The notes beneath the pieces are model-generated. The model had not been told where the DNA came from, made no database searches, and saw nothing but the letters and a program-made list of their open reading frames with translations. From a virus: DNA of 36,778 nt. The DNA is taken from IMG/VR virus record IMGVR_UViG_3300027710_002191, positions 1-36,778 of that record. The stretch is one strand, 5' to 3'. Positions 1-36,778 of this stretch are shown piece after piece (position 1 is the first letter of the stretch; every line of letters begins with the position of its first letter). A program made the translations under genes and the position numbers.

Positions 1-999
1 ATATGTAACTGTCCCGACTGTAGCAGTTGGTGCAGTGGTGAAATTCACTTGATCAAACGTAAATTTATTAGGGTTTTGCGGTCGGTTTGATTCAATTGTT
101 CTTCGTTCTTCCAATGAAGCATTTAAATAATTTAAACCTGTTGAGACCCAAATTGTGCCGTTCCAGCGATAAATATCCCCATTGTCCAACATTGCGTTTT
201 GATTCACTGGCTTATCAGTGATTAGGTCGAGTGCTGCTTTATTTGCTGCGCCAATCATATTGCCTGCATTCGCTACCGCAGCATCTACAGTAGGCTGTAT
301 CCCTGCTATGGCTGTTGATACATCTGTTTGCGCCTGAGAAACGGTATTATCAATTACTGTTTGATTTGTTGAGACAAAAGTATCAAACGCATTTTGTGAC
401 TGTTCTATAAAATCATTTACATCTGGGTATCTAACATTGACAAATTCAACTAGAAATTCATTAAATTCTTGTTGGTTGTACTCAGTACCTAAAACATTAG
501 TTTGAACGATATCCGCCAATACAGTTGTTATTGCTTCTGGATTATTGATTGAGAGGACGGATTCAACATAATCTTTAATGAACTGCTCGAGCTCAATATC
601 TTTAATTTGTCGATTTTCAGTTTCTTGTGTCAGGCGTGTAGACCATTCTTGAAGAATTGCGGTCAATTTATCTAAAGCTCTTTCAATAGCATCAGGATAA
701 AAATTATCGTAGTTTGTGATATCTAATAACTGATCGGTCGGCGTATCTCCCACAACATAAAAAAACGATAAAATCGAAGGCGGTGTTAAAAAATCAACAT
801 GCCCACCTAAATTGTCTTCGTTGATAGTTACGGTATAAAGTGCGGTATCTACTGTCTCAAACCCAGTGCTATTTTTTAAACGAATAGAAATACCATTTAC
901 ATCTTCTTGGTCGAAAACACGGAAAGTGAAGTCAAAACGTGTGTTCACGTTATTACCAACATACAGTTGGCTTAATCGATTTGAGACTGAAACAGTCAT
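1..999 (-). CDS. Tail fibre protein, N-terminal part (truncated by window edge)
   Basis: This frame stays open for 333 codons from an ATG at 999 and runs off the window with no stop. The N-terminus (starting MTVSVSNRLSQLYVGNNVNT and followed by a FDFTFRVFDQEDV segment) looks like the virion-binding domain of T7 gp17-type fibres, which attaches the fibre to the tail. A long, repeat-like helical region rich in N, Q, T and A follows, as in coiled-coil shafts. Near the window edge there is a MLDNGDIYRWNGTIWV segment and then FDQVNFTTAPTATVGTVTY, both typical of podovirus fibres. The receptor-binding tip is missing because of the edge. The upstream hairpin at 1009-1037 separates it from the preceding small gene. 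The ribosome site GGTGGG is weak. Family assignment is good; host range cannot be inferred. Confidence 0.85.
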   Translation of the reverse strand, partial: MTVSVSNRLSQLYVGNNVNTRFDFTFRVFDQEDVNGISIRLKNSTGFETVDTALYTVTINEDNLGGHVDFLTPPSILSFFYVVGDTPTDQLLDITNYDNFYPDAIERALDKLTAILQEWSTRLTQETENRQIKDIELEQFIKDYVESVLSINNPEAITTVLADIVQTNVLGTEYNQQEFNEFLVEFVNVRYPDVNDFIEQSQNAFDTFVSTNQTVIDNTVSQAQTDVSTAIAGIQPTVDAAVANAGNMIGAANKAALDLITDKPVNQNAMLDNGDIYRWNGTIWVSTGLNYLNASLEERRTIESNRPQNPNKFTFDQVNFTTAPTATVGTVTY

Positions 1000-1008
1000 G
1001 CGCCCACC

Positions 1009-1037
1009 AAAAATAAAAAAGCCCTATTAATAGAGCC
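1009..1037 (-). terminator. Rho-independent terminator between the YHYH gene and the tail fibre
   Basis: On the minus strand GCTCTAT and ATAGGGC (1021-1036) form a short stem with one G-U pair and a UUAA loop. It is followed by TTTTTTATTTTT (1009-1020). It lies downstream of the 41-residue gene and directly upstream of the tail fibre, so it would end the moron transcript and attenuate read-through into the fibre. Confidence 0.6.
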
Positions 1038-1079
1038 ATTTTAAGTAAGGTGACTTTTAAATAGTTGATCACAACTCTA

Positions 1080-1092
1080 GTGGTGTCAACAG
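1080..1092. repeat. Copy 3 (one mismatch, inverted) of the 13-bp motif
   Basis: GTGGTGTCAACAG differs by one base from the reverse complement of the copies at 8169 and 19742. Here the embedded TTGACA faces the tail fibre (minus strand), with AACTAT 17 bp downstream, so at this place it could act as a -35. Confidence 0.4.
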
Positions 1093-1102
1093 GCTATTTA
1101 TT

Positions 1103-1228
1103 TTAATGGCAGTGTCGATCGCCAGTTTTATGATTTGTATGGCAACCGCTACTATCCGTACCGCCACTATGCGCGAAAGCTACTGAAGTAAAGGTAGTCA
1201 GTAAAACGATTGCGATAAGCTTTTTCAT
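1103..1228 (-). CDS. Small exported YHYH-type protein (41 aa)
   Basis: A 41-codon gene starts with ATG at 1228 and ends with TAA at 1103-1105. The product is a clear signal peptide (MKKLIAIVLLTTFTSVAFA, cut after AFA) followed by a short mature part, HSGGTDSSGCHTNHKTGDRHCH. That matches the GG(x)D..GCH..(R/H)KTG..HCH pattern of YHYH-type small periplasmic proteins. The mature peptide has two Cys and five His, so metal or disulfide chemistry is plausible, but no function is known to me. A Shine-Dalgarno-like AGGGG sits about nine bases upstream. It has its own candidate promoter (1257-1284) and terminator (1009-1037), the layout of a phage moron expressed from the lysogen. Confidence 0.8.
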   Translation of the reverse strand: MKKLIAIVLLTTFTSVAFAHSGGTDSSGCHTNHKTGDRHCH

Positions 1229-1256
1229 GTAACACCCCTAAATAGGATAAAATACT

Positions 1257-1284
1257 TTTGTATCAGATATATCCGATTTATCAA
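1257..1284 (-). promoter_or_regulatory. Candidate moron promoter upstream of the YHYH gene
   Basis: On the minus strand TTGATA (1284-1279) and TACAAA (1262-1257) are separated by 16 bp, within an AT-rich gap just after the stop of the giant virion gene. The -35 is four or five of six to consensus. It would drive only the 41-residue gene before the terminator at 1009-1037. Confidence 0.35.
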
Positions 1285-1294
1285 GCGTTATAAA

Positions 1295-4200
1295 TTATTC
1301 TTTAGGTGCATGCTTACCAGTAATCGTTCCACGTACAGCATCCACGACACCCTCGGGCTCGTCTTTTTTACCGCTAAAAATATCCAACCAATAGCCTGAT
1401 GGTTTGCCTAAAACAGCAAACGGAATACCAGTAGTAAGAGTCATAGTGTTTAGCATGTCTTTGGCGGCTTTACCTTGGTTTACTTCTTTGTCTTCACTTA
1501 ATGCACGGTTTGCATGTTTGATTAGACTTAAACCACTTTCTCCAATACTAAATACAGGTGAAGCTGTGTAACGATCGTTCATCACATTTTCATCTGTATT
1601 GCTAATCGCAGCATTCGCAACATTGCCTGCATAAGGTACAAAAGCAGTGAGCATTTTTACTTGAGACAATGCGAGCTGTTCGCTTAAGTCATCCCATTTA
1701 TTGTCATCGTTATCCGCGTCCTTTAAACCTCCTGCAAAAGCGATAAATAATAATTGAGACACTAAAGCAGGGATTGAAATCATCATCAAAGCAATATATG
1801 CCAAGCGTGGTGACGCTTTCACCCAACTACCGTTACTTGCTTCTAATGCCAATTTTGCTTCAGAATTTGAAGTATTCCAAACCATATTGAACCAGTTATA
1901 GAACATTAAAAACATACGTTTGGCGGGTGTGCCTCGTTCAATATTAGATATTCCCTCTGGTGACATATCCATCATGTATTGTCGTACCACACTATCAGCA
2001 GCATGAATCGCATCATATTGATTCATTCCACTTTCAGTGAAGTTATTAAAAGCAGCTTGCCACGTTACAATCTCCATAGGTTTTTGAATTGTAGATTGCA
2101 AGACATAAGCATGTTTCATTGTAAAAGCTTTAACTGTTTGATACGCATTCTTCTGAAATACAATTTCGTCAATTGCATATCGATATTCATCCGCTGCCCG
2201 ATCCCATCGAGTTTTCATGAAATCGGACATATCCATAATATTTGCTGCCATGTCTTTACGAGACGCGATTGATTTAAAATACTCGCCTTGAGCTTTAATC
2301 AATAATCTTGGCGGTACTGCAACAGCAACTTGCGCAAATCCTGTTAATTGCTCGACAGCATTTTTAAGATTTGCCGCCATAATAGCGATACCAGTGTTCC
2401 TACGTAATGCGCGGAAAATATTATCTAAAAGTTCTGAACCTGAACTGTCATCAACGGTTTGGTTTGCAACCGCTTTAAGCCAAGGGTTAAATATTTGTTT
2501 GACCCCGAATGGCAATACCCTTTCGATTTCATTGCGGAAATCTTTATTTAAGAATAATCGACCAACTTGGCGCACTTGTAATTCGAGATGGATATATCTC
2601 AATTCTTTATCTAAATGGTAAGGCAAACGCGATAGGTCCAATTCCAACATATCGCTGTAGCGTGTTGCACGCGACTTGGTAAAATTAGCGCCAGTTGTAG
2701 CGATATCTAAGGCCTGTAAATTATTTTCTGCTAGGTTTTTATCTTGAATACGATCTTGTTCATTTGAACGCAAACGATCGTAAGCAGCCGGAACATAGCC
2801 ACCTTTATATTCGCCGTACGCGGTCATCAATGGTGAAGTAGGCAATTCATCGAAATACCGACCATTAATTTTTTTATGCGTGGTTTGTGCTTGTTTTTTA
2901 TACCGATCAAATAAATCCCAAAACTTTTGAACGGTGTCCATATCATTTTTAGTAATAGTGCCTTCAGATATCATGCGATTAAAAAACTGATCCCAAGCAC
3001 TAAAATCAACGGATCCATCTTCTAAGCGATTACCCCATCCATAGCCAAGAACAAGGCGCTCTTTGTTGCTCACATTACCAGTATGCATAATGGCGTGGAT
3101 AAGTGCCTGCTTACCCCCAAAGGTGTAATTATTTAATTCAGGTGCAGCAATCTTAGAATTCTCTAGTTTTCCAAAGCCTTCAAATGTTTTGACCACATCA
3201 TCAAGCATCTTTGCTTTTTCAATCCGATAAGTTGCTAAAGCGTCTTGTATTGGATTGACAATATATTCACGAAACTTACCTGTTGCGCCGTTATCTAACC
3301 AAGTGACAACTTGATCAACTCGTTTGGCAGAAGCGCCCAATGACAGAAAAAATGATTTAAATTCAGCACTTTTATTCTTGCCAAGCAAATCTTGTTGAAT
3401 TTTTTCAATGCTCTTTTTGTCGCCTGATTGTTGAATTAATTCCTGACGTACTTGTTCACGCTGTAAGCCCTCATTGGTTGTATGCCAAATCATATTTTCT
3501 TTAGAACGATGCCAAAGCGTTTCTACCGCAGCCATGACCGCATTAAAGTCTTCTAAGGACAAATTTCTGTAATCTTGGTTTTCAGGTAATACGCCAATAT
3601 TTTGAATTTCGGCATAAGTTGTTGGGTCATATGCTCTAATCAATTCCAGTTGTTGTTCGTAATTCGATGAATCTTGACCTAAACCATATTTACCCAAAAT
3701 ACCGCGTGCAGCAGTGACAAAATCGAAGTCACGATTCTTTGATAATTTCTCATTATTACCAAATATTTTTTTGATAAGGTTCAGACTTTGTTGCACCTGG
3801 TCTTTTGCATCATAGCTATATTTTGTTGCGTAGAATTGAACAAGTTGATTGCGCTTGTGTCGAGCTGCTTCAACTGTTTCACCTTTTTTAAATGAGTCGT
3901 TTGCCATCCGCCCTAATCGTGCATCATCTTGTGCACGCATGTGTGGACGAATATCACGGATTCTTTGTCGCTGAACCATATCACGAGCAACGGTTTTAGC
4001 TGCCTCATTCAATGCGGATTTACGACCTAGTAAACCATTTAATGCGGCCATTTCAGCGGCTAACATTCGAGCGCGAATATCATTGTGCAATGCCGACTCT
4101 ACTGCTTCTGTAATACTTTGTGGATCATAGAATTCTGAATATTGAACTGCCATGCGCTCATCGGTCAGTTGTTCAATACGTTGTTTAGGTGTAGGTACAT

Positions 4201-7200
4201 TAATGAGTTCTCGAATGAGTGCATCGCCGCTTTCAAAGCCAAACATTTCGGCTATTAGATCGGGATTTTCAGCGCCACGTTGCGCAATACCATATGCACC
4301 TTTTGAAACTTGCTTAAACACATCACTATCTTTGCCGTATTTCGCTTCTATCCAGTCTAATGACAATTTGCCCTTGGTAACCAAACCTTCTGCATAGCGC
4401 TGTAAAATATCCATTTCTTGCGCATACTCTAGTAATGCAGGATCAACTTGATTAGAAAATTGTTTATTTCCAATTAACTCATCTGAGAAACGATCTTCCA
4501 ATTCTCTTGTATCAAATTTGCCGTTTTCATCTTTGGATAAATAACCAAATTCAGCAAGACGTTCTGACATTTCCTCAATTGAAAGACCTTTAACTTTTGA
4601 TTTTGAAGATCGTACAACTGGCTTATTACCGATGCCTGATTTAACGGCCGCAGCTTGATCTACCCCCCAAGTAGATTCAATCTCAATAGAATCTAGCCCG
4701 CCAAGTTTGGCAATCGCTTCGAACAAGGTGTCACGTTCAGGTTGAACATTGTTAAAATCACGCTTCTCGACTTTATCCAAGGGTTGACGTAAAAACATCA
4801 TTGCTTGATAGATCGGCTCTTGCGCTACATCCTTTGCAATTTCTTGTTTTACCGATTCACGCTTTTTATTTGCTTCACGTTGAAGTGTGCGCATGTATTT
4901 TGTTTTTTGTTTTTGATACCAAGACAAGTTTTGAAGTGTTTTCTGTTCAAGTGTGTTAATTGCCAGTTCAGTCGCAATTTCATGATCTTGACGCATTTCA
5001 TCATAATCTTTGGGAGAAATACCGAGGCGCATTGCTTCGTCTTGGTTAATCAGCATCTCAAGATTAGCTGCTGCTTGCGCTTCTTGAATTGCGCTTTCTG
5101 TTGCAAGCATACGATCCATAACGCCTGTTATATCGCTACTTAATTCGGCACGATCATTGATACCCAAGAATTTCTCAACATTGCGATACACAGCAATTAA
5201 GAATTGTCTGAAACGAGTGAATACCTGTTTTAAATCAACACTTGGCGCTTTGCCTGTGAAAACGTATTGTTCAAATGTTTCTGCGAATTTCTCATGTACT
5301 TCTGTTTTTTCTGCATCGGTGAAAAAATCCCATTCCCCAATATCGGTGAAATCAGCCTTGGCCCATTTAAGCACCTTTTCCATATCTTCACGGATTTGGA
5401 CGGGTGCATCTGGACGCATAGCGATGTTCATATTCATTTCTAAGAAATGATGCCCAAGTTCATGCACAAATGTTGAAAAGTCAGCGTTTTTGCTGAGAAC
5501 AATAATCGAACCATCTTGACCAACATTGAATGTAATTGAACCTCTTACCCCACCATTGGCTTGATTAAAGCGCTTACCCATAGGCGCTCGATACATAGTT
5601 TCTGATATTTCGTAATCTTTATTACGTCCTTTATTTTCAACAAAACCCTGTCCTTTATAGAAGTTTGTTAATCGACTTTTATTACTGCCAAAATCAGAAC
5701 TCGGCGTTAAAGCAATTGTTCTATTAGTAGCATCAGCATATTGAACAATATCCTGCATGGCTTTGGTTCCTAAGCCTTGGTTACGTTGCGCATCAGGAAC
5801 AATGATCTTATGCAGAGACATAACTGAACCGTTACCAGTTAAGCTAAGTTCAATGCTATGTTTTGTTCTCATTGATTTAACAAAAGATTCGAGACTTTCT
5901 GATTGCTCAGGAATATCAGCCTGTTTAAAAGTAACCCCTGTATCCGTATTTGGTGTGTCTACAATTCGGATAGGATGCAGATCAAAGGCTTCTTTTGCTG
6001 TTAACCCAAGTTTTTCGCCTAAGGTTGAATAAAAGGCAGATGCTAGTTCGCCTGCTGCACGATTGTATTTAGCATTGAAAGCACCCACCTGGCTGAGTTG
6101 TTTTTGGATTTCCGTTGCAACAGTTTCTTTCGCATCTTCAGCAATTTCAAATTTTGATTGTTCGCCTAAATAAGTTTCAGACTCCTGGCGCATTTGTTCA
6201 GTTGTTTTTGACAAATTTTCTTGAGCTTCTTTCAAGGTAGGCATATCAGGACTAGAACGAACGTTTTCTACAAATGCAGTTGAATCTTCTAGGGATGACA
6301 TAGCCGTGACAAACTCATCTACAGGAATTTGAACCGTTCCGCCAAACTCTTGGGCATTTCCCAATTGATCCTGCAAACTAGGTGCACGTGAAAATAAATC
6401 TTCTGGTGAAATATCTTGATCACGAAGCAATTGGTTAAATGTTTGGCCATCAATAAAAACTTCATTGATTGCGCCGTGCTCAGCGATTGCTTGTTTTAAA
6501 AATTCTTGGCTAGCTGTTTCATCACGTTGTGTGGTTTTACTCTCTTGATTGCGCTTTACCAAAGTATTTAAAATCGCTGCAAACACACTAGACTTGACTG
6601 ATTCTTGCTGTTGCTCTTGACGTAATTGATCTAGTGCAAACTCTGCGGTGTGTGCGTTTTTAACTTTGCCTGCTGAAACAATAGCAACTTCAGGAGCTGC
6701 CATAATCATTCCTAACATGCCCTCAAGTGCCATCTCTACAGGATCTGCCTTTTCACCGACTGCATCCGCTGCACCCTGTACTGAATAAATACCCGCAGCG
6801 GATTGAATGACCGCTTGCCCCCCAACAGTACGAATTGGGCCGCCAAAGCTTACAGGTAGTAGCAGACCGCCCAATGCTGAATATTTTGCAGAACCCCAAG
6901 TTTTTGCAGAAGCGTAATCAATTTGCTCTTGCCGAGTTAAAAACTTCTCTCGTGCTTCAGCCATGTTTTGACCATATGAAATCGCAACATCTGCGGTTCC
7001 TGAACCCAATCCGCCTTGAATTGCTCCTCCTGCTAAAGATGCCCCCCTTGTAAGTGCTTGTGCTTTTTCCATTGACATAAACCAAGGCGCATATTTTGCT
7101 GTGTTACGTGTCAATGTTTGGCTTAAATAACTTCCTGCACCTGCACCTACACCGAAGCCGATCAAACTAGGCGGCAGTTGTTCTAATGCTAATTCCGCAA

Positions 7201-8101
7201 TGGTTGCACCATCTGCCTTGTTTAAAAATTCCTGTGTTGCACCTAACCAACCCGCTTCATTAGTGTTCGCAGCAGCGCCCATATCCTCAAGTAAGACAGA
7301 TAGTTCTTGAGACTTTGGCAACTTGTTTTTATATTCAGTAAAACGTTGCAGCATACTTACGTCTCCAGTAGCCGCATATTTTGCTGCACCGATCGTTTGC
7401 CATAAAGACGCATAACCACGCTTTGTAGAATCCCAATAGGTATTACCTTGTCTTTCTTCTTGTGGCAGTAGGACCCCTTGGCTATTCCAGAATTTCTGAT
7501 TTTCCATGTATCGATTAAATCGAGCCGCTGCAAATGCGCCTTTTTCTTTTAATATTTGATCATGCACTTCTTTGATTTGTTGTTCAGGCGCTTTAGGGAA
7601 AAACGGTGCATTTAATTGATCTGTTAAAGATGAACTGACTGTAGGTTTTAATTGATCAGGCTTTTGATAAACACCCATGTCTTTTAAACGCTTCTGTTGT
7701 TCAGGTGATGCCCCTTTTACAATTGCAACTTGAAGATCGTTATAAGTCACTTCTTGTTTAGGTTCCGTAAGACTTGAACCGAACAATGAAACGCTATCGC
7801 TCATTTCTTTAAGTTTGCCAAAGTCATCGAGCGATACCGCCGCTTGATTTGGATCAAGTGCATATTTACCCAACACGGGATCACTTGCGATAACTTGTTG
7901 TAATTGCTTTTGGGTGTTAATTTCATCCGCAACCGAAGCGATCTGCTCAGGTGTTTCTGTCATCTTGTTATAGTCTAACCCCAATGAAGCAGCAGCTTTA
8001 CGCGCACGTGCTTCACTATCTGCAATCTCAGTTGCATTTTTTCCTTGATTTAATTCAAATAATTGACCAATTGTAAGATTAGTTTGATTTTGATCAGACA
8101 T
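1295..8101 (-). CDS. Giant polyvalent virion protein with GNAT and HExxH metallopeptidase modules (2,268 aa)
   Basis: Position between the ejection-protein genes and the tail fibre, and size, indicate a virion protein ejected with DNA, comparable in place to T7 gp16. Visible modules: Gly/Ala-rich hydrophobic stretches near residues 310-345 and 430-500; a GNAT acetyltransferase fold near 745-850 with the acetyl-CoA loop RNQGLG at about 770; a zincin motif HELGHHFLEMN near 880, followed about 55 residues later by a glutamate-rich helix (EKFAETFEQY) that could supply the third zinc ligand; a long helical middle; and a C-terminal part ending in a membrane-like helix near 2,105-2,135. The C-terminal third resembles the LPD38-like part of large polyvalent phage proteins; this is by recollection only. 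No good ribosome site precedes the ATG, which follows a strong hairpin (8104-8144). The ejection role is inference; the GNAT and HExxH motifs are seen. Confidence 0.85.
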   Translation of the reverse strand: MSDQNQTNLTIGQLFELNQGKNATEIADSEARARKAAASLGLDYNKMTETPEQIASVADEINTQKQLQQVIASDPVLGKYALDPNQAAVSLDDFGKLKEMSDSVSLFGSSLTEPKQEVTYNDLQVAIVKGASPEQQKRLKDMGVYQKPDQLKPTVSSSLTDQLNAPFFPKAPEQQIKEVHDQILKEKGAFAAARFNRYMENQKFWNSQGVLLPQEERQGNTYWDSTKRGYASLWQTIGAAKYAATGDVSMLQRFTEYKNKLPKSQELSVLLEDMGAAANTNEAGWLGATQEFLNKADGATIAELALEQLPPSLIGFGVGAGAGSYLSQTLTRNTAKYAPWFMSMEKAQALTRGASLAGGAIQGGLGSGTADVAISYGQNMAEAREKFLTRQEQIDYASAKTWGSAKYSALGGLLLPVSFGGPIRTVGGQAVIQSAAGIYSVQGAADAVGEKADPVEMALEGMLGMIMAAPEVAIVSAGKVKNAHTAEFALDQLRQEQQQESVKSSVFAAILNTLVKRNQESKTTQRDETASQEFLKQAIAEHGAINEVFIDGQTFNQLLRDQDISPEDLFSRAPSLQDQLGNAQEFGGTVQIPVDEFVTAMSSLEDSTAFVENVRSSPDMPTLKEAQENLSKTTEQMRQESETYLGEQSKFEIAEDAKETVATEIQKQLSQVGAFNAKYNRAAGELASAFYSTLGEKLGLTAKEAFDLHPIRIVDTPNTDTGVTFKQADIPEQSESLESFVKSMRTKHSIELSLTGNGSVMSLHKIIVPDAQRNQGLGTKAMQDIVQYADATNRTIALTPSSDFGSNKSRLTNFYKGQGFVENKGRNKDYEISETMYRAPMGKRFNQANGGVRGSITFNVGQDGSIIVLSKNADFSTFVHELGHHFLEMNMNIAMRPDAPVQIREDMEKVLKWAKADFTDIGEWDFFTDAEKTEVHEKFAETFEQYVFTGKAPSVDLKQVFTRFRQFLIAVYRNVEKFLGINDRAELSSDITGVMDRMLATESAIQEAQAAANLEMLINQDEAMRLGISPKDYDEMRQDHEIATELAINTLEQKTLQNLSWYQKQKTKYMRTLQREANKKRESVKQEIAKDVAQEPIYQAMMFLRQPLDKVEKRDFNNVQPERDTLFEAIAKLGGLDSIEIESTWGVDQAAAVKSGIGNKPVVRSSKSKVKGLSIEEMSERLAEFGYLSKDENGKFDTRELEDRFSDELIGNKQFSNQVDPALLEYAQEMDILQRYAEGLVTKGKLSLDWIEAKYGKDSDVFKQVSKGAYGIAQRGAENPDLIAEMFGFESGDALIRELINVPTPKQRIEQLTDERMAVQYSEFYDPQSITEAVESALHNDIRARMLAAEMAALNGLLGRKSALNEAAKTVARDMVQRQRIRDIRPHMRAQDDARLGRMANDSFKKGETVEAARHKRNQLVQFYATKYSYDAKDQVQQSLNLIKKIFGNNEKLSKNRDFDFVTAARGILGKYGLGQDSSNYEQQLELIRAYDPTTYAEIQNIGVLPENQDYRNLSLEDFNAVMAAVETLWHRSKENMIWHTTNEGLQREQVRQELIQQSGDKKSIEKIQQDLLGKNKSAEFKSFFLSLGASAKRVDQVVTWLDNGATGKFREYIVNPIQDALATYRIEKAKMLDDVVKTFEGFGKLENSKIAAPELNNYTFGGKQALIHAIMHTGNVSNKERLVLGYGWGNRLEDGSVDFSAWDQFFNRMISEGTITKNDMDTVQKFWDLFDRYKKQAQTTHKKINGRYFDELPTSPLMTAYGEYKGGYVPAAYDRLRSNEQDRIQDKNLAENNLQALDIATTGANFTKSRATRYSDMLELDLSRLPYHLDKELRYIHLELQVRQVGRLFLNKDFRNEIERVLPFGVKQIFNPWLKAVANQTVDDSSGSELLDNIFRALRRNTGIAIMAANLKNAVEQLTGFAQVAVAVPPRLLIKAQGEYFKSIASRKDMAANIMDMSDFMKTRWDRAADEYRYAIDEIVFQKNAYQTVKAFTMKHAYVLQSTIQKPMEIVTWQAAFNNFTESGMNQYDAIHAADSVVRQYMMDMSPEGISNIERGTPAKRMFLMFYNWFNMVWNTSNSEAKLALEASNGSWVKASPRLAYIALMMISIPALVSQLLFIAFAGGLKDADNDDNKWDDLSEQLALSQVKMLTAFVPYAGNVANAAISNTDENVMNDRYTASPVFSIGESGLSLIKHANRALSEDKEVNQGKAAKDMLNTMTLTTGIPFAVLGKPSGYWLDIFSGKKDEPEGVVDAVRGTITGKHAPKE

Positions 8102-8103
8102 AA

Positions 8104-8144
8104 TAAAAGCACTTAAGACTACGGACTTCTGTAATCTTAAATGC
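8104..8144 (-). terminator. Terminator-like hairpin immediately upstream of the giant virion gene
   Basis: On the minus strand 14 bases (8144-8131) pair with 14 bases (8122-8109) around an 8-base loop, with only two G-U pairs and no mismatch, followed by TTTTATT. The U tract ends at the ATG of the giant gene. It would end transcripts of the secreted moron (8185-8874). Because no AGGAG-like site follows it, it may also control expression of the giant protein. Confidence 0.6.
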
Positions 8145-8168
8145 TGTTAAAGGCGATATAGGGTTTTG

Positions 8169-8181
8169 CTGTTGACACTAC
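8169..8181. repeat. Copy 1 of the 13-bp motif CTGTTGACACTAC
   Basis: This intergenic 13-mer recurs exactly at 19742-19754 and with one mismatch, in the opposite orientation, at 1080-1092. It contains TTGACA, but for the two exact copies the -35 would face away from the genes. Role unknown. Confidence 0.5.
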
Positions 8182-8184
8182 AAT

Positions 8185-8874
8185 TTACGCACCACTCATT
8201 AAGCCTTTACACATTTCTTTTTGATTTTCAGTGTAATCAATTTTAAAGGTATTGCTTGTACCTCCAGAACCACTACTTGACCCCCATATCCCATAAACCG
8301 ACCTTTTGCCTGGTGCGGATAGTAAATATGCCTCTTCAAAATTTAAAGCTCCGAATTTTTTTTCACAGACTTTTTTGTAGTTTATTTTAGCTTTTGAAAG
8401 AGATTTGAAAGGAGAAAATTCACAGTTATCAAAATTTTCCCCAAAACAAATATTTTCATTTTTCTTTGAAATTGTAGCGGGATAAAGTGAAATAGTATTT
8501 ACTCCAAATTTACCCACATCCCCCTCCATCATTATTGACCATGGAAGTTCATATTTTTTTCTATCAACAATAGTACTTTTAGTTCCTAGCACATTTACTC
8601 TTGCAATACCTTTCCTACTAGAATAAAAACCGCCATCCTCCATTTTTCTTTCTTCATAAAAACTATCTATCCAAATAATCGATGGGTCATCAGACTTAAA
8701 ATCCCAATAAATCTGTTTTTCAGATAGACTTGGCATTAGTTTAAACACCAAGCTGCCTAATTCTTGCTGCTTCAATTTACCGAGTTCAGGGGGATAAACT
8801 TGTAAATTATTATCTGAAGCAGAACATATAATTGGAATCATAAAAATTAAAGGAAGTAATCCAAAGTATTTCAT
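8185..8874 (-). CDS. Secreted protein of unknown function, probable moron
   Basis: I place the start at the ATG at 8874 (229 aa). It has GAGAA about six bases upstream; a TTG four codons earlier has no ribosome site. The N-terminus MKYFGLLPLIFMIPIICSAS is a signal peptide with likely cleavage after CSA; it is not a proper lipobox. The mature part is mixed polar, with four Cys (two in ICFGENFDNC) that could form disulfides, and a Gly/Ser-rich loop (GSSSGSGGTSNTF) near the end. I recognise no domain. The coding sequence is visibly more AT-rich, with more A/T-ending codons, than the virion genes on either side. Together with the downstream terminator this suggests a late-acquired, separately expressed cargo gene that interrupts the ejection-protein genes. 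Confidence 0.7.
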   Translation of the reverse strand: MKYFGLLPLIFMIPIICSASDNNLQVYPPELGKLKQQELGSLVFKLMPSLSEKQIYWDFKSDDPSIIWIDSFYEERKMEDGGFYSSRKGIARVNVLGTKSTIVDRKKYELPWSIMMEGDVGKFGVNTISLYPATISKKNENICFGENFDNCEFSPFKSLSKAKINYKKVCEKKFGALNFEEAYLLSAPGKRSVYGIWGSSSGSGGTSNTFKIDYTENQKEMCKGLMSGA

Positions 8875-8925
8875 TAATATTCTCAAAAAATTATTTTGAT
8901 TATTTATACCTCAATACCTTTGTAA

Positions 8926-11181
8926 TTAAAATCCTCTTCTCATCATTGTGTAGTAAGCATTAAGATATTCTGCGTCAGTAACTTTATCTGTATTTCTACC
9001 TTGTTTTTTAAACAAATTATCAATTTTTTGCAGCATTGATGGTGTTATATCTCCCTTTCTTTTCACCTGTGAGTACACACGGTTTTGTTCGACCTTATCG
9101 GAAAAAAGTGGGCTTGATGTTGTGATTTGAACTTTGTTATTAATATTTTTCAAAGTCAGTCGATTAATCTGATCCCAAGTTAAATGACCGCCGTTTCGTG
9201 CCTCTGCTTCAATTAACGTTTGCATCAAGTCAGATTTAACAGCATTGTAGTGCAACAGTTGTTCTTTATTTTTAGTATCTGTAATACCAATGATATTCAA
9301 ATACGGTTTTAGAGCAGCGGCTATAGTGTTGTCGTTTGCTAAAAACTTAGTGTCTTTTGACTTATCATTAGTCGTTTTAGGATTGTTTACCTCAATATAC
9401 ATCTTCGTTACTTCTTTGTAGTCAGCAGGAGATAACTTATCCGCATATTGATGTAAAATTGATTGGGGCTTGCCTTTAAACAATTCATTTTTGTTGATCA
9501 TAATCATGCTATACACAGTCGGATCCGTTTTTGTAGCTTCCTCATATGTAGCTTTGCTAACGGATTTCAAGCTGCTGATTTGGTTAGGCTCTAAAGCATC
9601 AAAAGCATTGACAGGTATTTGTTCGTATGTCATTTGCCCTGAAACAATCCCTTTATACAAATTATTATAAACTTGGTCTTGTTGATCGCTTTTGACCTTA
9701 TCCATTGCTGCAAATTTTTGGTTTAAAACCGTCTGCGCTTTGGCTTTAACTTCAGGTGAAGCATTGCTATTCCATACGGTGTCATATGCTTGTTGTCTAG
9801 ATTTAGCAGGTTCCTCAGCATATTTACCAAAGTCGCTCGTTAACCATTTATCGATGCGCTGTAGATAATCTCTAGTTTCTGATGCAGGCGGCTGATTGCC
9901 TTTTAACACAGCTTCGGCTGCTTTGCCACCGCCGTTATAGTAAGCCGCAATCACCATTGGGTCCTTGGTTCCGTATTTTTTACTTACCCAATCAACAAAC
10001 TCAAATGCTGCATCGATCGTATCAGCAGGATTATTTAAATCCCTTTTTCCGCCTTTGTTAAAGTCGCCCCAAGTTGCAGGCATAAATTGCATGACTGAAC
10101 GAGCACCTTTAGGGGAAACTTGGTTGTTATTAGATTTCTCACCCGACAAACGTAAACCTAATAAAAGGGGCGCTGCCCACTCCATCCCCTTTTCTTTAGC
10201 GGTATGTACGGTGTAAATGTCTAACCGTTGATCATTATATTTAATACCTTTCATTTGCTCAGGTGTTAAATTGCGCAACTCGCTCACTGCCTGTTGTGCA
10301 GATTGAGGGGGAACATTTAGTGCAGGGTTGCTGTAAGGTTCTACCCCGCTAGATGCAAAATTGACTAAACTCTCAACCTGCTTTTCTTCTAACTTTTGAT
10401 CAATCCATTTATTCGCTTTAAATGAATCACTTAATGAAATTTCGTCTGAGTATTTATTACGATATTGAACTGCACCGCGTAGATCATCGCTTTCAATGAA
10501 CGAATTGATATTTGATACGTGGGTTTGTGAGATTACCCCTAAATATGTATTCTCTGCTTCTAATGCAGATTTACCTTGAAGCTGAGCGACTTTGTTCACT
10601 GCCGCACGCAAATTCAATCTGTTCTCATCAATTGACGTAAAATCCGCAGGATTATCGTTTATGTTTTTTACATACCGTTCCGCAGAAGCTGAATAAACGC
10701 TTTGTTGATATGTATCATTTTCTCTAACTAAATAGCTTTGCAAGGTATTCTTAAATGCAACATTGTCTTTTGCTGCAATTTGGCTAAACATCTTCCGTTG
10801 GTTGTTATTCCCAAGTTTTTCGTTTATTTGATTAACGCCGTCTTGGTAGGCTTTAGAATAATAATCAACAAAGCCGCCGCCTTGCCCATCATCAAAACCA
10901 ACAACATCAATACCTTTCTTATTATAAAAGCCGTCAGTTTGATTGGTCTGCAAATGGTTTTTTAAAGTTAAAAGCTGATTTTCAGCATCCATAACTCTGA
11001 CGCGATCGGCTTCATCTTGATACTGCGAATAAGCTTGCTCACCCGCATTGACCAATCCTACTAAACCATCGATCTGATTACCTACCGCATTAACAGCTTC
11101 ACCAGGTGTTAAACCACCACGCACTTGCACAGAAGGTGTTTGTGCTTCGTTAACTTGAGGTTGAAATACAGGAACTCGCAT
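8926..11181 (-). CDS. Internal virion/ejection protein with lytic transglycosylase domain (751 aa)
   Basis: The protein resembles the ejectosome proteins of T7-like podoviruses. Near residues 335-450 it carries an SLT-type lytic transglycosylase domain: SGEKSNNNQVSPKGARSVMQ with the likely catalytic Glu in GEKS, then FMPATW, then AAYYNGGG. These fit the E..S, GLMQ.MPAT and A.YN.G motifs of the family. It would cut the glycan strands of peptidoglycan during DNA entry. The remaining sequence is long, helical and Gln/Asn/Lys-rich without cysteine clusters, as expected for a protein that unfolds to pass the tail. The start ATG at 11181 overlaps by one base the stop of the gp14-like gene (TAATG), so the two are translationally coupled. 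Confidence 0.85.
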   Translation of the reverse strand: MRVPVFQPQVNEAQTPSVQVRGGLTPGEAVNAVGNQIDGLVGLVNAGEQAYSQYQDEADRVRVMDAENQLLTLKNHLQTNQTDGFYNKKGIDVVGFDDGQGGGFVDYYSKAYQDGVNQINEKLGNNNQRKMFSQIAAKDNVAFKNTLQSYLVRENDTYQQSVYSASAERYVKNINDNPADFTSIDENRLNLRAAVNKVAQLQGKSALEAENTYLGVISQTHVSNINSFIESDDLRGAVQYRNKYSDEISLSDSFKANKWIDQKLEEKQVESLVNFASSGVEPYSNPALNVPPQSAQQAVSELRNLTPEQMKGIKYNDQRLDIYTVHTAKEKGMEWAAPLLLGLRLSGEKSNNNQVSPKGARSVMQFMPATWGDFNKGGKRDLNNPADTIDAAFEFVDWVSKKYGTKDPMVIAAYYNGGGKAAEAVLKGNQPPASETRDYLQRIDKWLTSDFGKYAEEPAKSRQQAYDTVWNSNASPEVKAKAQTVLNQKFAAMDKVKSDQQDQVYNNLYKGIVSGQMTYEQIPVNAFDALEPNQISSLKSVSKATYEEATKTDPTVYSMIMINKNELFKGKPQSILHQYADKLSPADYKEVTKMYIEVNNPKTTNDKSKDTKFLANDNTIAAALKPYLNIIGITDTKNKEQLLHYNAVKSDLMQTLIEAEARNGGHLTWDQINRLTLKNINNKVQITTSSPLFSDKVEQNRVYSQVKRKGDITPSMLQKIDNLFKKQGRNTDKVTDAEYLNAYYTMMRRGF

Positions 11182-11678
11182 TAACTCGCACCCCCTAAAT
11201 TACCTAATGATTGCAATCCGCCTGATTGAGCAAAAGATTGACCGCCCGCCATGAGTGCGTTAAAAATCGGATTGATTGATTTAGCTTGAACACGTAAACC
11301 ATTTGCTTGGTTTTGATAGTTGTTTTTATCGACATTGTGCCCCCAAGATTGCAAAGCAGCGTTGTAGCGCAACGTATCAATATCGCTTTGGCCCTGAATA
11401 TCTGTACTTGCCAAAATATCAATAGCAGATCCTTGAGAAACATCTATGCCGTTATCAGCAAGTGCATTTATTTGACTTGATTTAAATGAGGATAAACCAC
11501 GTTGATAATCCTCAACCTGATTACGACCGTAATCAATTGCACCACGCGCTTGCTGATCTGCTAAGCTCGCATTCATTTCGGCAATTTGTGCCTGTTGTTT
11601 CAAAGCATCTTTTTCGGCTCTAGACTTCTTGTAAGTACTAAGCGCATTGACTCCCGCTATTGCAAGTTGTGGCAGCAT
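11181..11678 (-). CDS. Internal virion protein, T7 gp14-like (165 aa)
   Basis: An Ala/Gln-rich helical protein with little aromatic content. It begins MLPQLAIAGVNALSTY, then a KQQAQIAEMNASLADQQARGA helix, and ends in a Gly/Ser-rich tail (LQSLGNLGGAS). This composition, and position between the gp13-like and transglycosylase genes, match the T7 gp14 virion-core family, whose members form the outer-membrane part of the DNA ejection channel. The conserved stretch NALADNGIDVSQGSA is the most gp14-like part. The stop overlaps the next start by one base. The start at 11678 is one base from the stop of the upstream gene. Family call is by pattern; channel role is inferred. Confidence 0.75.
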   Translation of the reverse strand: MLPQLAIAGVNALSTYKKSRAEKDALKQQAQIAEMNASLADQQARGAIDYGRNQVEDYQRGLSSFKSSQINALADNGIDVSQGSAIDILASTDIQGQSDIDTLRYNAALQSWGHNVDKNNYQNQANGLRVQAKSINPIFNALMAGGQSFAQSGGLQSLGNLGGAS

Positions 11679-12140
11679 TTAAGTCACCATTACAAACGGA
11701 TGAAATAATTCGCCGTTCGCCCCATATGGTTCTGCATCACCGATTTTAAAACCTAAATGTTCAAGAAAATTTACGGCAGAAGTATTAGCAGCATGCACAT
11801 GATTTTCTAAAATTCCGTAATTTTCTTTCATTTCTGCAAAGATGTGTTGAACTTGCTTCAAAAACTCTTTTTTAAAGTTTTGAATAAAGACAGTACCAAG
11901 AAGCCAAGGGCATCCAACATTTCCGATCATACTTGTTAAACCTACACCGCAAATAAAAAGCAATTTTCCATTTACAATAACGGCCCAAGCATCACGTGAA
12001 TATTTCACGCTCATTTTAATTTGCCATTGAAAGTTATCGTTGAAATAGGCTTTCATTTCTTCTTTATCAGCTGGACGCAAATTCTCTACTAAAATACGAA
12101 TGTCTCGATCAGTAGGTTTACGTATCTCAATATTTGTCAT
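11679..12140 (-). CDS. Gp13-like GNAT-fold virion protein (153 aa)
   Basis: Related in pattern to T7 gp13 (internal virion protein A). The C-terminal HAANTSAVNFLEHLGFKI corresponds to the VGNTSHIRFLKTIGAVF stretch of T7 gp13, including the N..A..F(L) helix typical of GNAT folds. The N-terminal EIRKPTDRDIRILVENLRPAD also fits that family. In T7 the protein is needed for virion maturation; acetyltransferase activity is not established. Its ATG overlaps the stop of the tail tubular B gene by four bases (ATGA), so it belongs to the same translationally coupled late operon. Confidence 0.8.
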   Translation of the reverse strand: MTNIEIRKPTDRDIRILVENLRPADKEEMKAYFNDNFQWQIKMSVKYSRDAWAVIVNGKLLFICGVGLTSMIGNVGCPWLLGTVFIQNFKKEFLKQVQHIFAEMKENYGILENHVHAANTSAVNFLEHLGFKIGDAEPYGANGELFHPFVMVT

Positions 12141-14134
12141 TTGAATTCTACCTCCATTGCCAATAGCTTCATTGGTAAAGGTTTACCATGTTTGATCGTA
12201 ATTTGTAGGTCTTTTTGGTATGCACTGGCAACAGGGATTTGAACAAAACCAGTGATCAATTCTAAAGGTTGTCCATAGTTTTCTAACCCCCTTGGCTTAT
12301 GCTCTGTAAGGTTATTCGAATCCGTTCCCGCAAGTATGTTTTGGGTGCTCAATACACGAAGATGCACATTCGTAGCTACCTTGGGTTTTGCAGGATGACT
12401 CGTATCTGATATCAATGGTAAAGTTTGAATTTCACCCTCATAGCTTAAGCCAATCCACACATTAGATAATGCTCTATCTAATGTTATTGAACCACCTGTT
12501 ACGGTTTTCGGTGGCTTCACTCCCCCATCAGCGAAAACCGATACCTCACGCCCTTCTAGCCAATCTAAACCTGTAATTGTAGTTGTGGGTGCGCCTTTAT
12601 ATTGAATTGAGCTATCAAGCAAACAATGCTCTTTAATGTCGCTATGTTGACGCATCATCATACGTTCAATCGTGCGAATACTTCCGCGCTCAATAACACA
12701 ATATAAAACCGTTTGGTCTTCTTCAGGAATTGCAGTTACAGATAGATATTTGCCATCTGTGTGTTGTTCTGCCCACGCCCATACTTGTTGCTGAGGATCG
12801 TACGTAAGAGATAACAAAACGCCGTCATCACGTACAAAAAAGGCAATGTTTAAGGGGTTGCGTACCAATGCACAGTCAATAATTTTGTGTCCATCAAACA
12901 GATGCGGACACATGATCGATAAATCCATCACTTGATAGTAAGCGTTGTAACCCTGTGATAGCGATAGCTCATGTACATGCCCTGTCTGATCCGATGCGAA
13001 CAAAGCCGCGCCGCCAACCTGTACAGGTGTTACATCATTTGCACCAACGTAAGATTGTGGCTGTACACTAACACTTGCAGCTGTCATCGCCCCATCAGAT
13101 GATAATTTCCAAACTGCACCGCTTGTAAGCACCATTAATTCACTAATTGGAACAAGGTGCTTAACACCATTACCGTCACGTGCTGCAAATCGAATTTGAA
13201 TAGAATCTGTGTCCTGTAATGGGATGTGATATGCAAAATTATCATCTGTCGCCGTTCGTGACATACGTAGCCATTGAGGTGCTTGATTCCCACCGCCATA
13301 CACTTTACGCTGACCGTAATACGCAACTGCCGTTGGATAGTATTCAAAAGGGTTACGTATTAAAGGGGGTGTAATTGCCCCATTCGTTTCGATATAGTCA
13401 TCCGTAAAACTTAGCTCTGTTGTTTCACCAATGAAACTTGCTAACCCTGATCTTAATTTAAATACGTTATATCGAGTCGCACCTGGCACTGCATCCCATG
13501 ATAAAACGTTATTGTTGCCTGAAAGTGTTAAATCGTTTTTTAAAACTGGGGACTTTTCCGAAGCCTGTGATTCGTTATCCTCATTTACAGCAGTGACTTG
13601 ATAAACATAATCACGCTCAACATATCCAGTGGTAGAAGGTTTATTAGCAACTCCAGTTAGATTTTGGGGTTGAGCCAAGCCATACCCAACTGATACCAGT
13701 TCAGTTTCCCATAATGTTGCACTTTTTCTAATAATTTTTCTTGGAGCATAATTAGGATGTGTAATGGTGATTACATCTGCTGATTGTGCGTAACGCAATT
13801 GCATTAAATGTGCGGCGGTGTAAGGTAAATCTAATTCAATAGGCTCATTTGCTTCATTTAGCAGAATTCCACCGTCTGCATAAAAATTAACTTTACCCTC
13901 GCGTATAGCTAAAACAACAGCTTGTTCTTCACTAAATACGAATGGTAATAATCGAATTACTCCTGCTGATAATGGGTAATGATGTACATAGCGTAATCCT
14001 GCACGATAGGTTAAACCTCCATACAGTTCCACATAAAAGTTTTGACATTTAGCCACGCCAGTTTGGTACTTAGCTTGGTCAAATCGTCCAAACATTTCAG
14101 ATGATACGATGCCACCATTAAATGAAACTTGCAT
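12137..14134 (-). CDS. Tail tubular protein B-like tail protein with a fibronectin III-like domain (665 aa)
   Basis: The N-terminus (MQVSFNGGIVSSEMFGRFDQ followed by AKYQTGVAKCQNFYVELYGG) is the hallmark opening of the podovirus tail tubular B/gp12-like nozzle family: N.G..S.....R.D..KY..G...C.NF......G. Residues about 155-250 look like a fibronectin type III module, ending with ITSW-like strands (NVLSWDAVPGATRYNVFKL). The rest is beta-rich, consistent with a beta-propeller tail nozzle below the gp11-like ring. It overlaps its neighbours by one base upstream (gp11-like) and four bases downstream (gp13-like), in the order expected for T7-type tails. Confidence 0.85.
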   Translation of the reverse strand: MQVSFNGGIVSSEMFGRFDQAKYQTGVAKCQNFYVELYGGLTYRAGLRYVHHYPLSAGVIRLLPFVFSEEQAVVLAIREGKVNFYADGGILLNEANEPIELDLPYTAAHLMQLRYAQSADVITITHPNYAPRKIIRKSATLWETELVSVGYGLAQPQNLTGVANKPSTTGYVERDYVYQVTAVNEDNESQASEKSPVLKNDLTLSGNNNVLSWDAVPGATRYNVFKLRSGLASFIGETTELSFTDDYIETNGAITPPLIRNPFEYYPTAVAYYGQRKVYGGGNQAPQWLRMSRTATDDNFAYHIPLQDTDSIQIRFAARDGNGVKHLVPISELMVLTSGAVWKLSSDGAMTAASVSVQPQSYVGANDVTPVQVGGAALFASDQTGHVHELSLSQGYNAYYQVMDLSIMCPHLFDGHKIIDCALVRNPLNIAFFVRDDGVLLSLTYDPQQQVWAWAEQHTDGKYLSVTAIPEEDQTVLYCVIERGSIRTIERMMMRQHSDIKEHCLLDSSIQYKGAPTTTITGLDWLEGREVSVFADGGVKPPKTVTGGSITLDRALSNVWIGLSYEGEIQTLPLISDTSHPAKPKVATNVHLRVLSTQNILAGTDSNNLTEHKPRGLENYGQPLELITGFVQIPVASAYQKDLQITIKHGKPLPMKLLAMEVEFK

Positions 14135-14688
14135 TATCTAGCCTCGTACATTGAGCCTTGGTAATCAGGACGTTTTTCAATTCGATGCTGCTGTAAATCA
14201 TTGCGGATAGCTTTTGCTTTTTCAGACTCAAACAACTGCAACATTGCACCTTGCTTTTCTTCGCTTTGACTTAACGGGCCTGCAATACGAGCTGCTATGA
14301 GATATGACAATGCGATCTTAAACACTGGCGGTAAACGCGCTAAATCTTTTACGTCACGTACATAACGTAAAATGGGTGATGGATCGTTAGTAAAAAGATG
14401 ATCGCCTTCTATATAAAAGCGTTCACCTGATTCAAGTTGAAACGTTTTAATAAAGTCGCTTGGGAGAACATATGCGATTCTTGCTGTATATCCTGCATCA
14501 ATATTCAACGCAACACTCGCCACTGCAAAAGACCATTGGTGCTCATCATCCAATAACTCTTGTCTGCAAATTGGATAATAGGTATTACACAAATTTGCAT
14601 GTGGTGTTCTTTCATTAAGATCATTAACAACATAGCCCTGTGCAAGATGCGACAGGGCTAGATTGCAAAGATCAACAATTGATCTCAT
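14134..14688 (-). CDS. Tail tubular protein A-like head-tail adaptor (184 aa)
   Basis: The opening MRSIVDLCNLALSHLAQGYV, the NTYYPICRQELLDDEHQWSFA segment and the LPSDF motif are typical of gp11/tail tubular A proteins. In those, I.(D/N)..CN.AL..LG, a Y...R...L....W.FA helix and YLPSDF recur. The protein forms the dodecameric ring that joins portal and nozzle. The length of 184 aa is close to the T7 homologue (196 aa). The stop overlaps the nozzle gene start by one base, and acb2 lies just upstream (16 bases). Confidence 0.85.
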   Translation of the reverse strand: MRSIVDLCNLALSHLAQGYVVNDLNERTPHANLCNTYYPICRQELLDDEHQWSFAVASVALNIDAGYTARIAYVLPSDFIKTFQLESGERFYIEGDHLFTNDPSPILRYVRDVKDLARLPPVFKIALSYLIAARIAGPLSQSEEKQGAMLQLFESEKAKAIRNDLQQHRIEKRPDYQGSMYEAR

Positions 14689-14704
14689 AAGGGTTTACCC
14701 TGAT

Positions 14705-15031
14705 TTAACAATTTGTTGGTTGTGCCACGGCTCGAACAAGAGCCATAATTCCTGTCTGAATATCTGTCTTACCAATTGCAGCCCAACGCAATGGCTCTGC
14801 TTCTTGGAAACGCTCAAGCTCTTGACACTCATCACTAGCAAAATCATTTGGCGCAAATTTTGAGTTAAATGCCGCAGCTTTCTTCACTTCTAAATCTGTA
14901 TCAAGACGGCCTACAAGCTCAGCTTGCAAAGCTAGCAGTTCAGCACCTTTCTCTTTAATGCGATTCATTAAATCAACTTCTTCTTGAGAAAGTTCACGAT
15001 AGCCTTTGATTTTGCGGTGTTGGTTTTCCAT
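14705..15031 (-). CDS. acb2: Acb2-family cyclic-oligonucleotide sponge (anti-CBASS), 108 aa
   Basis: The N-terminal half MENQHRKIKGYRELSQEEVD and C-terminal LRWAAIGKTDIQTGIMALVR are the signature helices of the Acb2/Tad1-hairpin family. These small phage proteins bind cyclic di- and trinucleotides and so block CBASS (and in some relatives Thoeris) signalling. I start at the ATG at 15031, which has AAAGG nine bases upstream. The ATG at 15073 lies inside a terminator stem and lacks a ribosome site. With this start the family's ligand-contact residues as I recall them, Tyr11 and Lys26, fall exactly at 11 and 26. About 14 extra residues (around 52-78) enlarge the loop compared with the roughly 94-aa Pseudomonas protein. 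It sits between capsid and tail genes, behind a hairpin. Activity is inferred. Confidence 0.85.
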   Translation of the reverse strand: MENQHRKIKGYRELSQEEVDLMNRIKEKGAELLALQAELVGRLDTDLEVKKAAAFNSKFAPNDFASDECQELERFQEAEPLRWAAIGKTDIQTGIMALVRAVAQPTNC

Positions 15032-15063
15032 ACTTAAACGCCTTTGTATGTGACTGTTTAGTG

Positions 15064-15089
15064 AAAAGCCCATAATCGCATGGGCTTTT
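15064..15089 (-). terminator. Hairpin terminator/attenuator between the capsid module and acb2
   Basis: AAAAGCCCAT (15064-15073) and ATGGGCTTTT (15080-15089) form a perfect 10-bp stem with a 6-base loop. On the minus strand the stem ends in TTTT, giving a modest terminator after the HeH gene. On the plus strand the tail TTTTTGGTTTTATT is richer. Partial read-through would set the expression of acb2 and the tail genes below that of capsid. Confidence 0.6.
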
Positions 15090-15094
15090 TGGTT

Positions 15095-15370
15095 TTATTG
15101 CAAAAGTTCAGATTCTTCTAGCAATGCCACAAGTTCAGCCTTCGTTTCACCGCCGTTCAGCTCGATCCCTTTTGCAACTGCCGCAGCGGTTAGAGCTTCT
15201 TTATTCATGCGCGAATAATTTGTTGAACCATCTGAATTGACTTGCTTTGGATTAATGTCATCAAACCAAAGTGCTGTTTCACCTTCGGGTACCACAAATA
15301 CTTCACCTTCTTGAACTAGGCGATCGTTGTAGAAACCCTTTTGGTTTGCGCGTACTTGCTTGTGATCCAT
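15095..15370 (-). CDS. Small protein with HeH/LEM-like C-terminal domain (91 aa)
   Basis: The C-terminal half, MNKEALTAAAVAKGIELNGG then ETKAELVALLEE, is a HeH/LEM/SAP-like helix-extended-helix motif. It is commonly found in small phage proteins next to the capsid gene. The N-terminal half (MDHKQVRANQKGFYNDRLVQ followed by EGEVFVVPEG) reads as a small beta domain with a metabolically neutral, possibly virion-associated role. It is encoded three bases after the cement gene and ends just before the hairpin at 15064-15089. Specific function unknown; a structural or DNA-end accessory role is inference from position. Confidence 0.7.
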   Translation of the reverse strand: MDHKQVRANQKGFYNDRLVQEGEVFVVPEGETALWFDDINPKQVNSDGSTNYSRMNKEALTAAAVAKGIELNGGETKAELVALLEESELLQ

Positions 15371-15373
15371 GTC

Positions 15374-15778
15374 TTATGCTCCTGCATAAACTGGATAAGC
15401 TGCCTGCACGTCTCGGTGATTTGAGATATGTGCATAGACAGTACCCGCTGTGAATGGGCCGCTTGCAACCACGTAGTTCAGACGAACATAACGCTTAGGT
15501 TTTACTGGCAACATTACTTCACCAACTAAACCTGAATTTAACTCTGCACCTGTATAGGCACGTGAAGTTTCTACCGTAGTCCAAGTGCTGTTATCTGAAG
15601 ATTCTTGCAATTGAACTGTGATAGTTGCAGTTGTTGGAAGTAAGTTTTTACCACGTACCAAAACTGGCAAACGGTTTACGCTTGTAGAAGCTTTTTGCAA
15701 ATCTAGCGTGTCCGTTGATGCCGCTGTTGATGTGATGGCTTGATCCATCGACATCACAAGTAATTTATCGATTAACAT
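15374..15778 (-). CDS. Bbp16-like capsid cement/decoration protein (134 aa)
   Basis: It begins MLIDKLLVMSMDQAITSTAA and continues with beta-rich segments containing ITVQLQESSDNSTWTTVETS and PKRYVRLNYVVASGPFTAGT. This is the pattern of the Bbp16 capsid cement family of BPP-1-like phages, which form spikes or clamps on the outer capsid surface. It follows the major capsid gene by nine bases, as in that group, which supports the assignment. No cysteine, no signal peptide. Confidence 0.8.
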   Translation of the reverse strand: MLIDKLLVMSMDQAITSTAASTDTLDLQKASTSVNRLPVLVRGKNLLPTTATITVQLQESSDNSTWTTVETSRAYTGAELNSGLVGEVMLPVKPKRYVRLNYVVASGPFTAGTVYAHISNHRDVQAAYPVYAGA

Positions 15779-15787
15779 ACTTACTCC

Positions 15788-16783
15788 TTAAACCACACGA
15801 GATTCAGTGTTAAGCAAAGCATCAACACGACGAATTGGGATACCGTCGAACTTAGTGATACTGCGACCGCCCTGTTCTTCTGTTGTAATGCGTACGTTTG
15901 AACCCTTAACGCTTTGACGACGTAAGAATTGCGAAATGGTACGGTTAGCATAAATTGCAACACGACCATTTGTTTTTCGTGGCAATAATTCCGCAGCTTG
16001 TGCCAAGAGATCAAACAGATCTGCGCCTGCACTTGCATCTTTGGTTAGTGCAGTTACATCGATGTTTGCAATTCGAACAACCGCACGCCAGTCGCGAACT
16101 GTCACGCCCGCATTCCAAACGAAATGAGTACGTAGCACCTGGTGCATTAAGCCGTTAGCATCTTTATCAGTTACTTCACCAAGGTTACGGATTTGCAAAC
16201 CGCCTTTGGTGCCTTTTGGATAAATGCCGTGAACAGTGTCTTTATGCCAAACAACAAACCAAATTGAAGTGTTGTTGTTGCCTGTGCCACCAGCATCCAA
16301 AATGTTGCGTTTATTTGCAGGATTGGTTTGTGCAATGTCGTTATAACGCGGTGCAAAACCAGTAAATGCCGCAGGCGTGTCACGTGAGTTGCCATATAAA
16401 ATGGTTTCACCCATGTTTTGTGACATGCCTTCAACAAAAGCAGCATCTTCACTTGCACGCCACTCTTGTGGGTTTTGTTCCATATCATAAAGTTGCTTAT
16501 CAACTTCGGAATATGATTCCAATAATCCGCAAGTATCACGAACTGCTGCTGTTGCAGATTTCTCAGCAGGAACACCGTAGTTTAATAAACGCCATGCACC
16601 ACGTGGCAAACCTGTACGTACTGTAGTTTTATGACCAGTACCGTCATTTGCTTCAACCCATACCATGTCATCAAGCATTTCATTGCTTGCTGTGAGGATT
16701 TCAATTACTGCGCTTTCGGGCGTCTGTCCGTAGCGCGCAGCTAAATCCATCAATGTAGGTTGTAATTGTGCGACTAAAGACAT
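15788..16783 (-). CDS. Major capsid protein (331 aa)
   Basis: The sequence is typical of BPP-1/epsilon15-type HK97-fold major capsid proteins. MSLVAQLQPTLMDLAARYG opens it. VRTGLPRGAWRLLNYGV sits at residues about 55-72, YSEVDKQLYDMEQNP around 92, an E/FVEGMSQNMGETILYG helix around 115-130, and the FDGIPIRRVDALLNTE segment near the end matches the P-domain closing strands. The length of 331 aa is usual. It is encoded directly after the scaffold gene (14 bases), and the Bbp16-like cement gene follows. High expression is expected; codon use is the most regular in the window by eye. Confidence 0.9.
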   Translation of the reverse strand: MSLVAQLQPTLMDLAARYGQTPESAVIEILTASNEMLDDMVWVEANDGTGHKTTVRTGLPRGAWRLLNYGVPAEKSATAAVRDTCGLLESYSEVDKQLYDMEQNPQEWRASEDAAFVEGMSQNMGETILYGNSRDTPAAFTGFAPRYNDIAQTNPANKRNILDAGGTGNNNTSIWFVVWHKDTVHGIYPKGTKGGLQIRNLGEVTDKDANGLMHQVLRTHFVWNAGVTVRDWRAVVRIANIDVTALTKDASAGADLFDLLAQAAELLPRKTNGRVAIYANRTISQFLRRQSVKGSNVRITTEEQGGRSITKFDGIPIRRVDALLNTESRVV

Positions 16784-16797
16784 ATGAAGCCCTCTGA

Positions 16798-17418
16798 TTA
16801 TTGTTTATCGCCGTACCAAAGTTGACCGAGACTAGGCGCTGAATTAGATCCTTTACCAGTAACCATGTTGTCAGATTCCAACAACTTGCCTACTTCGGTC
16901 ATAAATCCAATTACATCGGGATGATTGCCAAGTCCGCTATTTAATAGAATCTTAGCGATATTCCCCCCACGTGGTAAGGTGAAAGCCTTTTGCGCTGTCA
17001 ACAGGCTTTGTTGCAATTTATCACCGCCGTATTCAGCATCTGCTTTTGCAGCATCGACCCAAGATCGAATTGTTTGCTGTTGCTGTGCGGCTTGGCGTTG
17101 CTGCATCTGTACCCCCAAATCGACAAGCTTTTGCACTGCTTCTTGGGGCATTTTGAACTGCTGACCTAGTTCCTGAAGTACTTTTGAATCATCGCCGTTC
17201 AACTCAAAACCTTCAGGCATTTGAAAATCGCCGTATTGAATTGGTTGTTCAGCATGTTGTTCACCACCTAGTAAAACTTCTGGTGTTGCTGCTTCAGTTG
17301 TAGGAGGTGTTGCACCTGGTTGATCAACTGTTGGGGGCGTTGTTGAAGGTGCTTCTGCAACTGGAGGGGTTGCGGGTGCATCATTCGTTGTCGATGGTGC
17401 GTTGTTTTGCTCGCTCAT
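16798..17418 (-). CDS. Scaffold protein (206 aa)
   Basis: The first 50 residues are a low-complexity Pro/Thr/Ala/Glu tract (APATPPVAEAPSTTPPTV and similar). A helical core follows with GEELGQQ-type stretches: LQELGQQFKMPQEAVQKLVD then a Gln-rich helix. It ends with a short basic tail (LGQLWYGDKQ). This composition, and position just before the major capsid gene, identify it as the internal scaffold of a podovirus procapsid. Its 5' end overlaps the Bbp19-like gene by 38 bases in another frame. Confidence 0.8.
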   Translation of the reverse strand: MSEQNNAPSTTNDAPATPPVAEAPSTTPPTVDQPGATPPTTEAATPEVLLGGEQHAEQPIQYGDFQMPEGFELNGDDSKVLQELGQQFKMPQEAVQKLVDLGVQMQQRQAAQQQQTIRSWVDAAKADAEYGGDKLQQSLLTAQKAFTLPRGGNIAKILLNSGLGNHPDVIGFMTEVGKLLESDNMVTGKGSNSAPSLGQLWYGDKQ

Positions 17419-17713
17419 TTTTCACCTGTTCATTTTTAAGTTTGATGTTATTGAAATCTTCTTTCTGCATTTCTAACCAAATGTCAGTATTGATTTCGGT
17501 AATTGTCCCGATGATGAATAAACCCATTTCTCTGCGACCTTCCATAAATGCAAAATCGCTTGGATGTGTTCCGTTTGCATATGTTGGTTGCATTACTGAA
17601 GCACGATTGATCAATCGCATTAAAACGCGCCGACCTTGCTCGGTATCTAAAACCTGAGCTAAATCTGCATTGGCTTGTTCAATTTCTTGTTCATAAATAC
17701 TTTTCTTAGGCAT
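17381..17713 (-). CDS. Bbp19-like small phage protein (110 aa)
   Basis: The start at the ATG at 17713 is preceded by GGGAG nine bases upstream. A TTG six codons earlier would be deeper inside the portal gene and is less likely. The pattern ANADLAQVLDTEQGRRVLMR followed by LINRASV, and HPSDFAFMEGRREMGLFIIG, is the Bbp19 family signature in BPP-1-like phages (R.VL..L, ..E GRR.mGl.i). The function is unknown. It lies between portal and scaffold, overlapping the portal gene by eight bases and the scaffold by 38, so expression is tightly linked to head assembly. Confidence 0.75.
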   Translation of the reverse strand: MPKKSIYEQEIEQANADLAQVLDTEQGRRVLMRLINRASVMQPTYANGTHPSDFAFMEGRREMGLFIIGTITEINTDIWLEMQKEDFNNIKLKNEQVKNERAKQRTIDNE

Positions 17714-19394
17714 CTGTAAATTCTCCCTCAATCGCTAAATCATTGATCGTTTGCGGATTGATTTCGCTTACAGTTTTTACCGTATTTGCATTTTGATTTT
17801 GAGTTTGTGCTTGTTGCTGCATCAAGGCTTGTTGCTGTGCAATCTGTTGTTGCTGTGCGCGATCAGATCGAATTTGATCTACAACCTTTCGATCTCTAAA
17901 TATCATTGGTGAAGCGCCGATAATCTCAGCATATTCATCAATAAATTTATCAGTATCGAATTTATCTAAAACTTGTGGATCAACTTGCGCAACGTTGCCT
18001 ACCATCGTCAACATGCGCTCAAGGTTTGATGCTCCTGTTGCACGTTGAGCCAATGCCAAGATCGATACAAATTCGATTTTTATGTCTTTACCCTGTATTG
18101 CTTCAGGAGTTGTTTCTTGCAAATACTGTGAATCCTGCAAAACGCGTTTTACACAAAGCTCAACCAATGGGCGTAATAGCTCATCAATCTGACGTTCTAC
18201 TACAGGTCCAAGCATTAGCATCTTTTCTGCTTTACGCTCATAGACTTCTGTTGCAGTCATCTTGCCTTGGTCGTATTGATCAAGCATTAAGAACAAATCT
18301 TTATAAAATGCTCGGTCTATACGTCCTTGAGCTTGTGATATTAAAGCCATTAGTCCATTTAAATCGAATTGCACATTCAGCATTGGTTGTACTTGTGCTG
18401 TTTGGCTTGCTGGGTTTGGTTTAAAAAACGCAATCCCGTTGGGTAATGTTTCCTTTTCCTGTCCTTTCAAATAATCAGGAAGCAACATTGGTGGACTAAC
18501 TTGGTAATCAACCCCCTTCGCAATTTGTTGATGACCTTTCTGCAAAGCGCGCATATCACCAAAACATTCGCTTGCGGGTGATTCGCCGTAAATATCGCTA
18601 CTTGATACTGTCCAACGTCCGCAAATAACTTCAAAACTTTCTAAGCCGCTTTCACGTAGCAATTTGTCTTGTGTCGATGGCTCAAAGTACACCGAGGCAT
18701 AAGGCATGTTTTTAGCGCCGAAACCCTTAGCACCTACACGTTGGTAAATTGCATGGTGAATTGTGAACTCTTGATCAAGATTATCGTTGTTATATGCAGA
18801 TTTAACCGTATCTGAAACATTGTTTTCGCCAAAATACGAAATCATATTTTCAACGGTCAATTTAAATTTGCGGTAGACACCGTTCGGCTTGTTAAATGAA
18901 TCGACGGTAATTGCGTATTCGCCAAAACTCATAGGGATTAAGTCCATGAGTTGTGCATCTTTGGATTGTGGCGCTAATGCAGCGCATGTACCGAAAGCAC
19001 CTTCTTGCAAATAACAATTGTGAATCGTTCGATATACATTGCTCTTTGCAAATGTCGCATAACAAGTATCTTGTAGCTCTTTAAGCCATTGCTTGACCTG
19101 AATATCTTTTTTCAAATAAGGGTCTGATGCTTCAATAACAAACCAAGGGCGACTTGGTGAACATGTACCAGATAACATGCCTGCCGCTAAAACTTTAAGT
19201 GCGTCTTTACCAGTGTTATCAACGATCTTGCGCCATGCCGAACGTTCATGTTTATCTTGGTTTTTGATTGTCTTGATTGCTACAGGTAAAACATGCAATG
19301 CAATCTCAGCACAATAATCATCCATATCACTGACACGGTTTTGCCATACGACATCAAAACGTTTCTTTAGCTTTCTGATTGCATCTTCATTCAT
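17706..19394 (-). CDS. Portal (head-to-tail connecting) protein (562 aa)
   Basis: Features of the Head-tail_con portal family of podoviruses are visible: an early ILPLRHE-like region represented by HVLPVAIKTIKNQDKHERSA, then NTGKDALKVLAAGMLSGTCS and PSRPWF. Later come an FGTCAALAPQ segment, WTVSSSDIYGESPASECFGD and the MTATEVYERKAEKMLMLGPV helix. The length of 562 aa is typical (T7 gp8 is 536). A Gln-rich C-terminus (QQQQIAQQQALMQQQAQ) may extend into the capsid. It forms the dodecameric DNA gate and docks TerL. One base separates it from the upstream small gene. Confidence 0.9.
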   Translation of the reverse strand: MNEDAIRKLKKRFDVVWQNRVSDMDDYCAEIALHVLPVAIKTIKNQDKHERSAWRKIVDNTGKDALKVLAAGMLSGTCSPSRPWFVIEASDPYLKKDIQVKQWLKELQDTCYATFAKSNVYRTIHNCYLQEGAFGTCAALAPQSKDAQLMDLIPMSFGEYAITVDSFNKPNGVYRKFKLTVENMISYFGENNVSDTVKSAYNNDNLDQEFTIHHAIYQRVGAKGFGAKNMPYASVYFEPSTQDKLLRESGLESFEVICGRWTVSSSDIYGESPASECFGDMRALQKGHQQIAKGVDYQVSPPMLLPDYLKGQEKETLPNGIAFFKPNPASQTAQVQPMLNVQFDLNGLMALISQAQGRIDRAFYKDLFLMLDQYDQGKMTATEVYERKAEKMLMLGPVVERQIDELLRPLVELCVKRVLQDSQYLQETTPEAIQGKDIKIEFVSILALAQRATGASNLERMLTMVGNVAQVDPQVLDKFDTDKFIDEYAEIIGASPMIFRDRKVVDQIRSDRAQQQQIAQQQALMQQQAQTQNQNANTVKTVSEINPQTINDLAIEGEFTDA

Positions 19395-19395
19395 G

Positions 19396-19680
19396 TTAAC
19401 GACCTAATAGAGTTTTCTTGCCTAAACGTAAATCTTCATCACTCACGCCGTTTGCATCGGTATAAAGCGTATTCGCTAGACCGCCTGACATTGAAGACTG
19501 AGCACGTTGATTACGATCAATCGTTGCTGCTGCATCTGGTGCTTTTGAATCTTGTCGAACTGGTTGTGCAGGTGGCGCTTGGACTTGCACTTTTGGTTGT
19601 TTCGTAATACCTAAAAGATCACCTGCTAGACCGCCGACAGCGCCACCCGTGACGAAATCAACTACTTTGTTTGTGCACAT
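19396..19680 (-). CDS. Small virion-associated protein, gp7.3-like by pattern (94 aa)
   Basis: A short N-terminal Gly-rich hydrophobic stretch (FVTGGAVGGLAGDLLGI) is followed by a Pro/Gln/Ala linker and a C-terminal GLANTLYTDANG...DLRLGKKTLLGR ending in a basic tail. Small proteins with this layout and a GKK(S/T)L end occur before portal genes in T7-like phages. In T7 the equivalent gp7.3 is a virion protein needed for adsorption. Similarity here is of layout, not motif, so the assignment is tentative. The ribosome site AAAGGAG is strong and the gene is one base upstream of the portal gene. Confidence 0.6.
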   Translation of the reverse strand: MCTNKVVDFVTGGAVGGLAGDLLGITKQPKVQVQAPPAQPVRQDSKAPDAAATIDRNQRAQSSMSGGLANTLYTDANGVSDEDLRLGKKTLLGR

Positions 19681-19741
19681 TGGAATGTCTCCTTTGATTT
19701 TTAAACATTATGGCAATGCATGTGGTCAATCGCCCTGTTTC

Positions 19742-19754
19742 CTGTTGACACTAC
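19742..19754. repeat. Copy 2 of the 13-bp motif CTGTTGACACTAC
   Basis: Exact repeat of 8169-8181. This copy overlaps the TAG stop of the terminase large subunit gene and begins the 70-base gap before the gp7.3-like gene. Flanks are unrelated to copy 1, so this is not a larger duplication. Confidence 0.5.
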
Positions 19755-21373
19755 TCAAACGGATCATAATTCTGTCTAGTGTTGTGCGAGTAGATCGCCT
19801 GTAGCACTTTGCGCTTAGGTGTATCAATTTGCGCATTGATGATTGCAGAGCCATAGTCAGGGCTTCGACCTAAGCGCTTAACGATTTCTTCTCGTGATTC
19901 AACCTTGATATTTTTGCCTTGTAACGTCCAACGAGGTGCGGTTAAGTCTGCAAGCAATTCAGGTTCAGGCGGCAAAGCAACAATGCTGTTATATGCAGGA
20001 TCTAATAATTCACGGAATTGCCACCAAAGCTGTGAACGTAGGTTGAAGAAACTCAACTGGTTTGATCGGTCGAACGCATTAGCAGTTTGACGAACATCAA
20101 CAGGAACAACATGTAACCCTGATTGATTCAAGAAATCATAGGTACTTGCACCTACACCAATCACATCAACATGAATCGGTGCTTCATCTCGCACATGGCC
20201 AACTGCAAAAGATGCAGATGCAGGCCCATCTTTAGATTGGATACCTTCAAGCACATTTGCACGGTTATACCAATGCCCATGACGTGCATAACCTATTGTG
20301 TTGTCCTTGCCCCCGCGTGCAACGTCCAATCCGTATGAATCCATTGCAAAGTCGCCTTTGTACAAAAGGCGCATTTCATCTTCAGGTCTCCAACGTGCTT
20401 GAGCTGCTTCAACCCATTCTGTTGGGATTACTTGCCAAGGATCATCTTCAATGCCTGCACCAAAGTCGCCGTTTAACATTTGAGACCTCAAAGGTTCAGG
20501 CAAGGATTGCAAAGTACTCATGTAGCCTGTTTCCATGTAGTACTTGTTATCTGTTACACGTGCAGGTATGAACGTGCGTGATTTAGGTTTGATAATCTGT
20601 TCAGGTTTAAAATCTTTAGGATCAAAGTCATAAACAATTTGCTTATCGACAATTACAAAGGGGTGTTTGCTTTCAACCTCTTGTTCTTTTTCATTGACCA
20701 TAGCAAACCAACGAATCTCACCAGGTAATGCGGGATTGGGATACCCCTTCTTAATCCATGGTGCAAAGTAATCAATCACCCAACGCCCTTCGGCATTGGT
20801 TGGGGGGTTAAAGGTCATAAGCACTTTTGATTTAATTCTTGGATCAGATGATCGATTCCAACCCATAACGAAACGTGCTTGTGATTCGCGGATCTCTGTT
20901 GCTTCATCCAATGCCTTCAAATCATGCGCACGACCTTGCCAACGTTTTTCATCACCAAGATTATCCAAGCCGCCAAACTCAATGAGATGGCCACAACCAA
21001 GATTCCAAAATGACTTTTGTGAGTTGTACCCTTTCTTGTGCCCTAAGATTTCTTCGGTACGTTGCACAATGCCATCTGTCTGTGCCTTTTCACGCCGTAC
21101 GACAAGCACACGCTTATGTTTATTTAAGGCTGAACCAACGATCAAATCCGTTTTACCACCGCCTGCTGCACCGCCGTAGCCGATGACTTCGGCTTGGGAT
21201 AAATATGCTGCAAGTTGTGGTCCTTCAAGTGGAAACCATATAGGTGCATTAGCAAGTAACTTGCTGATTTCTGCTTGTTCATCTTCATCAAGTGACAATA
21301 GATAATTTTCGATCTGTTGTTCGCTCATATCTGCAAGCAATGCAAGAATCTGGTCATCGGTTGATTTGGTCAT
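19751..21373 (-). CDS. terL: Terminase large subunit (540 aa)
   Basis: The ATPase/nuclease motor that packages DNA. Walker A is GGAAGGGKT at residues 67-75, and Walker B is LKALDEATE with Asp156-Glu157. The coupling motif TFNPP is at 188-191. The C-terminal RNase H-like nuclease starts with GLDVARGGKDNT (Asp350). Its second acidic strand is HVDVIGVGASTYDFL, and a late DYGSAIINA segment carries the third Asp. All key residues are present and length is normal, so it should be active. It overlaps the upstream small gene by four bases (ATGA). Confidence 0.93.
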   Translation of the reverse strand: MTKSTDDQILALLADMSEQQIENYLLSLDEDEQAEISKLLANAPIWFPLEGPQLAAYLSQAEVIGYGGAAGGGKTDLIVGSALNKHKRVLVVRREKAQTDGIVQRTEEILGHKKGYNSQKSFWNLGCGHLIEFGGLDNLGDEKRWQGRAHDLKALDEATEIRESQARFVMGWNRSSDPRIKSKVLMTFNPPTNAEGRWVIDYFAPWIKKGYPNPALPGEIRWFAMVNEKEQEVESKHPFVIVDKQIVYDFDPKDFKPEQIIKPKSRTFIPARVTDNKYYMETGYMSTLQSLPEPLRSQMLNGDFGAGIEDDPWQVIPTEWVEAAQARWRPEDEMRLLYKGDFAMDSYGLDVARGGKDNTIGYARHGHWYNRANVLEGIQSKDGPASASFAVGHVRDEAPIHVDVIGVGASTYDFLNQSGLHVVPVDVRQTANAFDRSNQLSFFNLRSQLWWQFRELLDPAYNSIVALPPEPELLADLTAPRWTLQGKNIKVESREEIVKRLGRSPDYGSAIINAQIDTPKRKVLQAIYSHNTRQNYDPFE

Positions 21374-21933
21374 GCATCCTCAACCTTGCAACATGCACAT
21401 TGCTCTAATTCAGGCGTAATAACCTGATCGTTAGTATCAAATTTCAATTGCCCGAGTGCAGACCAATAAATCTTGCGAAGTTCTGGTGTGTCTTGCAGGC
21501 GGAGAAATGCAAGTTCAAATTGATATGTGCATGAAGTGTTGTGCACATTCCGTCTTTGACCATCTAAGCAAGCTGTAATTTCTTCATAAACACGTGGCAT
21601 TGCTTTATCTAAATCATTCATCCAAAAATGTTCTTTAACAAAAAGCAAAGTGTTATGCAGGCGTGCATTATGCTCAGATGTACTGTACTGCAGCAGTTTA
21701 GTAGCACGATATTTACCAAGGAGATGTTTGTAATTATTTTGCAGATCATCAATTTTTGATTGACGGATTCGCCACCCGTACCAAGCTGCATTTAATGCAG
21801 AAGATATGCGAGGCATAAACTTATCTAACGGCTTGTAAACCTGTCCTTCCAAATCGAAAGTAACTTCTGTGAATGGTGACTTATGCGGATTTGGTTCATA
21901 TGCCTTTTCGAAATCTTCTCTATCAGTTGTCAT
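21370..21933 (-). CDS. Unknown phage protein between TerS and TerL (187 aa)
   Basis: I start at the ATG at 21933, which has AAGGAGAAGAAAGGCG immediately upstream. A TTG 13 codons earlier would lie further inside terS. The N-terminal part DFEKAYEPNPHKSPFTEVTF contains a short motif (F...Y.......F) followed by a FMPRISSALNAAWYGWRIRQ helix. Variants of it are common at the start of phage proteins of unknown role. Later parts are helical, and the end has a C-x-C-C cysteine group (QCACCKVED) that could bind a metal. It overlaps terS by 11 bases and terL by four, so it is co-translated with the packaging enzyme. No function claimed. Confidence 0.65.
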   Translation of the reverse strand: MTTDREDFEKAYEPNPHKSPFTEVTFDLEGQVYKPLDKFMPRISSALNAAWYGWRIRQSKIDDLQNNYKHLLGKYRATKLLQYSTSEHNARLHNTLLFVKEHFWMNDLDKAMPRVYEEITACLDGQRRNVHNTSCTYQFELAFLRLQDTPELRKIYWSALGQLKFDTNDQVITPELEQCACCKVEDA

Positions 21934-22504
21934 CGCCTTTCTTCTCCTTATTCGCCTTATGCAGCTTGGCAAGTGCAGATAGCTTTTTGCTTGCGGATTT
22001 TGTGTCTGTTAATGGGTTTTCAGGATCATTGCTATGGACTAGATGATCTTTGAACATACCCAGATGTTTGCCCATATCTACCAATGCAGATCGTTTATCG
22101 CTTAGTTTGAACTTGGTGCGCTTAACTTTACGTGCTTCATCGCCGCGGCCTTCCGTATATTCCTCAACGACAATTTCGCTAATTGCTGCTGCTTGATCAC
22201 GTGTAAGCGCTGAAAAGTCTGTTACTGGATCACCGCCGTCTGTGATGGTGATGTAATCAAGCATGTTGCTAAATCCAATTTTTTCTAATTCTTTCATCAC
22301 CTTGTCTTGGGTGATTTTTGTGCGTTCTGCAATTTCAGCTTCACCTATTTCAATGGCTTTTTTAACTTCAGGTTTTCTCAAGTTTTCTTCACCGATTGAA
22401 TATGCAGTTTTTGCAGAATACCCAGCACGAATCGCAGCTTGCGTTGCGTTACGATCAACCAGATATTCATCGACAAATCTTTGTTGTTTTCCACGTAAAG
22501 CCAT
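21923..22504 (-). CDS. terS: Terminase small subunit (193 aa)
   Basis: MALRGKQQRFVDEYLVDRNA then TQAAIRAGYSAKTAYSIGEE is the N-terminal helix-turn-helix signature of the Terminase_2 family (K...FV.EYL.D.NAT.AA..AGYS). LRKPEVKKAIEIGEAEIAER follows. It binds the pac or cos site and hands DNA to TerL. The C-terminus is charged (HKANKEKKGDDN), as usual. The start overlaps by one base the stop of the small HTH gene, and the 3' end overlaps the next gene, giving a tightly coupled packaging module. Confidence 0.9.
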   Translation of the reverse strand: MALRGKQQRFVDEYLVDRNATQAAIRAGYSAKTAYSIGEENLRKPEVKKAIEIGEAEIAERTKITQDKVMKELEKIGFSNMLDYITITDGGDPVTDFSALTRDQAAAISEIVVEEYTEGRGDEARKVKRTKFKLSDKRSALVDMGKHLGMFKDHLVHSNDPENPLTDTKSASKKLSALAKLHKANKEKKGDDN

Positions 22505-22713
22505 TAGATAACCTCCTTATAGCAATACCCATTGCAAATACGTCTAGCCATTTCGTGTGATATCTCGTACTTGTGACCAAGTTGTCGCAACGAAAGCCCT
22601 GATTTATGTAATTCTCGAATGTTTTTCACATCATCCTCAGTCACTTTTGGCGTAGAGCAACGTTTTACCTTGTCTTTCACCACGTACTGCGGAAGAAACG
22701 CTAATACAGGCAT
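22504..22713 (-). CDS. Small helix-turn-helix protein (69 aa), first gene of the packaging/virion block
   Basis: Residues about 25-62, EDDVKNIRELHKSGLSLRQL then GHKYEISHEMARRICNGYCY, form a resolvase/homeodomain-like helix-turn-helix. L.R.LG..Y.IS......I is the turn and recognition helix. A strong ribosome site (GGAGG) precedes the ATG at 22713. It is the first gene downstream of the gap that holds the 18-bp inverted repeat. A reasonable guess is a DNA-binding regulator or packaging accessory acting at that gap, but no partner is known. Confidence 0.7.
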   Translation of the reverse strand: MPVLAFLPQYVVKDKVKRCSTPKVTEDDVKNIRELHKSGLSLRQLGHKYEISHEMARRICNGYCYKEVI

Positions 22714-22931
22714 GTCGCCCTCCTACCAAATCGTTAATTTTTCGTTTTTGTCTTTTTAGTGGCGTTAAGGCGTTTATTTATCTTTTTTAAGGAAAGTCCT
22801 ATATATATAAATAGTAAGTTTCACTAAAAACCTTTTTAAACGCCTTAACGCCACCTAAAGCACAACACCTATCACTACAAACACGTAAAAAAATGCATAT
22901 ATGCAAAAAATTACGCTTTCAAACCGTCTTG
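22714..22931. promoter_or_regulatory. AT-rich control gap between the packaging block and the primase gene
   Basis: This 218-base gap has no ORF of note. It holds the inverted repeat 22759-22854, a TATATATATA run (22801-22810) between its arms, and the 12-bp palindrome TGCATATATGCA flanked by A tracts near 22893-22904. On the minus strand that palindrome is followed by seven T, so it may weakly terminate the primase transcript. No good sigma70 promoter is visible for the late block; one needing an activator is expected here. A replication origin is possible. Confidence 0.5.
22759..22854. repeat. 18-bp perfect inverted repeat around a 60-bp AT-rich core
   Basis: GTGGCGTTAAGGCGTTTA (22759-22776) is repeated in inverse as TAAACGCCTTAACGCCAC (22837-22854). 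Beyond a one-base insertion both arms are also preceded by TTTAG, so each arm is about 22 bp of the same element. No T tract follows either arm, so it is not a terminator. Each arm contains a GGCG-TTAA-GGCG direct half-site pair. Two-site binding, looping or an origin iteron are possible. Confidence 0.8.
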
Positions 22932-25544
22932 CTAATTCTTATCTTCATTTAAATCCGCAAATTCAGCGGATACACGCACACGGATGCCAAGCATTTTCCT
23001 AGCACCGTTCGCACCTTTTGCTGTACGAAACTTAGAACTTAAACGCCGTCCAAGACTTCTAGCAGTAGGTATGTATCGAAGTTCACCGTTTTTGACAGCA
23101 TAGGACTGCCAACTTGCCCATAGGTTCGCAGAAAGATCAGATACGTTTTCAGGTTCGCCCAATTCGCAACATTCACTAATCCAGTCTTTGAGCAAATCCA
23201 TTTCGTCTTTGTATTCGTCACGTGCGGCTTTCGTTTTGCCAGGTTCGTTCAAACCATCTTGCTGATACTCAAGAGCGCCTCTCACTAACCAAGCCAAAAC
23301 GCCTTCAAGTTCGGCAAGTAACTTAGATGTACGGTCAGGATCTTTAACCAATGTTTTGTCAGCGTCATAGTTACGTTGGAAAGGCACCATCATCAAACGC
23401 CGCCAAATACCATGATCACCGCCTTTAATGATTGGTTTATGGTTGGTCGGCATGATACTGGTCCATGTCGGTTTGAATTGGACAGAGCCCTTGGCGTATA
23501 CCCCACGTGCGGTGATCGACTCGCCACCTGTTAAAGATTTAACCAAACCTTCTTTTAATTCTTGGTTTTCTTCAGGTTCACTGACGTAAACAAACCGTGC
23601 ACCACGTAAACGAAGTAAATCTTCACGTGCACCGCCTGCGCTGCCCTTGCCTGCCCCTAGAAAGGTTTCAGCGGGTGTCATCTTGGCGTAGTCACCAAGC
23701 GCTTTGAAAATGGTAGTCAGGACTGTGGATTTACCGTTGGAACCATCACCGAATGGGATGATCATTAGATTTTCTTTAGGATCGCCAAGAATTGAATACC
23801 CCATTAAACGTCTAAAGAAATCTGCCATTTCTTGATCGCCAAAAAAGGCATCTAGTACAGTGGCTTCAAACAAAGGGCATTTCGCCTTAGGATGGTATTC
23901 AACACCTGTGCTATTAGTGATAAGCAGATCTTGATTAGGTTTGACCAAATCGCCGGTACGTAAATCAACTGCACCATTGGCACAACCAAGCAAATAAATG
24001 TCGCTATCCAATTCGTTAAACGGTACAAGCACACGCGGATCTGATTGAGCAAGTGCCACCATGTTTTTAACCATGAAAGCTTTTTGACTCGCTGCACAGA
24101 ATTGATAGAACTCAGCACGCTGTGCATCGTCATCAATTTTTTTGGCTTCATCACCCAGTGCTAAAACAGTTTGCTTAGCGTATTGCTCAAGCACCTTGCT
24201 AACACAAGGTTCCCAATAAACACCGTTCCACCGATACCAATGTTCAGTTTCAGCGACGAACATGATTTCAGTACCGTATGAATCCAACATGCGGGATGCA
24301 TTGCCAAATTCAGTCATCGGGCGCTTCTGGGCATCATCCAGTGCGATTTGCACCTTCTTGCCGCCCATAGCGATATTGATTTCACGGGGTGAAATATTGA
24401 TTTTTGATAATTGTTTGAAACGCTGTTGTAAAAGTCCTGAAAGCTCTACACGTAAAGCAACGTCAGTTCCCGCAACTTTGCCTGCTTCTTTTGCGATAAC
24501 TTGCAGAAGCTCTTGGGTATCACGGCATTCAAGTATTGAATTTTTGATATCCGCTAAAATTTTGCGCTTTTCTAAACGTATTTTTTCTTTCTTGGATTCA
24601 CGCCCGACTTTGAGTAGCCAATGCGCTGTGATGATATTTGAACCTGTTTGTTCGAAACTATTCCATCGGTACTCGATGTCTTCATACGAAGTATAGTTAC
24701 TTGCTGTTGCTGACCAATCGTTCCAAAGCTGCAAAGCATCATCGCTAGCGCTAAACTCATGGTGCATAGACATACCCACGCGTAACCAGGTCTCGTAATC
24801 CTCATTGTCGATATATCCTAAGTATTTTTTTGCATCGTCCAACGACCATCCAATAGTCGCGGTTGTGTTCATTAGAAAATCTTCGTCATCATCCAGTTCG
24901 CTAGATGTCAAAGCGCCTACACGTGATTTGCTGTTTTTAACACGCATCAAGCCGTGTTCTTCAGCCATTTGTTCAAACACTTGAACAGCTTCAACCACTT
25001 GTTCTTTGGTGATTAAGGGTAATGAATCCGCTGAAAACTCAGCCAAGCCCCCAAAGAAATCAACCCACTCATATGGTTTTTTAGTATCAGGATGTACGTG
25101 GTACGCGACGAATTGTTGACCACGTCCTAGAATTTCGATACGCTGCTTTTGCATTAGTTTAAACGGCTTATCTATTTCCGTAGGGTCTGCGAACCATGCG
25201 GAAATAGATTTTCCCCAATTCGGTTCCTCAGCGCGATACACCAATAAAATCTTAGGCGCTCTACCTATTCGCTCACAGCTCACACCAAGATTATCCCGAC
25301 ACCAATCAGCAAACTTCTCAGCCAATTCCGCATCAGTCACATCGATATCAACTGCACAGATCGGGAAAGGCCCTTGACCTGTCAGGATGCCTACACCTTG
25401 ATTTGCATACTTAGGTACATCAATAGCGGTTAGCCGAACATTCTGCCATTCGTCCATCACAGGGCGTTTCATGCCCTGCTTAATTGGAATGATCATGTAG
25501 TGATTGGCTAGAAGGTTTTTGCCATGTTCCTTGAAATAGCTCAC
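22932..25544 (-). CDS. Prim-pol/SF3 helicase replication protein (870 aa)
   Basis: A fused primase-helicase. The N-terminal archaeo-eukaryotic primase/polymerase domain covers about residues 10-200, with the metal-binding DxD at Asp66-Asp68 (ICAVDIDVTD) and a later RIEILGRGQQFVAYHVH strand. A PriCT-2-like linker spans about 235-310 (WLRVGMSMHHEFSAS and WNSFEQTG). The C-terminal D5/SF3 helicase has Walker A GDGSNGKST near residue 600, YVSEPEENQELKEGLVKSLT with the Walker B-like acidic pair, and the motif C segment TWTSIMPTNHKPII. It should prime and unwind at the phage origin. Its ATG overlaps by four bases the stop of the Cro-like gene, so it is a direct product of the leftward early promoter. 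All key residues are present. Confidence 0.9.
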   Translation of the reverse strand: MSYFKEHGKNLLANHYMIIPIKQGMKRPVMDEWQNVRLTAIDVPKYANQGVGILTGQGPFPICAVDIDVTDAELAEKFADWCRDNLGVSCERIGRAPKILLVYRAEEPNWGKSISAWFADPTEIDKPFKLMQKQRIEILGRGQQFVAYHVHPDTKKPYEWVDFFGGLAEFSADSLPLITKEQVVEAVQVFEQMAEEHGLMRVKNSKSRVGALTSSELDDDEDFLMNTTATIGWSLDDAKKYLGYIDNEDYETWLRVGMSMHHEFSASDDALQLWNDWSATASNYTSYEDIEYRWNSFEQTGSNIITAHWLLKVGRESKKEKIRLEKRKILADIKNSILECRDTQELLQVIAKEAGKVAGTDVALRVELSGLLQQRFKQLSKINISPREINIAMGGKKVQIALDDAQKRPMTEFGNASRMLDSYGTEIMFVAETEHWYRWNGVYWEPCVSKVLEQYAKQTVLALGDEAKKIDDDAQRAEFYQFCAASQKAFMVKNMVALAQSDPRVLVPFNELDSDIYLLGCANGAVDLRTGDLVKPNQDLLITNSTGVEYHPKAKCPLFEATVLDAFFGDQEMADFFRRLMGYSILGDPKENLMIIPFGDGSNGKSTVLTTIFKALGDYAKMTPAETFLGAGKGSAGGAREDLLRLRGARFVYVSEPEENQELKEGLVKSLTGGESITARGVYAKGSVQFKPTWTSIMPTNHKPIIKGGDHGIWRRLMMVPFQRNYDADKTLVKDPDRTSKLLAELEGVLAWLVRGALEYQQDGLNEPGKTKAARDEYKDEMDLLKDWISECCELGEPENVSDLSANLWASWQSYAVKNGELRYIPTARSLGRRLSSKFRTAKGANGARKMLGIRVRVSAEFADLNEDKN

Positions 25545-25795
25545 TTAACCCCCTCAAGATTTGACAGATCGTCAAATTCTTTTGGAGCAGCCACATCGAA
25601 GCGCTCTGGGTAAAGTAACTGCATTTCAGTTATTTCCCCTTTGAAGAATTGTGTTAAATCTTCCGCCAGTTTCAACGACGGTCTTTGTGTACCGCTTTCA
25701 ATCCTTGATAAGTTCCCTGCATCAGATGAAACCGCAGCGGCAACTTCCGCTAATGAATATTTATGTATCTCTCTAATGCGACGAAGTGGTGTCAT
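25541..25795 (-). CDS. Cro-like XRE-family helix-turn-helix regulator (84 aa)
   Basis: Residues 3-55 are a lambda-repressor-type helix-turn-helix: RRIREIHKYSLAEVAAAVSS then DAGNLSRIESGTQRPSLKLA. The turn and recognition helix are AAAVSSDAGNLSRIESG. It is short, with no peptidase domain, and is divergent from the CI gene across the operator region, which is the position of Cro. A ribosome site AAAGGCG precedes the ATG. It overlaps the primase gene start by four bases, so making it also couples to replication. It is expected to shut off CI transcription in the lytic path. Confidence 0.8.
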   Translation of the reverse strand: MTPLRRIREIHKYSLAEVAAAVSSDAGNLSRIESGTQRPSLKLAEDLTQFFKGEITEMQLLYPERFDVAAPKEFDDLSNLEGVK

Positions 25796-25826
25796 CGTTT
25801 TCGCCTTTCATATTAACAATCTACTT

Positions 25827-25855
25827 ATGTTGCACTAAACGCAACATATGGTCAA
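25827..25855 (-). promoter_or_regulatory. Candidate leftward early promoter (cro-like gene and primase)
   Basis: On the minus strand TTGACC (25855-25850) and CAACAT (25832-25827) are 17 bp apart. The -35 is good; the -10 is weak. The -10 lies inside operator 25829-25845, so repressor binding would block it. Confidence 0.4.
25829..25845. promoter_or_regulatory. Operator OL1, GTTGCACTAAACGCAAC
   Basis: A 17-bp near-palindrome (GTTGC...GCAAC) matching the three other sites at 25876, 26636 and 26681. It covers the leftward promoter. A half-site, GTTGCGCTT, follows at 25861-25869. Confidence 0.75.
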
Positions 25856-25875
25856 TATTTGTTGCGCTTATTTTC

Positions 25876-25892
25876 ATTGCGTTTGACGCAAT
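25876..25892. promoter_or_regulatory. Operator OL2, ATTGCGTTTGACGCAAT
   Basis: A 17-bp near-palindrome of the same consensus, centred 47 bp from OL1. It overlaps the likely -35 of the repressor's own promoter (25877-25906), so bound repressor would regulate itself. Confidence 0.75.
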
Positions 25893-25906
25893 ATTAATAA
25901 TAAAAT
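25877..25906 (+). promoter_or_regulatory. Candidate repressor-maintenance promoter
   Basis: TTGCGT (25877-25882) and TAAAAT (25901-25906), 18 bp apart, point at the GTG start of the repressor gene at 25944. The -10 matches five of six bases and the -35 three. The -35 lies inside OL2, as expected for an autoregulated promoter. Confidence 0.35.
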
Positions 25907-25943
25907 TTCTCATATACCCCAAACCCATCTAATAGGCTTAAGC

Positions 25944-26561
25944 GTGAAAACTGAACTTGGTGCTGCAATCAAAGAATTAAGAAAAGAAAGAAACATGAGC
26001 CAAGAAACTTTAGGCAATGCAATTGGTGTAGATAAAGGGAATATTTCTAGATATGAATCAGGAAAACAATTTCCTGAATTAGATAAAATTAGCAATATAG
26101 CCGAAGCGTTAGGTGTAGAAGTTTGGGAACTATTTGCAAAAGCTCAAGGATGTAATTTTTCAGAAGCATCTGAACTGTATAGAGTTCCTTTAATTTCATG
26201 GGTTCAGGCAGGGAATTACAATGAAGTTTTTCTAGATCCAACTAATCTTGATAATTTAGAATGGGTTGAAACAACTTACCGCGCCCGAAGATATACCTAT
26301 GCTTTGAGAGTTGTTGGCGATAGTATGGAACCAAAATTCCCAGAAGGTTGCGTAATTATCGTTGAGCCTGAAGAACAGCCACACAATAAAAGTTATGTGA
26401 TCGCTCTTTTACAAGACAGCAATAAAGCCACTTTCAAGCAGTTGATCGACGATGAATCTGGTAAATATTTAAAGCCTTTAAATGAAAAATATCCAATCAT
26501 GAATATGCAGCCACGTACAGGTTTTTGCGGTGTAGTTAAGAAAATGCAAATGGATGTTTAA
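25944..26561 (+). CDS. CI-like phage repressor, XRE HTH plus S24/LexA peptidase (205 aa)
   Basis: The start is GTG at 25944 with AGG nearby. Residues 5-60 are an XRE helix-turn-helix: ETLGNAIGVDKGNISRYESG. The C-terminal half is a LexA/CI-type self-cleaving domain with the cleavage bond Ala89-Gly90 in SWVQAGNY, catalytic Ser127 in GDSMEP and Lys165 in ATFKQL. All needed residues are intact, so a RecA-triggered, SOS-inducible switch is likely. The gene is flanked by four matching operators, two on each side, with its own promoter on the left. A perfect terminator follows at 26593. The expected role is lysogenic silencing of both early arms. Confidence 0.93.
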   Translation: MKTELGAAIKELRKERNMSQETLGNAIGVDKGNISRYESGKQFPELDKISNIAEALGVEVWELFAKAQGCNFSEASELYRVPLISWVQAGNYNEVFLDPTNLDNLEWVETTYRARRYTYALRVVGDSMEPKFPEGCVIIVEPEEQPHNKSYVIALLQDSNKATFKQLIDDESGKYLKPLNEKYPIMNMQPRTGFCGVVKKMQMDV

Positions 26562-26592
26562 TTCTTAAAAATATAAATTATTAAATAACAAT

Positions 26593-26619
26593 AGCCTGCG
26601 AATAACGCAGGCTTTTTTA
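26593..26619 (+). terminator. Rho-independent terminator after the repressor gene
   Basis: AGCCTGCG and CGCAGGCT form a perfect 8-bp GC-rich stem with an AATAA loop, followed by six T. It ends the repressor transcript before the rightward early promoter. Confidence 0.9.
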
Positions 26620-26635
26620 TTTATTTATTTAAAAA

Positions 26636-26652
26636 GTTGCACTTGACGCAAT
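26636..26652. promoter_or_regulatory. Operator OR1, GTTGCACTTGACGCAAT
   Basis: A 17-bp site of the same consensus as OL1 and OL2. It contains the -35 (TTGACG) of the rightward early promoter. A half-site GTTGCGAGT follows at 26658. Confidence 0.75.
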
Positions 26653-26671
26653 ATAAAGTTGCGAGTAATTT
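26643..26671 (+). promoter_or_regulatory. Rightward early promoter
   Basis: TTGACG (26643-26648) and TAATTT (26666-26671) are spaced exactly 17 bp. Position between the repressor terminator and the first early gene, plus operators over and just after it, support the call. Confidence 0.6.
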
Positions 26672-26680
26672 ATCCAATAT

Positions 26681-26697
26681 GTTGAGTTAAACGCAAC
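26681..26697. promoter_or_regulatory. Operator OR2, GTTGAGTTAAACGCAAC
   Basis: The fourth 17-bp site, centred 45 bp from OR1. The left half is weakest (GTTGA). It ends at the ribosome site GAGGA (26699-26703) of the first early gene, so bound repressor would sit around the transcription start. Confidence 0.7.
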
Positions 26698-26711
26698 TTG
26701 AGGATAAAAAC

Positions 26712-27158
26712 ATGACAATCGCAATTCCAGAATTCCGCCTTCAAACTTGTTTAGCGCTAATCAGTGCGGGCACAACGCAATCGGATCAGTTAATTGGCAC
26801 TGTTTCAGCATTAGAAAAATTCGTTTTTGGTGAGGAAAAAGCTGAAGTAGATGCAACACCTGAGTTCAAAAATGCCAAGACTGAAACACCAGCCAAGGCA
26901 ACAAAGTCGACTGAAAAGTCTGAAGAAGTCAAAGCCGAAGTTGCTGCAAAAGAAGAAACGGCTGCGGAAGAAATCCAAACGAGCATTCCTAACTTCACTA
27001 AAGACGAGGTACACAAGGCACTTGTTGCAGTTGCAAAAGACCACGGTCGCCCTGCACTCGTTACCCTCTTAAAAGAAGTGAATGCCGAAAAGCTAACGGA
27101 TGTTGCCGAATCAGACTATCCAAAACTAATGAAATTAGTTGAGGAGTATCCAGTATGA
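26712..27158 (+). CDS. First rightward early gene, unknown function (148 aa)
   Basis: An N-terminal helical part (IPEFRLQTCLALISAGTTQS then DQLIGTVSALEKFVFG) is joined by a 50-residue Lys/Glu/Ala/Thr-rich linker to a C-terminal module, FTKDEVHKALVAVAKDHGRP then ALVTLLKEVNAEKLTDV. This C-terminal helical module recurs in phage replication operons as a small domain of unknown role. A ribosome site GAGGA is eight bases upstream. Being first in the operon it should be made earliest. The stop TGA overlaps the ATG of the following small gene by three bases (ATGA). I do not assign a function. Confidence 0.75.
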   Translation: MTIAIPEFRLQTCLALISAGTTQSDQLIGTVSALEKFVFGEEKAEVDATPEFKNAKTETPAKATKSTEKSEEVKAEVAAKEETAAEEIQTSIPNFTKDEVHKALVAVAKDHGRPALVTLLKEVNAEKLTDVAESDYPKLMKLVEEYPV

Positions 27159-27313
27159 AAAAAGGACGCTTTGACGAAATCGTAGATAAGCGTTTGAACG
27201 CTATTGATTTCGCAGAACCACAAGAACTTACCCAACGCGAAAAGGTTGTAGCAATTATCAGCCTGACCATTTTAGGCGCGTTGATCATCTTCCTTGCTGC
27301 AACTACGTACTAA
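27155..27313 (+). CDS. Single-helix membrane protein in the early operon (52 aa)
   Basis: An ATG at 27155 with GAGGAG eight bases upstream opens 52 codons ending at TAA 27311-27313. The N-terminal half is charged (MKKGRFDEIVDKRLNAIDFA then EPQELTQREK). Residues about 31-50 (VVAIISLTILGALIIFLAAT) form one hydrophobic helix near the C-terminus. The N-terminal half should face the cytoplasm. Start and stop overlap or closely adjoin neighbours, so it is a real operon gene. Possible roles are membrane anchoring of replication or exclusion, but none is shown. Confidence 0.75.
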   Translation: MKKGRFDEIVDKRLNAIDFAEPQELTQREKVVAIISLTILGALIIFLAATTY

Positions 27314-27323
27314 GGGGCAAGCC

Positions 27324-28613
27324 ATGACTTCACATGCAAAGTTAAGTCCGTCAGCTGCACACCGTTGGATGCATTGTGCGGGCAGCATGATCTTAGAAAA
27401 GGACCTTCCTGATTCTTCATCTGAACATGCTGATCTAGGTACAGCTGCGCATTTCCTTGCATCTGAAAGCTTAGAGCAAGGAAAAAATGCTACTGACTTT
27501 TTGAATCAACAAATTCAATTAACCAATGGTGTAGCAAGTTGGGGAGCGCAAACTGAATCAACTGGACAAGCATTTTTTACTGTTGATTTAGAAATGACAG
27601 AGAACGTTCAAAAGTATCTTGATGCTGTGCGTTCTCAGTCAGAAGGAAACCAACTACTTGTAGAACAACGTGTCGAGTTTTCTAACTACATCAATTCAGA
27701 AAACGCTTTCGGTACTAGTGATGCAGTCGTTTTGACTGATACAGAAATTCAGATCCACGACCTTAAATATGGTCGTGGTGTAAAGGTCAGCGCAGAAAGC
27801 AATGAGCAATTGAAACTCTATGCACTTGGAGCCCTAAACGAGTTCGGTTTGCTTGGCGACTTTGAACAAGTCCGAATGGTTATCCATCAACCACGCTTAG
27901 GCTATATGTCAGAAGATGTTTGCACGATTGCAGAGTTAGAAAACTTTGCCCTAGAAGCAAAAGCATCTGCTGAATTTATCCGCTGCTTAGAAATCGGCTT
28001 AGATGATGGTGATGGCGGTGCAATTGCAGATTTCGAATCTTCATTTAATCCAGGTGAAAAGCAATGCCAATGGTGTAAAGCCAAAGCAACTTGTGAAGCC
28101 TTAGCAAAGCACAATTTGCAAACTGTTTTGGGTGATTTCGATGACCTTACCCAAATCGACCTACAGACCGGTATTTCACAAGCCATAGAGCAAGTTGCAA
28201 ATCACGAAAACGACAAGCTCGGCAAATTGTATGCAGCGATTCCCCTTCTTGAATCGTGGATTAAAGCCATTGATTCAGTGGTTCACCAGAAGCTACATGC
28301 AGGTGAAACGGTTGAGGGTTTCAAACTTGTACAAGGTCGCCAAGGTTCTCGCGCATGGTCAAACGCTGATGAAGCAGAAGCTTTATTAAAAAGCATGCGT
28401 TTAAAAACTGAAGAAATGTACGACCTCAAATTAATCAGCCCAACCACCGCTGAAAAATTAAAGAAAGCCGATGCTATTGGCCCACGTCAGTGGACCAAAG
28501 TCGAAGCCCTTATTACACGTCCTGACGGTAAACCTACGGTTGCACCGATTAGCGACAAACGTCCTGCACTGGATGTAAACCCACAAAACGATTTTGAAGA
28601 CCTAACTGCTTAA
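27324..28613 (+). CDS. DUF2800 Cas4-like PD-(D/E)XK nuclease (429 aa)
   Basis: The start is ATG at 27324 with AAGGGG upstream; a TTG earlier lacks a ribosome site. SPSAAHRWMHCAGSMILEKD is the opening motif of the DUF2800 family. The nuclease core has Asp in FGTSDAVV (about residue 130) and IHDLKYG (about 146) as the D...DxK triad. The Cys group ECQWCKAKATC-type segment (CxxCxxxxxC, residues about 247-256), together with the early MHC, fits the four-Cys iron-sulfur cluster of Cas4/AddB nucleases. It likely processes DNA ends for recombination with the downstream Enc34-type ssDNA-binding protein. The gene is followed by that ORF 13 bases later, with GGAG. Confidence 0.85.
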   Translation: MTSHAKLSPSAAHRWMHCAGSMILEKDLPDSSSEHADLGTAAHFLASESLEQGKNATDFLNQQIQLTNGVASWGAQTESTGQAFFTVDLEMTENVQKYLDAVRSQSEGNQLLVEQRVEFSNYINSENAFGTSDAVVLTDTEIQIHDLKYGRGVKVSAESNEQLKLYALGALNEFGLLGDFEQVRMVIHQPRLGYMSEDVCTIAELENFALEAKASAEFIRCLEIGLDDGDGGAIADFESSFNPGEKQCQWCKAKATCEALAKHNLQTVLGDFDDLTQIDLQTGISQAIEQVANHENDKLGKLYAAIPLLESWIKAIDSVVHQKLHAGETVEGFKLVQGRQGSRAWSNADEAEALLKSMRLKTEEMYDLKLISPTTAEKLKKADAIGPRQWTKVEALITRPDGKPTVAPISDKRPALDVNPQNDFEDLTA

Positions 28614-28626
28614 TGGAGCAATAACA

Positions 28627-29181
28627 ATGAAGATAACTCTTAAAAATGTACGCCTCGCTTTCCCTTGCCTATTTGAAGCTAAAACAGTGAATGGCGAAGG
28701 TGAACCTGCATTCTCTGCATCTTTCCTCTTACCTGCAAACCATCCGCAGATTAAAGAAATTAAAGATGCTATGGAAAAAGCAGGCCAAGAAAAATGGGGC
28801 ACTAAATGGCCTCAAGTTAAAAAAGAAATCGAAACCAAAGATCGTACTGCTTTGCATGATGGCGATACCAAATCTGACTATGACGGTTTTGCAGGTCACT
28901 ACTTCATTTCTGCTCGTAACAAAACGCGCATCACTGTAGTAGATCGTGATCGTACCCCCCTTGTTCAAGCGGACGGTAAACCTTATGCGGGTTGCTTTGT
29001 GAACGCTTCGATCGAACTTTGGTGCCAAGACAACAACTACGGTAAACGCATTAATGCATCGTTACGTGGCGTGCAATTCCTCAAAGACGGTGAAGCGTTT
29101 GCAGGCGGTGGCGTTGCCAATGCTGACGAATTTGACGACTTAGCCGCGGATGAAATTGATACGGATCCTTTATTCGCATAA
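28627..29181 (+). CDS. Enc34-type single-stranded DNA-binding protein, DUF2815 (184 aa)
   Basis: MKITLKNVRLAFPCLFEAKT then NGEGEPAFSASFLLPANHP is the signature of DUF2815, now described as the Enc34 ssDNA-binding family, an OB-fold SSB. NGYKRINASLRG-type strand (YGKRINASLRGVQFLKDGEA) and the acidic tail (DDLAADEIDTDPLFA) are also typical. The acidic C-terminus ending in a phenylalanine-alanine pair is the usual partner-binding tail of phage SSBs. It should coat single strands at the replication fork formed by the family A polymerase and prim-pol helicase. A gap with strong RNA structure follows. Confidence 0.88.
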   Translation: MKITLKNVRLAFPCLFEAKTVNGEGEPAFSASFLLPANHPQIKEIKDAMEKAGQEKWGTKWPQVKKEIETKDRTALHDGDTKSDYDGFAGHYFISARNKTRITVVDRDRTPLVQADGKPYAGCFVNASIELWCQDNNYGKRINASLRGVQFLKDGEAFAGGGVANADEFDDLAADEIDTDPLFA

Positions 29182-29192
29182 CAACCGCCAAG

Positions 29193-29313
29193 TCCAGTAC
29201 TACCTCGACTCGACAAGCTATGAGTGTTGAGACTGGAAATAACCGTAGCAGCTATTGATAGAGGTTTCTATCTCCCCTTTAGGCAATAGCCGTGGTCACT
29301 ACGAGAGTGTGAC
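29193..29313 (+). ncRNA. Candidate structured RNA in the gap before the methyltransferase
   Basis: The gap between the ssDNA-binding protein and the methyltransferase contains no good ORF but folds densely. Stem Ia pairs TCCAGT (29193-29198) with ACTGGA (29232-29237). Stem Ib pairs CTCGAC (29204-29209) with GTTGAG (29226-29231). A second module pairs GCTATTG (29251-29257) with CAATAGC (29284-29290) around an inner hairpin ATAGA-GGTT-TCTAT. Either CGTAG (29244-29248) pairs with CTACG (29299-29303), or GTCAC (29295-29299) pairs with GTGAC (29309-29313). The last two are mutually exclusive, which could allow switching. It matches no RNA class that I recognise. It lies on the coding strand of the early operon. 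The strand and the RNA nature are inference. Confidence 0.45.
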
Positions 29314-29336
29314 TCCCTTCTTACTATAAAACCATT

Positions 29337-29391
29337 GCTTTGGAAAGTGAATGTCTAGTTGTTGACCCCTCTACGTTCACTTTACCAAAGC
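29337..29391 (+). promoter_or_regulatory. Long hairpin just before the methyltransferase ribosome site
   Basis: GCTTTGG plus AAAGTGAA (29337-29351) pair with TTCACTTT and CCAAAGC (29376-29391), interrupted only by one bulged A at 29384. Three more pairs (TGT/ACG) extend the stem inwards around an 18-base loop. The AGGAG ribosome site at 29394-29398 starts three bases later. As RNA it could mask or present the start site; as DNA it is a 15-bp inverted operator. Confidence 0.7.
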
Positions 29392-29405
29392 ATAGGAGAA
29401 TCAAT

Positions 29406-30854
29406 ATGCGACTTAATAAATTAATAATAGATAATTTCGCAGGCGGTGGCGGCACAAGCACAGGTTTAGAACAAGCTTTCGGTCGCTCAGTAGATGTCGC
29501 AATTAATCACGATCCCAAAGCATTAGCAATGCACCGAGCCAATCATCCTGACACCGAACATTATTGCGAAAGTGTTTGGGATGTAGATCCAAGAGAAGTT
29601 GCAAAAGGTAAACCTGTTGGTCTTGTTTGGTTATCGCCTGACTGTAAGCATTTTTCAAAAGCTAAGGGCAGCAAACCTTTGGATAAGAAGATACGCGGTC
29701 TTGCTTGGGTTGCTTTGCGTTGGGCTGATTTAGTTGAACCTGATGTAATCATGCTTGAGAACGTAGAAGAATTCAAAACCTGGGGCAGAATAGGCGAAGA
29801 CGGTAAGCCATGCCCAAAACATAAAGGCAATACTTTCAAAAGCTTTGTAAACGCACTTAAGTATCAAGGGTACGCCGTTGAATGGCGCGTTTTAGTTGCG
29901 TGTGACTTTGGCGCACCTACAACCCGTCGACGCTTTTTTCTTGTTGCTCGTCGTGACGGCCTTCCTATTGTATGGCCGAAGCCTACACATGGTTCCCCTA
30001 ATACAAAGGCAGTTAAATCGGGATTATTGAAACCATTCCGTACAGCAGCCGAGTGCATCGACTGGTCTATTCCATGCCCAAGCATATTCGAGCGCAAAAA
30101 ACCTTTAGCTGAATCAACATCAAAACGTGTTGCCACTGGCTTAGTTCGTCACGTCATTAATAATCCTGAGCCTTTCATTGTAAATGGTAATGTTGCGCCA
30201 GTGATGACAGAGATTGCCAATGCTTCTTCACCTCGATGTATGAAAGCGGATGAACCGATTCGCACAATCTGCGCATCAACGAAAGGCGGACATCATGCAT
30301 TAGTCACAGCATTTATTGCTAAACACTATACAGGCGTAGTTGGCAACAAATGTGATCAAACACTTGGAACCATTACAACTAAGGACCATCACAGCGTTGT
30401 AACAGGAACTATTGTTAAGTTAAGAAATAATTGTATTGGACAATCAGTTCAAGAACCTTTGCACACTATTACTGCCAGTGCTGGGCACTTTGCTGCTGTT
30501 TGTGCATTTCTAACAGCTTTCTATGGCAATGAAAAAGATGCAAACAGCGTTAAGGATCCGCTAAGAACAATTACGACAAAAGACCGTTTCGGTTTGGTTA
30601 TGGTCAAAGGTGTAGCGCATCAAATTGTTGATATCGGCTTGCGTATGTTTCAACCAGTTGAACTTTTCAAAGCTCAGGGTTTTCCAGAAACTTACATTTT
30701 TAGTTATGGCGTGGATGAATCAGGCCAAACTATAAAATTAACAAAAACAGAGCAAACAAGAATGGTTGGTAATTCAGTACCACCTGATCTGGCACGTGCT
30801 TTGGCTACAGCTAATTTTAGTTATTTAAATGATCAAGTAGGGGTTTGCCAATGA
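29406..30854 (+). CDS. C5-cytosine DNA methyltransferase (482 aa)
   Basis: I start at ATG 29406 (AGGAG seven bases upstream). Motif I is DNFAGGGGTSTGLEQAFG (residues 9-26). Motif IV is LSPDCKHFSKAKG with catalytic Cys80 and Asp79 in place of the usual Pro. Motif VI is ENV (118-120), and motif VIII is TTRRRFF (172-178). The closing motif X is MVGNSVPPDLARAL. A long insert between VIII and X with repeated ITTKDRF/ITTKDHH-like segments is the target-recognition region. It would methylate cytosine in phage or host DNA, most simply to evade host restriction. It has no restriction partner, so it is an orphan methyltransferase. It overlaps the polymerase gene by four bases (ATGA). Confidence 0.9.
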   Translation: MRLNKLIIDNFAGGGGTSTGLEQAFGRSVDVAINHDPKALAMHRANHPDTEHYCESVWDVDPREVAKGKPVGLVWLSPDCKHFSKAKGSKPLDKKIRGLAWVALRWADLVEPDVIMLENVEEFKTWGRIGEDGKPCPKHKGNTFKSFVNALKYQGYAVEWRVLVACDFGAPTTRRRFFLVARRDGLPIVWPKPTHGSPNTKAVKSGLLKPFRTAAECIDWSIPCPSIFERKKPLAESTSKRVATGLVRHVINNPEPFIVNGNVAPVMTEIANASSPRCMKADEPIRTICASTKGGHHALVTAFIAKHYTGVVGNKCDQTLGTITTKDHHSVVTGTIVKLRNNCIGQSVQEPLHTITASAGHFAAVCAFLTAFYGNEKDANSVKDPLRTITTKDRFGLVMVKGVAHQIVDIGLRMFQPVELFKAQGFPETYIFSYGVDESGQTIKLTKTEQTRMVGNSVPPDLARALATANFSYLNDQVGVCQ

Positions 30855-32914
30855 CCTCTACTCTCTATCTCGATCTCGAAACCTACTGCGAAACGCCGAT
30901 TAAAAACGGCACTCATGCTTATGCTGAAAATGCCGAAATTACAGTTTTTGCATGGGCTTTAAATGATGGCGAAGTGCATGTTGAGGATCTGACTCAAAAC
31001 GAACCATCACAAGCACTTATTAATTTACTTCATGATGAATCAGTTAAGTTAGTCGCTCATAACTCAGGCTTTGACCGTACTGTTTTGCGCCATTGCTATC
31101 ATGGTGCTGAACTTAAAATCGAACGTTGGGAAGATACAATGGTTCAGGCTTTGAGCCATTCGTTACCAGGCGGCTTAGAAATTCTCTGTGAGATTTTCAA
31201 GATCGATCAGGACAAGGCAAAGGACAAAGCAGGTAAACAACTTATTCAGCTATTTTGCAAACCGCGTCCTGCGAATCAAAAGATCAGACGTGCAACAAGC
31301 AAAACACATCCCGTTGAATGGGCAAGATTTCTTGATTATGCGAAAAACGATATTTTGGCTATGCGCGAATTGCACAGAAAAATTCCTAAATGGAATTATC
31401 GCAATGCTGAATTAGCTTTATGGCATCTTGATCAAAAAATTAATGATCGTGGCGTTTGCATTGATCTTGAGCTAGTCACCTCAGCGATTGAAGCTGTTGA
31501 GAAAGCTCAAAAAGGATTAGCAAAACGCACAGTCACATTAACAGATGGCGAAGTACAAGCTGCAACTCAACGCGACGCAATGCTTGCACATATTCTTGAA
31601 GCACATGGTGTTTCGTTACCCAACATGCAGAAATCAACTTTAGAACGCCGATTAAATGACGAAAATTTGCCTTTAGTTGTGCGTGAATTAATTGCGATAC
31701 GTCTACAAGCATCAACAACCAGTACAGCTAAATACGCAGCATTGGTTAAAGGTACAAGTAAAGACGGTCGATTACGCGGAACGCTTCAATTTAATGGGGC
31801 TTCTCGCACTGGACGTTGGGCCGGACGATTATTCCAGCCACAAAACTTACCACGCCCTGCTCTTAAGCAATCTGTAATTGATGAAGGCATTGAGACTTTG
31901 AAAATCGGCTGTGCTGATATGTTCTATGAAAATGTCATGGAGCTAACCAGTTCTGCAATTCGTGGTTGTATTTGCGCACCTGAAGGCAAAAAGCTCGTTG
32001 TATCTGACTTATCCAATATCGAAGGACGTGCATTAGCTTGGCTTGCAGGTGAAAATTGGAAGATCAAAGCATTTTATGACTTTGATGCAGGCATAGGGCA
32101 TGATCTTTATAAATTGTCTTATGCAAAATCATTCAGCGTTTCGCCTGAGTCAGTAGACAAAGAACAACGCCAAGTAGGTAAGGTTCAGGAGTTAGCCTTA
32201 GGTTATGAAGGCGGTGTTGGTGCGTTTTTAACATTCGCTGCTGCGTACGGCTTAGACCTCGATGCAATGGCAGACCAAGCATACGACAGCTTAGACGCTA
32301 AGATTTTGAATGAAGCAATTCGCGCTTGGGAATGGCATAAGAAAGAACGCCGTTCAACATTTGGACTCAAGAAAAAAACTTGGCTTGTATGTGACTCATT
32401 TAAGCGCTCATGGCGTTATGCGCATCCGAATATCAGTGCATGGTGGAATGAACTAAGACAAGCAGCGATTGAAGCAATACGTAACCCCGACCGCCCTGTG
32501 CCATGCCGCAAAGTTACTTTTATCAAAAAAGGCTCATGGTTATTAATCAAATTACCAAGCGGAAGATACCTATGCTACCCAGGTGCTAAAGCTGAAGACG
32601 GCAAAATTTCTTACCTAGGCAATAACCAGTACACACGTAAATGGGAACGCCTTTACACCTACGGTGGCAAGTTTGCCGAGAACATCACGCAGGCTTTTTC
32701 CCGTGATGTACTTGGCTACAACATGCCGCTAATCGAAGAATCAGGCTATGACATTTGCCTATCGGTACATGACGAAGTGATTACTGAAACAGATGATCAG
32801 CCTGAATTTAACCCTGACCATTTATCAAGTCTGCTTGCACGCAATCCAGATTGGGCAATTGATTTGCCTTTAGCAGCAGCAGGCTTTGAATCTTACCGTT
32901 ATAAGAAGGACTAA
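30851..32914 (+). CDS. Family A DNA polymerase with 3'-5' exonuclease (687 aa)
   Basis: The start is ATG 30851 overlapping the methyltransferase stop. The exonuclease domain has motif I LYLDLETY (Asp8, Glu10), motif II LVAHNSGFDRTVL (near 74), and motif III YAKNDILAMRELH (near 168). The polymerase domain has a QPQNLPRP segment, motif A VVSDLSNIEGRALAWL (Asp near 386), motif B QRQVGKVQELALGYEGGVGA and motif C LSVHDEVITE (near 638). All catalytic residues are present. There is no 5' nuclease domain, as expected of phage polymerases. It should be the replicative enzyme, working with the prim-pol helicase, the ssDNA-binding protein and the clamp-like protein encoded next. Confidence 0.92.
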   Translation: MTSTLYLDLETYCETPIKNGTHAYAENAEITVFAWALNDGEVHVEDLTQNEPSQALINLLHDESVKLVAHNSGFDRTVLRHCYHGAELKIERWEDTMVQALSHSLPGGLEILCEIFKIDQDKAKDKAGKQLIQLFCKPRPANQKIRRATSKTHPVEWARFLDYAKNDILAMRELHRKIPKWNYRNAELALWHLDQKINDRGVCIDLELVTSAIEAVEKAQKGLAKRTVTLTDGEVQAATQRDAMLAHILEAHGVSLPNMQKSTLERRLNDENLPLVVRELIAIRLQASTTSTAKYAALVKGTSKDGRLRGTLQFNGASRTGRWAGRLFQPQNLPRPALKQSVIDEGIETLKIGCADMFYENVMELTSSAIRGCICAPEGKKLVVSDLSNIEGRALAWLAGENWKIKAFYDFDAGIGHDLYKLSYAKSFSVSPESVDKEQRQVGKVQELALGYEGGVGAFLTFAAAYGLDLDAMADQAYDSLDAKILNEAIRAWEWHKKERRSTFGLKKKTWLVCDSFKRSWRYAHPNISAWWNELRQAAIEAIRNPDRPVPCRKVTFIKKGSWLLIKLPSGRYLCYPGAKAEDGKISYLGNNQYTRKWERLYTYGGKFAENITQAFSRDVLGYNMPLIEESGYDICLSVHDEVITETDDQPEFNPDHLSSLLARNPDWAIDLPLAAAGFESYRYKKD

Positions 32915-32918
32915 CGCT

Positions 32919-33524
32919 ATGGGAAATATCGAAATTGAATTACCAATTCAACTGTTAGAAGCAGCAACAATATGTGCTTCAAAAAAGGACATTAGAAAGG
33001 TTTTGATTGGTGTCGCTTTTAGTCACGGACACATCACGTCTTGCGATGGGCATCGGGCTTTTGCATGCCCGATTAAAGGGCTAGATGAAAACGTAGAACT
33101 TATTATTCCTTTAGACGATATCAAGCATTTTTTGAAACAGGTCCCAAGCAAGCACCGTCATGAAATTTGCAAAGTTATTTATGATCCTCATGCCAAAAAG
33201 GGCGAAATTGTTATAACTGAGAAAAATGTGGCGGCACGTATATTATTTGTAGCAATAGACGGTAAATACCCAGATTGGCGCAGAATTTTTCCGAAAGACT
33301 TACCTCCTTCAATCAATTATGAAGGAAGCATCCCTCAATTCAATTGGCAATATTTGGCTGATTTCCAAAAGGTGCACAAAATATTAGGCGGTGACGGTCT
33401 TAATGTAGGTTTCCGTGCTCTATCAGCTAGAGAAGTGGCAGGAATATTTTTTAGAGGGGGGCCTTTCGAAGATGGGCGTGTTTTCCAAGATGTTAAAGCT
33501 TGCTTAATGACTATGAGGATTTAG
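32919..33524 (+). CDS. Short DnaN-like sliding clamp (201 aa)
   Basis: The start at ATG 32919 has AAGGA upstream, four bases after the polymerase stop. The segment VLIGVAFSHGHITSCDGHRA aligns with the L.GV.....L...TDGHR(L/F)A motif of bacterial beta clamps. AIDGKYPDWRRIFPKDL aligns with the LIDGRFPDYRRVLP signature of DnaN. The C-terminus ACLMTMRI resembles the conserved ending VVMPMRL of E. coli DnaN. The protein has 201 residues versus 366 in E. coli, so it seems to retain only two of three clamp domains. It is encoded next to the polymerase, which is its natural client. The clamp family call is mine by motif; oligomeric state is unknown. Confidence 0.75.
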   Translation: MGNIEIELPIQLLEAATICASKKDIRKVLIGVAFSHGHITSCDGHRAFACPIKGLDENVELIIPLDDIKHFLKQVPSKHRHEICKVIYDPHAKKGEIVITEKNVAARILFVAIDGKYPDWRRIFPKDLPPSINYEGSIPQFNWQYLADFQKVHKILGGDGLNVGFRALSAREVAGIFFRGGPFEDGRVFQDVKACLMTMRI

Positions 33525-33535
33525 GGGGTACGATC

Positions 33536-33697
33536 ATGCAAATTAATGATCCTGATTGGTACGAAATTGAGAAAGCCAAAACGATTATAAAGGATGCACT
33601 TTTCGGTGAATACGAATATCTATCCGAAGATGAGAAAGCCAATCTCTACATTGAATTGCGCAAAGTGGCCCTTGAGCATGCGCGAATCGAAAATTGA
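33536..33697 (+). CDS. Small acidic protein of unknown function (53 aa)
   Basis: The start at ATG 33536 has AGGGGG upstream; the longer frame begins inside the clamp gene and lacks a ribosome site. The sequence is MQINDPDWYEIEKAKTIIKD then a strongly acidic LFGEYEYLSEDEKANLYIEL helix, and it ends RKVALEHARIEN. It is helical and negatively charged overall, without a recognised domain. Its 3' end overlaps the VRR-NUC gene by 20 bases. A role binding the neighbouring nuclease or clamp is possible but only guessed from position. Confidence 0.55.
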   Translation: MQINDPDWYEIEKAKTIIKDALFGEYEYLSEDEKANLYIELRKVALEHARIEN

Positions 33698-33941
33698 AGC
33701 CTACCTAGTGCAACGAGTTAAAGCACTAGGGGGCGAAGTTCGGAAAGTTAAATGGATCGGTCGCAACTCTGCGCCTGACCGTATCGTAATGCTACCAAGC
33801 AACACATTTTGGGCAGAGCTAAAAGCAACAGGCGAAAAACCAACAGCGGCACAGATCAGAGAGCATAAACGCATGTGTGATATGGGTCAGCGAGTTGAAG
33901 TTATCGACAGCATAAAACGAATTGAGGAGTTATTGGGATGA
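33678..33941 (+). CDS. VRR-NUC domain nuclease (87 aa)
   Basis: I take ATG 33678; the longer frame uses no ribosome site. The protein consists of the VRR-NUC core alone: RESKIEAYLVQRVKALGGEV, then the PD-(D/E)XK motif with Asp34 in SAPDRIVM, Glu47 and Lys49 in WAELKATG, and Gln59 in AAQIREHKRM. VRR-NUC enzymes cut branched DNA such as Holliday junctions or flaps. Stand-alone copies are common in phages and probably resolve replication or recombination branches before packaging. It overlaps the small acidic gene by 20 bases and the next gene by four (ATGA). Confidence 0.88.
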   Translation: MRESKIEAYLVQRVKALGGEVRKVKWIGRNSAPDRIVMLPSNTFWAELKATGEKPTAAQIREHKRMCDMGQRVEVIDSIKRIEELLG

Positions 33942-34438
33942 GTAATGTTTTTGAAGTTTTAAAGGGTTTAACTGAGTATTTAAATAAAATCGAAATCCAA
34001 CTTGAGCATGATTACAAAAGAGACCCGCATGACGTAAACCGAGTGTTTGCAGGAATCAAAGCCGATGTAGTAAAAAACATTCGTAAGCATCTTACTGAAT
34101 CTATGCAAGATTCGAATCTGACGTTTTACCCTGTTTTAAACCTTGGGCACGGCAGCATTGAAGTTGCCGAAGGTATCTCGCAAGATGCTTATGCTCTAAT
34201 TTTGGGGAACAACGGTGGAGGCACCGTTGGTAAAGCGCTTCAAGGCAACCGTTTCATAGCGCATGATGAAACACTAGCGATTTTAAAGTTTCACAGTGTT
34301 CAAAGTTTAGATGTTGTTCTTGATCGTTTAAATCGTTTACGTGAAAGAGTTATAAAAAACGAGCCTGTTCAAATTATAGATACACAAGGGAATGTAGTCC
34401 AGACGATCACTCCAACGCTATCTAAAGGACAAGGCTGA
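33938..34438 (+). CDS. Unknown early protein between the nuclease and the helicase (166 aa)
   Basis: Helical at both ends: MSNVFEVLKGLTEYLNKIEI and LDVVLDRLNRLRERVIKNEP. A middle beta-like region contains FYPVLNLGHGSIEVAEGISQ and GNNGGGTVGKAL. The Gly-rich GNNGGGTVGKAL resembles a phosphate-binding loop by eye but lacks the usual order of a Walker A and is not claimed as one. It overlaps the nuclease gene by four bases and the helicase by one, so it is coupled to both. I recognise no family. Confidence 0.6.
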   Translation: MSNVFEVLKGLTEYLNKIEIQLEHDYKRDPHDVNRVFAGIKADVVKNIRKHLTESMQDSNLTFYPVLNLGHGSIEVAEGISQDAYALILGNNGGGTVGKALQGNRFIAHDETLAILKFHSVQSLDVVLDRLNRLRERVIKNEPVQIIDTQGNVVQTITPTLSKGQG

Positions 34439-35829
34439 TGACCGCACTCGAGTACAAACCGCACGATTACCAACATGCCATTATCAATCACATTCTTGAT
34501 AATGAGCGTTGCGGTGTGTGGGCGGGAATGGGTACGGGCAAAACTTCCTCTACCCTCACCGCTTTAGATATTCTCGAATTGCTTGAACCCGGTGCAACAC
34601 TGGTTGTTGCCCCTTTGCGGGTTGCTGCTACTACATGGCCTGATGAAGCGAAAAAGTGGAAGCACCTAGAGCATTTCAAAGTTGTCGCTGCCGTTGGTAC
34701 TGCCGAGGAACGTGTACGTGCTTTAAAACAAAAAGCCAATGTCTATACGATTAACTATGAAAATTTACCTTGGCTTGTAGGTTACTTAAAAGAGAACTGG
34801 TTTTTCACAAAGATAGTTGCGGATGAAAGCACAAAGCTAAAAGGCTTTCGTATTAGCCAAGGTTCAGTTCGCGCACGCGCCTTAGGTAAAGTTGCTCATA
34901 CTCGAGTCAAAAGATTTATCGCCTTGACAGGAACACCAAGCCCAAACGGACTTAAAGACCTATGGGGTCAAGTATGGTTTATTGATCGCGGTCAAAGATT
35001 AGGCACAAGTTTTGGTGCGTTTACTCAACGTTGGTTTCAGCAAGTTCAAGTTGGTGCAGACCGTAATGCTGTTCAGCTTGTACCCTTTCCACATAGCCAA
35101 ACGGAAATACAAACCAAGCTTAAAGATATTTGTTTGAGCATTGAAGCAAAAGATTATTTTGATATTAAAGAGCCGATCTTTAACACCATTGAAGTTGAAT
35201 TGGCAGGAAAAGCGCGAAAGCTATATGACGAAATGGAAAAAGAAATGTTCATTGAACTTTCTGCAAATACCGAAGTCGAAGCGTTTAATGCAGCATCTAA
35301 AACAATGAAATGCCTGCAATTGGCAAGCGGTTCAATCTATACCGATGATCAAGGCAATTGGCAACCTATACATGATTTAAAACTACAGGCGCTTGAATCC
35401 ATTGTTGAAGAAGCTTGCGGAATGCCCGTGCTTGTTGCGTATCACTTTAAGAGCGACCTTGCTCGATTAGAAAAAGCGTTCCCTCAAGGCAAGCAATTGG
35501 ATAAAGATCCGAAGACAATCCACGACTGGAATGCAGGAAAAATCCCTGTGCTATTCGCCCACCCTGCAAGCGCAGGTCACGGTCTAAATCTACAAGACGG
35601 GGGAAATATCTTAGTGTTCTTTTCCCATTGGTGGGATTTAGAACAATACCAACAAATCATTGAACGTATTGGACCAACACGCCAAGCGCAAGCAGGTCAC
35701 GATCGTCCAGTTTATATTCATCATATTGTTGCAAAAAACACGATTGATTCTGTCGTTATGGAGCGCCGAGATTCAAAGCGCGAAGTGCAGGATTTATTGA
35801 TGGAAGCAATGAAACGCAGAGAGGTTTAG
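34438..35829 (+). CDS. SNF2-type superfamily 2 helicase (463 aa)
   Basis: A compact SF2/SNF2 ATPase. Motif I (Walker A) is GMGTGKT at residues 30-36; motif Ia follows in LVVAPLRVAATTW. Motif II is VADES (Asp129-Glu130), and motif III is ALTGTPSPNGLKDLW. Motif V is in AHPASAGHGLNLQDGG, and motif VI is QQIIERIGPTRQAQAG. Motif VI has the QxxxRxxRxxQ spacing of SNF2 enzymes. The gene follows the nuclease region and precedes a small DNA-binding candidate; similar helicases are common in the same early modules of podoviruses. It probably remodels or unwinds DNA in recombination-dependent replication. Start overlaps the preceding stop (TGATG). Confidence 0.9.
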   Translation: MTALEYKPHDYQHAIINHILDNERCGVWAGMGTGKTSSTLTALDILELLEPGATLVVAPLRVAATTWPDEAKKWKHLEHFKVVAAVGTAEERVRALKQKANVYTINYENLPWLVGYLKENWFFTKIVADESTKLKGFRISQGSVRARALGKVAHTRVKRFIALTGTPSPNGLKDLWGQVWFIDRGQRLGTSFGAFTQRWFQQVQVGADRNAVQLVPFPHSQTEIQTKLKDICLSIEAKDYFDIKEPIFNTIEVELAGKARKLYDEMEKEMFIELSANTEVEAFNAASKTMKCLQLASGSIYTDDQGNWQPIHDLKLQALESIVEEACGMPVLVAYHFKSDLARLEKAFPQGKQLDKDPKTIHDWNAGKIPVLFAHPASAGHGLNLQDGGNILVFFSHWWDLEQYQQIIERIGPTRQAQAGHDRPVYIHHIVAKNTIDSVVMERRDSKREVQDLLMEAMKRREV

Positions 35830-35830
35830 A

Positions 35831-36127
35831 ATGGGAAAATTCACAGTAATATTTGAAGCAGAGTCAGCTCCTAAACTTTTTCTAGATCAGGTGCTTCCAA
35901 ATATAGGTAAAGTAGTTGAATTAAAATCTGAAGAATTACCGTCGCGCGTGCCTGTATCTTTTTTGATGGAGCGCTTCAGTCTTTCTCGTAAAATTATTAT
36001 TGAGACCCTTCGACCTTTTAACCGTGGACGCGATGGTAAGCACATGTATGACCCTAAAGAAGTCATGCCGATTTTAGAAAATCTAAATACAGAAGCTAAG
36101 ACGCGGCAATCAAGACGTAAGAATTAA
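35831..36127 (+). CDS. Small putative DNA-binding protein, last early gene (98 aa)
   Basis: The segment LPSRVPVSFLMERFSLSRKI then IIETLRPFNRGRDGKHMYDP looks like an excisionase/MerR-like winged helix: a V...LMERF.LSR turn, a recognition helix, then a DG..YDP wing. An Arg/Lys-rich tail (TRQSRRKN) follows. The N-terminus (MGKFTVIFEAESAPKLFLDQ) is unassigned. It begins one base after the helicase stop and its stop is followed by the bidirectional terminator. An excisionase or regulatory role is inference. Confidence 0.6.
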   Translation: MGKFTVIFEAESAPKLFLDQVLPNIGKVVELKSEELPSRVPVSFLMERFSLSRKIIIETLRPFNRGRDGKHMYDPKEVMPILENLNTEAKTRQSRRKN

Positions 36128-36128
36128 A

Positions 36129-36150
36129 AAAGGCGCTATATGCGCCTTTA
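36129..36150. terminator. Bidirectional rho-independent terminator
   Basis: AAAGGCGC and GCGCCTTT form a perfect 8-bp stem around TATAT. On the plus strand it is followed by TTTAATTAATTAATTTT; on the minus strand by six T. It ends the rightward early operon and, in the other direction, the membrane-protein gene 36152-36778. Confidence 0.9.
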
Positions 36151-36151
36151 A

Positions 36152-36778
36152 TTAATTAATTTTATAAAATTTTAATATAAGTTTCTGTAAATCATCATTT
36201 ATAAAGGATTTTTTAAGCTTCAGAAAATTATCAGCTCTAAAACCAGAAAGTACAGCCCAATAATTTCCAACCGTTGTTGTATTACAGTCCACTTTTGCCA
36301 AACATAAATCAACCATTAGGTTTAAGAGCTTAGGAGTTATATCATCTAGATTAGATTCTTCACTTTCTAAAGTTGCATTAAACTCATTAAGTACTTTTTT
36401 CAAAAAATCAATTTCTGGCATTAAGAGCTCAAATGAATCTGCCATGCTCTGAGATAATTTATCGATATCTTTCATCTCCAAGGGGGCACCCTTTACGGTT
36501 TTCCCCACCGCAACATAGAATTCATGAAATCTATTTTCACAATCATTTAAGAGAACATGTGTGTTTTTTCTGATCTCTTTTAACATGTCTACTCGGTGTT
36601 GTTCACGCCAATCCGTAAAAATCATGTATGCAACAAAGGAGGCAAACAGAGTTGTACCCGCAGCAATAAAATCCCCACTAATTCCAATAATCTCTCTACC
36701 GATTATGGCAAATTCGCAACAAATCAAAATACAAATTATCGCGACAATAACCAGTTCATGTAATTTCAGTTTTTTCAT
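36152..36778 (-). CDS. Membrane protein of unknown function, probable lysogenic conversion gene (208 aa)
   Basis: The ATG is the last three bases of the window, so the true start could lie further upstream, though MKKLKLHELVIVAIICILIC is a plausible beginning. Two hydrophobic helices are visible near residues 8-26 and 33-54 (the second FIAAGTTLFASFVAYMIF), followed by WREQHRVDMLKEIRKNTHVL and a long helical cytoplasmic part rich in Asn, Leu, Glu and Lys. No domain is recognised. The gene is convergent to the early operon, AT-rich, and has its own terminator, as in morons expressed from the prophage. A superinfection-exclusion or abortive-infection role is possible for such proteins but is only inference. 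Confidence 0.65.
   Translation of the reverse strand: MKKLKLHELVIVAIICILICCEFAIIGREIIGISGDFIAAGTTLFASFVAYMIFTDWREQHRVDMLKEIRKNTHVLLNDCENRFHEFYVAVGKTVKGAPLEMKDIDKLSQSMADSFELLMPEIDFLKKVLNEFNATLESEESNLDDITPKLLNLMVDLCLAKVDCNTTTVGNYWAVLSGFRADNFLKLKKSFINDDLQKLILKFYKIN

Follow-up and report, generated by a model that had tools for sequence, protein, structure and literature searches.

A gene in the head-tail region of the window (IMG/VR record IMGVR_UViG_3300027710_002191, taken in full, 36,778 nt) very probably encodes an Acb2-type CBASS sponge, here called P0001, and lies in a cassette occupying a slot that carries exchangeable sponge cargo in related Acinetobacter phages. The protein itself is, as its sequence indicates, a clear member of the known Acb2 family. 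Its open reading frame, which belongs to the minus strand, runs from 15031 to 14705 and specifies 108 residues, and the plus strand holds no open frame at 14705-15031. A sequence-only reading of this DNA had given the coordinates 14705-15031, which we confirmed, and had chosen the start codon at 15031 (MENQ). A mechanical caller places the start at 15073 (122 aa); the choice of 15031 proved right, the first methionine being invariant in 56 aligned homologs and the motif AAAGGCG lying just upstream. The gene and its surroundings are arranged as follows:

15788 to 16783, minus strand: major capsid gene, GP7 family (PF20911, E 1.9e-129).
15374 to 15778, minus strand: Bbp16-like head protein gene (PF21190, E 3.8e-22).
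15095 to 15370, minus strand: small gene of 91 aa, HeH/LEM-like at its C-terminus, left border of the slot (weak PF09124 match, 0.0065; PHROG 25024, E 3e-13).
14705 to 15094, minus strand: cassette of hairpin and acb2, 390 nt, missing in L086 by pairwise alignment.
15064 to 15089, minus strand: conserved hairpin with a 10-bp stem and 6-nt loop, between the HeH gene and acb2 (folding across relatives).
14705 to 15031 including the stop, minus strand: acb2 homolog, P0001, 108 aa (PF24729, 8h2j sequence, AlphaFold model).
14689 to 14704, minus strand: junction and tail-gene ribosome-site stretch, TCAGGGTAAACCCTT, common to empty and filled slots (locus comparison).
14134 to 14688, minus strand: tail-tubular-type tail protein gene, 184 aa, right border of the slot (PHROG 394, E 3e-46).
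12137 to 14134, minus strand: nozzle-type tail protein gene (PHROG 376, E 1.5e-192).

The head-tail gene order previously proposed for this region matches these assignments (GP7 capsid, Bbp16, and tail proteins of PHROG 394 and PHROG 376). Elsewhere in the window, an ORF at 29340-30854 resembles, from sequence only, a DNA cytosine-5 methyltransferase (FAGGGGTSTGLEQAF...) and is a possible anti-restriction gene, and a 208-aa ORF at 36152-36778 has a hydrophobic N-terminus and a weak PHROG match; it extends to the record's final base and is possibly truncated.

P0001 matched Pfam PF24729 (Acb2_Tad1_hairpin) with an E value of 3.3e-17 and a score of 62.9 bits, the cut-off being 27, and PHROG 717 at E 8e-29. 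Acb2 sequences of known crystal structure matched at E 3.4e-24 (8h2j) and 1.3e-23, the T4 Vs.4 sequence matched weakly, and searches of P0001 with PADLOC and NCBIfam gave no meaningful match. Structure prediction, which had been suggested as a check, was run on the monomer. The AlphaFold model (pLDDT 89) contains helices at residues 4-7, 16-57, 67-78 and 80-102, the last of these showing the C-terminal helix to be intact, as had been claimed. When the model was compared with 648 chains, the top three matches were all Acb2 entries, 8h2j, 8h2x and 7uq2 (Z scores 10.1, 10.0 and 9.4), and the model superimposed on 8h2j with an rmsd of 2.1 over 91 residues. Unrelated helical hairpins came next, close below at a Z score of about 8.9. 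Because a Z score of 10 is little above that of unrelated hairpins, the family assignment, which agrees with the earlier one, rests mainly on the sequence matches, and the fold supports it. The structurally studied Acb2 of PaMx33/PaP2 (PDB 8h2j, 8ixz) has family, fold and conserved ends in common with P0001, but it is 93-94 aa long with a shorter hairpin tip, and its gene follows replication genes and adjoins a terminator, whereas acb2 of the window lies within the head-tail order. T4 Acb2 (Vs.4, PDB 7uq2) also shares the fold; it is 28% identical to P0001 by structural alignment, shorter, and found in another gene context.

The ligand-contact residues had been placed at Tyr11 and Lys26. Both residues stand at these positions, and across 56 homologs Lys26, which we take to be a ligand-contact residue, and Thr89 are invariant, Tyr11 is at least 90% conserved, and the C-terminal motif RWAAIGKTDIQTGIMALVRAVAQP hardly varies. 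In T4 Acb2, the Y8A variant is binding-deficient and T68M has lowered affinity (PMC12657230); Tyr8 and Thr68 align to Tyr11 and Thr89 of P0001, and both residue types are thus kept. Compared with the 93-aa sequence of crystallized Acb2, P0001 has about 15 additional residues, in line with the roughly 14 noticed before; they lie in the hairpin tip that joins the long helices. If this longer loop had abolished or shifted ligand binding, P0001 would be no CBASS sponge or would prefer other ligands, and homolog length does vary (102-120 aa in the best 80 homologs from viral contigs). We regard this as quite improbable, given that the T4 Tyr8 and Thr68 equivalents and the C-terminal motif are preserved, and that the dinucleotide pocket of Acb2 is built by the N- and C-terminal helices (PMC10419184), so that a change of ligand range originating from the tip is not supported. 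Moreover, Acb2 of JBD67 (Pseudomonas Beetrevirus, AFR52294) is also 108 aa long, 72% identical to P0001 and equal to it in loop length. A passage of PMC13083879, citing Huiting 2023, describes the JBD67 protein as contributing to resistance: the phage without acb2 loses titre, and Acb2 partly rescues it. Among the 80 homologs, which were retrieved by similarity to P0001 and therefore lean to its length, 108 aa was the commonest length (30/80), making the 93-94-aa protein the short form, with the extra residues extending the hairpin tip. The suggestion that the long loop could alter ligand range therefore found no support, and the loop as a novelty was rejected.

Sister phages were collected by capsid-anchored searches and a hairpin-pattern search; every one with a known host comes from Acinetobacter. 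Although their capsids are near-identical, the interval from the HeH gene to the tail-tubular gene differs in its cargo:

Acb2: the window, L088, L097.
PF13876, the Acb4 family (PMC11722364): L090-L095, L100-L104, L147, L151, L152.
Tad2-like PF11195: L134 (Acinetobacter tandoii), E 9e-27.
144-aa protein ending in PF21825: L084, L087, L099, L133, and as a second gene in L093.
87-aa orphan: L157.
Empty slot without the hairpin: L086, L089, L096, L131, L132, L139.
Empty slot with the hairpin present: L098.

The Acb4 and Tad2 sponges that fill the same slot in sister phages are unrelated to Acb2; Tad2 has mainly been associated with Thoeris signals. A search for Acb2 in four Acinetobacter genomes with related prophages found none. 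In L091 (6240-6618), the slot gene of the Acb4 family is frameshifted, with a 64-aa N-terminal piece and the remainder in another frame, and appears to be a decaying sponge.

The closest relative of the window phage, L086 (capsid 97%), differs by a clean 390-nt insertion in the window, which sits between two in-register TAA stops. Empty and filled sites have the same junctions, and the locus thus shows the presence/absence pattern of a moron. Comparison of L097 (Acb2) with L134 (Tad2-like) revealed about 97% identity in the pair of genes preceding the slot as well as in the start of the tail gene, and an identical hairpin, with unrelated cargo in between. When phages that differ in cargo are compared, the tail gene shows 90% identity over its first 45 nt and about 58-79% further in, and identical-codon use declines from 0.79 to about 0.5. 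This gradient fits recombination in a shared flank, to which constraint on translation start could add. The hairpin and a single gene form a cassette inserted between the HeH and tail-tubular genes, with Acb4, Tad2, the PF21825 protein or nothing as alternatives in related phages. Homologous recombination between the conserved flanking sequences is the probable means by which cargo is swapped. Hotspots of P2-like phages (moron/defence, PMC9122126) likewise hold a variable gene at a fixed site flanked by conserved genes; the slot differs from them in that its known cargo consists of second-messenger sponges, in its conserved hairpin and in its nearness to the capsid gene. While accessory-gene hotspots as such are known, we found no description of a slot exchanging sponge families in the open-access literature searched, where it appears to be undescribed.

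The 10-bp hairpin seen just upstream of acb2 in the sequence-only reading is real. It has the sequence AAAAGCCCAT-AATCGC-ATGGGCTTTT (-13.8 kcal/mol including flank), folds in all examined cargo-bearing relatives of the main lineage, and is absent from five of six empty main-lineage loci. Its base changes maintain pairing, with A-U for G-C in the window and G-C for A-U in L102. The same reading had called it an attenuator, for which the evidence was mixed: the stem is conserved, but on the gene strand the U tail has only 4 U and lies inside the stem, the terminator scan found the hairpin terminator-like only in the direction opposite to acb2, and terminator-like sites were no commoner in the region than in shuffled sequence (4 versus 4.3). 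A scan of the region detected no promoter-like site of note behind the hairpin, and no hairpin was found directly downstream of the cargo in the lineage of the window. Possible roles of the element are leaky termination and RNA processing; alternatively, it may be left over from the boundary of the cassette.

A second Acinetobacter lineage (L203-L220) has a different capsid, of 302 aa. It entered the analysis through a prior Acb2 find, a choice that did not select for the Acb4 and PF21825 cases in it. The order here is capsid stop, a strong terminator-like hairpin, cargo or none, and the tail-tubular gene, which is preceded by a further hairpin. The cargo is distributed as follows:

Acb2: L203, L205, L220.
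PF13876: L217, L218; fused to PF21825 in L212.
PF21825 carrying the N-terminal domain also seen in the L087 protein: L216.
Small orphans: L206, L211.
Empty slots also occur.

In L203, L205, L206, L211, L212, L216 and L218, the slot gene has a terminator-like hairpin on either side, all within a structural operon on one strand. Such flanking would imply antitermination, leakiness or an undetected promoter. A comparable location is found outside Acinetobacter: acb2 of JBD67 also lies between the major capsid and head-tail adaptor genes, where JBD18 and B3 have no acb2, although JBD67 is another phage type from another host and a 64-aa ORF precedes its acb2. In other phages (L054, L055, L058, L069 and L075), Acb2 homologs adjoin long genes that by their position resemble portal and head genes, which would be a further location within head modules.

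We considered whether the location of acb2 might have an explanation other than sponge exchange. Its placement between head and tail genes would suit a structural head-tail joining part that has the Acb2 fold by chance, yet the gene is absent from close relatives in which gene order is otherwise unchanged, it is replaced by unrelated proteins and thus cannot be an essential part of the virion, and Acb2 homologs occur in many other gene contexts; a structural role is hardly credible. A general accessory-gene (moron) site, where sponges are found because they are common small phage genes, deserves more weight and is nonetheless somewhat unlikely. It would accommodate the occurrence of Acb2 at many other sites in other phages and the orphan cargoes without known relatives (L157, 87 aa; L206, 61 aa; L211, 56 aa), which match no known sponge, so that the slot may accept other types of gene. 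On the other hand, three unrelated sponge families occupy the one slot, a second lineage with a different capsid repeats the same choice of cargo, and Acb2 and Acb4 domains were confined to the slot in 32 phage records. There, PF13876 was in the slot in 13/13 cases and PF24729 in 5/5 (18/18 together); with PF21825 (5/6), the total was 23/24. Lineage-1 records were selected by capsid and not by cargo, and since many related records are near-identical, the counts are not independent and the binomial result means only 'far from chance'. The Tad2 domain was not found in the 32 phage records, the slot example in L134 lying in a bacterial genome.

Sponge exchange being the preferred explanation of the cargo, it is possible, and we put it forward tentatively, that the slot is a dedicated site for exchanging second-messenger sponges, in which case its unexplained occupants would be new sponge families, PF21825 (crAss001_48) foremost. 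The PF21825 proteins of the slot carry a conserved N-terminal domain, 'YIGTK...GYISWSP' (about 80 residues, PHROG 872), which elsewhere is fused to Tad2-like, Acb4 and WDGH domains; phages with this domain are L134, L168, L171, L172, L174, L200-L202 and L087. In L174 it is fused to a weak, below-cutoff match to a Tad1-type hairpin, and in L212 PF21825 is fused directly to Acb4. Sponge modules appear to share the PHROG 872 domain as a partner. The PF21825 hairpin gave no profile match to Acb2, and a fold search with the model of the 144-aa protein (pTM 0.47) returned generic helical hairpins only, which is informative neither way. The 'DUF2829' (Tad2-type) label on the cargo of phage 4316 (L084:8383-8817, OM334891.1, UKM17094) was rejected, as the near-identical L087 protein matches PF21825 C-terminally and not Tad2; the annotation of UKM17094 probably stems from the shared N-terminal domain. 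The orphans at L157:11377-11637 (minus), L206:3974-4156 and L211:3983-4150 have no Pfam match, that of L157 having no PHROG match either, and are by position candidate new counter-defence genes.

According to the proposed mechanism, P0001 would form a predicted hexamer that holds CBASS cyclic di- and trinucleotides, and with these signals held the killing effectors of CBASS would stay off. The sequence-only reading had placed acb2 in the late operon, with the protein perhaps made late or, by read-through, in the lysogen. The gene is the third after that of the capsid and shares its strand. From a Cro-like gene (25795) onward every gene uses the minus strand, and a CI-like repressor lies opposite, so the sponge is expected after induction. 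Judging by gene order, expression should be late: the sponge would be made with the virion proteins on induction or infection, at a time when CBASS would be active, and little of it in the lysogen. A review places the action of Acb2 at induction and not in the quiet lysogen (PMC12043709). A CD-NTase domain (PF18144) is present in 36/176 Acinetobacter genomes, indicating that CBASS pressure exists. Carriage may also have a cost, because the Panoptes defence is set off once sponges take away its decoy signal (PMC12657218, PMC12657230), which offers a possible reason for empty slots. PaMx41 without acb2 escaped CBASS by capsid mutations (PMC10419184), and we speculate that the location of a sponge near the capsid gene is maybe more than chance.

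Taken alone, P0001 adds one member to a known family, and the slot is the more useful result. It shows that temperate phages exchange one entire sponge family for another at a single site close behind the capsid gene, and its position offers a route to new sponges. Phages with an empty slot, Acb2, Acb4 or Tad2 constitute natural near-isogenic pairs for testing which signal is defended against and why some slots are empty.
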